Shown: positions 1 to 64,000 of the stretch, piece after piece | Layout: each line of letters opens with the position of its first letter | Position numbering within the stretch: position 1 is the stretch's first letter | From: Sphaerolaimus hirsutus | Lineage: Eukaryota; Nematoda; Chromadorea; Monhysterida; Sphaerolaimidae | Direction: 5' to 3' | NCBI GenBank assembly: GCA_964036195.1 | Contig: OZ038452.1 | Location: forward strand, 26,299,785 to 26,363,784 | DNA: 64,000 nt | Position numbers and translations under genes: made by a program | Notes under the pieces: generated by a model | Told to the model about the DNA's origin: nothing | The model's database searches: none | The model's input: only the letters and a program-made list of their open reading frames with translations

Positions 1-3000
1 GGTCGACGTGCCCTCCTTGGTCTCCAGTCCGGTGTGGTTGATGACCGTGGACAGCGGGATCGGGACGTTGTCGCCCGGCAGGCGCGGCAAGTTGTCGTCC
101 CGGCACGGCGATTTCTGATGATAGGGGCGGAGCCGGCCCTCGTACGCCGCGTGCGAGTTGGCGTTGATCAGCTGGGGGTGCCCACGGAAAACCGTTTCCA
201 GCCGCAGCAAGGGGCACATTTTGGACGCTGTGAGTCCATCAATCAAAGATGGAGAGGGATTAAGGAAGGGTTCAACCCATCGCTGGGTCTGAACTTTGCG
301 GGTGAGTTGCTTGCTGTCGCCGAACAGCAAGACTAAGCCGTTGTGGGGGAGCGACACGGGGTTCAACGCTGTGACCATGGAAATGTTCGTGACGAGCGAC
401 GCTTCGTCCACTATCATGGCACAGTACCTGATGTGCTTGATGCGCACATCATGTGTCGAATCGACAGTGACGTGGATCTGTCCTGGCTGCAACAAATCCA
501 GAACGTACTTGTGCAGCTTGACGGTGCCCTTGGCGTACCTCCGGGCGGCCCGGCGCAGCACGCGGCCCCAGTCCGTGTCCTCGAGGTCCGGGTCGTTCAC
601 ATCGACGCCCGTGCGACCCGCTACGACCTCGTCGTTGTCGTCGTCCCATTCTTCGTCGTCGTCCTCGCCAGTGACGACCAGGTGCGGCACCTTCTCCATT
701 AGCGCCTTCATCACCTGCTGGGGGGTTTGATTGGGACCTGCGACGATGGAGTGCACGGTCTCGTACTCAGTTTTCACCTCCCAGTACTGGTCTACCAGCT
801 CTATCCACTGGGCGTCGATCCGCGCGACCGAGAAAGGGGTGTCCTGCGCTATTTTGTGCAGCGCGGGCAGGTCGTCTACAGCGAGGTCGCTGTAGACCTC
901 CTGGGTTTCCAACAGGGGGCTCAGCACCCTTACAGCGAACGCCGCTCTCAATTTCAAATATTCGACGTACCCGGGCTCTTGCAGCATGTCCTTAACTTGT
1001 GCGGCGGGCAGTTCGGACCACTGCTTGCGGCCCAGCAGCAGGCGGCGCACGGCATCGTGCACGCCGTCGCAGCCGGTGCGCTGCATGTTTTGCAGAGCGC
1101 GCCTGGCGCTCTCGTCCGTCGCCGAGTTGACGGTGCACGTGACGATGGTGGAGTGGTACTTGGCGTTGGAAGTGATGTCGGAGGAAAGGGTGGAATTACT
1201 GTCTGGGAATGGGCGACCATTAAACTGGTTGAAGTACAACGAGCACATGTACGCCACCTGGTTCTGCACAGTGGTCTTGCCAGTGCCGAACGGGGAGTCG
1301 CACATGAGCAACAGCGGCCACGCCAGCTTCAAGGCGGCTAAAACGGCCGCCAGGGTTTTCGCCTGGCCGCCCAACGGCTTGAACTCGCCGGGCTTACTCA
1401 CCAGCAGCGCTTCGGACGTGCCCTGACGGATTTCGTCTTCTAGGGGCGCGGCCGTGGCGCGGATGTGCGACCACTGGGTGAACGTGTCGGACAACCGATC
1501 ATCATACACAATGGCAATGGCGATCTGGTCACCCAGTTTTAGGACATTGCCCGAGCGTATGTTGGACGGTCTCCAACCTTCGTTCAGGCGCTCGATAGCG
1601 CCTTGCAAAGAGCGCATGGTTCGCACATAGTTGGGCGACTCATTGGTGGTGCGCACCATGTAGTCGCCGTTCTCGAGCTCGGACGGGAGCGCCGCCTGGC
1701 TCAACTTCAAGTCCAAATTGCCCACAATTACAGCCCGCTCCGGACTTACCTCTAAGGTGGCCACTCGCAGTTGCAACTTTGGCTGCGTCGGGTCGGGCCT
1801 GTCGTCGTCGGGCATCGCCTTGGTCAACGTCAGTACCGACATCGGTCCGGCGCCGACCAGCAGCTGAGGTAGCGCGTTGATTTGCGCGTTCGCGCGTCTC
1901 TGCTGCTCGTCCATCTGCTCCTGCTCGTCGTTGACGGCGTCGGCCAGGTCCGGCCTGTTGATCGTGATGCACGCCTTGGTACCTGCGTCGGTCGCTTCCC
2001 ACTCAATTAGCGCGCGCACCGCCGTGGCGCGTGCCGCTCGGAAACGCAGCAAGGACTCGTGGTACATGTATGCTGCGGCCAGCATCACGTACTTGGTGCG
2101 CAGGTGCGGCGGGTGCACCCGGTTCAATTCCACCTCGTGGGGGTCGTGGAAGTAAAAATCTTCCAGCGCCGATTTTTCGAGCAAGAAAACGCCATACGCA
2201 TGCGCGTAATAGACGTTGTCAAACACGTCGTTGTTCAGGTCGTGAAACTCGACGTGTGCAATCCCCAACATACCTGCACTCGGGATCGGGTTGCCGGGCA
2301 TGGTGTATTCGCGGTGCGCGAACGCCAAGCGCTCCGGGCCGCAGTCGTTGCGCTCGCCCGCGCCCAACTCCGGCAGCTCCTTGTAGCGACGGGGCGTGAA
2401 CGCTACTCGCAGCCGCAGCGACCGCCAGTTCGTTGAGTAGCGCTGGTAGCCGACCTCGTCGCGCTGCGCGTCGTATTCATGGTCGGCCGGGGCGCGTCCC
2501 TGTACGGTTACGACAACGGGCACTGCCACCAATAGGGGGCTAGCGCTTTTGTTCATGTCCAATTTAATGTCGAAGAACTCCCAGTAGTCGGGCTTGGCAG
2601 TGCAACGCTGCACATACCTGGCCGTAAACTTCATACCGTGTCTGACAAGCGGCAAATGCAGCTCCGGGCCGTACTTCTCGTTGACGCTGGCGTACTGCGC
2701 CACCACGACCGACGTGCGGCGGTCGCGGGCGCCGCGCGCGATGTTGGTCGAGTAGGTGAAGAACGGGTACACGTTGTCGGCGTCGTTCCATTCGTCGTTC
2801 TCGGCCAGCTCGGCCAGCGCGTCGTCGTGAAGTCGCACGTGGGCTTGGTAGTATTCCCGGTCTGCAGTGTCGTGTCTCCAATAGACACGGTCCACCCAGC
2901 CGGCGAACATCCGCTTCGCGTAGACGGGCGGCGGGGGCCGCTGGTTCTCACCCCACTGGTGATCCACCTTGGGGGGCGGTATGGTGGCGCCCGGTTCGCC

Positions 3001-3093
3001 ACGTTGGGTGGTGGCTTTCGTGAAGCCCGAGCCCGCGGCGCTGGCACGCCGGCCATTGTGCTGCCGTTTGGCGCCCATGCTCCTTCCGGCCAT
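1..3093 (-). CDS. Superfamily 1 (UPF1/DNA2-like) helicase, 3' end cut by window edge
   Basis: One uninterrupted minus-strand frame of 1031 codons runs from ATG at 3093 to the window edge without a stop. Seen: Walker A in CDSPFGTGKTT (G603-T607), Walker B-type DEAS (896-899), motif III GDSKQL (925-930) and an SF1-like VFRGHP segment (968-973) followed by NANSHAAYEGRLRPY. These are RecA1-domain motifs of SF1 helicases of the UPF1/DNA2 type; the RecA2 domain with motifs IV-VI lies outside the window. The first 570 residues have no domain I recognise. About 290 residues separate motifs I and II, including an acidic run near 820-832. The expected role is ATP-driven RNA or DNA unwinding. The frame is intronless, GC-rich, and on the same strand 260 bp beyond the integrase stop. 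A second in-frame ATG is at 3078. It may be retroelement cargo or a host helicase next to the element. Confidence 0.82.
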   Translation of the reverse strand, partial: MAGRSMGAKRQHNGRRASAAGSGFTKATTQRGEPGATIPPPKVDHQWGENQRPPPPVYAKRMFAGWVDRVYWRHDTADREYYQAHVRLHDDALAELAENDEWNDADNVYPFFTYSTNIARGARDRRTSVVVAQYASVNEKYGPELHLPLVRHGMKFTARYVQRCTAKPDYWEFFDIKLDMNKSASPLLVAVPVVVTVQGRAPADHEYDAQRDEVGYQRYSTNWRSLRLRVAFTPRRYKELPELGAGERNDCGPERLAFAHREYTMPGNPIPSAGMLGIAHVEFHDLNNDVFDNVYYAHAYGVFLLEKSALEDFYFHDPHEVELNRVHPPHLRTKYVMLAAAYMYHESLLRFRAARATAVRALIEWEATDAGTKACITINRPDLADAVNDEQEQMDEQQRRANAQINALPQLLVGAGPMSVLTLTKAMPDDDRPDPTQPKLQLRVATLEVSPERAVIVGNLDLKLSQAALPSELENGDYMVRTTNESPNYVRTMRSLQGAIERLNEGWRPSNIRSGNVLKLGDQIAIAIVYDDRLSDTFTQWSHIRATAAPLEDEIRQGTSEALLVSKPGEFKPLGGQAKTLAAVLAALKLAWPLLLMCDSPFGTGKTTVQNQVAYMCSLYFNQFNGRPFPDSNSTLSSDITSNAKYHSTIVTCTVNSATDESARRALQNMQRTGCDGVHDAVRRLLLGRKQWSELPAAQVKDMLQEPGYVEYLKLRAAFAVRVLSPLLETQEVYSDLAVDDLPALHKIAQDTPFSVARIDAQWIELVDQYWEVKTEYETVHSIVAGPNQTPQQVMKALMEKVPHLVVTGEDDDEEWDDDNDEVVAGRTGVDVNDPDLEDTDWGRVLRRAARRYAKGTVKLHKYVLDLLQPGQIHVTVDSTHDVRIKHIRYCAMIVDEASLVTNISMVTALNPVSLPHNGLVLLFGDSKQLTRKVQTQRWVEPFLNPSPSLIDGLTASKMCPLLRLETVFRGHPQLINANSHAAYEGRLRPYHQKSPCRDDNLPRLPGDNVPIPLSTVINHTGLETKEGTST

Positions 3094-3353
3094 GTTACGT
3101 TTTTAAGTTTTAAGGAAGAGTGCAATTAATCACAATCAATCACCGGCACTGCAGTGGACTCTCGGAGCCCACTAGTGTACCAGCGAATTACAACCGCACT
3201 CACACGCACACGAACACGCAGTCACACGCACTTGGGATCACAAGTTTGTCAAACTTACGTGACGAGGGAATTAATCGAATTACGGGAACACAGTTAATTA
3301 ATTGTTCAGTGGCTACGTCGATAGCCACTTAAGGGCTTTACCGCAATGAGAGT
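3094..3353. other. Spacer between integrase and helicase frames
   Basis: These 260 bp hold no convincing gene. There is a short hairpin at about 3311-3330 (GTGGCTA / TAGCCAC arms) and a CA-rich patch near 3195-3230. I see no polypurine tract, and no sequence matching the region beyond the primer binding site at 14483-14503, so no 3' LTR is recognisable here. Confidence 0.5.
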
Positions 3354-4808
3354 CTAAGTAGGGCCGAGATTCTGCGTACAAGTGGGGATTATGTTTTCAA
3401 GCGTTGGTTTACAGCGATCCGCATGCACTACATAAATCTTATCATTAGCATCATTATAAATAGTTACAAGCGGATGAGCATAGCGAATGCATTCGTAGGG
3501 GCCTAAAAAGAAAGCAGCGAATTTTTTACAAGGGCCGGTCTGCTCGGTCAAGCGCGGAGTGAAAATACGAACCGCTTGGCCCGGCTTCAAATTCAAATGG
3601 CGGGCGCGGCGATTGGCGTAGTATTGCTCTTTCAATTGAGCATTCCTAAGCGCGGTATGCGCCGCATTGCGCGCCGCCGAGAGACGCTGCGCGAGCTCGG
3701 TGGGTTCACCATGCTTATCTGTCGACTCGGGTAGCATTGCGCCAGGCGCGGGGGGCGTCAACATTCTTTCCCATAGCGACGCGGCTGGGCGCCCAAACAA
3801 AAGTGCGTACGGCGTGGTGCCCATTGCCGGGTGTTTCGACGTATTGTACGCATGCACCGCGGCGCCTAAGTGGTAATCCCAATCGGAATGAGTTTGGTTC
3901 ACGTAATGGGACACGATTTCCATCAGAACACCGTTTCGGCGCTCCACCATTCCGTTGCCTTTTGGCATATACGCAAATGAGCGATGCTGAAGGGTATTGA
4001 AATACAATAACAATCTTTTGAATGCCCCTTCGACAAAGCTTGGCGCGTTATCGCTCAAAATGGCGCCGGGTACGCTAAATATGGGAAGAATGTGTAGCAA
4101 GAATGCAAATGCTACAGTATCCTGCCGGATATCGGGTACCGGAACAGCGATACCAAATCGCGTGCACTGGTCAACGAAAACCAACACGTGTTTATGCCCG
4201 CGCCGCGTGCGTGGCAGCGGGCCAACGGCGTCGACTGCGATGACATCGCCGGGAGATTGCGCGATTTTCCGGCACGCCATCAAAGTCTGCATCGACTGCC
4301 TGAGTCCTTTTCGCGCACAACACAAAGGGCACGTGGCGACCCAATGCGCGCTTTCGGGGTGCATATTTGGGAACCACGCAAATTCCTGTAATCTTTCGAA
4401 CGTTTTCATTATTCCCAAATGTCCCGCTGTAGGATGATTGTGTGCTAGTTCGAATACTAGCGGGCACAGTGAGGCTGGAATACACACAGGATCATACAAC
4501 TTGATCCCCGGTACTATTGAAGCCTCAGCCCTTTTTCGCATGATTCCATATTGATCAATGAAAAACGGTGGCACACATTGTCCAGGTGCATCCTTACAAA
4601 CTTCCATCAAATTCACTATATACGCTTCTTGCATCTGCAAGCGCTTCAATTCAATTATGGGGACAAACGGGGGCAAAACGTGATCAGTGTGAAAACCGTT
4701 GACGCGCACTTCGGTAGCCGCGGGGCCACCAGCCATTGTTTGTGGACCTACGGTAGTGAGTCCGGTAATTGGCTCCACCCCATTGTTCGCCGGCTGTCGC
4801 GTGTCCAT
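3354..4808 (-). CDS. Retroelement integrase (3' part of pol)
   Basis: This 484-residue frame carries a complete integrase. The N-terminal zinc finger is HX4H (H125, H130) followed by CX2C (C160, C163). The catalytic core has D193 (AVDAVGPL), D253 (LSDNAPSF) and E289 (GMVERRN), giving D(59)D(35)E, the canonical retroviral/Ty3 spacing. The protein would insert the cDNA into chromosomal DNA. The ATG at 4808 is probably not a true start: the frame is open upstream to the edge of the inserted element at 4840. Without that insertion and one copy of its 8-bp duplication, it is in phase with the RNase H frame, so integrase was originally part of one pol frame. No chromodomain is evident at the C-terminus. 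Confidence 0.93.
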   Translation of the reverse strand: MDTRQPANNGVEPITGLTTVGPQTMAGGPAATEVRVNGFHTDHVLPPFVPIIELKRLQMQEAYIVNLMEVCKDAPGQCVPPFFIDQYGIMRKRAEASIVPGIKLYDPVCIPASLCPLVFELAHNHPTAGHLGIMKTFERLQEFAWFPNMHPESAHWVATCPLCCARKGLRQSMQTLMACRKIAQSPGDVIAVDAVGPLPRTRRGHKHVLVFVDQCTRFGIAVPVPDIRQDTVAFAFLLHILPIFSVPGAILSDNAPSFVEGAFKRLLLYFNTLQHRSFAYMPKGNGMVERRNGVLMEIVSHYVNQTHSDWDYHLGAAVHAYNTSKHPAMGTTPYALLFGRPAASLWERMLTPPAPGAMLPESTDKHGEPTELAQRLSAARNAAHTALRNAQLKEQYYANRRARHLNLKPGQAVRIFTPRLTEQTGPCKKFAAFFLGPYECIRYAHPLVTIYNDANDKIYVVHADRCKPTLENIIPTCTQNLGPT

Positions 4809-4839
4809 TGTCCCAGGGTTGCGGTCACGCGCCGCAGAC

Positions 4840-6652
4840 TAGGGTTGGGGAACCGAACCGAACCGAACCGAACCGAACCGAGAACCGAGCACAATTTTGG
4901 AACCGAGAACCGAGAACCGGAACCGAAAAAAATACCCGAACCGGAACCGAGAACCGGCACTTAGACCCGGAACCGAACTGAAGAACCGAAAGAACCGAAA
5001 TTTTATAAAATAATCGGCGGCCGCCCCCCCCCCCCCTTCCCGGGTGAGAGTAGGAAGATGCATGGAAATGTAACTTCCGGCATCAATTTTTAGGGTGATT
5101 TGTAAAAATTTTGCGAGCGAGCGCGCAATTGAGGAGTTTGATTCAGAAACCCGTTCTCTGCACGTTTTTGGGTTTTTTGAAAATCGCATTTGAAACTTTG
5201 ACATTGGCCCGCGCGGGCATGCTTCAAGTGACAACGCTTGCCCAAAACGTTTTGAAAAGTTCATGAATTTCTCTACATTTTCCATATTTACAACCCTCTG
5301 GCCGGCGTATATACTAGAGTTATGATGATTTGTTTGACGTCACATCAGCATAAATGCATGCAGATAACGAGTTTCGGGTGCAAAGTCACCGGCAGATTGA
5401 CGAGTTTCTGGTGCAAATTCATAAAAACCAGTACAGAGATTTCCTTAACGAGTTTCGGATGCAAACTCCATTTTTGTATGGTGATTTTGACACCTCCATA
5501 CCAAATCCTTAACGAGTTTCGGATGCAAACTTCTTAGACTGCAGATAACGAGTTTTGGGTGCAAAAAATGATAGTTTTTTTGTAGATAACGGGTTTCGAG
5601 TGAAAACTCACCTATTTTGGGCTGCAGATAACGGGTTTAGGATGCAAAATTGCATTTTTTTCAAAAAACGATAACTCTGTATCTTGGGAACGGTATGAGA
5701 TATTGAGGTAATTGTTTTTTATCACGAAGAAATATATATATATACGTCAGATCCGCACTTAACTCAATTTTTTTCACTTTTGCACTTAACGGGTTACGGA
5801 ATCAAATGCTTAAATTCGTGCTTCACGCGACTGGTGATTTCATCTCACCGGTCGCGCAGCCACATCAGTTCACGATCCTGCCTAAAATGTGTATATGTAT
5901 GTAAAATACATATACAGCAGTCTGTGGGGGTCTATGCCAGTGCACATGTAAACCTGGTGCGCATGTAGGCCCATTTTCCCACATTTTTCTATCACACTGA
6001 TATTTTAGAAGTACATTGGTACTTGTACTGTTAATTCTCTATAAAATACAGCGAGTGGGGTGCCAGTCTCTCTATATGTACATGTATTTACATACATATC
6101 AGAGATTTTTGGCACCAATGCCAATGGCGCCAATGCCAACGGCGCCAGCGCCATGATGCCATTTCGTCACCATGTAGGTACACTATTAGTGCGGGTGGCT
6201 GAATCCCTCTCCCGTACACCGGGCTCAGTACACAAACAGACACCATGCTCAAAAATCCTGGATATGTACCTGGCCCCCAAAGCAAGGGGTCTACATGCTC
6301 ACTGGCACCATGGCGTTGCGCCTATGAATGGTGCGAGCGCCATGACACGATTCCACCACTACAGGGGCAAAATTTTAGGGGGGGGGGTCATTTTATGTTG
6401 TTTTTCCGTTGTTCAGCTTATTATTTTCTTATTCCCGATTTTTTCATTACGCGATACCCGACTTTTTCATTACCCGGAACCGAAATTTTTGACAATTTGG
6501 AACCGAAAGAACCGAACCGGAACCGAACTTAAGAACCGAACCGAGAACCGGAACCGAAAATTTTGAGGAACCGAGAACCGAGAACCGAACCGAAATTTTT
6601 TAGAACCGAGAACCGAGAACCGGAACCGAAAATTTTGAAATTCCCAACCCTA
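4840..6652. mobile_element. hAT-like non-autonomous element, family A (GAACCG repeats), inside pol
   Basis: The ends are perfect 10-bp inverted repeats TAGGGTTGGG/CCCAACCCTA, flanked by a perfect 8-bp target duplication CCGCAGAC (4832-4839 and 6653-6660). An 8-bp duplication and a 5'-YARNG end are hAT hallmarks. Both subterminal regions are arrays of GAACCGAGAACCGG-type units. No transposase frame is present, so it depends on a transposase elsewhere. It splits the retroelement between RNase H and integrase and is therefore younger than that copy. The interior holds a degenerate tandem repeat (about 5366-5640) and GGCGCC-rich sequence near 6115-6360. Confidence 0.88.
5366..5640 (+). repeat. 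Degenerate tandem repeat with unit near AACGAGTTTCGGGTGCAAA
   Basis: About seven imperfect copies of a 19-bp core (variants GAGTTTCGGATGCAAAC, GGGTTTCGAGTGAAAAC) spaced roughly 30-60 bp apart, inside the hAT-like element. It does not code for anything recognisable. Confidence 0.6.
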
Positions 6653-7890
6653 CCGCAGACTCCGCCCTCGCACGCGCGCGTGTCCTCATTGGTTCCTTGG
6701 TAGGCGCGCGTCTGGAAACAGTAGCTACCGTATCCCACGGGTCAATTGCGGTCTGCGTCGCGACAGTTTTATTGTGTGATATTTTAATGAGTGCAAATTG
6801 CTCGAATGCTTCGTCAAGTTCTAATTTCTCGTCGAAAGTTATTGGCGCATCACGCCTTCGGGACAGAGCATCTGCGAGCTCATTGCATTTTCCTTTTAAA
6901 TGCTTGAATGTAATTTGATACGGGGCAATGGCCAATGCAAACTTATGCAATGCGGCGTGTGGTGTAGCCTCCAAATTGGGGTTCTTCACCCAAGGGATAC
7001 TTTTGGCATCAGTCCACACTTCAAAGGGACGTCCCGCCAAGTAGCAATGCCAATTTCGGACGCTCTCAAAAATTGCGTAAGCCTCTAGAGTGATGGCGGG
7101 CCATCTGCTCTGAACCTCAGTCAACTTCCGGCTGTAGAACGCGCACGCATGCAGTCCAGATTTTTCGTCGGCTCGCTGCACCAGCACTCCAGCGACCGCA
7201 ATTTGTGACGCGTCTGTAATTACGATGAACGTTTTATTTGGGTTCGGGTATTGCAAACAGGGGCTGTGTAACAGTATTTCTTTTAATTGGAAGAAAGCTC
7301 TCAGAGCCTCAGGGTTGTCGTTGAGATCTACCGGCGCGTTTCCGTCGTAGTTCTCGCGCGGACCGGTGCGTGTCAAATTCGATAGCGGCACTGCTATTTC
7401 GGCGCACCTGTGTATCATGCGTCTGAAAAATCCCACTGCTCCCAAAAACCCTTTGACTTCCTTGACAGTTTTCGGGAGGGGCCAGTCTGAGATAATATTG
7501 CGTTTGTCCATGGGAATGCAGATGCCCTCACGGCCGATCATGAAGCCCAGAAATTTTACCGCGGTAATGCGTGCGAAAAAACACTTACGGGGACTAATTT
7601 TGAAGTTATTTTTGATCAATCGATCCAAAATTTGGCCGATGTCACTCAAATGGGTTTTCCAGTCCTGACTGTAGATTAGCAGGTCGTCAATGTACAATAG
7701 CACATTGCGATGAATCAATCCCGCCATTGCAAGCTCAAAACACCTTTGTGCCAAACTTGGTGAGCATTTTAATCCCATAGGTAATCTCTTTAACTGGAAT
7801 TGACCAAAAATATTACGGAATGAAGTGATGTGTCTGTCGTCGGGATGCAGTGCAATGTTATAGAAAGCCTGATTAATGTCGGCACTGCTA
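6653..7890 (-). CDS. Retroelement reverse transcriptase (palm) and RNase H
   Basis: The open frame spans 6600-7958, of which about 7890 down to 6653 is genuine pol. Residue numbers count from the ATG at 7958. It contains the RT catalytic box YIDD (residues 89-92; third and fourth residues are the metal-binding aspartates), the thumb region, and an RNase H with D249 (VITDAS), E292 (LEAYAI), D317 (WTDAKS) and D363 (LADALSR). These synthesise cDNA and degrade the RNA template. The first RT motifs lie in the preceding frame; the shift is at a seven-base homopolymer (7890-7896), so the ATG at 7958 is not a natural start. The last codons of the open frame, below 6653, belong to the inserted hAT-like element. 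An RT split in mid-domain points to a single-base indel, by mutation or assembly, rather than normal gene structure. Confidence 0.92.
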
Positions 7891-10800
7891 AAAAAACTTG
7901 CAGTTGCTGAGTGCATCCACGGTGTCATCCAGCCTCGGCAATGGAAATTGCGGCGCATGCAAAACCAAGTTTAATCGCCTGTAATCAATGACCATGCGTT
8001 TAGAACCATCAGGTTTAGAAACAACTAATGTGGGAGCGCAGTATGGGCTTGTGCTTGTTTCAATTATGTCGTGTTCAATTAGACAGCGCAGGTGCTTTTC
8101 CAAGTATTGCTGGTCATCCAGGCTCAACCGATACATGCGGCACGCAATCGGTTTTCGATCAGTCAATTGCAGTCGATAATCGACTAATTCACTGTACCCT
8201 ATGTCGTACTTGTGTCTCGCAAAGGCGCCTTTGTGCTTCAAAAGTACGGCTGCAAGTTCCTCGCGCTCATTTTCCGACAATGTTTGGGGCACAGAAAATT
8301 CCATTTCGTGTCCATCTGGACATTTCACATGCAATGGCTCACCTAATTGGTCTTCAATTACCTTCTCTGGAACGCTTGAAGATACCGGCTCTGTCGCTTC
8401 GTTGGCGCGGCACTGCCGTATCCATTCCTCCGGGGGGTCGCCGGCTTTGACTTTCAGAACACAATCGACGGGCTCAACCAAGCCGATTTTTTGTTCCATC
8501 TGCAAGGTAACTGGTTGATCACGCACGTTTGCGACCCTCATTAGAAACACCTCGTCACTTGTTTCATATGCTGCAGATGCGGCAACTACCCCATCCTTCA
8601 AGTTTACGGATTCCAGCCCAGTGACCGTAAATGTGCGGTAGCTAACTGGAGCTGATAGGCGCACCGGCACCATTGCTTCATGCCTTGCCTTGATTTCGGT
8701 AGCCGCTGTGACTAATGCAAACACTGCCCGAATCTGCACGTCCGGCTTGTGGTTATCAAAAGGAATGCTGACGCCTACTGAGGGAATTTTTAAGAGGCGC
8801 GCGGGCATATCAATTATCATGTGCCGCAGCACGTCCGCGCCCAAAATTAAATTGTCAACCAGGCCATCGATGGCTTGAAAAACAACACGAAACGTGTGTC
8901 CCCCTATATCAATGGGCATTTCCAACTGACCAATTATCATTAGCTTGGAATCCGCAGCGCATCGCATGTGAGAAATGGGAGAAGTTTCTTCAACGGCGTC
9001 ATGTCCATGTCGATGCTCCTGGAACACGTCTCTGCTGCATAACGAGCGCATGGCGCCGGTGTCCAGCAAACATCGGTGGTACATGATGCCGTCCATGCAC
9101 ACGGGCACTGCAGGACTATAGTAGACATGCACAGGCCCGTTCCGCCTCGCGACGACAGACTTTATATTTTCCTGTTCATCTTTTGATAGCGTAATCATTC
9201 TGATTCTATCCACCGATGGGCTCATGGAAATTTCCGCCATTTCTAATTGGTGATTATATTCAATTGATGGAAACATCTGTACCGTTACCGTGTCATCTGA
9301 TGCGCGCTCGGACGCACCTGTTGTCGGATTCAACACGGTCAATCGGCCGTCATGGCTTTTCATAAAACTACGCTTACCTGCGTCTCTGTGTCTGGTAATT
9401 AGCGGCCTCGACTCCCGTCGCAGTCGTCGGCGCGCTCGTTCAATTAGCGTCGTAGCTGCCGGGGGCGCGGCGGCTAACAGAGCTGCTAATAAATACTGGC
9501 AAGTCACTATGGCGCACACCAGGTAAATCCATATCTGCAGCCATGACCTTAAGGCGTCAAAATCCCAAAATCCCACGCTTACCATTGACCTGGCCATTAA
9601 TCGATGCGATTGTAAACTGCCATCAACCGCATGCGTCGGCATTCCATGCACGCGCCGCACAATCGCGTATGAGTGCCACACGTCGTTCAGCGTGGTGGTC
9701 GGCAGCAACTCAGACAAATTGTACATTGTCGTTGCGGCAAAGATCTGATGGTGCACGTCCGTCGGTCGTTCGAGTTGCCACCTGTGCGGGAAACTGTGGG
9801 TGTTGTAAACGGGGATATGTTCCAGGGCGCCTTTCTCAGGTAAATACTTATACCACTGCCCATGCAATTTCAACACACGGTTGTGGCGATTTGTGCACGT
9901 TCCCATAACCGGCTGGAACAGAAGGGCATTTGTAATTGTATCCAAATGCAAGGTCACATTCTGTCCATGCAATTTCATTCGTATTGGGACCGTAGCGTGG
10001 CACGCGCCTTTACCTGTTTCGGTGCCCAACTGATAAGTCTTTACCGCAAAGCACTTATGCACTAGAAATCCGTCTGGCGCCGCCTTGGCCAATATCTCAT
10101 TGTCGCGCATGTACCAGCGCGCCGTGGTCGTCGGGTGCTCGGTCATAGCTAGGCGGAGAAGTTCCTGAAAATGTTGCACATGCCTACAAGTAGACACGGC
10201 CTGTGCACGCATAGTTTGCTCAGATGTCTCGTACACCGCTTGCATCGCGGCGGCCAAGTGACCGGTGTCCACTACGCCAAATCCGGGGCGTGCTGCGCGA
10301 CGCTTCTCCCGCACATACCTAATTGGGGGGATTTCGAACGGTGCCACAACAATATCCTGGTCTGATTTCCATAGTTTTTTACCACATGAAATGATTTCTT
10401 CTTTTGCTCGAAATGACAATGCCAAAGTGTGATCACGCGCGAGCCAAATATCTTGTCTAATTAACCCAGCTATTTCTTGCCATTTCTCATAGGGGCATTC
10501 AGCCTTTGGGTTTGGTTTCCAGACTAATTGGCTACCGTCGGGTAGGGTACAGGTGCCCTCCTCATAATTACACTTTGACACTTCTCCTAACGTACTTTGC
10601 ATAACCTTGGCGCCGTAGCGCATGCGTACATCTCCCTTAAACAACCCACACTGCGGGGTCTTGGTAATTAACCAGCTGCAACAGTACAGCCCGTGCCCCG
10701 AGTAACTCACGTTTGTCGGGTATTGAGTGTCCCATGCGTTGCTCAGCTCGTCCACTGGCTGAAGCGCGCCGTCGTTGCACTTATGGTACTTCATCATGCT

Positions 10801-13800
10801 CTCACACTCCGAGGGATCTACCGCACGCGGCTGCGAGTCAAAATGTTCCAAAGTGACGTCACCCCAGAAGTTCTGGTATGTATGAGCCGACCGCGTGGCC
10901 GCTACACATCGATACGCAGTGGCACGATACTCTACCATATTGCGTTTGTAAATAGTAAGTTTCAGGGGAACCGGTTTAGTCAACGACACAGCAGAATCGA
11001 CTAACGCGGTGCAGTTAGGCAGGTCGGGGTAGGTGTACAAGTCGTAATGATCGGTCAGGTCGCTGCACAGCAGTGGCGTGTCCGGCATCGTCGTGGCCCC
11101 TGCCAACGGCATCAAGCTCAAGCACGCCATCACCACGGCGATGGTGAAAACTGTAAACAAAGCGCCAAAGACTTGATTATTATACGGTGGCTCAGAATAC
11201 GCTCGCTGGCGAGGCACTGCGGACGTTTTGTCTCTAAATTCGGCCATTTTATCAACGCATGTGCTCGAAAACGTACGCGGGGACAAAATCACAGGGGGCT
11301 CATTTAGGAATGGGTCTAATGGGGCGTCACGCAAAACCCTCCACTCGATTCTAGTAAGCGTATCATTATGGTCGTCATGCGGGCGACAGTCTGGGAGCAC
11401 CACGCAATCTTCATCCTTCAGATCATGCATTGCGGTGCGCCGCAGATAATCTAACCAACTGGTACGAAATAGGATTGACGTGGCTTCGCGTTGATACGCC
11501 CAGTGGCTAATCCACTGTTCCCTATCTACCATGAGCGCGTGCATTTTACACTGAAGGCTAGCTACAGGTTGCTCCTCCATCTCCTCCTCCTCGTCAGGGG
11601 CTTCCGGTTCCAGCCCTTGCAATGTCAATAGTTGATCATGATGGAAGAGAATTCTAGCATAAGACGGCGATGACTCGGTCACGGCCTTGTAAGTGCATTC
11701 ACCCACCTGCGTCACTGTCGTCGGGTTCAACAGCGGCACGCTGCTGCTCTGGCCTTGCTGCGATTCCAACGGCCGTTGTGCCGGTTGTGGCTGCGGGTGC
11801 CATCCGATGGCCGCGGGCTGCTGGCTCTGAACGTACACAGGCTGCATCATCTGCGAGGAAGGCACGGTCATAGGTTGACTTAATTGCATCGGTACCCATC
11901 CACCTGGATACCCAAAGTTTTGTGGATATTGTCCTCCCTGTCCACGGCCTCGCCCTCGGCCGCCACCTCTACCGCGCGCACGAAAGTCGCCTCCGCGGCC
12001 ACGCTGATTGCTATCGTTGCCGGCAGATGGCTCGGGAGGGGGCTTATTTGGACACTGGTAGCGAAAGTGATCAGGAGATCCACATTCCCAACATCCATTT
12101 TCAAACCTTTTGGGCGGTAACTCACGCCTCGGGCGCGGTGCGCCCATCATCTTAGCTTCCTGGGCGTCGAGTTTTTTCTGTCGTTCGTCGAGCGCCCGTT
12201 CCTTGGCCTTGAGCTTCGCATTCTCGGCACTCTCTGCCTCCATCGACTGGACCGAGGGGTGCAGGTTCATGGCCATGATGCGCTCCATGACCTGGTTCGA
12301 CGTCTCGGCGACGATCTCGCTGGCCGACTTCGCATGTTCCTTCTGAACGGTTTCAAGGTTTTTATAGCTTTCTTGCATGCGCGCATTATCAACTAATTCC
12401 TTCCAGCTTATATTGGCGTGCACCGCCAGGTTGCGCCTAATGTCCTTGTCCAACCCCTGGTGAAACTTAGTGATGCACATGCCTTCCCTTTGGGCGGAAT
12501 GCAGCATTGGATATGCGCGCTTTACTGCACGTTCCAATCTAGTTGCCCAATCCAGCACAGATTCAGTGGGACTTTGAGTTGACTCAATAAACTCGCGCTG
12601 TGCATGATGCTGGGCGTTTGGGTTTGCAAACAATTCTTCCAAACGATCCATCATGGCTTTGTAATCGAGCGCACGCAGTTCCCGCCTTCTAGCTACAAAA
12701 ATAGAATTGGCATTCTTTTGTAAAAAGATAGGCAGCAACTTTTGCCTAGAGCGCATTGAAACACCTAGCGCATCACACAAAATATCCCACTTACGTCTCC
12801 AATCCTTGAAACTCTTGTCAGCCCTTCCAGTGAATGCATCGCACTGCGTAGCCAGGGCGGTCAGCGTAGCAGCCGTGCCGTGCGGCACCTGGTGCTGCGC
12901 CAGATAGTCTGGATCCGTAGGATTAGGTGCAGGTGAGAGCGATCCTGACGATCCTGGGGAGGAGGGACCCGGCTGTCCCGCCAAATTGATTACACTGGTA
13001 GCTGGTTGAGCCGTAGCGTTTGCAGGCGCAGGTGCCGCTCCACTGCCGCCCGCTGATCCGCTTACACTCGCCGGCGGGGGCACAGTCTGCGCGGTTGTGT
13101 TCCCAGGGGCCGTTCCCGCGCCCAAGGTAGCATTAGCTGCCGAAGCTATGGGTGGAATTAATCCCCTGTTAGAACAAAATGCCAAAAATTGAGTAGTGGC
13201 CTGCTCCAGCGCGCTGGGGTTACCTACGCTGGTGTACATACTTAAACCTAGCCTAATGGCCTGTAGCTTATTTTTATCTGCTGTGGAAGCATTGACTGAA
13301 ATCGCCGCTGGTCCCGCGCGGTTAAGTTCCCCAGACCACTGGTGCAATAGCTGTATCATGCCCGGGAAGGTCCAACCTTCTCTAGTGTACCCAGTGGTTT
13401 CCCTGCCCGGGTCCGCCGCGGTCGCCGCCGTCAGGATCTGGCCCGGCGTCACTTGGTTGGCCGCCGCCGGGGTAGTCGTCACCGTTGTGAGCGTGGCCGG
13501 CGCGGTCGTCACACTCGAACCTGGGGGTGGGGTGCTGGTCATTCTACTTTGATTTATGGGAGACGGTCCTACGATTCTGCGCCGTGCTCTATTCGAAGAG
13601 ACACAGCTTTCAATCGAGCCTTGCGCGGACGCAAGCTCGCGTGGTGTGGATGAGCTTCGCGGGGCACTTAATTGAAGCTCCCCCAATGAATTTTCCGCCT
13701 CTTCGAGCTCTTCGGCTAACGAGGGAAATTCAATATTTATATCTGGGATCGCTACTGGGGTGTCAATTAGATTTACGGAAGTCTCACCACTTCTACGCTG

Positions 13801-14397
13801 GTATGCAGACGAACTCACGGGCTCGTCTTCACCAGCGTACCCTGCTGAATCAGCCTGTGATCCAGACCCTGTCGACACCGGGGAGCTACGGCCGCTTTTT
13901 CCCCACGGTCGTCGAAATAAACCCCACTTACCTGATTTCCGCTGCTCTCGCCCGGGCTCAGCACTTACTGGCCTGTCGGGTCGCAGGAGCGGACTATCTG
14001 GTGGGCGTTCTGTTTCTGTGCCTCCACTGGACGCTCGTCGAGCCGCCCCAGTCGGTAGCGCACCTGGCGCGCAAGCCGGCGTATCCCAACGGCTGCCGCC
14101 TGTTCCTGCACGTGCAATTCCAAATTGCAGCACTGGCCGGACGACGGGAGTGCTATCCTCTGTGCGTCTGGTCCAAGTCGCTGCTTCCTGTGCGCGCTCG
14201 GCTTCCGCTTCCGCTTCCTGCGCACCTGCTTCAACTCTTACCTGTTCAACCTCAGCGTCCTGCGCGTCCGCAGTCTGCTGTGCCCTGCGCAACGCCGCTT
14301 CTCGGCGCGTGCGCTTCTGTAGCTGTTCTGCAGCTCTCCACACTTCCTCAACTGACCCTGGGATCGACGCTGGCCCTCCTGACCGCAGCGTTTCCAC
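7888..14397 (-). CDS. Gag / internal glycoprotein / protease / RT (N-terminal part) polyprotein
   Basis: This frame of 2169 codons opens at ATG 14397, about 85 bp after a putative primer binding site. In order: a low-complexity N-terminal region; a Ty3-like capsid around 530-720 (for example REFIESTQSPTESVLDWATR); a CX2CX4HX4C zinc knuckle (C769-C782) with an RGG-rich tail; a hydrophobic segment at about 1076-1101; a cysteine-rich ectodomain-like stretch with NCT, NVS, NVT and NLS glycosylation sequons and a furin-like REKRR (1363-1367); a second membrane segment at about 1619-1645; an aspartic protease LLDTGA (D1779); and the fingers of RT up to 2169. Two membrane spans would leave Gag and Pol cytosolic and the middle part lumenal. 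Envelope genes normally follow pol, so the position is unusual. I could not assign the ectodomain to a glycoprotein class. Confidence 0.9.
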   Translation of the reverse strand: METLRSGGPASIPGSVEEVWRAAEQLQKRTRREAALRRAQQTADAQDAEVEQVRVEAGAQEAEAEAERAQEAATWTRRTEDSTPVVRPVLQFGIARAGTGGSRWDTPACAPGALPTGAARRASSGGTETERPPDSPLLRPDRPVSAEPGREQRKSGKWGLFRRPWGKSGRSSPVSTGSGSQADSAGYAGEDEPVSSSAYQRRSGETSVNLIDTPVAIPDINIEFPSLAEELEEAENSLGELQLSAPRSSSTPRELASAQGSIESCVSSNRARRRIVGPSPINQSRMTSTPPPGSSVTTAPATLTTVTTTPAAANQVTPGQILTAATAADPGRETTGYTREGWTFPGMIQLLHQWSGELNRAGPAAISVNASTADKNKLQAIRLGLSMYTSVGNPSALEQATTQFLAFCSNRGLIPPIASAANATLGAGTAPGNTTAQTVPPPASVSGSAGGSGAAPAPANATAQPATSVINLAGQPGPSSPGSSGSLSPAPNPTDPDYLAQHQVPHGTAATLTALATQCDAFTGRADKSFKDWRRKWDILCDALGVSMRSRQKLLPIFLQKNANSIFVARRRELRALDYKAMMDRLEELFANPNAQHHAQREFIESTQSPTESVLDWATRLERAVKRAYPMLHSAQREGMCITKFHQGLDKDIRRNLAVHANISWKELVDNARMQESYKNLETVQKEHAKSASEIVAETSNQVMERIMAMNLHPSVQSMEAESAENAKLKAKERALDERQKKLDAQEAKMMGAPRPRRELPPKRFENGCWECGSPDHFRYQCPNKPPPEPSAGNDSNQRGRGGDFRARGRGGGRGRGRGQGGQYPQNFGYPGGWVPMQLSQPMTVPSSQMMQPVYVQSQQPAAIGWHPQPQPAQRPLESQQGQSSSVPLLNPTTVTQVGECTYKAVTESSPSYARILFHHDQLLTLQGLEPEAPDEEEEMEEQPVASLQCKMHALMVDREQWISHWAYQREATSILFRTSWLDYLRRTAMHDLKDEDCVVLPDCRPHDDHNDTLTRIEWRVLRDAPLDPFLNEPPVILSPRTFSSTCVDKMAEFRDKTSAVPRQRAYSEPPYNNQVFGALFTVFTIAVVMACLSLMPLAGATTMPDTPLLCSDLTDHYDLYTYPDLPNCTALVDSAVSLTKPVPLKLTIYKRNMVEYRATAYRCVAATRSAHTYQNFWGDVTLEHFDSQPRAVDPSECESMMKYHKCNDGALQPVDELSNAWDTQYPTNVSYSGHGLYCCSWLITKTPQCGLFKGDVRMRYGAKVMQSTLGEVSKCNYEEGTCTLPDGSQLVWKPNPKAECPYEKWQEIAGLIRQDIWLARDHTLALSFRAKEEIISCGKKLWKSDQDIVVAPFEIPPIRYVREKRRAARPGFGVVDTGHLAAAMQAVYETSEQTMRAQAVSTCRHVQHFQELLRLAMTEHPTTTARWYMRDNEILAKAAPDGFLVHKCFAVKTYQLGTETGKGACHATVPIRMKLHGQNVTLHLDTITNALLFQPVMGTCTNRHNRVLKLHGQWYKYLPEKGALEHIPVYNTHSFPHRWQLERPTDVHHQIFAATTMYNLSELLPTTTLNDVWHSYAIVRRVHGMPTHAVDGSLQSHRLMARSMVSVGFWDFDALRSWLQIWIYLVCAIVTCQYLLAALLAAAPPAATTLIERARRRLRRESRPLITRHRDAGKRSFMKSHDGRLTVLNPTTGASERASDDTVTVQMFPSIEYNHQLEMAEISMSPSVDRIRMITLSKDEQENIKSVVARRNGPVHVYYSPAVPVCMDGIMYHRCLLDTGAMRSLCSRDVFQEHRHGHDAVEETSPISHMRCAADSKLMIIGQLEMPIDIGGHTFRVVFQAIDGLVDNLILGADVLRHMIIDMPARLLKIPSVGVSIPFDNHKPDVQIRAVFALVTAATEIKARHEAMVPVRLSAPVSYRTFTVTGLESVNLKDGVVAASAAYETSDEVFLMRVANVRDQPVTLQMEQKIGLVEPVDCVLKVKAGDPPEEWIRQCRANEATEPVSSSVPEKVIEDQLGEPLHVKCPDGHEMEFSVPQTLSENEREELAAVLLKHKGAFARHKYDIGYSELVDYRLQLTDRKPIACRMYRLSLDDQQYLEKHLRCLIEHDIIETSTSPYCAPTLVVSKPDGSKRMVIDYRRLNLVLHAPQFPLPRLDDTVDALSNCKFF

Positions 14398-14482
14398 CCG
14401 GCGCGACAGATCGTTTGTTACTTATCACTTAACGGCTTGGCGTTGATCAGGCGCCGCACCGTTCACTGAAGTGAATTAAGCT

Positions 14483-14503
14483 AACCACTCGCGTCTGCTA
14501 CCA
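14483..14503 (-). promoter_or_regulatory. Putative primer binding site (initiator Met tRNA type)
   Basis: The minus strand reads TGGTAGCAGA, then CGC, then GAGTGGTT. The first ten bases are complementary to the well-conserved 3' end of animal initiator-methionine tRNA (UCUGCUACCA). GAGTGGTT would continue the match after a three-base interruption. It lies about 85 bp before the Gag ATG, as expected for a primer binding site. The tRNA comparison is from memory. Confidence 0.55.
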
Positions 14504-16733
14504 AGTTGTCATGAATCCGTGTATTCAGCTGTTTTTCGATTACACGATTCACGAGGTTTTTTACCGCACTTTTCCCTCTATTCCCACTTCACCGGCCGCT
14601 TGCCGCTGCAGTGCACTGCACTGGGCCCGGAGGTCCAGATTATAAATGCGTGTTGTAAATTTTAAGGAAACGTGTCCGAAGACGGTAGGTTTTCCAGAAC
14701 GTGCGATGAACCACTCGGTGGCTCACGCTGTTCCGTTTCCCGCAGCACGCACAGCACTTACACTCAGCATAAGCAGCGCGGTAATTAGAGCAGTTGTTAA
14801 TTAGCTAACTGAGGGAAAAAGTTAGTACTTAGTGCCAATACAAAAGGGGGTCCAAGTTGGGTTGAGAAGAGAGTTTATTTTGGGCGATGGAAGAACAGTA
14901 GCGGCAGAGTAGAAGCAAAATTAGCTTACGTCGCATCGACGAAGTTGGGGAAAAAGACAATTTCGGCTACTTATAAGGCAATCAAAACTACCATAATTGA
15001 CCCGAATAAAAGCTAAAAAAGACATAAAATTGCGAGGTTACAAAATCACTTTCAAATCACATAAGCTCTGATGTAAGCACTTAGTAAAATCGTACGTAAC
15101 GCAACTGCTTATAAAAGAGTACTAATTAAGATCAGCTAACAAAAGTAATTAAAAAGCTTCATGCGACATGGGGCTAAGCCTATAAGTTACAAGCTTATTC
15201 GGTGCAACAATTACTCACTTCCATAATTACCTATAAATCCCTACTTAATATAAAACGACCTAACACAAATAACAATGCAGTGCAACGCATTCTTACCAAA
15301 ACGGAGTGAACAAAGTATGTACAAAGGCAATTACAGCATCATAATCCAACATAGCAATTTAAGCTAATCAATAATTAGACAGCTAATACATGCTTACAAC
15401 TAATGATAATTAATTGAGATACAGAACGATTAATTAAGCTCGTGGGAATGAAAGGCATTGGCGTGAAACGATCTGTACAATAGTTTCTACATGTCACATG
15501 GAAACTTTGCTTGGGGGTTTTGTATTCATTAGTTACGGTAGCTAGAGAATGCTCGCGGGCGCGAAGTGCTTATCACCTCCAGTCCCGCGACCCACTATTG
15601 TGACTATCCGGTCAGCTAGCGCCCGTGAGAAAGGTTTCAGCCCGATGGCCACACCCTTCCGAGCGCGAGGAGATATTTATGCTAGGGCGGCGGAAAAGTA
15701 TTTTTTTGGACTGCGACTTGTCACTTGGGGCGTTATCAGAAGCTGTTCCTACCACCCACCGATACTAGATGACGCACGACAATCTAGTCAACATGGGGAG
15801 GAACGCGGAACAGTGCTTTTGTATTTTTTTGAGTGAAATTCATTGTTCCTGGCTTCCGGTCGCCACCTACCTATCAGCCGTCAGTCTCCGCCTCTGCCCA
15901 AAGATAAGTAAAGGGTAGAATGTGCTTTAGACCGCCCAGAGAGTCACAACAGTGTGCCGGCGAGCCCAAAGGCGGCCACACGCCGCGCCGCGGCATTTCA
16001 GAGTGAAAAATGTGAAATTCCCCTCTCACCTTATGCCATGTGGAATGCAGTTACACCTAAGTTAGACATAACCTAGCTAAATTGACTTAAATAGATTTGG
16101 CGCACGAAAATAGTAATTAAAATTGGGGGGTAAGGAAACGAAATTGTGCAGAGCACTACAACCACTATAAAACATGGCGAACTCGGTCAGCCCATGTAGC
16201 GGCGTCGATCTTGCGATGCAGTGCTCTGACGGGGTACTGCGCAGCCCACTGCAGGGCTGTGCATGCCATGCAGTCCCCGTTGCCGTCGAAAAGCCGCCGT
16301 AATGTCTGAGAAAGTTTGCCCAAATTTAGTTTACAAAATACCTAGTAGTTTACGTTCCGTGAATTATTATTGCATTTGTTTGTCTAAAATTTTGTGGGGT
16401 GGTGTTTTTCCCATCGTAAAAACGCTCTTACAATAGCTTATGATTGTATATTAATATTAATTATTATAGCGATGATCTCTGCACTATGAAGCTGATCGAT
16501 AATAAAACGATAGTCAATCAATCAATTCACTGTTTAACAAGGCGCAGATTTCGTTTACAACTCGATATTTGGACGGCAGCCATCTGAACGCAGTCCATAT
16601 CCAATGGACGTTTGTGGGTATACTCGGGTGACATTACGGCCTACATTTTTCCGGAGGAAACACTCCATCATGACGTCATGACCGCCGTGTGCAGTGAACT
16701 GCGGCTGACTGAACCGCACTGCGGCCCTTCCAG
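14504..16733. other. Non-coding region upstream of the retroelement, possible 5' LTR and flank
   Basis: There is no convincing gene. If 14483-14503 is the primer binding site, the 5' LTR starts here and extends to higher coordinates, but its outer end cannot be set without the partner LTR. 14830-15500 is AT-rich and featureless. 16130-16320 is more GC-rich with a plus-strand TATAAAA near 16166, which could be a promoter. Confidence 0.35.
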
Positions 16734-17213
16734 GTGGCAATCCCAAGCCCTGTAAAGTGTAAAATAAAGTGTCAAATATAAAGTCAAATGCAATGTCAAA
16801 TGTCAAATGTAAAGTAAAGTGTCAAATGCAAATTCAAATGTCAAATGTAAAGTGTCAAATATAAAGTGTCAAATATAGAGTCAAATGTAAGATAAAGTGT
16901 CAATAGTGTATCCAGATCTTATTTTTGTGTATCCAAATCTTATGTTTTTGTATTCAAATATATTTTCGAAAAATAAGATTTGGATACAAAAACATAAGAT
17001 TTGGATACTCAAAAAAAGATTTGGATACACAAAAATAAGATTTGGATACACAATTGACACTTTACTTTGTATTTGACATTTGAATTTGCATTTGACACTT
17101 TACTTTACATTTGACTTTACATTTGACACTTTACTTTACTTTTGACATTTGACTTTGCATTTGACTTTACGTTTAACACTTTACACTTTACACTAGCTTG
17201 GGACTGTCCCCAG
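16734..17213 (+). mobile_element. Introner-like inverted-repeat element, copy H1
   Basis: The left boundary is CAG|GTGGCAATCCCAAGCCCTG and the right boundary is GGGACTGTCCCCAG|GA. Inside are inverted arrays of TGTAAAGTGTCAAATG-type units around a palindromic core of GTATCCAAATCTTA repeats, so the whole element can fold back. In plus orientation it starts with GT and ends with AG, like an intron. Whether the flanks are exons is unclear, though a short frame stays open across the junction. Confidence 0.65.
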
Positions 17214-17345
17214 GACACATGACACCCTGCCTCTGGCAGATGTTTCATCACGTTGTTTCATAAGTTTTCGGCTGGCTGTCTTCCAGCCGAAGAGATAACT
17301 CCTATCTGTTTGTAGAGTATCGTGTCTGCCGAGTATATTTACAAA

Positions 17346-17574
17346 TACCGTTTTTACTCGAATAACCCCCCGTGGATTATTTTTCATAAGACTTTTTGAG
17401 GGGGGGTTATTCAAGGAGGGAATTATTTTTTCTTCAAAATTTTTAAGCTTGTGTGTATCAGTTCATTTCTTGGAGATGCTTTATAAACAACATAAAATGT
17501 CATTTTTTTGTTCAAATTATACACAACAGATTGATCACATGCCTGAAGGGGGGATTATTCGAGTAAATACAGTA
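17346..17574. repeat. TA-flanked palindromic C/G-run element (family J), diverged
   Basis: It begins TACCGTTTTTACTCGAATAA and ends with the inverted ATTATTCGAGTAAATACAGTA. The interior has long G runs. It is a diverged member of the family described at 20776-21195. Confidence 0.6.
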
Positions 17575-17705
17575 TGTAACATACACTTTCAAATACACAG
17601 TAAAGGTTTCAATTGATTAAACTCAAATGGTATTGTATTATACAATGGGTCCAATAGACCCCCTCCCCTAAAAAAGCCAATCACCACCGAATCACAATTC
17701 ACAAA

Positions 17706-20700
17706 TCACGACTTGGGCGCCGTGTTGTACCCCTTCTTGAAGCACTTTCTCATCTTGGGGAACTCCTCCAGGCACGGCAGGTATTTCGACGAGAGTTTTG
17801 GCAAGCCGCCAGCCGGGTTGCAGAAGTCGATGCACAAATCGGGCACCCCGCCGCTTTTGCAACATTTTCGGTGGTCCCTTTCATCCGAGACGCAGTACAT
17901 CCAGTCGAGCATGTCGTTTCGGGGGCACGTTTCCTTGAGGTACATGTCTTTCAGCTGCGAGAGGGGGGGGGGATTGATCGAGGGTGATGTGTTGGCAGTG
18001 TTGAATTGGGACGTATTTGCGCGTTGTAATGATGTTTGATGGCTGGCGCCGAGCGCCAAATAGATTATCTTATAAGTATACTCGGCGTACATGATACTCT
18101 GCCCTCGCACTGATTTATGTCTCGTGTTGGAAGCGTGCCAATGATTGTTAAATCATGCGATTTTCATAAAAAGATGGAACAATTATCGATGTGAATCTGT
18201 TAATGAATTACATTAGAGCAACGATCAATTTTGTTATCTTTTTATGAAACTCGGACGCGTTAACCATCGTTGGCACACTTCCAGCGGGAACCACGCGTGC
18301 AAGGTGTAAAGTAACCGGAGTATAATGTATTTACTTATACATCGGGCGATACTTTTTTAAAGCCAAAAAGCATAACGCTTTTAGAGCCATTCATAGTCGA
18401 TCGAACTTAAACTACCTACTAAAATACAAAATTAGCGTGTTAGATCGAATATTTACGGTATTACCTCAAATTATCAAATTATTATCGAATTAACCCCCAC
18501 CCAAAATGGGCTGGGAAAATAATAACCCCCCCCCTCGAAATACCCCCCTTCGGAATGATGTACATCATGTATGCAATGTACATTATGCATTTATTTCTGC
18601 TATTTTGTAGTGCAGCCACATATAGACTATTATGTATGTAAAACTATCTATGTTTTTATGTCATAATATATCCTGTTTGGACACATTTATTACCTGTGTT
18701 GGGAACGCAAATGCCTACTATTTACTACGATACTTAGGAAAATAAACCGAAATGACGAAAATTAATTGAAAAGTCAATTAAAAATGACGAAATAATAAAC
18801 CCCCCTCAAATTAACCCCCCTCAAATTTTGCTGGCGAGATAAGAAACCCCCATGGGGGTATTTCGAGGTAATACGGTATTCATTTTTACATCAATTCCCG
18901 GTTTCTCCAAGATTTGCTTTTTCTGTTCCAGGACAAGCTGAAGGCACATTTGATGCCATTGTTCCCGCCGTTGCGATCATTTATATCGCTTATTTACGAA
19001 CGCAGATGACATTTCTGACGTTTTTACGTTTACTTTTGTGAACCGGCGCCATGTTTTTTATTTATGGTGGGGCCGGCGGCACCGCTTTTTTTCCTAAAAG
19101 CGCGTTCGTCGCGCAGCACTTACAAAAAAAGGTTTATACCGTATTTCTTCTAATAGAACGGCATACCTCCAATAGAACGGGACCTCCAATAGAACGGCAT
19201 GTTCTGGCACTTGTTTGCACTCACGAAATTAATAGAACGGCAGCCTCCAATAGAACGGCACCTCCAATAGAACGGCAGGTAAAAAAGTTGACGAAAAAAA
19301 TAGAACGGCGCTCTTCCATTAGCAGAAATACGGTACCTTTTTGGGCCCCTTCCATTACTACGAGTAAATAAGCGCGGCGGCATTTTCCAGGGGAATTTTG
19401 ACAAGTTGTTTTGACAGGTAAAATGCATTTTTGTGACTAACATCATTTTTATTGAACGACTTGAAATTGCAGTATCGGTGGCACTTTGAGGCGATTTTTT
19501 TCTCCTTTTTGCAGCAGTCCTCAATTTGCTCGTCGGTCCCTTCCCCCTTATTTTCCTGCGATAAAATGCATATGGATATGTAGACTAGATTATGCAACGA
19601 TGAAAAATAGGTTAAATGTTTTCAGGACTTTTAGTGGCTGAATTTTCGTATTTACCGTTTTCTTCTAATTTTTCGTCATGGAATTTTGCTTCTACCCTTC
19701 CCTGATAATTTTCAAGTTGCCTGAAACAAATTGTAATTCTAATTGTACCAGATTACACAGAATAGCTTGAATATTTTTGTATTCAAAGTTTTTTACCTAC
19801 TATTTTCAAGGTTAATTTTAAGCTTGTAAGCATTGGTAATATTGTACAGTGGATTTATGTGAATGGCACCTTCCCATTTCTTTCCCATAAAGATAAATGG
19901 ATAATTAAACATAATAAATTGTGAACTTCAGAATTTTCAGGCGAATGCAAGGCGACTATTATCAATTCAGCGCTTGACAAATTTTAAATACCTAAGATTC
20001 TGAGCTTGTATTGACCCATTAATAAAATTTATAAAGTTGAAAACCATCTCTGAATTTTAGATTTTCAGTATATTAATGAAAGTACTGCAAATCTGCAAAC
20101 AAAAAGTAAGCAAAAATGTGCAACATCGAAACTTCAACATAAAACCAACCTTCTTCTTAGGTTTCTCCTCCTTTTTCTCTTTCTTTGGCTCTTTCTTTTT
20201 CTCAGCCGATTTTTTCACTTCACCAGAAGCCTCTTTATTAGCGTCATTGTTATCGCCGTCACTTTCCTGTGACAAAAAGTATTTTGAGTCTGCTTTTTGA
20301 GCTGGATCTTCATCGCCATCGCCGCCATTTTGCTGCTGATCCTGGTTGCTGCCCTGTTTTTAGAGGCGGTTTTTAGAAAATTTTTTAAAGATGAGTTTTT
20401 AAAGTTTTTTTTTATAGTGGCAAATAAAAAGTGATTTTTTTAATGAGATATATATGAATTTATTGCCAGCATAATATTTTGTTTTAGATAAAGTTTATCT
20501 CAACGAACTTCATGACTAGTGATGGAAAAGCGCCAGGAAAAATGGCGCCAGGCGCCAATGGCGCCATGGCGCCATTCAAAATAATGGCGCCAGCGCCAAG
20601 ATGGCGCCAGAGAAAATCTGAAAAAATGGCGCCATGCGCCAGAAACAATGGCGCCAACGATAAAAGTCACCATTTTAGCATGTATATTCTAACAGAAGCA

Positions 20701-22555
20701 TTTATTTGTTAAGGGCAATATGTTATAACAGTTACCTGATGAATAGAAAACACAACAACATCATAATCAAGGATATACCGTATTACCTCGAATTATCCCC
20801 CCCCTTGAATTAACCCCCCCCCCTCGAATTAACCCCCCCTCAAAATGGGCTGGGGAAATAATAAACCCCCCCTCGAAATACCCCCCCTCCTGAATGATGA
20901 ACATCATGTATGCAATGTACATGATGTATTTATTACTACTAATTTGCATTGCGGTCACACTTATACGCTCATTTGTGTACAGATGTATACCCTTAGCCCA
21001 GATATGACCAATTTTCTCACGTTTTTCCCCGTTTTTGTGTATGAAAAAGCGTATTCTTTACTATGAATTTCACGAAAATTTCTGACAAAATAATAAAACC
21101 CTTGAATAAACCCCCCCTCGAATTAACCCCCCCCCCCTCAAATTTTGCTGGTGAAATAATAAACCCCCATGGGGGTATTTCGAGGTAATACGGTAATACA
21201 TTCATCAAGTCAAATGTCATTTGTGGTTATAAACAATTCACAATTGACCCTGAAGTGACATGAGACAGCATTGAATTGGTGATTTGTACAGAAAATCTAT
21301 TTTATGTTGAGTTGCCACATATTTATAACACCTTCAAATGAAACTTTTGTGACATGTAAAAATGAAATTAGATAGGGTAGTGTTTAAAATAGGACACAAG
21401 ACAATAAGAATGCATTGAGAATGATGTTTCATATTTTGTATTTTGTATAGAAGGAAATTGACTAGTTGTTATATCTGCTACTACCATTATCACAGATTAT
21501 TACATGCTAGCAAGCATAGATGGAAGTTATCACACTAGAGTGTAACAAAACTTGTGTAAATGCACTAGTGTCATTTTTTGCCATGCCAAATGAAAACATT
21601 CTGGTGCTAATGCCAGCGTGGGGGCATAGTGTTGCTGTTTATGTGGAATAAAAACAATGAACAGCAAGCCAAACTTGTAATTCTAGCAATAAAATGACAT
21701 GGTTCAATATGCTAACTAATAAAATGATGTCACTCAGCAGATAAGGTACTTGTATATGGAATAATGTCAGCACTCATCGCGGCATTTTGGCGCCATGAAA
21801 AACAATGGCGCCGGGCGCCAAATTGGCGCCAGCAAAAATGGCGCCAAGCGCCAAGGGCGCCATGGCGCCATTCGAAATGATGGCGCCAGCGCCAAGAGGG
21901 CGCCAGAGAAAATGGCGCCAGGCGCCAATGGCGCCATGGCGCTGGCGCCCTTTGGCGCCATTGAATGGCGCCAGCGCCATGGCGCCATTCCATCACTATT
22001 CATGACCATCTGGGAGAATGTTCATGGAAATAACAACGTTATACGATAAGTTTGTGTAAAAAATGAGGGCGGAATTGGATATTTGAAAAATTCATATTCT
22101 TTAAGAAGAACGTCCTTGTACATATTTTGAATTTTTGTTTTAAATTATAGTGAGCAAAAACAAACTTTAACAAATCGAAGAAAGTTCAGATGATCAGCGC
22201 CAACATTCTGACAGTAATCTGCTGACGAAATTTGGCAGCATTCAGTGCATTTTTAGATCTTATTCTCCTTTATTTTTTCACAAATAAACTTTTTTACACA
22301 AAAATTAAAAAATAATAAAATATAATTTTACTCACGCAAGCGCCAGCGCAAATTGCGCATTTGCTCATGACGGGACTGGAGCAGCAGAAAATCGCCGGCA
22401 CCACGGTGCACATGTCCAAACTTTGGCACTGGAATTTTATTTGAAAAAAAAATCAAAATTTGCTTGAAATTCAGGAAACGTTTTGCAAATATTACCTGCA
22501 CTAGTGATACACATGCTATTAACAATAGCGCGGATAATATATAAATTTTGCCCAT
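17706..22555 (-). CDS. Secreted cysteine-rich protein with C-terminal DB module, five exons
   Basis: Model: exons 22496-22555, 22336-22428, 20150-20353, 19442-19555 and 17706-17954 (stop included), total 720 nt, 239 residues. All junctions are phase 0 with GT and AG at the boundaries (donors gtaata, gtgagt, gttggt, gttagt). Exon 1 is a signal peptide (MGKIYILSALLLIACVSLVQ). Exon 2 is a 31-residue cysteine-rich block with seven Cys. Exon 3 is a polar linker, Gln/Asp/Gly-rich then Lys/Glu-rich. Exons 4-5 have exactly 12 cysteines in the DB-module pattern (EDCCKK, SKCHRYC, HRKCCKSGG, LCIDFC, YLPCLEE, RKCFKK). DB modules are nematode extracellular domains of unknown function thought to form six disulfides. 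Introns carry several transposons, including the 1.48-kb hAT-like element at 20517-21998. Further small exons between 19556 and 20149 are possible. Confidence 0.78.
18077..18323. repeat. Inverted-repeat element (family P) in an intron
   Basis: Ends TATACTCGGCG and CCGGAGTATA. Inside is an inverted pair built on TTGGAAGCGTGCCAATG and CGTTGGCACACTTCCA. Related copies are at 50604-50846 and 58139-58401. Confidence 0.6.
18454..18878. repeat. Family J palindromic element in DB-gene intron
   Basis: Left end TACGGTATTACCTCAAATTA, right end GGGGGTATTTCGAGGTAATA followed by CGGTA. The conserved interior ATGATGTACATCATGTATGC is shared with other J copies. Confidence 0.75.
19137..19335. repeat. Inverted-repeat element with AATAGAACGGCA units (family I)
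   Basis: Begins TACCGTATTTCTTCTAATAG and ends with the inverse GCAGAAATACGGTA. It is filled with direct CCTCCAATAGAACGGCA units. It lies in the last intron of the DB gene. Copies recur near 27556-27892 and 39508-39655. Confidence 0.7.
20517..21998. mobile_element. hAT-like non-autonomous element, family C (GGCGCC palindromes)
   Basis: The ends TAGTGATGGAA and TTCCATCACTA are inverted, and the 8-bp duplication TTCATGAC is perfect (20509-20516 and 21999-22006). Both subterminal regions are dense arrays of GGCGCC-centred palindromes such as GGCGCCATGGCGCC. There is no transposase. A family J element is nested at 20776-21195. The insertion lies wholly within intron 2 of the DB gene and accounts for most of that intron's length. 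Confidence 0.88.
20776..21195. repeat. Family J element, well preserved representative
   Basis: About 420 bp with perfect inverted ends TACCGTATTACCTCGAATTA and its inverse, consistent with a TA duplication. C-runs on the left pair with G-runs on the right. The interior contains ATGATGTATTTATTACTACT and a stretch resembling GCATTGCGGTCACAC, conserved across copies. It has no coding capacity, so it is MITE-like. The superfamily is undetermined; a TA target fits Tc1/mariner-type transposition but is not proof. Confidence 0.8.
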
Positions 22556-22935
22556 CCTGCCAGAAGCTTTTTCGTGATCGGGAAAAATTGAGGAAATCTG
22601 CAAGTATGAAGATCGTTCGATCTCACGGCCAAATTGGTTTAGGTACTGTCGTCACGGGCAAACCAATAAAAACGCCAATTTTACTCGCCTACCAAATTTG
22701 GACTAGACTCGTAAAAAGTTTCCGCAAATTTCAACTCAAAATGAGTATATAAAAAGTGTGTTGTTCCATGCGACGTCACACGAGTCCAAGATGCACAAAA
22801 CACTCTACATATTGTAAAACTTCGGCCGGAGGACGCAAAAACTTTTGATCAATTTACAGACAACAGACTGAGAGAGAAAACACGACAGGACACAGGACAC
22901 GACCTCAGAAATCACAAGTAGTGGTGCAAAAACGC

Positions 22936-23153
22936 CTGGGGCACTCCAAGACACCTTAAAAGACCATGTAAATTGTCATGTGTCATGTAAAAGACCATGT
23001 AAAGTGTCAAATGGCATGTAACAATGACATTTGACACATTACAGGGTCTTTTACATGACACATAACATTTTACAGGATTTTTTACATGACACATAGCATT
23101 TTACAGGGTCTTTTACACTTTACAGGGTCTCTTACAGGGTCTGGAAGTGGCAC
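22936..23153 (-). mobile_element. Introner-like element H2, 5' of the DB gene
   Basis: Read on the minus strand it starts CAG|GTGCCACTTCCAGACCC and ends GGAGTGCCCCAG|GCG. It is filled with GTCAAATGTCATGTAAAAG repeats in inverted arrangement. It sits about 380 bp upstream of the DB-gene start codon in the same orientation, so it could be a 5' UTR intron. This is untested. Confidence 0.6.
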
Positions 23154-24474
23154 CTGAAGCGCCTAAAGCGCCTGTAAGCGCCAAAAGCGCTATTGCGTTA
23201 TTAAGGGCATGGCGCCAAACGTCACGGACGCCATGGCGCTTTTCCACCACTACTCAAAAGACATTTTGAGGGACAAAATGGGCACACACTGCACGCGTAG
23301 AACTGCATTTTGGCACGCACAACTGCGCTAATTGCCTGCGTGCACTTTACACAGAAAATGGTGCGAAGTGCTTCAAAAATGGTGTAAAAGTGACATCGAT
23401 TCACTCGATCATTCTATCCGACAGATGGCCAGCGAAACATGTTTCTTTTGTCTTGTCGAGACTAATAAACGGCTGTCCGCGGTTGAAAATGTTTCTGCGG
23501 CCGCAAAGCCGCTCAATATGGATCTTTTCGGATGCATCCGGATGTTGTCCTGTCATCCATAAAAACAGGTAGTGCACGGCAACTTTATGCAGTGCCCTGC
23601 GTTTACAGGGAACTGTAACTCCATTGAAACCTAGATAATCAGGGCTTCAATTGATGGAATACAGTAGCGAACTGGTGGATTTCGTCGCCGCCTGACAGAA
23701 CATGCACAAACGTTTGCAAACTGCAAATTTTAGACGTCATAAAATTGATAAAGGTAAAAAAATCTTTGGGAGGCGGAATCCTCAATCGGAGATTTTCGGG
23801 TCGGTGGAGCTGCGTTCGTTCCGGACATTTTCCTTTCCGAAACACCAAATTTTACCGACGTTCCACGTCGATTTATGTGACAAAATCACCAAATTTGAGG
23901 ACCGAAACGATTTTATACACCATCGGAATTGCTGTCTTTCATGCCCATCTTCGTGTTCGATTAAGGCAGATAAAAATCTAACACAGGTTGAGTCACTTCG
24001 ATTTATTTACATGTTCTGTGATGGGAAAGTCTAGGTATTCATTTTTTTCTTCTCTCTCGTGTATATTCATGCACTAAAATATATTTCGAGTAGCCATTTG
24101 CGTTTTCAAAAAAAATGTTCTGCGGCCTGTTTTTTTATTTCTAAATTCTTATTTAGGTATGTTATAAAAACGTTACAAAAATAAAAACTGGTCTACGACA
24201 GGAATAAGATTTCTGGTTTCATGTTTTCAAATCATCCTTCCCGTTGTTGCAATTTTGGTAAATATAATAGTCCACTGATTGAACACTTTAGAATGGAATC
24301 TTCGGTAAACGATCTGAACACACAAAAAATACACTAAATACTGTTTTTATCACATCACATTCTCACATTGGGTGAATTTTTGTTGGACAATTCTAAAGGG
24401 GAGTTTGATAAAAAGTACGATGACGTTTTTATAGCGTTCAATCCAATCGGTATCGCTGATTGAACTCACGAATG
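23154..24474. other. No supported gene
   Basis: GGCGCC-type repeat remnants occur at 23160-23245. The remainder has short open frames on both strands (one starts MASETCFFCLVETNKR at 23425) without splice or homology support. 24030-24470 is AT-rich. Confidence 0.4.
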
Positions 24475-25016
24475 CAGAGTTGTTAAAAGTACTGAACTTT
24501 TTTTAAGTAAACGTAAACGTTAAGTATTTTTCTTTTACTCACCCCTGACTGAGTACAGAAAACGTAAAGTATTTTTAAAATACTTTTACACTGCGTAAAA
24601 CGTGAGTAAAATACTTTTTTCAGAGAAAATGTAATAACGAGATTTTTTCTGGAGAAAACGTAAAAAACGGGTATTTTTCTCACAGAAAACGTAATAGTTA
24701 GTATTTTTCTCAGAAAAAACTTCAGAATTTTTCGAATTTTTACTCTGATATACAAAAATATGAGTTTTTCTCTCCTGCTAAGTATTTCTTATGAAAATGT
24801 CTTATGTTTGTCACTTTCTGTTTGGCAAAATGACATTTTGTGTCCCCTAAAAATATGTTTTCTGTACTTTCAAACATTTGTTTAAAAATATGCTTTCAAA
24901 AAGTACGCGAGTAAGTGAGTACCGGTATTTTATTCGCGAGGAAACGTAAACGTATTTACGCAGTACTCGAGTATCTGTAATTATCGAGTAAACATGAATA
25001 CATTTTAACAACTATG
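24475..25016. mobile_element. hAT-like element, family E (ACGTAAA units)
   Basis: The left end CAGAGTTGTTAAAA matches the inverted right end TTTTAACAACTATG. The flanks CACGAATG and CACAAATG agree at 7 of 8 bases. Subterminal arrays are AACGTAAACGTAAAG-type units. It has no coding capacity. Confidence 0.75.
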
Positions 25017-25401
25017 CACAAATGTTGTACAGAAAAGTTTCAATTAATGGATTGCTGTCTGCAATGGAAAGTCGCCAAGCGCAATTTTTTATTGTAATTA
25101 GTAGTCCAGTTAACTTTTCTGGGAGTTCAATCAACTGCCGTAAAACTTCGATTAAGTCCCCAGGGGAGTTATTTTTTGTCTGGCTTTTTCGAATGGGGTG
25201 TCATTCGTGCAGAGTAATTATTTTTCCATTAGAATTTTCCATTAAATACAAGTGCAATTTATTCATTGGTAAAATTGGGTTAAAGTAGTGTCATAAATCA
25301 TAAGTTGGAGTACTAATTTCATAATTGAAGCAATTAAATCAATACGGGTGAAAGTGAACATCAGCTAAATAATAGATACCTATTCCTTACAGACTAGGTA
25401 C

Positions 25402-26264
25402 CAGAGTTGTGCAAATACTGGTATTTTTGGAAAACGTAAACGTAAACGTAAATACATTTTTCAAATCAAAAGTATCAATACTAAAACGTAAGGTATTTTA
25501 AAAATACCAAGGAATACGTAAAATAAAACGTAAACGTAAAAAAAAATTTTACACACAGTATTTGCCATTGTGCTGTGGAAAATACCATTATTTTCACACG
25601 TCATGACTGGCGTCACTCCCAGACCCTATAAAATGCCCTGTAAAATGTCAAATGTCATGCAAAGTGTCTTAAGTCATGCAACATGCTCTGGCAGGTGGCA
25701 AAACTTCGCCATTTTGCTGGGCATTTTACATGAGTTTTGATATTTGCATGAAATTTAACATTTTTCAAGGCATCCTACAGAGTCTGGGATTGGCTGGCAC
25801 CAGAGCTTGCACTCGCCCTGCCAGTTTCAAAATGTGTGCTACTCACAGTTGTTGCAAGTGGCGTTGTCGGAATTCATCACAAAAAAATTTTAACGCAAGG
25901 CTCCACAAATAAACAAAAAGGTTTCTGTGTTCAGCATTTGAACACATTTATGAATATGTACCCAGTATTCCATGTGTAAGTGCAAGCGTGCAGTCACTTT
26001 TTCATATACCGCTTTTTTGTATAAATGTTACATTTATGCAAAAACATAAGAATATTGTTGGCTGCAGGTGGTGCAGCGCATTTGAACGTGTGCACGTGTG
26101 AACGATCACAAGTTTTTTACGTTTTCCCTAGTACCCGGGTATTTTCGTCAGGAAAACGTAACAAAACGTAATGGTATTTTTGGAAAACGTAAACGTAAAC
26201 GTAAGTATAAATACCCGAATAACCGGGTATTTCGGGTAAACGTAAATACGTTTTTCCAACTCTG
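25402..26264. mobile_element. hAT-like element, family E
   Basis: The ends CAGAGTTG/CAACTCTG carry a perfect 8-bp duplication CTAGGTAC (25394-25401 and 26265-26272). AACGTAAACGTAAACGTAAA arrays lie at both ends. An introner-like element (25607-25800) is nested inside. Confidence 0.87.
25607..25800 (-). mobile_element. Introner-like element H3 nested in a hAT-like element
   Basis: On the minus strand: CTG|GTGCCAGCCAATCCCAG at the start and GGAGTGACGCCAG|TCATG at the end. TGTAAAATGTCAAATGTCATG units are inside. Because it lies in another transposon, it is not an intron here. Confidence 0.65.
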
Positions 26265-26754
26265 CTAGGTACATACATATAAACATGCTGTACATGGTGG
26301 TTATTGTTGCATTTTACTACAAACAACAAATTAGTACTGGGAGTTCAAGAAATTAAGCCAATGACAAATTATTGGCGTTGGCGCCGTTTCTGCGGTGTTA
26401 GTTCCACTTTACACCAGAGTGGAGTTCACAGAAAACCCCTCCCTCACCACTTTTTGAAATAGGTACAGTAGGTAGGTAATGGCGCTTTTTCTCGGCCATG
26501 CACTCTTCGCTAGCGCTTTAACATCACCTCACCATTTCAAAAAAATTGTCGCCGGGCGCCAAAGGGTGCCAGAGAAAATGGCGCCAGGCGCCAAAATGGC
26601 ACCAACGAGAAAAATCACTATTTCAGCCTGTCTATCAACTCAAAAGCATTTACAGACGAGAAAAATGCTACAGCATTTTTCTGATGGTGACTCAAGCCAC
26701 GAAACTCATCTTATCATGAATATTACATATCATAGTTCCTGGAAATACCCCCAG

Positions 26755-27395
26755 GGGCCAGATTTAATACTCCCTACAGATTTGTAGGGTAGGGCGTACG
26801 CCCAACAGATTTTTTGAAGTTCTATCGCATCGACGCACATGCACCGAGAGCAAGGCGGTTCGTAAAATATACGAAACCATCCCTTAAGGTTGCCGATATT
26901 GCAATATGACGTATATCACTTCGATTTTGGCCCGGAAATCACGATTTCGTCATTTCTTGGCCGTCTGCCAATTCGTTTTTTATTTTATTTTGTCGGGCGG
27001 GTTACTCGCATAGGTCACGCTTTTGTGTAGTCAGGTGGTCACTTTTTTAGTGTTCACTGTCTGCAACCGAAACCATGAGGGCAGCGACAAGAAAGAAATG
27101 CATGCACGAGCGTACAAAAGCGCGACATATGCGAGTAACCCGCCCGACAAAATAAAAAACGAATTGGCAGACGGTCAAGAAATGACGAAATCGTGACTTC
27201 CGAGCCAAAATCGAAGCGATATACGTCATATTGCAATATCGGCGACCTTAAGGGATAGTTTCGTGTATTTTATGAACCGCCTTGCTCTCGGTGCATGTGC
27301 GTCGATGCGACTGAACTTTAAAAAATCTATCGGGCGTACGCCCTACCCTACAAATCTGTAGGGAGTATTAAATCTGGCCCCTGGGGGTATATTAT
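26755..27395. repeat. Long foldback element (family L), arms about 275 bp
   Basis: The arm 26755-27027 is the near-perfect inverse of 27113-27395. Arms begin GGGGCCAGATTTAATACTCC. The loop is about 85 bp. It has no coding capacity. A further half copy follows the assembly gap at 35289-35597. Confidence 0.85.
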
Positions 27396-27555
27396 ATTGT
27401 CAGCAAATTTAGAGAGGTTATTCGAGGGGTTTCTTTAGTTCCTCAGGACTTTTATGAAGTTATATTATCTATTAATTGCTTGTAACATACCTAGACAGAT
27501 GCATAAGTGTCTATAGACATAAATACTGTATTTACTTGAGTAATTCCTCCCCTTG

Positions 27556-27892
27556 AATACCGTATCTCTTCAAATAGAAGAGTGTCATTCTATTTTTGTC
27601 AACTTTTTTACCTGCCTTTTTTCTATTGGAGGTGCCGTTCTATTGGATGCTGCCGTTCGATTTATCACACCAATATTTTTCACTTATTTTTCATTTGAAC
27701 ATTTTTTTTTTCGTGAAACCTGAGCAACATTTCAATATCAGAGCATCAATATAAAATTGAAAATCAATATTTGAATGTTTTGAACGTTCTTCCAACGTAA
27801 TTTCTACCTGCCGTTCTATTGGAGGTGCCGTTCTATTGGAGATGCCGTTCTATTGGAGGTATGCCGTTCTATTAGAAGGAACACGGGAGTTC
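27556..27892. repeat. Family I inverted-repeat element
   Basis: Contains repeated TTCTATTGGAGGTGCCG units, the reverse complement of the AATAGAACGGCA units at 19137-19335. It appears nested in a family J remnant: J-type ends are visible near 27528 and 28092. Confidence 0.6.
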
Positions 27893-28620
27893 CCCATCAA
27901 AAAGGTCTAACAAAACAATAATTCCTATGGTGTCGTTTTCAAGCAAATAGGTACAGTATACAAGTATGTATTTAGACCGCACCGTACCTTCTTAATGCAA
28001 CTACCATGTTTCCTGGCATAACCCTCATATCTGAGCGAGATGGGGCAATAATATACCCCCCCCCCCGAGGGTATTTCGAAGAAATACAGTGCATTGAGAA
28101 AAGCTAATCAATGATGTAAGGGCTGGAAAAAATTATTTTAAATTGACGTTTTTTTCAATTATGGGTCTTATTTGAAGCTTGCAGTTTATGTGGTATAAAT
28201 CAATCAAGATCAACCCAAAATTGTAACACCTAAATGATATCATTCAGCGGAAAAGACAGTTTAATATGAAAAAATATAACCGTTTATCATGACATCTTGG
28301 CGCCATTTCCGGCGCCATCCAAAACAATGGCGCCGGGCGCCAAATCGGCGCCATTCGAAATAATGGCACCAGGCGCCAGATGGCGTCACAGAAAAGGGCG
28401 CCAAGCGCCAATGGCGCCATGGCGCCGGCGCCCTTTGACGCCATCAAAGGGCGCCAGCGCCATGGCGCCATTCCATCACTATTACTGACAGATTTTTTAA
28501 ATCATTTTCTACCGTCGAAATGCGACCTTAATTCCAATTGAATACAAATCGCTTGTTCATTTTTTTCTTCCAAACAACACCAACATTAGATTGAAGCAAA
28601 AAATTGGTAAGTATAATAAA

Positions 28621-28910
28621 CACCTTCCCGATGAAGTCCGGTCCCTATTTTTATTTTCACTTCACATGCCCTATCTCCGGTTGTGGCAGGAGAGAAAGCT
28701 AATACTTATGGGGTATATAGGTCCAACCCCCCACTACCCTCATGTATAAATGGGGCAGCGGCGACTCATTATAGACGGGGTTGCCGTATACGTGAATTTT
28801 TTTTGCGGCGTTTCCGCTGTCCCGCACAGGTCCGGCCCCCAGTTTATTTCTTACGCTACGGCTTTAAAAATGGGCTTCAAATGCCAATAACGCCACAGGA
28901 CAATGGCGCT
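28621..28910 (+). repeat. Dispersed repeat S, uninterrupted copy
   Basis: This segment (for example AGCTAATACTTATGGGGTAT and ACAGGTCCGGCCCCCAG) is the reverse complement, with divergence, of sequence at 32060-33145. There, the CACTA-like element 32143-32917 is inserted. It therefore gives the pre-insertion site. A family C right end follows it (to about 28964). Confidence 0.75.
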
Positions 28911-29536
28911 AAGTGCTAATGACCGCCTCAAATGGCGCCAGTGCCATGGCGCCATTCCATCACTAATCCCAACGCCTCAATGTTTATTCCCTATCCCAAA
29001 TCATTGAATTTTAAAAGGCTTTTTTTGCTTTTATTTTGTGACAAACTTCACCCGCTGGTTGAGGGTGTTTTATAGAGGAAGGTTTAAGGTTCCAAGTTGC
29101 GTAAAGAACTATATCCCAAAAATGCCTCCATTAGAAAATTTACTTGGGGTTTATTCAAAATAGAAAATTTTGACAATTTTTGTTCCTGTGATGGCGTAAT
29201 TTTGACTTCATAAAGTTCACCCCAAGTAAATTTTCTAATGGACGCGTTTTACAGGTAAAGTTTTTACACAGCTTGGAACCTTATACCCCCCTCTTAAAAG
29301 CATCCTAAACCAGCGTGTGAAGTGTGTAAAAAATAAAAGCAAAAAATGTATTTTTAAATTTGCAAAGTGTTTTTTCTTGTCTGCTGCTTAGCGGGTGGGT
29401 GTTTGTGGAATGTTTGTGGCTTAGGGCCATGACTATGGTGTCAAAAAATTTTTTTTACAGAAAATGGCAATGGAAACGGAAAATTTTTTTCAGCGGTCGG
29501 AAAACAGAACGGAAAACGGAAAAAATTGCACTTGGC

Positions 29537-31499
29537 TAGGGTGTCAAAAAATTTTTTTTACGGAAAACGGAAAATGGAAAGGTAAAATTTTTTCACTTTA
29601 CAGAAAACGGAAAACGGAAAGGTAAAAAAAATTTCTGCCGGAAAACGGAAAACGGAAAGGTAAAAAAAATTTTACTCAGCGGAAAACGGAAAATGGAAAA
29701 GTAAAAAAAATTGTCGGCCGGAAAACGGGAAACGGAAAGATGAAATGCCGGAAAACGGAAAGCAAAATTTTCACGGAAACGGAAAAAAATAAAGTGAAAT
29801 TAGCACGGAAATAGACAAATTTGCAGAAGGAAAACCTGCATGCAGGTTTGCCTGTTTGGCTTTGACTGTGGTAGCTGTACATTCTGCAACTATGGATCAT
29901 GCCTGTAACTTCACTTTTAGTTCAAGCTTAACTGAACCAACAAAAAATCATCAAAAAGTAGCCATAGTGGCCATAGGAAAGGAAACACTACGACAATTTC
30001 ACCGTCTAGAAGCAGTGGGAATCACTGATGACCCCTATGCAATTGATGACAGCATTGCAGAGGAGATGATAATAAATAGCATAAAATTCAATGACAACAA
30101 CAAACAATACTATATTGACTGGCTGTATAAAGAGAGTATCAGTGACCTGCCCACAAAAAAAGCAGAAGCCTTGGTGCAGTTTAAATCACTGATAAGAAGA
30201 TTCAACAAAGATCCAAACTTATTCGAACAATACCGGAAAGTTTTGGACAACCAACTAGAAAAGGGAATAATTGAGATATGTGATGACAAAACAGACAACA
30301 AGGGGATTCATTACCTGCCACACCAGCCAGTAATCACGCCGGGCAAATCGACATCATGCATAATCGTGTACGATGGGTCAGCAGGTAAGCCCAGTTTCAA
30401 CGAGTGCCTTTTTAGAGGACCAATTACAACACCATTAGCACTGGGCCTACTCCTGAGGTTCAGGGCAGGCAATCTAGCATTAATTGCCAATATTGAAAAG
30501 GCATTTTTGCAAATAGGATTGCATGACCAAGCTAGAGACTACACACAATTTTTCTGGCTGAAAGATGCCTCAAAACCAGTAACTGAAAAAAACTTAATAG
30601 TACTTCGTTTTAAACAAGTACTGTTTGGACTTGTCTGCAGCCCAGCAATTTTGGGAGCAGTCATAAAATACCATTTAAATGTGACAATAAACAACATGAA
30701 TGAATATGAAGAAAATGAGGGGAACAAAACCAGTTGGCGATGATAATAAACAACATTTACGTCGATAACTTCATCATGAGTGTCAGGAATGAAGTTGAAG
30801 CTTTAGAACTATATTACAAAGTCAAAGCTTTTTTTTAACCAGTGTTCTATGAACATGAGGGAATGGCTGTCAAACTCCAGATCAGTCATGAATGAAATAG
30901 CAGAAAACGACAGGAGTCCAAAGGTGAATAAAATTGTCGCAGTAATGGGCATGAAATAAAATCACCAAACGGACATGCTGGCAATATCAACACCAAATTG
31001 CAAATTGACAGCATCACAACACCAACCAGACGAAACTTGAATAAATTATTGGTGTCAGCATGTGACCCAATTGGGTTCACAGCACCTGTTTCACTGACCC
31101 TGAAATCCCAGTTGTCAATGCTGCTCCAAGATACAAAAACAACACAATGGGATGAACCAATTGAAGATAAATACAGATTGGAAAAACAATGGAAAAATGC
31201 CAGAAAACTGAAAATCGAGCCAGAAAATGGAAAAATGGTCTGGTAAAACGGAAACGGAAAGGTAAAAATTTTTCAGCCGGAAAACGGAAAAATGGGCCGG
31301 AAAAACGGAAACGGAAAGGTAAAAAATTTTCAGCTGCCGGAAAACGGAAAACGGAAAGGTAAAATTTTTTCAGCTGCCGGAAAACGGAAAACGGAAAGGT
31401 AAAATTTTTTCTGCTGCCGGAAAACGGAAAACGGAAAGGTAAAAATTTTTCCTGCGGAAATGCGGAAACAAAAAACGGAAACGGAAATTTGACACCCTA
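29537..31499. mobile_element. hAT-like family B element carrying BEL/Pao cargo, nested in another family B copy
   Basis: The TAGGGTGTCAAA/TTTGACACCCTA ends are perfect and the 8-bp duplication CACTTGGC is perfect (29529-29536 and 31500-31507). Both subterminal parts are arrays of CGGAAAACGGAAAGGTAAAA. Between them lies about 1.4 kb of a BEL/Pao retrotransposon RT region. The copy at 42880-44781 has the same composition. Confidence 0.9.
29856..31246 (+). pseudogene. BEL/Pao reverse transcriptase fragment (cargo copy 1)
   Basis: The open part 29856-30743 encodes BEL/Pao RT landmarks (GIHYLPHQPVITPGKS, CLFRGPITTPLALGLLLRF, IEKAFLQIGL). Shortly after, in a shifted frame, the catalytic box reads YVDN (30758-30769) where active BEL/Pao enzymes have YVDD. 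A further piece is at 30998-31246. Gag, protease, RNase H and integrase are absent. The fragment lies between the ends of a hAT-like element and is passive cargo. Confidence 0.88.
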
Positions 31500-32037
31500 C
31501 ACTTGGCAGAAAATGGAAACAGAAATGGAAAAAAAATTCAGCGGCTGGAAAAACTGAAACGGAAAAATCAAAATTTGCATGGAAATGGAATTAATGGCTG
31601 AAATTTTGCCATAAAACGGATAAAATTTGCTGAAATTTTGCTGGAAGTGGAAAGAATTTGCAGTAATTTTGCTGGTAACAGACATTTTTTTCCATCATTG
31701 ACAATCTGCATGAATTTTTACTAGTTTGGTTGATCAGAAAACAGAAAGATGAGCCAGAAAAAGGTAAAATGAGGCGGAAAAATAGAAAATTGAGGTGGAA
31801 AATGGAAAAAGGTGGAAAAACTGGAAATTGAGGCAGAAAATGGAAAAAAGGCAGAAAAACTGAAAGTTTAGCCGGAAAATGGAAAATGAGCCAGAAAAAC
31901 AGAAACGGAACAAAAAGTTGCCAGAAAACAGAATGGAAAACAGAAAAAAAATTTCAACTGGTGGAAAATGGAACAGAAAATGGAAAAAATTTGCCTGCGG
32001 GAAACGGAAAACGGAAATTTGACACCCTAGCCATGAC

Positions 32038-33145
32038 GCCATTTGAGGTAGCCAAGCGGTGCCAAGCCACAGCACCTATTTCCTGTGGCGTTATTGGTGC
32101 CTGATGCCCCTTTTTCAAGCCGTAGCATAAGAAATATACTGGCACAGCAAAAAATAGGTGTGTGATGTGTCGTGAAGCTTCTTGAAGTGCCTTCACAGTT
32201 CGCTTCCCGACGCTTCACGACGCTGGTCCGCACTTCCCGACGCTTCACAAAGATAGTTGTGAAGACACTTCACATAGCAAAAATGCTTCACGAAGCTGCC
32301 CAATGTTGGTGAAGAGTATTCACTTCCAAGGTCCCACTGTGATGTGCCTTCACAATGTCAGAGCTGTAGTGAAGGCACTTCACATGATAAAAGTGTGGTA
32401 ATTTTAGTATAAATGCGCTGATTGACTGCAGAACTTTATTATGAGGATGCGATGATAAGGTACATATGAAAATAAACTTTATGCGTGACAAGATAATGGG
32501 AGATGGTAAATAGTACCTAAATAAAGCAGCGTGAAATGTGACTTAATATGGCTCATTGAACTATATGGCACACGTGCCCATCCATCCATCCTTGCCATTT
32601 GAATCATTTTTTGCAGTAAAATACAATTGGAAGTGTCTTCACTGTGTTTATTGTATGTGAAGTGCCTTCAAACATCTCTTTTTTCTGAAGTGTCTTCACC
32701 AAGTGTCACAACGCTTCCACTGGAACTCGGCATCAGTTTGATGCATGTGGAAGCGTCAGCATTGGGAAGTGCGCTTCACGAAATTACAGGCTTCTAGAAG
32801 CTAGGTGAAGTGAGTGGAAGACACTTCACCAAAAACTTTGTGAAGTGTGTGGAAGTGAGTGGAAGTGCCTTCACAGAGCGCGCTTCCACACACTTCACGA
32901 ACTTATTTTTTGCAGTGTGGGGGCCGGACCTGTGCAGGACAGTGAAAATGTCGCAAATTTTTTTCACATATATGGCGACCCCCTCTATAGTGAGTCGCCG
33001 CTGCCCCATTTATTAATGTGGGGTAGTGGTGGGTTGCACCTATATACCCCACAAGTATTAGCTTTCCACCCCTCCCACAACCAGAGATAGGGGGTGCGAA
33101 GTGAAAATAAAAATAGGGGGCCGGACATGATCGGGAAGGTGTTTA
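32038..33145 (-). repeat. Dispersed repeat S, interrupted copy
   Basis: Reverse-complement homologue of 28621-28910, split by the CACTA-like insertion at 32143-32917. No gene is seen here. Confidence 0.7.
32143..32917. mobile_element. CACTA/EnSpm-like non-autonomous element
   Basis: The left end is CACAGCAAAAAATAGG and the inverted right end reads CACTGCAAAAAATAAG. A 3-bp duplication TGG (32140-32142 and 32918-32920) is confirmed by the uninterrupted paralogue at about 28835-28860. Subterminal arrays of GTGAAGTGTGTGGAAGTG-type units, CACTG ends and a 3-bp duplication are typical of CACTA elements. No transposase is present. Confidence 0.8.
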
Positions 33146-34429
33146 CTTGGCTTAATTTTCAGACGCTATCATTGTTGCTCGGTGTGCTCACAAATTGATA
33201 GAAGCTCGGGGAGCATTAATAATGCGGTCTTAAAAAATTGATTAATATTGTCCACTTGTGTTTGTGTCGTTTCTAACAAGTCACTGACAGAGCGATAACT
33301 AGAACTGAACATCCTACCATTTCCCATCATTTCAATATGACCGGTGTCCCTGTTTTCTTCCAATCAAAGTTGTTTCGATATCAATTGAAAATGAAAACAT
33401 ATTACGTATCATATTATGACGTATTTATTTAGTATTTTCTATCAGTGTGTGCCAATCGGACGACAAGTTTGTTGTGTTTATTTTACCGTATTACCTCGAA
33501 ATACCCCCCCCCCCTCTGCAATATTCCATGTACGTTATCGTCCGGGTATCACGTTCTGCACTTATTCCCAATGTTTCGCATTTCTCGGATTTTTTCACTT
33601 TGTTTTCTTTATTGTAATAGTCCGCCCATGATGCCAGGACATCTATTGTGGTGTGTTGATGAAATGAAATGATGTATTAATTCTGCCGATTTGCAGCTAC
33701 CCACGCACAGACTAGGTAGTGATCTATATTTGGATATGTCCAAGTATCGGGTGGGCGCGCCAGCGCCATCCCTCGCTGCCGAGGGAGGGCGCAAGCGACC
33801 CACCCATAATATGGTCCGACACACCAAAATGCGGAAATCGCAAAATTGAAATCGCAATAACTTCGGAGCGCGACAAGCTACGGCAAAACAAATTATACCA
33901 TTGAATAGCCCGTGTCGAAAAGTACCCCCATGCAAATTTTCAGATCAAATGGTCGAGTTGGGAGGAAGTTATTGCACATTTTCTTTTCTAGACAGTGTTG
34001 TTGTCGTTGTTCTTGTTGTTCTTGTTCTTCTTGTTCTTCTTGTTCTCCCGACAATCTTCAAACTGCAATAACTTCCTTGAAACACGACCGATTTTCATGG
34101 TTGATGGCTCATATGAAAGAGCATATGATGCCATTTCTTATTTTCGGGATTTTTTTTCACAGGCTCCGCCCACTTTGGTACGGTATCTGTTTGAAATTTT
34201 CAAACCTCAATAAATTTAAAATTTGAATACAAATGGGGCAATAAAAAAAATTTGTTGATGTGTGCCATGACTAGAGCTTTCAAATGAGCCAATTTTTGGC
34301 AATTTTGGTACAGATTTACAAAAGTTATTCAAGTTTGCTTATTTTGTGTAAAATGCGCAAACATGCCTGAACTACTGCTTGATGTGATACTGAGCATGTG
34401 ACCTTGCATGCTGATTACTTTCAGTCATA
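33146..34429. other. No supported gene
   Basis: A family J left end (TACCGTATTACCTCGAAATA) is at about 33486, followed by unrelated sequence. 33995-34050 is a degenerate TTGTTCTTC microsatellite. No splice-consistent coding segment was found on either strand. Confidence 0.4.
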
Positions 34430-35088
34430 AAGTTGTAGTGGTTAATGTCAAGTCAAGTGTCAAGTGAAAAATCAAGTCAAATGTCAAGTTGTCTGTCAAC
34501 TCATAAATGACAAGCGGTAATACAAAGTCAGAAATGCGATTGAGGCACCTATTTCGTTCCGAATTGAGGCATCTAGTTCTAGCATCTATTTTTTTAAATT
34601 TGTTCAATTTTTTTAAATTTTTTATTAAATTAAAAAAATTTTTTAAATTTTTTCAAAAAAAATACATTTTTTAAATTAAAATTGTTTTAAAAGTTTTTTT
34701 TATAAATTTTTTTATATATATTTTTTATTTTTTTTAAAAATAAAAAAAGTGATTAAATTTTTCTTTTAAGATTAAAAAAATTGAGGCAATTGAGGCACCT
34801 AGTTCTGAATTGAGGCATCTAATTCTAGCATCTATTTTTTCAAATTTGTTCAATTTTTTCCAAAAATTTATTAAATTTTAATTTATTTATTTATTTTTTT
34901 TTCAATTTTTTTTTTAAATTTTTTAAATTAAACAAACTTTTTAAGTTTTTTTTTTTTAAAGTTTTTTTTATTTTATATTTTTATATTTTTTTTTATACTT
35001 TTTTTTAAATTAATGAAAAAAATTATAAATTATTTATAAAAAAAACTTTGAATAAAATTGAATGAAACATTTGGAGAAAAAAATTTGA
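34430..35088. repeat. AT-rich low-complexity tract before the gap
   Basis: Mostly T/A runs, with a direct duplication of TCTAGTTCTAGCATCTATTT at about 34570 and TCTAATTCTAGCATCTATTT at about 34820. It is a likely cause of the assembly break at 35089. Confidence 0.75.
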
Positions 35089-35288
35089 NNNNNNNNNNNN
35101 NNNNNNNNNNNNNNNNNNNNNNNNNNNNNNNNNNNNNNNNNNNNNNNNNNNNNNNNNNNNNNNNNNNNNNNNNNNNNNNNNNNNNNNNNNNNNNNNNNNN
35201 NNNNNNNNNNNNNNNNNNNNNNNNNNNNNNNNNNNNNNNNNNNNNNNNNNNNNNNNNNNNNNNNNNNNNNNNNNNNNNNNNNNNNNNN
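35089..35288. other. Assembly gap of 200 N
   Basis: Exactly 200 undetermined bases, probably a placeholder length. The sequence on the right resumes in the middle of a family L foldback element, so one arm is missing or collapsed. Confidence 0.98.
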
Positions 35289-35597
35289 CAGTGAACACTA
35301 AAAAAGTGACCACCTGACTATACAAAAGCGCGACTTACGCGAGTAACCCGCCCGACAAAATAAAATAAAAAACGAATTGGCAGACGGCCAAGAAGTGACG
35401 AAATCGTGATTTCCGGACCAAAATCGAAGCGATATACTTCATATTGCAATATCGGCGACCTTAAGGGATAGTTTCGTATAATTTACGAACCGCCTTGCTC
35501 TCGGCGCATGTGCGTCGATGCGGCTGAACTTTAAAAAATCTATCGGGCGTACGCCCTACCCTACAAATCTGTAGGGAGTATTAAATCTGGCCCCTGG
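35289..35597. repeat. Half of a family L foldback element
   Basis: Matches the loop and one arm of 26755-27395 in reverse orientation. It ends in TCTGGCCCCTGGGGTTATTT and runs into a family J terminus (to about 35621), the same junction type as at 26755 and 27395. Confidence 0.8.
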
Positions 35598-35779
35598 GGT
35601 TATTTCGAGGAAATACGGTATGTATTTTTAGAATCTCAACGTAAAAGGTAAAAATACCTCGAATACCAGTCCATTCTGGTTTCGCATAGACACTGTCTTT
35701 GCAACTATTGCTTACAGCCTAAGGTGTGGTATCGTTTCTTGATGTTTGTGTAATCACGGTTATAGGTACTAGATGTAGG

Positions 35780-36500
35780 TAACGATGGCAATCCCCCCGG
35801 AAAAAAAATTTTAAATTTTGAAGTGTTTTTTTCTTAAATGACTTTTCGAATTTTTGCTTGAAATAATTTTCGAATTTCGAACTTTATTTTCGAATCTTAT
35901 TGTGCAATTTTCGTATTTTTTTCGCAATTTAACGCTGTATTTGGATAGTTGTAAAGTTTTGATCACTTTTTAACCTTATTTTCACTGTACTTTATACTCG
36001 GTGGACATCACACTTATCATAAACTGTCAGAATAGTGAAGCAAAAGTTATGCAGTTTTTCATTACAATATTTCGTTTTACTACGGAATAATTAAATTTAT
36101 CACAAGATTTCATTCATTTAATTATGGTATGATTCTGTGCATACTTTGCATCCGCCGAGTATACCTCAGGTTAGCTAAATAAAGCACAAATATGTTTGCC
36201 ATTTTCCAGAGCATTTTCCATGACTTTGAAACTTTGACATGATATTTGACATTTTACAGCGCCTTTTTCAGGGTTCGGGTAGCTCTGTGCATTCCTAAAC
36301 AAATGTGTCGGTGTCCGCCTGTGCTGCCATTTCGTCGTTTTCTGACGTTTTTTTTTCATTACTTTACGCTTCTTGAGATGCACCCTTTATCAATTGTCGA
36401 TTGATTTATCACATGTAATCTACGAATGTGTTTTGTGGCCTTGTATACCCTGAAAAATTCAAAAGTATTTTCGAATTTTTGAATTTTCACTTTTTTTTTG
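35780..36500. repeat. Fragment of hAT-like family F (TTCGAATTTTCGAA)
   Basis: The left end TAACGATGGCAATCCC matches the family F end at 60060. TTTTCGAATTT arrays follow near 35840-35920 and 36450-36490. No right end or target duplication was found. Introner-like repeat remnants are at 36185-36280. Confidence 0.45.
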
Positions 36501-37006
36501 AAAAAATCGATCGAAATGAAAAAAAAATTAAAAAATTATTGTGTGGCTACAATGCATTTCCTATCGAAGCGGTCAGCCAATTTAATAGAAGTGAGAATCC
36601 AGCCTAGTACCGCACCGGTTCAAATCATGTGCATTCGCGGTATTGCAGCATGGTCGAGGTATCGCATGCACTTTGTAAACTCAACATACTCATTGCAACT
36701 TGCCAGTAGCCTTTAAAAGGGGATGCTAAGAAAAAATTGATATATTTCAAAGAAAAATCACACTTGAACATCCCCCACTCGAAAGGTTACCCCCTTGATT
36801 CCCCCTGAAAGTTGAGTGAGAAAAAATAATTCCCCCACTTGAATATGGGGCACATATTTTTTTTTTAATCAATGAAGTCAGATTAAGCAAACGAACTGTG
36901 GTTTGACTCATCTAATCTAAATGCAGCACATCCGGTTTGCAAAGATGGAATGGAATGCGCACTACAAACTGAGAGGGGACTTACATAGGTAAATACATGT
37001 ATTTAT

Positions 37007-37445
37007 CACAGTTGTTAATGCGTATTTACTTTTACTCAAAAAGTACGCATACGCATACTTATCTGTACTCGCCAGTACGCTTACTTTTTGGGAGTACTCG
37101 AGTACAGTAGAGTAATTTTTACGAGTACAGAAAGAGTATTTTTGCCAGCCTAAGCCCCTGCTTTTCATAAAGAATACTCACCAATAGAAAGTAAACACTT
37201 CTTTGTTGCCCAGGTTAAACATTCATAGCGCTTTTTCCTGAAAGAAAAGGTAATTTTACTCGATTTTGCGCTTCCCTGAGAAAAAATACTCACATTTACG
37301 CTGTCTGGGAAAAAAAAGTACATATTTTACTCGCGAGTACAAGTAAATAAATTTTACTTTCCGCTTTCTGTACTCGGGGGGTGATGACATAATATTTTAC
37401 GCATACGCATACTTTGAAAAAAGTTTGGTACTTTTAACAACTCTG
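37007..37445. mobile_element. hAT-like family E element
   Basis: Left end CACAGTTGTTAA, right end TTTTAACAACTCTG. The flanks GTATTTAT and ATATTTAT agree at 7 of 8. Filled with GTATTTACTTTTACTC-type units. Confidence 0.7.
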
Positions 37446-37536
37446 ATATTTATATGTAGTGTGATGGAAACGTACAATGTCCCCTTGAATAGTTTCCCCC
37501 TCAAAAGGTTTGATGAAAAACTAATTTCTCAGGGTA

Positions 37537-37999
37537 TACCGTATTTCCTCGAAATACCCCCCCCCTTGAAATCCCCCCCCCCTCGTTCGAGCCCCCCCCC
37601 CTCTCGAGACCACTATGAAACAATCACACCCCCCCCCCTCGAAATACCCCCCCCCAAATTGAGTGTAAAGGGAACGTACATGACAATAACTGTAGTTTGT
37701 GTTCAGTGTACTGCAGAACACACGTTAAAACAATGTCGGTGTCACGTTAGAACAGTGTACATACCATCTACATACTAATATTAGTCTACAGAACCTTATA
37801 AATGGCGGTTTTTGTTGCATTTTTCGACGTCTGCGTACGTTTCAGATGACAATTTCGTACTTGGTTTTCAAAAATTTTCTTGTGAAACAATAACCCCCCC
37901 CCCCCTCGAAATACCCCCCCCCTCGTTTAACCCCCCCCCCCCTCTCGGGACCACTATGAAACAATCACCCCCCGGGGGGTATTTCGAGGAAATACGGTA
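37537..37999. repeat. Family J element, subtype with GCAGACGTCGAAAAATGC interior
   Basis: 463 bp with perfect inverted ends TACCGTATTTCCTCGAAATA. Long C-runs on both arms. Near-identical relatives are at 50148-50601 (454 bp) and 61869-62328 (460 bp), so this subtype spread recently. Confidence 0.82.
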
Positions 38000-38057
38000 T
38001 TTGAGTATATAAGTTAAATAAAATATCAGTCAGGAAATGTGCTCAAGCACCAGTTCT

Positions 38058-38815
38058 GGTGCCGGTTCCGCAAGTGGACAAGTTAAGAGTTAAAAGTTAA
38101 GAGTTGAGTAAAAAGACAAATGGCGAGTTAAGAGTAAAGTTAAAGTTTAAGAGAAAAGTTAAAGTTTAAGAGAAAAGTTAAAATTTAAGAGAAAAGTTAA
38201 AAGTTGAGTTAAAGGTTAAGAGTTGAGTTAAAGGTTAAAAGTTGAGTTAAGAGTTAAAAGTTGAGTTAAGAGTTGAGTTAAGAGTTAAGAGACAAGTGGA
38301 AAATGAAGGTAAAAAAATATAAAAAAATAAAAATATGAAATTGGTATCGATACGGCTGTTCGCTGGCATGGTGCCAATGTTGTATGCACGTCATTTGAAA
38401 ATAACGTATCCAAAAAAATTATCGCTAAAAAAAGAAAAAATCGCCGAACGTTGTTTTGAAATGGCCGTGCGGGGACAAAATATGATTGAAGATCAGCGTA
38501 TCGCGCTTCTGCAACGAATGACCCATTTGTCTTTTAAATCAACTTTTAACTCATCTTTTAACCTTTAACTCAACTCTTAACATTTAACTCAACTTTTAAC
38601 CTTTAACTCAACTCTTAACTTTTAACTCAACTTTTGACTCAACTTTTAACCTTTAACTCAACTCTTAACTTTTAACTCAACTTTTGACTCAACTTTTAAC
38701 CTTTAACTCAACTCTTAACTTTTAACTCAACTTTTGTCTCAACTTTTAACCTTTAACTCAACTCTTAACTTTTAACTCTTAACTTGTCTACTTGCGGAAC
38801 TGGCCCCTGGTGCCC
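38058..38815. repeat. Inverted-repeat element of GTTAAGAGTTGA tandem arrays (family M)
   Basis: The outer ends GGTTCCGCAAGTGGACAAG and CTTGTCTACTTGCGGAAC are inverted. Inside, a block of AGTTAAGAGTTGAGTTAAA units (38076-38310) faces an inverted block of TTTAACTCAACTCTTAAC units (38530-38780), around about 220 bp of unique AT-rich sequence. It can form a very long hairpin and does not code. Confidence 0.8.
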
Positions 38816-39507
38816 CATTGGGGCCTCGGTGCCTTTACTTTTTACATCACTATTGGGGAGTTTTTGTCAGGATTTATGAAGCTTTGTGCAAGTGTTTCAG
38901 TTCGCTTTCTATAATCTCGCAGCACATCCAAATGCTCAAAATGCTCCGGGTAGACAATAAATCCGATCAAATCGATTTTCATTTTTTTGCACAGCTCAGC
39001 CGGTGAACTAGGTATCTATTTAATTCCCCAATTACGCGTTACCCAAGATCGCCTTGCCGATGTTTTTTTGCTTTATTTCCCTAAAGTATTCTCAAAAATT
39101 ACGGCACATTTAGGTATATATTACATATAGGTTAGGGAGATTGTTCATTAGAGCTTGCCCAATTGTAGTTGAAATGACAAAATCGATTTAGATAATTTAT
39201 TCGAGTTTTGGACACGCTTAAAAGATAGATTAGTACTTAGTCCATGACAAGTACGAGACCTCTGTGTATTATCATCTACTTTCATGTACCTAATCAATTT
39301 TGTGCTTGAATGTGTGCTGACATTTTATGCTTGAATTTTAAGTCGAGCTGTAGTCGCAGCTTAATGGCGCCAGCCTCTTTCTGGTGATATAATATCTATT
39401 TACCTAGGTAAATAAATATTTATTTTACACAAACATTCGGAACGGTGTGCGCTGGACTGCAAAAGGGTGGGTGGCTGTCCTCCCCAATTTCGTGTGAGAG
39501 TAGCACC

Positions 39508-39655
39508 GTGTTTGTTCTAATAGAACAACATACCTCCAATAGTACGGTACCTCCAATTGAACAGCATCTCCAATAGACCGGCACATCCAATAGAAGTTGA
39601 CGAAAAAAATAAAACGGCGCTCTTCTATAAAAAGAAATACGGCATACAAAATTGC
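39508..39655. repeat. Family I inverted-repeat element, short copy
   Basis: Direct ACCTCCAATAGAACGG-type units end in AAAAAGAAATACGGCA, as in the copy at 19137-19335. Confidence 0.55.
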
Positions 39656-39872
39656 TGACAACGTTATTGGAAAAATGGCCCAGACAGAATTGGGAAATAA
39701 AGTTTCCCATATTCCCATCGGGAAACGATCGTTGTGGGAGACGGTAACGGGGGGGGGGGGACGCGCGAAGCCCGCCAGACACCCACGCACCAGCGCGTTC
39801 GCATTTCCGGAACAAAGCCGTCATTTTCGCATTCGCAAAGCCGGTGCGCGGCGGCGCGCGCAGTCAGGTGTG

Positions 39873-40076
39873 TTATGCCCTAAGTGGCTTCACGCTCTCC
39901 AAGTAGATTCCAGGCGCGTATAGGCTTCCAAAGCGCACCCAGGATAGCCCCCCGGTCCATTTCCCCTCGCACCGGGGGGGGGGGGGCACTTGTTGCGCGG
40001 TACTGGGCTTAGAGCTAACGAGCAGCGCCGCCGCCGCCCAGAAAGCCGCTGCGCTGCGGCGCCGGGCCGGCGGCAT
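39873..40076 (-). CDS. Candidate small secreted protein or first exon in a GC-rich island
   Basis: ATG at 40076 opens a 67-residue frame beginning MPPARRRSAAAFWAAAALLV, a plausible signal peptide with cleavage near STAQQ. The segment is strongly GC-rich inside an AT-rich neighbourhood, as for a CpG-rich 5' exon. It contains a 13-base C homopolymer (GGGGGGGGGGGGG on the plus strand near 39975), where sequencing errors are likely. A possible donor, CAACAAG|gtgccc, would end exon 1 before that run. I recognise no family. Confidence 0.3.
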   Translation of the reverse strand: MPPARRRSAAAFWAAAALLVSSKPSTAQQVPPPPRCEGKWTGGLSWVRFGSLYAPGIYLESVKPLRA

Positions 40077-40901
40077 GCGCCGCGGGTAACATGTCCACTG
40101 CACCTGGACATAATTGCCTTGTATTTGCCTGCAGCCGGAATCCGGATGCGGCTGTCGTCCGGCCGCTCGATTCACTTGATTTGATAAGGTTGAGGGCAAT
40201 TTTGCGTCGCTGTAAAAAGGTTCTGGTGCCGGATATCACACTTAAAAATGCAGACTGGTGAAAAACGCGGCTGGTTGAATTTTTTACACCCCCCTAGTCA
40301 AGTCTAAAATTGAGTGGCTGGTACTGTTATGTTCACATTGTATGCTGATCGATTATTATGCCAAAGTTATCTAAAATGTTATAGAATTTGATTCTACTGA
40401 ATCACTGATGAATGATTTATCAGGATTGATATTAGTGATGTAAAAAGCCAACCCATTCGCGCCCTGTGCGAAAAGCACCATGGCTCTTTCCTCACCCTTA
40501 GTTCAAAGCACCAAAAGTGCCACTGACACCAAGCACAACCAACGATGGAAAAACACAGAAATTGAACACAGAAACTCATTGAGTTTCTGTGTTTTGGTTT
40601 TACACAGAAACACGGAAACTCATAAATTTTGAAAAACTCAAAACTCAAATGAGTTTTTTTTGGAGAACACAGAAACACAGATACACAAAACACAGAAAAG
40701 TTTTTTGAGTTTTTGTGGGGTTTTTTCAGCGAAGCGGTTGAATGCACATTAATTCAGTTAAACTCAACAAGATAAGATAAGCATGTATAGTATGTAAATA
40801 TTTACATAATGTATTCATATTTTATAATCGTACAAAAAAGAAATTCAAGATGGCATGCACATCTCATGGTGGATTTGACAATTAAAGTTTTGACTTAAGT
40901 A

Positions 40902-41880
40902 TATCTTATTACCTCGAATTAACCCCCCTTGAATTAACCCCCTCAAAATGGACTGGTGAAATAATGCGCCCCCCCCCCCCCGAAATACCCCCCTCCCAGA
41001 TGATGTACATCATGTATCCAATGTACATGATGTAGTTATTGCTAATTTGCATCGCAGCTACACATAGACTGTACTAGGTTGTGTAGCTATCTACATGTTT
41101 ATTTCAAATATATCCTGTTTGTACGCATTTATAACCTGTTTTGGGTACATAAATGCCTACTATTTTCTATGATCCTTACAAAACTTTCTGACGAAATAAT
41201 AAACCCCCATGGGTAGGGTGTCAAATTTCTGTTTTCCGTTTTCCGTTTCCGTTTTCCGCAGGCAATTTTTTCCGTTTTCCGTTCCGTTTTCCGGCTGCTG
41301 AAATTTTTTTCCGTTTTCCGTTCCGTTTTCGGGCAACATTTTTTTCTGCTTCCATTTTTCTGGCTCATTTTCCGTTTTTTTTCCGCCTTTTTTTCATTTT
41401 CCGCCTCAATTTCCAGTTTCTGCCTTTTTTCCATTTTCCGCCTCAATTTTCCATTTTTCCACCTCATTTTACCTTTTTCTGGCTCAACTTTCTGTTTTCT
41501 GATCAGCCAAACTGGTAAAAATTCATGCAGATTGTCAATGATGTAAAAAATTTCTGTTTCCAGCAAAATTATGCAAATTTTTTCCACTTCCAGCAAAATT
41601 TCAGCCAATTTTATCCATTTTCTGGCAAAATTTCAGCAAGTTTTTCCATTTCCGTGCAAATTTGATTTTTCCGTTTCCGTTTTTCCGGCCTCTTTTTCCG
41701 TTTTCTGGCTGCTTAAATTTTTTTTCCGTTTCCGTTTCCGTTTTCCACCAAGTGCAAATTTTTTTCCGTTTTCCGTTCCATTTTCTGGCCACTGAAAATT
41801 TTTTTCCGTTTCCGTTCCGTTTTCCGTAAAAAAAATTTTTTGACACCCTACCCATGGGGGTATTTCAAGGTAATATGGTA
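40902..41880. repeat. Family J element interrupted by a family B hAT-like element
   Basis: J ends are TATCTTATTACCTCGAATTA and the diverged inverse TTTCAAGGTAATATGGTA. The conserved interior GATGTACATCATGTATCC is present. The family B insertion went into the CCCATGGG of the right arm. Confidence 0.75.
41214..41850. mobile_element. hAT-like family B element, solo 637-bp copy
   Basis: Perfect TAGGGTGTCAAA/TTTGACACCCTA ends and a perfect 8-bp duplication CCCATGGG (41206-41213 and 41851-41858). It lacks the BEL/Pao cargo. It is made almost entirely of TTCCGTTTTCCG-type units. Confidence 0.9.
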
Positions 41881-42879
41881 GTTGTAGCACAAATCAATTC
41901 TATAGTCTTCCATACAGTGCACATCCATTGAAGAATTTTGGAGTACTATGTAAATGGCTGTTTCTGGGCATTTGTTGCTGGTGTTGTGATGTTGATGTCC
42001 TCATTGTGGACATTTTTATGGACTTTTTTGACACTTGAATGAATACACAGATGTTATGTGGAGTTAAAACATGTGCAAAACCAATATTTTATAAGAAAAC
42101 CACTGTTTCCAGATCGAAATGCTGTAAATCAAAATTTTTTGGGGGGAAAACTCGAATTCTTTGGAGAAAAAAACACAGAAATAAAAACAGAGTTACTCAA
42201 GGTTTTTTAGAGAAAAAACTCAAAACACAGGTTTTCATTTTTGAAAAACTCAAAACACAGAAAGTGTTTTTTTTTGGAGAACTCACCCATCGTTGAGCAC
42301 AACAAGTGACATGGCACCTTTCTATCCATTAGCATCAAGCGCCAAGGATGTTAAGCCCCAAAAGTGCCATGGCGCTTTTTGTTTGCCAGTGCCAGACACT
42401 TTTGTTCCTGGCACCACTGAAAAATAGTGTCAAGTGCCAAAAGCACCATTGTGATTTTCTTTGGCATGGCACCAATTTCAAAAAGTGTCATGGAATTTTT
42501 CATACCCTGATCACAGTGCCATCACAGTTTCATACCCAGTGCCAATGATGCCAGAGCAAAATGGCGCCAAGCACCAGCACCATGTGCTTTTATTCCTTGT
42601 GCCACTGAAAAATGGTGCAAAGTGTAGAGGCACCATGTGGAGGTGCCATTCTATTGGGGGTGCTGTTCTATTTTTTTAGCAAATCTTCATACATTTTTCA
42701 TTCATAGATAATTTTATTTTACTTGATCCATTATTTTATCATGGAAGAATCAATTTGAAATTTAATATCAAAATTGAAATGTATTTAACATTCTCACTAC
42801 ACATTTGTTTTATCTTGAAGTCTTTTGGCACTCTTTCAATGTAATTTCTACCTGTCATTCAATTGGGGGTAGTTATGCC

Positions 42880-44781
42880 TAGGGTGTCAAATTTCCGTTT
42901 CCGTTTTCCGTTTCCGCCTTTCCGCGGGAAAATTTTTTACCTTTCCGTTTTCCGTTTTCCGGCAGCCGAAAAATTTTTACCTTTCCGTTTTCCGTTTTCC
43001 GGCAGCCGAAAAAATTTTACCTTTCCGTTTTCCGTTTTCCGGCAGCTGAAAATTTTTTACCTTTCCGTTTCCGTTTTTCCGGCCCATTTTTCCGTTTTCC
43101 GGCTGAAATTTTTTTACCTTTCTGTTTCCGTTTTACCAGGCCATTTTTCCATTTTCTGGCTCAATTTTCAGTTTTCTGGCATTTTTCCATTGTTTTTCCA
43201 ATCTGTATTTATCTTCAATTGGCTCATCCCATTGTGTTGTTTTTGTCTCTTGGAGCAGCATTGACAACTGGGATTTCAGGGTCAGTGAAACAGGTGCTGT
43301 GAACCCAATTGGGTCATATGCTGACACCAATAATTTTTTCAAGTTTTGTCTGGTTGGTGTTGTGATGCTGTCAATTTGCAATTTTGGTGTTGATATTGCC
43401 AGCATGTCCGTTTGGAGATTTTATTTCATGCCCATTACTGCGACAATTTTATTCACTTTTCGACTCCTGTCGTTTTCTGCTATTTCATTCATGACTGATC
43501 TGGAGTTTGACAGCCATTCCCTCATGTTCATAGAACATTGGTTAAATAAAGCTTTGACTTTGTAATATAGTTCTAAAGCTTCAACTTCATTCGTGACAGT
43601 CATGATGAAGTTATCGACGTAAATGTTGTTTATTATCATTGCCAACTGGTTTTGTTTTCCTTCATTTTCTTCATATTCATTCATGTTGTTTATTGTCACA
43701 TTTAATTGGTATTTTATGACTGCTCCCAAAATTGCTGGGCTGCAGACAAGTCCAAACAGTACGCATTTTAAAACAAAGTACTATTAAGTTATTTTCAGTT
43801 ACTGGTTTTGAGGCATCTTTCAGCCAGAAAAATCATGTGTAGTCTCTAGCTTGGTCATGCAATCCTATTTGCAAAAATGCCTTTTCAATATCAACAATTA
43901 ATGCTAGATTGCCTGCCCTGAACCTCAGGAGTAGGCCCAGTGCTAATGGTGTTGTAATTGGTCCTCTAAAAAGGCACTCGTTGAAACTGGGCTTACCTGC
44001 CGACCCATTGTACACGATTCTGCATGATGTCAATTTGCCCGGCGTGATTACTGGCTGGTGTGGCAGGTAATGAATCCCCTTGTTGTCTGTTTTGTCATCA
44101 TTGTTGAATCTTCTTATCAGTGATTTAAACTGCACCAAGGCTTCTGCTTTTCCTGTGGGCAGGTCACTGATACTCTCTTTATACGGCCAGTCAATATAGT
44201 ATCATTTGTTGTTGTTGTTGAATTTTATGCTATTTATTATCATCTCCTCTGCAATGTTGTCATCAATTGCATAGGGGTCATCAGTGATTCCCACTGCTTC
44301 TAGACTGTGAAATTGTCATAGTGTTTCCTTTCCTATGGCCACTATGGCTACTTTTTGATGATTTTTTGTTGGTTCAGTTAAGCTTGAACTACAAGTGAAG
44401 TTACAGGCATGATCCATAGTTGCAGAATGTACAGCTACCACAATCAAAGCCAAACAGGCAAACCTGCATGCAGGTTTTCCTTCTGCAAATTTGTCTATTA
44501 CCGTGCTAATTTCACTTTATTTTTTTCCGTTTCCGTGAAAATTTTGCTTTCCGTTTTCCGTTTTCCGGCATTTCATTTTTCCGTTTTCCGTTTTCCGGCC
44601 GACAATTTTTTTTTACCTTTCCGTTTTCCGTTTTCCGCTGAGTGAAATTTTTTTACCTTTCCGTTTTCCGTTTTCCGGCAGAAATTTTTTTTTTACCTTT
44701 CCGTTTTCCGTTTTCCGTCAAGTGAAAAAATTTTACCTTTCCGTTTTCCGTTTTCCGTAAAAAAAATTTTTTGACACCCTA
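42880..44781. mobile_element. hAT-like family B element with BEL/Pao cargo, second copy
   Basis: Perfect TAGGGTGTCAAA/TTTGACACCCTA ends and a perfect 8-bp duplication GTTATGCC (42872-42879 and 44782-44789). The cargo is in the same orientation relative to the element ends as in 29537-31499, though the whole element is inverted in the window. Confidence 0.92.
43140..44470 (-). pseudogene. BEL/Pao reverse transcriptase fragment (cargo copy 2)
   Basis: Minus-strand homologue of 29856-31246, with several frame breaks and about 80 bp deleted relative to it. It has the same YVDN box (inverse at 43610-43621) in place of YVDD. Shared substitutions show that both copies descend from one captured fragment. 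Confidence 0.87.
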
Positions 44782-45250
44782 GTTATGCCACCCTACTTGA
44801 AGTCATCCTTCTTGGTGCTTAAGTGTTAAATAAAATCCTAGACATTGCCAATTTGTTGCCATCAGCATGTAAAACGACCAGCCTACAAAATGACACACTG
44901 CTGGAAAGTGATATGTGTGTACAAACACACACACACACCGGTGCAAGGTGAACACTAGTTGCACGCTGGCCGCAGCGCACTGCTTTTGATGGAATTTGTA
45001 TTCCAACTGCATCAGCGGTGAGATAAGTGGATTCTCCTAGCATTTACAGTGTGTGTGGGGGGGGGGGGTTTGTTTGTGATAGACAAAGTTTTTAGACAGT
45101 CCTATTCAAGTTCAAGTTCTACACATGCAATGTTTTCATGTGCAGCGCGGCGACGAGTTTCCATCTAAATATGTGGCTAGACGCGCCCATTGCTGCCCCG
45201 TTCATTCCATTTCATTAAATTGCAGTTTGTCGCCGTGAGACCTCTGTTGG

Positions 45251-48200
45251 ATGGACGTTTTCAAACGGTGAAATTTGAGGTCCAGTCCAGGCATCATTGA
45301 AACATGTGAGTTACCTTAATATGTACTTTGAAAGATAATGATTTTTGGCCAGGCGCCAAAATGGCGTTGGCCTCACCACACAACACTACTTGACAAACTA
45401 ATAAATATGTTTGAAAATATTTGAGTTTACCATTATGAATTTTTATTCATCCATACGTCCACGTGTCTACAGAGCTACCCTCCCCCTTTACACAGGTCGC
45501 CCAGTCACTCGACTGGCACGCACAACTTCGGATCGCTGTCGCCCGGCCAGGTGCCCATTCCAAAAGTGCACAAGTGCCATCATAAGTCGTATGTCTTAAG
45601 GTTCTTAAGTGTTAAATAAAGTTATCATTAAATAACTAAAGTTATCATAAATTAAACAAGTTAAGTGTTAAATAAAGTTAAATAAGTAGAGTTATCACTT
45701 GTATTTTCACATACCGTATTTCCTCGAATTACCTCCACGGTTTTTTTGTCAGCAAATTTTGAGTAGGGTCAATTCGAGGGGGTGGGGCTTATTCAAGGAA
45801 GGTTTTATTGTTTCGTCAGAAATTTTCATGAAGGCTTTTACAGGCTTTTACTTTATAATAGGCTTTTACATACCGAAACTGTTGATAATTGTGATAAAAC
45901 AGGATATATTTGAACGTGTGTAGCTGCGATGCAAATTGGCAGCAATTAAAATATCAATACATTGCATAGACGATGTGCATCATTCAAGACGGGGGTATTT
46001 CGAGGGGTGTTATCATTTCCCCAGGTCGCTCAGACCTGGGGGTATTTCGAGTGGGGGGTCAATTCGAGGGGGGGGGTTCTTTCCTTATCCTTTAAATTCA
46101 ACTATTGTTGTCACACGCGCACGTGTGGAATCGGCTCCAGGTGCTAATGCTACGCTCTTCGTGGCGCCAGGTTCAGGGCCACAACTTGGCGTCGCACCTG
46201 GGATCAGTGCTGCGAAAACTTCGGGGCGTGAATGTCAACTCGCTGTTTACTAGGGCCTCCTTGCTAAGTGTCGGCAGAGGTGAGGATTTTTGGGCGTGAA
46301 AAAGTTTGTTTTTTTGTTTTGTGGTGCAAGCAAACGCAGAGGTGGTTTTCAAACTGTTGGGTATACTAGATAATTATGTCACGGATGCGCATGTTTTTTT
46401 GCGCTGATAAGGATAAGTTTCGGTTTGGATGCACACTTCTTTTGCACAATTGTGATTATGAATGAATAAGCATTCCCACAAACTAGCGCAAGCGAACTCC
46501 TTTCGCTGAGTTCAACAGCACGCGCTTGTTCCGCAGGTTCCGGCACAGTGGAAACACTACAACAGATGGAACAAAATCCTAACCTGGGTGAGTTTTCTTC
46601 TTCATAATTTGCTTGGCACCGGGCCAAAAATGAATATACCTATAACTCATGAGTCATGACTGGCTATCAAAAACTCGACCGCAACGCAAACCTTCATCCA
46701 CCCCCCCCCCCTCGACCAGATTCCCCCACGGCCGATCTGCAACCCCCTTCGCGGCCGCGCGCCGCCAGCGAGTCGCGCCCACCAGGCTCGCGCAATTTCA
46801 CCCTCCCCAACCCCCAAACCGACTCCGCTTACTCGCACTTGAATCGATCGCTGTCCAAAATGAATTATTCGCAAAACGATCACGCACTTCTGCTGGTCGA
46901 TTTGATCAACGAATTGATGCCGATTTTGGCGCAGCCGGGCAGGTGCCACTCCGAGACCCTGTAAAAAAACCCTGAAAAGTTTGAAAGACCCTGTAAAATG
47001 TCATGTGTCATGTAAAAGACCCTGAAAAGTGTCAAATGTCATGTAAAATACCCTGTAAAGGGTCATGTGTATCCAAATCTTCTTTTGTCGTATCCAAATC
47101 ATATGGTTTTGTATCCAAATCTTACTTTTGGACATAAGATTTGGATACAAAAACGTAAGATTTGGATACGATAAAATAATATTTGGATGCACATGACATT
47201 TGACTTTACAGGGTCTTTTACATGACACATGACATTTTACAGGGTCTTTGACACTTCACAGGGTCTTTTACAGGGTCTGGTAGTGCCCCCAGGTGCGCGC
47301 AAAAGTTGCAAGCTGTTGGGGCTGCCCACGCCAGGTTTGTTGGGGTGGAAAACTTGGTTTTCTTTGGAGTTACAATGTGATGTAAGAAGTGTTGATTTAT
47401 GAGCTTTTTAATTTTGAATGTCAGGCCTTTGAAAATTTCTAAATCTGATAATCAAATAGATGTCTAAGATGAGTCGCCGTGATCAGGGTTGGTTTTATAA
47501 AAATCATTTGTATACAATTTGTATAAAAATTGTATAAAAATGTATTTTATTTTTATTTTATTCTCGTTTCATTTTATTTTATTTTATTCCAAAATAATAA
47601 TAAAATAATAAAATGGACTATTTTACAAAAATTTTACAGAAATTTTACAAAAAATCTGAATCTTGCATGTAAGGTCAGAAAAATGTGATAATAAGACCTA
47701 AACATGAAAAACGTCTGACAAATTTTTCCATTACTTTGCAAAAGTTGCATGCAGTAGGTATTGTTAGCTAGTTGCAAGTGTTAAGTTACAATTATTGATA
47801 AGAATGGTTTGCATTTTCAGTAGAAGGATTACTGGAGTGTGCTGGGCGCATTTGTAAAACATCATGCAAAGTGTCAATTGTCATGACAAATGTAGTAAAG
47901 AGTCAATTGGCATCTCAAATGTCAAGCAAAGTATTATTGTCATGACAAATGTCGTGCAGAGTGTAAATTGTGTATCTGAATCTTATGTTTTGGTATCCAA
48001 ACCTTATATTTTGGTATCCAAATCATATGTTTTTATATCCAAATGTTCACATAAGATTTGGTTACAAAAACAACAAGATTTGGATACAAAAGATAAGATT
48101 TGGATACAAAAGATAAGATTTGGATACAATTTGCTTTACAGTTTCCACTTTAATTTATATTTGTCATGACAATTGACACTTTAACATTTTCATGGAAATT

Positions 48201-50069
48201 GACACTTTCCATTCCATTTCATATGACATTTTGACACTTTACATGGCTTGGGACTGCCCCAGCTCCGCGAATGAACAGGTTGAACTATAAACAACAGAAA
48301 AAAATTTTTACAAAAAATATGAATTTTTATACAATTTTTACAAAAATATCAATTTGTATACAATTTTACAAAAATTTTACAAAAATTCAAATTTTTATAC
48401 AATTTTTATTTTTATTTTGAAATTTTCCATTTTATTTTATTATTTTTTATTCTTCAATTTTCCATTTTATTTTTATTTTATTTTTATTCTTTTCTGAGAT
48501 TTTGCCAACCCTGGCCGTGATGAAATAAATACGATTGAAACGAAATTGCCATTTTTTAGCTACTCCTAAATTTCGATCACATTCTGTCAAAAATTACTGA
48601 ACTCAAAACCATCAAGTAAACTTTCCATGAAAAAAAGAACACCGGAGTTGAAAAATCAGATGGAACGACCTCCAGGGACTTAAACTAAACTTCTCAGAAA
48701 TTGAAAACGTAGTTAATTGTTAAAAAAAACATGGGCTTGATTCAACGTAAGCCACACGTAAATACTTGAAATTCTTTGAATTTGAGGACAGTTTTCGGTG
48801 CCACATACCGCCCTCAATTCAGACTGTATCCAGTCGGCTTCACTGGCGATATGTGGGAGAAATGGGGCCAGGTAGCAATCCCAGACGCTGTAAAATGTCC
48901 TGTAAAATGTCAAATGTCATGCAAAGCAGAGTTGTTAAAATACCGGTATTTTTGGAAAGTGTAAGTGTAAGTGTAAATACACTTTCCAAATTTTGAGTAT
49001 GGATACTGTAAGTGTAAGGTATTTTTAAAATACCTAGGAAAGTGTAAAAAATAGTGTATTTAAGTGTAAAATTTTTTTTAGAAAGAGCTCTCACTGTTGA
49101 GCATCAGAAAACACCACTGTTTTCACCTTTAGATCAATTTATTTATCATTTTCATGCATTAGTTCACATTTTACTGCTGTATGAACAGCCGTATGAAACA
49201 TTTCAGACTGTAACAAATTTAGTGGTTATGAAGTTGCGTAATAATGGCACGTTTTCAGTGTTGATATTTTACTGATTAAGCTATGTGATACACACTGTTT
49301 AAATACAAGAATGGACATACAGCAATAATGTCAGTGCAAAAGCCAGTGTCCAGCAGGTGAAATTGATCTTGTCTTTTTTACAAAGTATGATGAAACTGTA
49401 GAATACCATGAGGTTGGAGCTGGTGCACGTTTGTACATTTGCTATATTTTCTACATTCAATGCATAACTGCATGTGTGCACTGTGCAGTTATTTTTTGTA
49501 CATGACCCAGTTTTATGCCTCCTCAAATGCTTCAAACAGGGCCATATGAAAGGAAAAAATACACTTTCTGTATCCGGGTATTTTGCCCAGGAAAGTGTAA
49601 AAAAAGTGTACGGGTATTTTATGAAAGTGTAAGTGTAAGGGTAAATATAAATACCCATTTACCCGGGTATTTCGGGTAAGTGTAAATACACTTTCGCAAC
49701 TCTGATGCAAAGTGCCAAAAGTGATGTAAAATGCCACGGAAAAAATCCAGGCATTTTACATGACTTTTGGCACTTGACATGACATTTGACATTTGACAGA
49801 GCATTTCACAGGTCTGGGACTGCCCCCAGGCTGCCTTGTCCACAATCTCAACTCTGGACACCGTGGAGAAAAATAAGGAGTCGCTCAAGGCCTGGCGTCT
49901 TTTTTTAGCCACGTGCACGCACGCCATAAGGTAAATGCTGAAATGACTAGTGAGTGACTAGAGTAGAGCGATGCATTTACATTGGCAATGTATTTATTAC
50001 ATAAGAAATCGTCATTTTTACAGGGATGTGTTGGTGGTAGCGGACAACTTTATCTGTAGTTATTGGTAA
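45251..50069 (+). CDS. Globin with a proline-rich insertion, nine exons, two made of introner-like introns
   Basis: Model: 45251-45267, 45496-45550, 46141-46279, 46537-46587, 46654-46942, 47293-47334, 48787-48871, 49830-49930 and 50024-50069; 825 nt, 274 residues, with every junction in phase. Globin features: A-helix Trp in LRSSWRQV, CD1 Phe in NSLFTRA, E-helix NDHALLLVDLINEL, F-helix proximal His in LQAVGAAHAR, and G/H helices ending LKAWRLFLATCTHAI. These support haem binding, though oxygen transport versus sensing cannot be told. A Pro/Ser-rich insertion of about 60 residues sits between the C/D and E regions. Introns 46943-47292 and 48872-49829 are complete introner-like elements; 47335-48786 holds a hAT-like element. 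TTCATTAAATTGCAG at 45211-45225 could be a trans-splice acceptor. The first two exons and the last are the least certain. Confidence 0.8.
45712..46081. repeat. Family J remnant in a globin intron
   Basis: Left end TACCGTATTTCCTCGAATTA; the right arm has GGGGTCAATTCGAGGGGGGG without a clean terminal repeat. Confidence 0.6.
46943..47292 (+). mobile_element. Introner-like element H4, complete globin intron
   Basis: Boundaries are CAG|GTGCCACTCCGAGACCC and GGTAGTGCCCCCAG|GTG. The interior has inverted TGTCATGTAAAAGACCCTG arrays around a palindrome of GTATCCAAATCTTA units. The globin frame is continuous when exactly this segment is removed, joining the E-helix end to the F helix. Confidence 0.85.
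47484..48513. mobile_element. hAT-like family G element (TTTTTATACAA repeats) in globin intron
   Basis: Ends CAGGGTTGG/CCAACCCTG with a perfect 8-bp duplication GCCGTGAT (47476-47483 and 48514-48521). AT-rich TTTACAAAAATTTTAC arrays are at both ends. An introner-like copy is nested at about 47853-48262. Confidence 0.86.
47853..48262 (+). mobile_element. Introner-like element H5 nested in the family G element
   Basis: The right end TTGGGACTGCCCCAG is clear; the left end is degenerate near TTGTAAAACATCATGC. It has the same GTCAAATGTCATG and GTATCCAAATCTTATG arrays. It is not an exon boundary here. Confidence 0.55.
48872..49829 (+). mobile_element. Introner-like element H6, complete globin intron with a nested hAT-like element
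   Basis: Boundaries are CAG|GTAGCAATCCCAGACGC and TCTGGGACTGCCCCCAG|GCT. Removing it leaves the globin frame continuous in phase 0 within the G-helix region. Without the 778-bp family E insertion and its duplication, the element is about 170 bp. Confidence 0.84.
48927..49704. mobile_element. hAT-like family E element (GTGTAAGTGTAA units) inside introner H6
   Basis: Ends CAGAGTTG/CAACTCTG with a perfect 8-bp duplication ATGCAAAG (48919-48926 and 49705-49712). The subterminal unit is GTGTAAGTGTAAAT, where the 25402-26264 copy has AACGTAAACGTAAA, so the unit has changed between subfamilies. Confidence 0.9.
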
Positions 50070-50147
50070 AAATACTCGGCGGACCGCATAGTATGCGCCC
50101 AAAATTACGTATGCTTTAGTCTATAACGTGCGAGCTGGATACCTACT

Positions 50148-50601
50148 TACCGTATTTCCTCGAAATACCCCCGGGGGGTTTATTGTTTCAGAGTGAGAAT
50201 TTTGAGGGGGGTTAAACGAGGGGGGGGGGGTATTTCGAGGGGGGGGTTTATTATTTCGCCAGAAATTTTTTGAAATCCCAGTACTAAAATGTCGTCTGAA
50301 ACGTACGCAGACGTCGAAAAATGCAACAAAAATAGCCATTTATAAGACTCTAAAGACATTTATAAGTGTGTAGACGTACAAACAGTGTTCTCACATAACA
50401 GAGTCATCGTTTTTAACGTGTGTTCTGCATTGCCGGGATGACAAACCGCAGCCTTTGTCATTTACGTTCTCTATACACTAAATTTGGGGGGGGGGTATTT
50501 CGAGGGGGGGGTTTATAAGTTCATAGTGTCCATTTTGAGGGGGGGTATTTCGAGGGGGGGGGTATTTCGAGGGGGGGGGGGTATTTCGAGGAAATACGGT
50601 A
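50148..50601. repeat. Family J element (37537-type subtype)
   Basis: Inverted ends TACCGTATTTCCTCGAAATA. It shares the GCAGACGTCGAAAAATGC interior with 37537-37999. G-run arms are adjacent to the globin 3' end. Confidence 0.82.
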
Positions 50602-50603
50602 TG

Positions 50604-50846
50604 TATACTCCAGTAACTTCATACCTTGCACGCGTGGTTCACCACGCTGGAAACGTGCCAGCGGTATTTAACACATGTGATCTTCATAAAACGTTAAAAA
50701 ATTCATTAATCTTATAACGTAAACGTATTCACAGCAACGAAATTAATTATCTTTTTAATGTAATTGCATGCTTTGATTATCATTGGCACACTTCCAACGT
50801 GAGACATAAGTAACTGCGAGTGCAGAGCATGAAGTCCGCTGAGTAT
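50604..50846. repeat. Inverted-repeat element (family P)
   Basis: Ends TATACTCC and GAGTATA. The inner inverted pair is CACGCTGGAAACGTGCCA and TGGCACACTTCCAACGTG. Homologous to 18077-18323. Confidence 0.65.
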
Positions 50847-51444
50847 ACGCACTTTAACAAAATAAATAATATTTTAAAAAGAAAACGGCGGAGTCGAGTA
50901 ATGAACATATTTTTAATGCCCCAAATCATTTTTGGAACAATCTTTATTTTATTAACGATGACGTCATGACTCATGATGGACTGTTTCATTCTGATAAATG
51001 CATAGCGTGCGGTCCGTCGAGTATACTCCCCGCGGAAAAAGCTCGGATTACCAGTTACTCAAACCGGAAAATGGTGCTTTTGTCGGTTTACTTCACTTTG
51101 CGGTCAAACTTGATCAATTAATCATTTCGCTGCGCAGAATCGGCTTCGATGACAAAGTGCGCGAGCTCAAGTGGACCGCGCGAAAACATTAAAGCGATCT
51201 TTTCTACTTTGCTGATTAGCTGGCGCAACGTGCCACACTTTTGAGGGACCCCTTGGATTTGAGCTTTACTTTGAATATTCAATTTGTCTGAGTGCATTCT
51301 CTGCGTGATTGTGAACGTTTTACTTTTCAGCTGTTTGGTTTTTCTACTACCTTTTATGCAAGTTATGACCCAGTTTGACGTTTTTACGACAGTTCGGCGA
51401 CTCTTTCCTTCATATACTTCTCTACGTGGTGATGAAATACTCCC

Positions 51445-52335
51445 TACCGTATTACCTCGAATCACCCCCTTTTGAATTCACCTCCCTCCTCGAATATGGA
51501 TGGCCAAAAATGTTTTTAAAGACCCTGATTTTTTTTAAATAAAACGGTTTTTTTTTAAAAGCTCCCAAATATCGTTGTGCACAGCAAAAAATGGGTGTGT
51601 GGATGCGCGGTGAAGTGTGGGGAAGTGTTTTCACGCCGACACTTCCCGACGCTTCACCAAGCACGAAAGCGCTTACACACGCATCACGAAAATCTGCGTG
51701 ATCGCACTTCACGCTTTCTTGTATGGCGCTCCGACACACATGTATACGTACGGGAAGCGTGTGGAAGCGCCAGCGCGGTGAAGTGTCTTCCACATTTTGG
51801 ATGCGCGTGAAGCGCGCGGTGAAGCTAGGTGAAGCGTGTGGAAGACACTTCACCGAGATTTTCGTGATGTTGGTGGAAGCGTGTGGAAGCGCGCCGCTTC
51901 ACGCGCATCCAGGCTGCTTCCACACGCTTCACGAATCCATTTTTTGCTGTGATGGGTCAACATATTTGCCTGTCAAGTGACGGCTACAGTATGCCAGATG
52001 ACTTTAACCATTTTAATGGCAACTTGAAAGAAAATTCGTCACTTGACAGGGTGTCGATTTTGGATGACCGATGAATGTCTGACAAATTTTTTTTTTTTGG
52101 AGGGGGTACCTTCTCTATGGATGTAATGGATGGTAATGATAATGGATGGTACAGGATGTAAAAAAATCAACAAACGAAAAAAACCTCGAATACCCCCGCG
52201 TCGGATGACCGCCCTCGAATGACCCCCCTCGAATGACCCCACCCCCCTCGAATAAGCCTCTCCTCTAGTTAACCCCCTCAAATTTTGCTCGCGAAATAAT
52301 TAACACCCATGGGGGTATTTCAAGGTAATACGGTA
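51445..52335. repeat. Family J element interrupted by a CACTA-like element
   Basis: Ends TACCGTATTACCTCGAATCA and TATTTCAAGGTAATACGGTA. The CACTA-like element 51580-51951 lies in the left half. Confidence 0.75.
51580..51951. mobile_element. CACTA/EnSpm-like element, second copy
   Basis: Ends CACAGCAAAAAATGG / CCATTTTTTGCTGTG. The flanking triplets GTG and ATG agree at two of three bases. Dense GTGAAGCGTGTGGAAG subterminal units as in 32143-32917. Confidence 0.7.
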
Positions 52336-52366
52336 TGTACATATATATATATATCGTGCATTACAG

Positions 52367-52506
52367 GTGCCAATCCCAGACCCTGTCAAATGCCTTGTAA
52401 AATATTAAATGTAGAATGTGAGACAAAGTGTCAAAAGTCATGTAAAATGCCCTGGAAAATGACAAACGTACATTTGACATTTTACAAGGTCAAGGACTGC
52501 CCCCAG
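52367..52506 (+). mobile_element. Introner-like element H7, shortest intact copy (140 bp)
   Basis: CAG|GTGCCAATCCCAGACCCTG at the left and AAGGACTGCCCCCAG at the right. TGTAAAATGCCCTGGAAAATG-type repeats are between. No flanking exon is recognised. Confidence 0.75.
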
Positions 52507-53464
52507 TACACTATTATGGTGAGCTAATAACACGCTTTGCACAGGATTTTCCAAAAGTACAGAAAAAGATGTGGTATAATATGTTAAAAAAATACAGAAT
52601 TTTGTTCGTTTTCAGACGGCAAATTAATATATGGTGAAATTGTGTAAAGTGCAACAGAACAGTGCAAAGTGTGCAGTCAGCAATCCATTCCTATGCCTGA
52701 AAAAACTTCCATGAAAAAATTGGCAGCGAAACGTGAATGTTTGCGACCGTTGTCTATTAAATAATTTCCCACGCGTCAATTTATCAATGTTATTTGAATA
52801 TATTGTAGATACGCAACACGATTCATAATATAATACCTTACTCGAATGCTAATGCGGATTTAGGACAATTTCCCACATTTACCATTTGCACCTAGCGTCT
52901 ATGCGGCCCTTGCTAAGCGGTTCCACTCGCATGGAATTATCGTGGAATAGATGGTGGAATTGTAAGTTTGACCCGTGTGAAGACGGAAATTCAAAACGTA
53001 AAATAGTTTTGACACTTTTTTCAGCCAAGAAAAATAGAATGTCGTCCTTCGATACAACGACAAAACAGATAGGTACCCTAAATCCACGAATAAGTCCCTA
53101 GGGGAGTTATTTTTTCATCAGAAGTTTTTGAGGGGGGAGTTATTCGAGGGGGAGTAATTGTTTCCTCAGAAAACTTGGACTTGATTCATTGTATGGATGC
53201 AGTCTTTCAACTCATGTAATTCAGGTATAGAACTGTCTAACAAAAAAAAAAGTGTATACACTGCATACACATCGTGTATCTGCTATCGCTGCCGTACGAT
53301 AATATACTTTTGTATTTTGTATTGCATCCTTGTTATCCTGAGGGAGGGGTTATTCTAGGAGGAAGTTATTTTTTCCTCACCTCGCCAACAGGGGGGGTAT
53401 TCAAGGGGGGTTATACGAGGGGGGTTTTTCAAGGATTTTCGGTACTCCCATCGAGGTGTACTCT
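52507..53464. other. No supported gene
   Basis: AT-rich sequence; 53050-53440 contains diverged family J arms (for example CTAGGGGAGTTATTTTTTCA and GGGGGTTATACGAGGGGGG). No coding or RNA gene was recognised. Confidence 0.4.
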
Positions 53465-53908
53465 TGACGCCCCACCCCTGTGGAGCGTCGCTCCCAGAGG
53501 CGGGGCACTATTCCGCATGTAAACCCATCCCGCATGTTGACCCGGAACACATTTAATTATACCTGGCATGTTGAGAATAGGAAAAAAACACATGACCTAG
53601 TTATTTTGAAGGTGAAAATCTATAAGAAGTATGAAAATTCGGGAATTTTGGTGAAAATTAGGATAAAATTGCTCAAAAGATAGGTAGCTAGATAGCTAGG
53701 CAATTTGCGGGTGGGGGAGGGGGGAGTCAGGGGAATGTAGCCAAAAAAATTTGCGCCAGGGATAGATAGACAGCTGGGCGATTTGGGGTGATGTTACCCA
53801 CCCCCCTTTCTTACCCCTGCAGGCATAATGTGTCTACAATGGGTCTACATGCGGAATGGGCTTTGATGCGGAATGGGCCCTAGCCGCTCCAAGAGGGGTG
53901 AGGCGTCA
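53465..53908. repeat. Inverted-repeat element (TGACGCCCCACCCC ends)
   Basis: The left end TGACGCCCCACCCCTGTGGA and the inverse of the right end, TGACGCCTCACCCCTCTTGG, match at most positions. Both subterminal parts carry CCGCATG / CATGCGGAATGGG motifs. Non-coding. Confidence 0.6.
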
Positions 53909-54243
53909 CTTCTAATTAAACGTCAAGGTCTGGTTGTTTTTTACTGCAACTTAGTTATGTATAGCGCCATCGAAAATGATGCAAGTGCTGAAAATCAAAA
54001 ACTCTAGAAAAAGCTAAAAATAGAGCAAAATAGGAAAATACGTTTTTTGTCGTCGAGCAATTTCAAAAAGTTAACATTAGTTATTTTACCCTCTTGTTTC
54101 CTGTAAAATTAATGCGCCTAAAATAGGTAGGTAAAACAATTGGGTTTCTCATTGTTATTAATCCGTGAGAACACTTATAACGCTGCGCTTTTTTTAACAA
54201 CTTTTTTCCATGCTTCCACTATGCGTCTGGCAGTGTATTCGTA

Positions 54244-54249
54244 TTTATT
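54244..54249 (-). terminator. Candidate polyadenylation signal AATAAA for the Ly6-type gene
   Basis: AATAAA on the minus strand, about 80 bp past the stop codon at 54328. Confidence 0.45.
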
Positions 54250-54327
54250 TTGTAATCGAAATCGGCCGATCGCAAACAAGGTTTTTACTTAAACTTTTTC
54301 TTAGAAAAAGTAACAAAAATACACCTG

Positions 54328-56805
54328 CTATAATGATCGCAACCAGAAAAGTGCTAAAACCGGACATAGCAAAAACCATATAAAACAGTACATATTCCTC
54401 ACAGCAACATTACACATATCGCCTGTACAAAAACAAATGATTGTATTTTCAGTGTTAGTGAAATTCACGCCACTATAGAAACACTTGTTCTGTATATTTT
54501 TGTCCAAATTACGTCGACGTCGCCACATGTTGCTCCAGCAGCCACGCAGCACAAATTGTTCACCTGAAGCAATGTTTTTTGTTGTTGTTTTTTGGGTGTG
54601 GGGGGGTTGGATGAGGGCACACACGAGATAGGTAAAATTGCCTACTTGTTTTGGGCGAGACGTTTTCAAAATCACGCGGTTTTTTGATCAGATCGAAAAC
54701 CATACAGCAGAACAGAAAATTGGCACAACACATTAAACGGCGCCATGCGAAAAACGCTCAATCTGGAGCCGGTCCCGCTGATGCACACAAATGCCAAAAG
54801 ACAAAAATGCCGCATGAATTTCTTTGAACCTAATGTAAAATGTAATATGCCGGGAAAAGTTCCTTCAATAATCATTTTACATTTCACTCGACATTCCGCA
54901 AACTGCGAGACCAGCCTCAGACAAACCCAAAAAATCCTCCGAACCATTCAAAATTCGACCAACCCTGAAAAACGCCCTTCAACTTGACGCAGGCACCCGC
55001 CGCTCGCGCGTTGTTCTCGCAGGCGACCACGTCGGCCATGTTGAACGCGGGCGTCATGATGGCGGGCGTGTCGCCGCAGTCGTCCGTCAGGGCGGCGGGG
55101 ATGCGCAGGCCCCCCACCGTGTGCAGCACGTGGGTCAAAGTGGTGAAGTTTTGACTGGGGGGTTGGGGGGGGGGGGGGTTGGTTAGGGGGTTTACACGTT
55201 TTAGAAGAGATTTTAGATTTGCTAATTACCAATTTTGCTCGATTAGTTCCCATGGGAGGAACTATTCAAGTGGGGGATTTATTCAAGGGGGATTATCATT
55301 TCGTCAAATTTTTTAAGGTAATCGTTTCTCTCATCAACATCAACATCAAGCATCAACTCATGTCATGAAATACGTTTGATGAAAAGCATACCATGCCGTT
55401 CTAGTATTGTAAAAGTTGCAAACAAATTATAAACCCCCTCGAATTAAGCCCCCTCAAAATTGGCTAGCGAAATAATAAACTCCCTCCCTGGGGCCTGGGG
55501 GTATTTCGAGGAAATACGGTAGCCCCGACCTAGTGACGTAAAAAGCGCCAGAACTTTGGCGCCAGGCGCCAAAAGCGCCTCCATCCTCTAGCGCCAAGCG
55601 CCAATGGCCCCAAAGCAAAATGGCGCCAAGCGCCAGAAGCGCCATCGCGCTTTTTGCTTTGGCGCTAGCGCCAAGCGCCAGCGCCAGCCATTTTGTTCCT
55701 GGCGCCGGTCAAAAATAGCGCCAAGCGCCAAAAGCACCATGGCTCTTTTCATGGGTATAGCGCCAGGCGCCAATGGCGCCACAGCAAAATAGCGCCAAGC
55801 GTCAAAAGCGCCATGGCGCCTTTACATCACTACCCCCACCCACCTAGAGTACATGCCGGGCGTGGACAAACAGGACAAACACGCCATCAAACCGGGCGAC
55901 CCGTCCGCATTCCGGTCGGGCATCCGCGTGCCGTTCGGATTCGCATAGCGCCGCTGCCCTTTGTGCTCCGTGTGGATTTTGTGCCGCCATTGGGGCAGCA
56001 CCCGCTGCAGGGCCACTGCGGAGGTAATTTGTTGTGTAAAATGTCACGGGGTTTTTTGCTTTGGAAAATGTCTGTGCTTGGGGGTCGGAATAAGTTGCAA
56101 CGCACAACACAATTGTTTCGCACAGTTTTTGCGCGACACAATTTTGTCGCGCAGGTAGTTATGGAATGGCGCTGTGGCACTGGCGCCATTTAAGGGCGCC
56201 ATGTGTTGTGCCATGGCACCACTTGTGCACGACACACATTTTGTTGCGCAGTTTTTTGCGCAAGAAAAGTTTGTTGTGCAGGAGACAACGCTGGTGATGG
56301 AATACCGCAATAACCTCAAATGGTGCTAGTACTCTGGTGCCATTCCATCACTACCCGTGTGACAAACTTTTGGCAGTTTTTGCGCGACACAATTGTGTTG
56401 TGCGTTGGAAATTCCGGTGAGCCTGTGGCAGGATTTATTGTATTTCTTCTAATTTCTGTGAAGAGAGGTTTTTTGAAACATCGTAGGTAACACAATATGC
56501 ATCAGCATAAATACCTAGGTGTGTGTGTGTGCATGTATGAGAATTCCTTTCACCTACGATCGTGGACAGGGTCAAAGAAACAACTCAACTGAATGCAAAT
56601 GGTTCTCTACAAATTATCATTGAGGGTACAAATCCCAAAAAAAACCATCATAAACCACAAATTAACCTGAAGGCGTTTTAGAATGCGATTGTCCTTCTCC
56701 CATTTTGTTGACTATACACTGAACCACACCGGTGAACATCAGCAGACAAGTGTACGCCAATCGTCCCGCCACTTGGAGCAAATTTGTGACGTCAAAATAT
56801 TTCAT
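54328..56805 (-). CDS. Ly6/uPAR-domain membrane-anchored protein, ODR-2/HOT-like, four exons
   Basis: Model: 56730-56805, 55844-56015, 54964-55154 and 54328-54563; 675 nt, 224 residues, all junctions in phase with GT and AG boundaries. The N-terminus has a hydrophobic stretch (LAYTCLLMFTVAL) usable as a signal sequence. The Ly6 domain has ten cysteines: ACLSCLS, DDC, VVAC, AGACVKL, VLRGCW, NKCFY, the hallmark ICFCTGDMCN, and the C-terminal CN. A hydrophobic tail after CN (CFIWFLLCPVLALFWL) suggests GPI anchoring. ODR-2/HOT proteins in nematodes are neuronal Ly6 proteins; that comparison is from memory. The first exon is the least certain. Intron 2 starts three bases from the duplication of a hAT-like element. 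Confidence 0.75.
55531..55832. mobile_element. hAT-like family C element, 302 bp, in Ly6 intron
   Basis: Ends TAGTGACGTAAA and TTTACATCACTA. The flanks CCCCGACC and CCCCCACC agree at 7 of 8. The body is almost wholly GGCGCCAAGCGCCA-type units. It lies next to the splice donor of exon 2. Confidence 0.8.
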
Positions 56806-56866
56806 TTTTTAGTAGTTGATCTAGGATTATGCGATGTTGACGGACATAAATAGACATTTGCTGCTG

Positions 56867-57269
56867 TTGTAACGGGGGTGCACCATTTAGTATGCTAGTC
56901 ACTTAGTATGACGCATAAATGCACAGTTAGTATGCTGTAGTGCCTTATTTCCAGTGCTACTGTGCTAGAAGTGAATTGAGAAGTAAAATGAGAAGTAAAA
57001 TGAGATGTGAATGGAGAAGTAACAAAGTAAAAAACACATGGCAGGTGAGAAGAAAATGCCTTAAAAATATTTAACAAATTCAATTCACTTCTAATGCTCA
57101 TGAAATCCATCTCAATTGTCACATTTGATGAGCAAGCATGAAATGATTTAATGGTGGGCTACAACGTGTAGCTAGTTGTCATGTCAAGCGATGCCTTACA
57201 GCATCCTATGTGAGCTTTTTCGCAGCATACCAAACGACTAGCATCCTAAGTGGTCTGGCCTCGTTGTAA
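56867..57269. repeat. Foldback element with TTAGTATGCTAG arms
   Basis: The left arm TTGTAACGGGGGTGCACCAT continuing TTAGTATGCTAG pairs with the inverse of CTAGCATCCTAAGTGGTCTG. AGAAGTAAAATGAGAAGTAA units are inside. Non-coding. Confidence 0.55.
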
Positions 57270-58137
57270 CTGCAGATGTTGATTAAACCAGCGATGCAAT
57301 GAATTCGATAGTAAATTTATGCTACACTAGAGAGTAATGAAATGTCAACAGCTGTGTGTATTCTATGTATTTGTGCCTCATAAACTGCGATAAAATAAAT
57401 ATATTCATAAATGCATATTTAATGTGTAGCCAGATGAAACTTAAATTGTGAGTTTGAATGAAATTGCAATTCAGATAGCGAAACTAAATGACAACTGTTT
57501 CAGCTTATTTTCTCAGCATATTGCAGCACCCAGGCAAGACAGGTAAACTGAATCCAAATTGCATCAAAATAAACCACAAGCACTGCACTGGTTTCCATTA
57601 GCTAAACTAGATTAAGTAAATGCACCTACCTACATATTTACCATTTATCTATGCATTTTAGCAACAAAATGTGCTGTCACTTGCACCACCGTGTCATATG
57701 CTAAACGTCAAATTATGGGAACATTTGTGTTAAGCACATACTCATGTGCATGTTTATATAAGACCTAAATATGTGCTCGTGCTATGTCCATACTTGTTAC
57801 CTTAGTTTCAGTTAGCCCAACTTGCGAACTACAGTAATCTTGTTGAATATAAGGGAATACTACGGCCAAGAAATAAAGGTACTATAAATCTTCTAAGTGC
57901 ACAAATAGATGCCAATATCGTTTATAGTGGTAGTATAATGTCTACAAATACAGAGAGACAAATGCAGTGAAGGGTATTTAATCCGGAAAGTATGGTAGCA
58001 GCAGTACTAACAGCCACAGCAAATATCCATCAAGTGTGACACTAGGTTCATTTACATTTGTAATAGGTAAAGTATGTAGGCAGAAATGAAGCCAGCCCAT
58101 AAGCAAAAAGACAGGTGCAAATTACAAGTGTAGGTAA
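57270..58137. other. No supported gene
   Basis: AT-rich sequence without coding signal, RNA gene or clear repeat structure. Confidence 0.4.
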
Positions 58138-58138
58138 G

Positions 58139-58401
58139 TATACTCCGGGGACTTTACACCTAGCGCACATGGTTCACGTTGTAGTTGTAAGCGTGTCAAT
58201 GAAATGCATGCAATTTTCATCAAAAGTTTACAAATCTATTGCTGTGATAGCATTATATTTACGTAAACGTAAATAGGTATTCACAATTAATGAATTTTTT
58301 TATCTTTTTACAAAGATCGCATGCTTTAATTATCATTGGCACTCAGCCAATCTGTGACATAAAAAGTGCGAGGGCAGAGTACCATGTCTTCCGTGTATTA
58401 T
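58139..58401. repeat. Inverted-repeat element (family P)
   Basis: TATACTCCGGGG at the left, CTTCCGTGTATTATA at the right. The CGCATGCTTTAATTATCATTGGCAC-like interior is shared with 50604-50846. Confidence 0.5.
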
Positions 58402-60059
58402 ATATGGTGAATAAAACACTACCAAATTATCTTAGTCACCAAAACTCGCATGGGATAAACTGTGCTTGAAATCGCAATTTTCGCGATAAAACTAAATAAA
58501 AAACCGGAACTTCCGGAAAATGCCTCCGCGTTGCTACAACAGGAATACAGCCAGGATCTAGTTCCACAATCTGACAACACAGGGAAAAATAACGGACCTC
58601 AAAAAAAACCGTTCAGGAAAACAACAGTCGTCACTTGTATGCGACTCTGTCTTTTCCATTTGAAATAGGTATTCTTTTTTTGTGGAAGTCTATGCCTTAG
58701 TATCCCGTTCCCGCGTTATCCACTAAGACATAAGTAATTTTGGAGACATACTTTGCGGTCCGCCGAGTATATCTACCTAAGCGGAAATGACAATACTCCA
58801 ACATTCATACCCATTCAAGCATTCGCGGCTATTTTTGTTGGCACTTGACACTTGACACTTGACACTTGACAGTGAGTGATCTGATTTGACTGCAGCGTTC
58901 TCGGAATTCAATAGTCCCTTGCGTAGCAGATTGTATGCCTGAAATGCTGTGCGATGCGCTACTGCGTTTCTGTGATTGGAAAACGTTTTGTCTATAAAGT
59001 AACGTTGTTTCGTTTATATGCGCGAATCGTAAATACGGCATTGTGCCTGTTGACAACCGAAATTCACAATTTTTTCAAATTTTCGAGTTGACCATAACGC
59101 GTATTTTTATCTCCGTCAACAGTAATGCACATTCCTCGTTAGTAGTACTCATTCTGGCGAACTTGAATGTTTTTAAAACAGATTTATCAGTTTAAGACAT
59201 TTCGGTTGTCAAGTTGTTATGTGTGGTGTAGGGCCATGATGGAGAAAACTCTAAAAGATTCTGCCAGTGAAAAATTCATCCGAATTTTGTCGCCATTAAA
59301 GTTGCCGATTTTAGTCAAATTTGGATGGAATCTGAAGGTGATGTTAACTTTTTCGCGGTTAAATTTACACATCAATGATGCTGTCACAATTTCACATGAG
59401 GAAATTAAATTTAATCAGAGTATAAAAACAGAAACCGGCAAAAAGAGCGGCAGCGAATTGCAATTAGGTGTTTGGGATTATCTTATCATTTTGAAGCGGC
59501 ACAAAAAAAGGCACTCGGATTCAGAATCGAATAACAAATCCATTGAATATTCAACAGCAAATAAAAATACCACCTAAATACCTAAATATGTACCCGCAAA
59601 ACTGTAAAAACGCACACAGTAGCCTGGGTAAGCGAATGTCACGCAGAAAATGGCACATGGAATGGAAATAGAAGTCATAAATTTCCGGCCCGAATCTGAA
59701 CTAAAGTTGATAATCTTTCTAAAAATGAAAGCTGCAAAACGAGCGACCAGCTAAAAGCATGTGACTGCATTGGCGGGGAATGAAGATTTTTAATGTTTTT
59801 GTGGCCGCGCACACTTGAGTACGCCGTCGAAATTTGGGAAACTCGCAAATCTGTTTTGAACACTTTTGACTTCACCAGAATGGACGATTAATCGCCGGCA
59901 ACTAGTTGAAAGATTTCTGATTCTGGTAAACTCACATGTGTTCAAAACAGATTTATAAGTTTCTCTAATTTCGGTGGTGTACTAATTAATGACTAGTGTG
60001 CGCCGCGGCTTTAAAGCGCAGGTTTCATAAGTGGATTCATATTTACACTAGTTGATCAC
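58402..60059. other. No firmly supported gene; local repeats
   Basis: Three copies of an ATTCTGG...AAAACAGATTTA segment occur: 59150-59215 (+), 59820-59890 (-) and 59925-59985 (+). The last two face each other as a hairpin. Open frames at 58462-58668 and 59167-59577 have no recognisable domain. Confidence 0.4.
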
Positions 60060-61562
60060 TAACGATGGCAAACCCTCCGAAAAAAAGTATTTAAATTTTT
60101 AAGTGTTTTTTCCAAACTGAATTTTCGAATTTTCGAATTTTTTCTCAAATTAATTTTCGAATTTCGAATTTAATTTTCGAATTTTTGAATTTTCGAATCT
60201 TTTTGGACAATTTTCGAATTTTTTTGGCTAGTTTTCGAATTTTTTCAAATAATTTTTTTGGAAAAATATTGAAATTGAAGCTTTAAAAACAGTATTTGGG
60301 CTGTTTTCATGTTTGGATCACTTTTTTAAACTCACCGTGTTTGTTGGAAATATGCCCACCCACCCTTGAGTTAGCCACTTTCCCTCAAAATACCCCCAGC
60401 CCCAGGTCTGAGCGTCCACTCTGAAAAAATAAACCCTCTAAGTGGGTATTTCAAGGAAATACAATATTTTCACTGTAATTTCATATAGCTTAGTAAATTT
60501 TGCACATATAAGTTTCACATTTTACATGACTGTTGACACTTTGCATGACATTTGACATTCTACAGGGCATTTTACAGAATCTGGAACTGGAAGTGGCAAC
60601 TGATGGACTTGTTGGACAGCACTCTGTTAAATAACTTGCAACCATAGTTGTTAAAACATATTTATGTTTACTCGACAATCATGGACACTCGAGTACTGCG
60701 TAAATACATTTACATTGCTTCCCAAAACAAACCCAGTACTCACTTACTTGCATACTTTTTGAAAGTATGCCAGTACAGAAAACGTATTTCAAACAGGTTT
60801 TTTGATAGGCTTTTTCAAGGCATAAAGGAACCAAAGGGAGAGAAAAGCTTACAATATGGACAAAATATCCAAAATAGCAAAAAATAGGCAAAACACAATC
60901 ACTAGTGAATTTGATGGTGAAAAAGTTCAAAAAGTACTCACTGTGAGTGAAAATTGAGCAAAATTTCTCAAAAATACCCACTTTCACGTTTTCATTGGAC
61001 AAAAGTACCTTACTCATGTTTACTCATGAGTAAAGGCAACAATTTAAATACTTTATCTTTTATGTATGCACGTGGGAGTAAAAAATTAATTCTTAACGAT
61101 AACGTTTACTGTTGAAAAAGTTCGGTACTTTCAACAACTCTGCTTGCAACAACAACTCAAGACCAATTTTTTTGATGGAGTGGTGTCTGTTTTAGCAGAA
61201 ATAACTCAACCACTCAGCAAGAGTATGCTGGGTGCATTCCTCAATGGATCTGTCGGGTCTACCGTGGACACCATTTCAACGCTTTTTTGATGTTTTTCTT
61301 CTTTACATTACTGTTTTTCAGACGCACCTCATATCAAATGTTTATTGAATGATCACATTTAACGTAAGAATGCGTTTTGTGGCCTCGAATTCCCTGAAAA
61401 ATTCGAAAATAATTTTCGAATTTATGAATTTTCGAATTTTTTTAGAAAAAAATCGATTTTTAAGTGTTTTTTCCAAGGGTGAAATAAAAATTCGAAAATT
61501 CCGAAAAAATTCGAAAATTCGAAAATGTTTTCGAATTTTCGAATCTTTTCTTGCCATCGTTA
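60060..61562. mobile_element. hAT-like family F element (TTCGAATTTTCGAA repeats)
   Basis: Ends TAACGATGGCAA/TTGCCATCGTTA with a perfect 8-bp duplication TTGATCAC (60052-60059 and 61563-61570). AATTTTCGAATTTTCGAA arrays are at both ends. It contains a family E element (60643-61142) and introner-like remnants (60500-60600). Confidence 0.87.
60643..61142. mobile_element. hAT-like family E element nested in family F
   Basis: Ends CATAGTTGTTAAAA and TTTCAACAACTCTG with a perfect 8-bp duplication CTTGCAAC (60635-60642 and 61143-61150). Confidence 0.87.
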
Positions 61563-61714
61563 TTGATCACCAGCCAACTGAATAAATTTTTAGGTCGAAA
61601 TTTCATCCAATCTAGTTTTTTGTCTCCGTCAACTATCGGGTCAAAAAATTATATCTCTGTCAACTGAGGTGTGTTTGAGACAGTTTTTCAAGTGGACATC
61701 CGCCCTTGAATTGA

Positions 61715-62543
61715 CTTTTGACCCCCCTCGAAATCCCCCCGTCTCAGCGACCTGAAAAAAACCCCTCGAAATACCCTGTCTGGAATTATCTACATCATGT
61801 ATGCAATGTACATGTATTAATTGCTCCCAAATTGCATCGCAGCTATTTTACACATACACCAGTTTGTGTACCGTATTTCCTCGAAATACCCCCCGGGGGG
61901 TGATTGTTTCATAGTGGTCCCGAGAGGGGGGGGGGGGTTAAACGAGGGGGGGGGGGGGTATTTCGAGGGGGGGTTATTATTTCACAAGAAAATTTTTGAA
62001 AACCAAGTACGAAATTGTCGTCTGAAACGTACGCAGACGTCGAAAAATGCAACAAAAACTGCCATTTATAAGGTTCTGTAGACTAATATTAGTACGTAGA
62101 TGGTATAAACACTGTTCTAACGTGATTCCGACATTGTTTTAACGTGTTTTCTGCACTACGCAGAACATAAACTGCCGTATTTGTCATGTACGTTCTCTTT
62201 ACACTCAATTTGGGGGGGGGTATTTCGAGGGGGGGGTGATTGTTTCATAGTGGTCTCGAGAGGGGGGGGGGGGGTCAAACGAGGGGGGGGGATTTCAAGG
62301 CGGGGGGGTATTTCGAGGAAATACGGTAGATACAAATATGTCAAAATATATCCAGTTTGGTCTCATTTATTGCCAATTTTGGGTATGTCTTTTTCGGCAT
62401 ATTCTTTACTACAATCCTTCACGAAATTTTCCGATGAAATAATACCCCCTTGAATAAGCCCCACTCGAATTACCCCCCCCCCCCCTCAAAATTTGCTGGT
62501 GAAATTATAAAGCCCCATGGGGGTATTTCGAGGTAATACGGTA
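61715..62543. repeat. Family J element split by another family J element
   Basis: The outer copy shows the ATCATGTATGCAATGTACAT interior before 61868 and ATATCCAGTTTGGTCTCATT after 62330, and ends TTTCGAGGTAATACGGTA. The inner J copy (61869-62328) interrupts it at CAGTTTGTG. Confidence 0.7.
61869..62328. repeat. Family J element (37537-type subtype) nested in family J
   Basis: 460 bp with perfect TACCGTATTTCCTCGAAATA ends. GCAGACGTCGAAAAATGC interior. Long G-runs. Confidence 0.82.
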
Positions 62544-62677
62544 CATATCTAGTGCGTATATAAATATGACGATTTCATTTCACCGACATTTGCATAATGG
62601 AAGACATTTCTTGGGCTTGCCGCTGCCATATTTGACTTTGACAAATGAAAAGAAACCCATCAGAAATGGAGTGGATA

Positions 62678-63098
62678 TACCGTATTTCCTCCAATTATTC
62701 CCTCTTGAACTGACCCCCCTCGTAATACCCCCAGGAATGAGCGACCTGAGGAAAAATAATCCCCTCGAATTACCGTCTCTCGAAATTATGTATGCAATGT
62801 ACATTATGTACGCAATGTTGCATTAATTGCTGCCAAATAGCATCGCAGCTACACATACCTACACTAGTTTGTCTAGATATATCCCTAAATATATATGTAC
62901 AATTAAATGTATCGTGTTTGGTCGAATTTATTACCCGTTTTGGGTATGTTTTGGCCTATCGTTTACTTCAATCCGTCACGAAATTTTCTGACGAAATAAT
63001 AAAACTCCCATTGAATAAGCCCCCTCGAATTAACCCACCCATCAAAATTTCATGGCAAAATAACAAACGGTAAAAGAATATTCCAAGGAAATAAGGTA
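62678..63098. repeat. Family J element
   Basis: Left TACCGTATTTCCTCCAATTA; right CCAAGGAAATAAGGTA, diverged. Shares GCATCGCAGCTACACATA with other copies. Confidence 0.72.
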
Positions 63099-63309
63099 AA
63101 TATAAAATATATTTATATAATGAAAAGAACAGTGTATGTATCAAATAAAAAGGTATTTCTGAATAAATGTATAATATGAAGGCGGTATGGAGGCCTTCCC
63201 CACTGCAAATAAACGATAAAAATACGTTTTTTATGGAAGCATAATGACGAATATCACGCCCAGAGGAAATTTAATCATTCAGCATTTATGCGTTTTTTAG
63301 CCGCCATAA

Positions 63310-63752
63310 TGCTGCGATTACAGCTCGGGCGTAAAATTGACCGGGCGTAAAATTGATTTTTGGCGTAAAATTAATTACAGATGAATGGATAAAGATACGA
63401 CATGGTTATTTCAGTCAAAGAAAGCTTAGATGCAGACGTTTATTGTGTCCAAAGCTCATGAGTTTATTTTAATTGTACTGGGAGTTATGAATTTTAGCAC
63501 AATTTTTCCAATTATGCGCTGTAACTGGCGTAAAATAAGTGCGTAAAATTAAAAAAATTTGCGCCAAAATTCATAACTTCTAGTACAATAACAATAAACT
63601 GATGAGCTTTGGACACAAGCAACATCTGCATGTGCGCTTTCTTTGACTGAAATTACAACGCCATATCTTTATCCATTCACCTGTAATAAATTTTACGCCC
63701 AAAAATCAATTTTACGCCCAGTCAATTTTACGCCCGAGCTGTAATCGCAGCA
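63310..63752. mobile_element. PIF/Harbinger-like foldback MITE, 443 bp
   Basis: Inverted ends TGCTGCGATTACAGCTCGGG are perfect for at least 30 bp and pairing extends into the interior (GCGTAAAATTGA and TTTGGACAC regions). It is flanked by TAA on both sides (63307-63309 and 63753-63755), the TWA-type duplication of PIF/Harbinger. No transposase. Confidence 0.75.
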
Positions 63753-64000
63753 TAACGGTTGCCGGCTATAAAATGGCCTGTGATTTCCGATATTTGAAAA
63801 TATTATCAAATACACTGTTATGTATTCTGTAAGAATTGCCCAGGTGTTATTAAAAAGCCCTCCTTAAAAATTGACTTCACAAATTGCCGGGGATATAACC
63901 AAGTTCCCAAAAGAAAGAAACGGTGACAGTTCCCGGCCATGTGTACACATCATCAAATAGGAAATTGTCATGCCGCGTCACCCATGGGGGTTTGCTGTGT

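Follow-up and report, generated by a model that had tools for sequence, protein, structure and literature searches.

Introners that carry terminal inverted repeats (TIRs) and target site duplications (TSDs) and that form whole introns have been described by Gozashti et al. 2022 (PMC9860276), including a class, exemplified in Chrysochromulina, that brings its own 5' splice site and co-opts a 3' one. In the sections of that article drawn on here, introners are reported from only two groups among animals and land plants, both of them animals, and its main text, to the same extent, makes no mention of nematodes. The introner elements of the dinoflagellate Amoebophrya have inverted repeats capable of hairpin formation and direct repeats of 3-5 nt at the exon borders; many of their boundaries are not GT-AG and their repeats are diverse, as seen in RNA (PMC7789003). 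TG has been recorded as the terminal dinucleotide of U2 introns, with alternative sites of this kind in 36 human genes (PMC2374985). Among DNA transposons, the NuwaI group of the PHIS superfamily is present in animals, duplicates 5'-CWG-3' and has TIRs that usually start with GGG (PMC4482050); the portion of that work cited here leaves nematodes out of its host list and describes no intron formation.

The stretch analyzed here, referred to as the window, consists of 64,000 nucleotides of the nematode Sphaerolaimus hirsutus and contains a globin gene fragment. Introns 1 and 3 of this fragment are very probably introners: each would be a copy of a palindromic DNA transposon, short and non-autonomous, that targets CWG for insertion and duplicates it. 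Read from genomic sequence, an introner family is thus present in a nematode and is NuwaI-like by its TSD. Like the elements in PMC9860276, it bears TIRs and a TSD, makes up a whole intron and brings its own 5' splice site; it differs from those sampled there in its nematode host, in the 3-bp CWG TSD, in a hairpin extending over the full length and in a target from which either AG or TG results. With Amoebophrya (PMC7789003, as cited) it shares the inverted-repeat hairpin and the short direct repeats at exon borders, whereas here, as read from DNA alone, a single TIR family has GT at its left boundary, while the right boundary is AG and may in some copies be TG.

The two elements proposed in the initial annotation were found at their predicted positions and with the termini it gave (Table 1). 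Element ends and intron ends coincide exactly in both introns: intron 1 (350 bp) reads GTGCCACT...TAGTGCCCCCAG and intron 3 (958 bp) reads GTAGCAAT...GACTGCCCCCAG, the element in the latter being composed of a 169-bp core and a nested, hAT-like repeat of 778 bp. As had been claimed, the globin frame is open when both elements are removed along with intron 2 (275 nt without a stop), and an in-frame stop arises if either element is retained. The predicted spliced fragment translates to MNYSQNDHALLLVDLINELMPILAQPGRCAQKLQAVGAAHARLYPVGFTGDMWEKWGQAALSTISTLDTVEKNKESLKAWRLFLATCTHAI(R) and matches Pfam Globin with E=7.6e-4 and 20.4 bits, slightly below the 22-bit cut-off. The acceptor junction of intron 2 is CAATTCAG/ACTG (48822/48823); an earlier placement, which started exon 3 too early, gave worse Pfam values (E=0.015 to 0.23) and was overturned by paralog alignment. 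When an early and partly wrong globin model was used as a query, no homolog scored in a large protein collection, and the PDB matches of the early model were judged to be due to chance.

Table 1. Features of the globin fragment and copies of the element family within the window
Feature	Position	Strand	Remarks
Globin exon 1	46860..46942	+	E helix with distal-type His; ends in left TSD CAG (46940-46942)
Intron 1	46943..47292	+	Predicted introner copy (46943-47289) plus right TSD CAG (47290-47292) giving AG; phase 2
Globin exon 2	47293..47334	+	F helix with proximal His
Intron 2	47335..48822	+	Ordinary GT-AG; position and phase same in paralog L033
Degraded element copy	47838..48263	+	Within intron 2, away from its edges; left end approximate
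Globin exon 3	48823..48871	+	Ends in left TSD CAG (48869-48871)
Intron 3	48872..49829	+	Element (48872-49826) plus right TSD CAG (49827-49829); phase 0
Nested repeat	48927..49704	.	In intron-3 element; 778 bp; TIR CAGAGTTG; 8-bp TSD ATGCAAAG
Globin exon 4	49830..49930	+	H helix
Longer diverged family copy	16734..17210	+	CAG/CAG TSD; without gene tie
Family copy	22939..23153	-	Flanked on both sides by CAG; adjoins GGCGCC-type repeats
Family copy with altered ends	25607..25799	.	About 85% to consensus
Family copy	52367..52503	+	137 bp; CAG/CAG TSD; surroundings show no recognisable gene

The family consensus, built from 30 copies, is 192 bp in length and folds into one long hairpin. Its termini are GTGCCARTCCCAGACC...GGTCTGGGACTGCCCC (left GTGCCA, right GGGGCA), and its 3-bp TSD is CWG, appearing as CAG/CAG or CTG/CTG. 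Being short, having TIRs, existing in many copies of similar length and lacking a transposase of its own, the element has the makeup of a foldback MITE. Allowing at most one mismatch, the 348-Mb genome contains 4941 occurrences of the right end TCTGGGACTGCCCCCAG and a single one of the reversed control. Recurrence of the family in the window was likewise borne out, by the additional copies in Table 1. Within 262,020 bp, 24 end-pairs were located; flanking triplets are unequal in 11, and the remaining 13 have identical triplets. All of these are either CAG or CTG, which means that within a copy the middle base varies in step on the two sides.

A sense insertion at CAG would give ...CAG/GTGCCA[hairpin]...GACTGCCCC/CAG/..., in which the first CAG would serve well to close an exon, GT would come from one end of the transposon and a C-rich tract from the other, and AG would be furnished by the second, duplicated CAG. 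The spliceosome would then take out the element together with one CAG and leave the mRNA unaltered. The initial annotation had the element supplying both splice sites, and this must be amended: the element does contribute the GT donor as well as the C-rich tract, but since the flanking CAG is a target site duplication, the acceptor AG is duplicated target.

Five globin-like loci of the same genome (L033-L037), obtained through a genome search with the early globin model, served as paralogs. Two of them pass Pfam Globin, the closest with 23.3 bits and another with 43.6 bits (E=4.9e-11), while L035-L037 are weak genome-search matches only (E=0.002, 0.09 and 0.4). Occurrence of the same introns in other globins had been named as a finding that would count against introners; among these paralogs, intron 1 is absent from 2 of 2 covering loci and intron 3 from 5 of 5, so the introner reading stands up to this comparison. 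L033 shows no gap where intron 1 would lie, and the exon that follows continues through the intron-3 site, L034 is a single exon spanning all three intron sites, and L035-L037 are continuous through the intron-3 site. Intron 2, on the other hand, is common to the window globin and its closest paralog. Absence from the paralogs could represent loss, but repeated losses would then be needed. L037 appears to have, at a different position, its own family copy as an intron.

These comparisons bear on whether introns 1 and 3 could be ordinary old introns that were later invaded by a MITE whose ends reach the splice sites by chance. Copies do occur in older introns off the edges, both in intron 2 and in L035, where a family copy is nested and the intron edges are untouched. 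However, nothing except the element (and the nested repeat) lies between the exons at introns 1 and 3, and the exact fit of element to intron is seen again in other genes. Invasion of old introns is already contradicted by the paralogs that cover the sites without the introns, and we regard it as highly improbable.

For those other genes, the element and one TSD were removed and a junction-spanning Pfam match at E<0.01 was sought, with 34 of 45 copies tested. Such matches were obtained for 9 of the 34 sense copies, 7 of them above the Pfam cut-off: GH63 (6.4e-23), OSCP1 (4.4e-17), receptor tyrosine kinase (4.5e-15), STAG (4.7e-13), FLYWCH (1.8e-10), sterol-sensing (1.8e-9), MetRS (6.1e-7), ASC (6.4e-4) and EGF (1.4e-3). 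The other 25 tested copies yielded no junction-spanning domain at this threshold; probably many copies are intergenic or nested in old introns. Among PDB relatives, GH63, NPC1L1, cohesin SA-1 and MetRS align with no gap where the exons join, and RIM2 aligns with a small gap near that point. Several candidates were left out of the count: a RIM/PDZ locus (L013), where the Pfam match begins past the junction although RIM2 aligns over it; an LRR locus (L061), where repeats flank the junction on both sides; and NHL (0.01), 7tm_1 (0.031) and tyrosinase (0.075), which are too weak. In L010, L051 and L055, as in the two globin introns, retention produces stops, which makes 5 of 5 copies checked. A retrocopy search, in which 14 joined junctions were strung together as a query of 3100 bases, returned the source loci and, on a small contig, one further copy of the LRR locus with a similar gap, and nothing else. 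Several predicted introns of unrelated genes are alike up to their splice boundaries, as placed by protein restoration, and show the signs of transposition expected of introners, TIRs and a locus-specific TSD.

Exact restoration of frame at CAG and CTG copies alike would also be accounted for by precise excision at the DNA level, as for ciliate IESs, with one CWG restored in the soma and no splicing at all. Excision does not predict an excess of domain matches among sense copies, yet antisense controls gave 1 of 20 at E<0.01 (CcmB, 0.008, under its cut-off) and 0 of 20 above cut-off (Fisher p=0.07 and p=0.04, respectively), a weak control and an asymmetric comparison, in that sense phase was chosen by eye as the most plausible reading and antisense phase by the longest open frame. 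Neither does it predict that CAG exceeds CTG at the right end genome-wide (989 to 732), nor that CAG is favoured more strongly there than on the left, where the counts are 1377 and 1228 (Fisher p=0.003). None of these observations is decisive alone, and we consider somatic excision extremely unlikely.

Splicing of the element raises the matter of CTG targets. The kinase and OSCP1 copies are CTG/CTG with TG at the exact junction; they sit in conserved exons, and the protein would be exactly restored only via GT...TG. The FLYWCH gene copy has CAG at the left and CTG at the right, again with TG at the junction, and the borderline NHL-repeat copy is CTG/CTG. In three conserved genes (L016, L018 and L063) the left triplet is CTG and the right copy is altered, with AG exactly in frame. 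The genome-wide preference for CAG, more marked at the right end than at the left, points the same way. On this sequence pattern we tentatively propose, at somewhat under even chances, that the element may make introns at both targets, CAG giving GT-AG and CTG a functional GT...TG, perhaps helped by the hairpin as it draws the two ends together, with selection later changing the second CTG to CAG. Relative to the human TG sites (PMC2374985, in the part cited), TG in the nematode would then be an outcome of transposon target choice. Even odds are given to CTG-target copies not being spliced at TG, either because splicing moves to an AG further downstream at the cost of some codons or because the alleles are broken. 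AG is the rule in U2 introns according to the same part of PMC2374985, and a downstream in-frame AG exists at +18 nt in L051, +15 in L055, +12 in L024 and +57 in L010. However, its use would cut domain scores from 63.1 to 42.1 bits in OSCP1, from 56.1 to 27.2 in the kinase, from 41.2 to 33.6 in FLYWCH and from 16.3 to no listed match in NHL, and the joined-junction query found source loci alone for these four genes, with no near-identical intact second copy seen.

The TSD and termini suggest that the element would be mobilised by a CWG-targeting DDE transposase, for instance of the NuwaI group of PHIS. Its 5'-CWG-3' TSD and its animal host are as described for NuwaI in the cited portion of PMC4482050; the GGG start usual in that group is seen at its right end (GGGGCA), its left end starts with GTG (GTGCCA), and no transposase is tied to its termini. 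PF13359 has 163 matches in the genome; in 10 loci examined no matching pair of termini was located around the transposase within 3.6-4.5 kb each, so no autonomous partner emerged from this sample. The dominant PF13359 family has a different end (GGCCCCACGCAC...), and two weaker loci lack a matching end pair around the transposase.

The origin of new introns is an old question, and animals have seemed nearly introner-free. With thousands of copies and intron-less paralogs in the same genome, intron birth could be watched, in a phylum with strong genetics for such a study, and the CAG, CTG and CTG-changed-to-AG stages could allow improvement of a 3' splice site to be followed. Separately, the window contains a DB module (8.6e-14) and the genome has 17 DB matches; the family is typical of nematodes, which fits the nematode label of the assembly.

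The globin fragment of the window (contig C3 of the 348 Mb genome) has four exons, and its introns 1 and 3 each consist, from GT to AG, of one copy of the same repeat, which bears out the initial annotation that two globin introns are whole copies of an element. Removal of the elements was also said to keep the globin frame open, and the spliced fragment is indeed free of stops; its Globin match (E=7.6e-4) falls slightly below the Pfam cut-off. Nested in the intron-3 copy is a 778-bp repeat, itself flanked by an 8-bp duplication. A DB module was found in the window and there are 17 DB matches across the genome, which fits a nematode, the DB family being one we take to be typical of nematodes. 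Further observations within the window are a 2177-aa retroelement ORF, with zinc-knuckle and reverse-transcriptase-like stretches recognised by eye and more retroelement pieces close by, and tracts of GGGGGGTATTTCGAGG / CCTCGAATAACCCCC that recur across the region.

The consensus of 30 near-full-length copies is 192 bp long and folds to a single hairpin (-169 kcal/mol) that has a loop of 4 nt and leaves 4 bases unpaired at either end. Divergence from the consensus is 2-10% in 29 of these copies and 38% in one. The left end reads GTGCCA[A/G]TCCCAGACCC and the right end, read inward, GGGGCAGTCCCAGACCC; most of the difference between the two lies at positions 2 and 4, and the T at left-end position 2 creates the GT donor. 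Within 262,020 bp, 24 end-pairs were found. Identical triplets flank 13 of them, all CAG or CTG (10 and 3, respectively, in element orientation), while the remaining 11 have unequal triplets, several shifted by one C. Because the middle base varies between copies and agrees within a copy, the CWG triplet is a target-site duplication (TSD). A sister repeat that begins in much the same way (GTGCC/GGGCC..TTCCGCAAGTGG or close to it) also has CWG on both sides, and the CWG-flanked MITE group here seems to comprise at least two subfamilies.

When the genome was searched with an early globin model, four of the 10 matches fell in the window gene and the remaining six in five further loci (L033-L037). 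The closest paralog, L033 (E=3e-9 in that search; Pfam Globin 9.8e-5), has an exon that is ungapped over the intron-1 site and ends at the intron-2 site in the same phase, and its next exon continues over the intron-3 site. In L034 (Pfam Globin 4.9e-11) one exon spans all three intron sites. The intron-3 site is also run through in L035, L036 and L037, weak matches known from the genome search (E=0.002, 0.09 and 0.4). As to whether other globins share these introns, a question raised by the initial annotation, both element introns are absent from every covering paralog of the same genome wherever their sites are visible, and the ordinary intron is common to the window gene and its nearest relative. 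Two paralogs carry family copies of their own. The copy in L037 follows the H-helix exon and appears to be an intron at a position unused in the window gene; that in L035 lies within an existing intron, off its edges.

We examined 45 copies: 26 came from 20 ten-kilobase loci surrounding the best similarity matches, the other 19 from the first 10 CTG and first 10 CAG among the right-end matches listed, one of which had no recognisable left end. With the element and a single TSD taken out, or with the adjacent AG as the boundary, 34 of the 45 were run through Pfam, the open phase having been picked largely by eye. A domain spanned the junction at E<0.01 in nine of the 34, a figure that does not estimate the exonic fraction because many short exons are missed by Pfam; seven of the nine exceeded the Pfam cut-off, and three further matches were borderline. 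In a scripted comparison with the loci, 13 of 14 checked joined copies were letter-for-letter correct and the place of the junction was confirmed. PDB relatives of GH63, NPC1L1, SA-1 and MetRS are ungapped at the junction, and the relative RIM2 spans the L013 junction with a small gap. Phases 0, 1 and 2 are all represented. With antisense joining of 20 copies, using the longest antisense frames, one gave a domain at E<0.01 (CcmB, 0.008, below its cut-off) and none gave a domain above the Pfam cut-off. Comparing sense with antisense by Fisher's test gave p=0.07 for E<0.01 and p=0.04 above cut-off; the case for generality therefore depends more on how strong the best matches are, and on their being placed without gaps, than on this control. 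A second copy of the LRR exons of L061, with a gap of similar size, is perhaps an alternative haplotype with the same intron.

Features of the window and of other loci (L) and contig C397 of the same genome; triplets are left/right of the element
Feature	Position	Triplets	Pfam match across junction
Globin fragment	window ~46860-49930 (+)
Globin intron 1	window 46943-47292
Globin intron 3	window 48872-49829
Copy in GH63	L018	CTG/altered	above cut-off
Copy in sterol-sensing domain	L014		above cut-off
Copy in ASC	L011 at 1078		E<0.01, below cut-off
Copy in EGF	L011 at 4865		E<0.01, below cut-off
Copy in tyrosine kinase	L010 at 5773	CTG/CTG	4.5e-15, above cut-off
Copy in OSCP1	L051	CTG/CTG	4.4e-17, above cut-off
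Copy in MetRS	L016	CTG/altered	above cut-off
Copy in FLYWCH	L024	CAG/CTG	above cut-off
Copy in STAG	L063	CTG/altered	above cut-off
Copy in NHL	L055	CTG/CTG	0.01, borderline
Copy in 7tm_1	L022		0.031, borderline
Copy in tyrosinase	L028		0.075, borderline
Copy in globin-like paralog	L037 1082-1303	CAG/CAG
Copy in globin-like paralog	L035 575-751 (reverse strand)	CAG/CAG
Second copy of L061 LRR exons	C397:853-1264
Sister repeat	window 38059-38806
Sister repeat	L018 589-745
Sister repeat	L019 5613-5795
Sister repeat	L015 1721-1899
Retroelement ORF	window 7888-14421 (-)
GGGGGGTATTTCGAGG / CCTCGAATAACCCCC tracts	window 50170-50600, 52180-52310, 53080-53430 and elsewhere

Sense-orientation insertion at CTG provides GT and leaves AG absent, so copies that could not be removed would be expected to be missing from conserved exons; yet copies with a right-hand CTG lie in the kinase, OSCP1 and FLYWCH sequences and, with a borderline match, in NHL. 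Forcing a downstream in-frame AG reduced the domain score in all four copies with a right-hand CTG (L010, L051, L024 and L055), although at a divergence of about 6% (L051, L055) the short coding stretch up to the next AG could still be intact even if it had ceased to code. Retention of the element introduces stops in L010, L051 and L055. In L016, L018 and L063 the altered right side has AG exactly where the frame requires it. As to ascertainment, L063 belongs to a list selected for CAG on the right, and the list that yielded L051 and L055 was selected for CTG there. Splicing at CTG sites would run from GT to TG. Genome-wide, exact right ends comprise 989 CAG and 732 CTG (p=6e-10) and exact left ends 1377 CAG and 1228 CTG (p=0.004), the bias being greater on the right (Fisher p=0.003), with the proviso that the two patterns sample not exactly the same copies, the left allowing A or G at one site and the right only C at the mirror site. 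Any symmetric elements, of which there were none among the 24 end-pairs, would dilute the left ratio. When a copy sits in an exon, its left TSD belongs to that exon and its right TSD serves as the 3' splice site, so a stronger CAG bias at the right end is in the direction predicted by selection for AG.

The transposons named NuwaI (PMC4482050) have CWG TSDs, and their terminal inverted repeats usually begin with GGG. The window family shares the CWG TSD, its terminal inverted repeats begin with GGG at the right end but with GTG at the left, and its transposase partner is putative, so we call it NuwaI-like and not NuwaI. Transposition would be by a CWG-targeting DDE transposase and splicing would take place at the element edges, where the hairpin may help to bring the splice sites together. 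Gozashti et al. (PMC9860276) describe elements with terminal inverted repeats and TSDs that form whole introns, among them a class that brings the 5' splice site and co-opts the 3' one; within animals and land plants they report introners in only two groups, both of them animals. Introners of Amoebophrya (PMC7789003) can form hairpins, are bordered by short direct repeats and, as seen in RNA, have non-canonical boundaries. A study from 2022 on how nematodes gain introns cites introner elements to illustrate a hidden intron source, and its available portions report none from nematodes. Nor was a report of nematode introners found among the listed titles and abstract openings of open-licence literature on introners and nematodes or of later introner papers, which is not proof of priority. 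PF13359 matches in the genome include a numerous and uniform Harbinger-type transposase family whose end differs from that of the MITE. Seven of eight loci compared are 97-99% alike pairwise and the eighth is about 89%, and this transposase family was apparently active recently.
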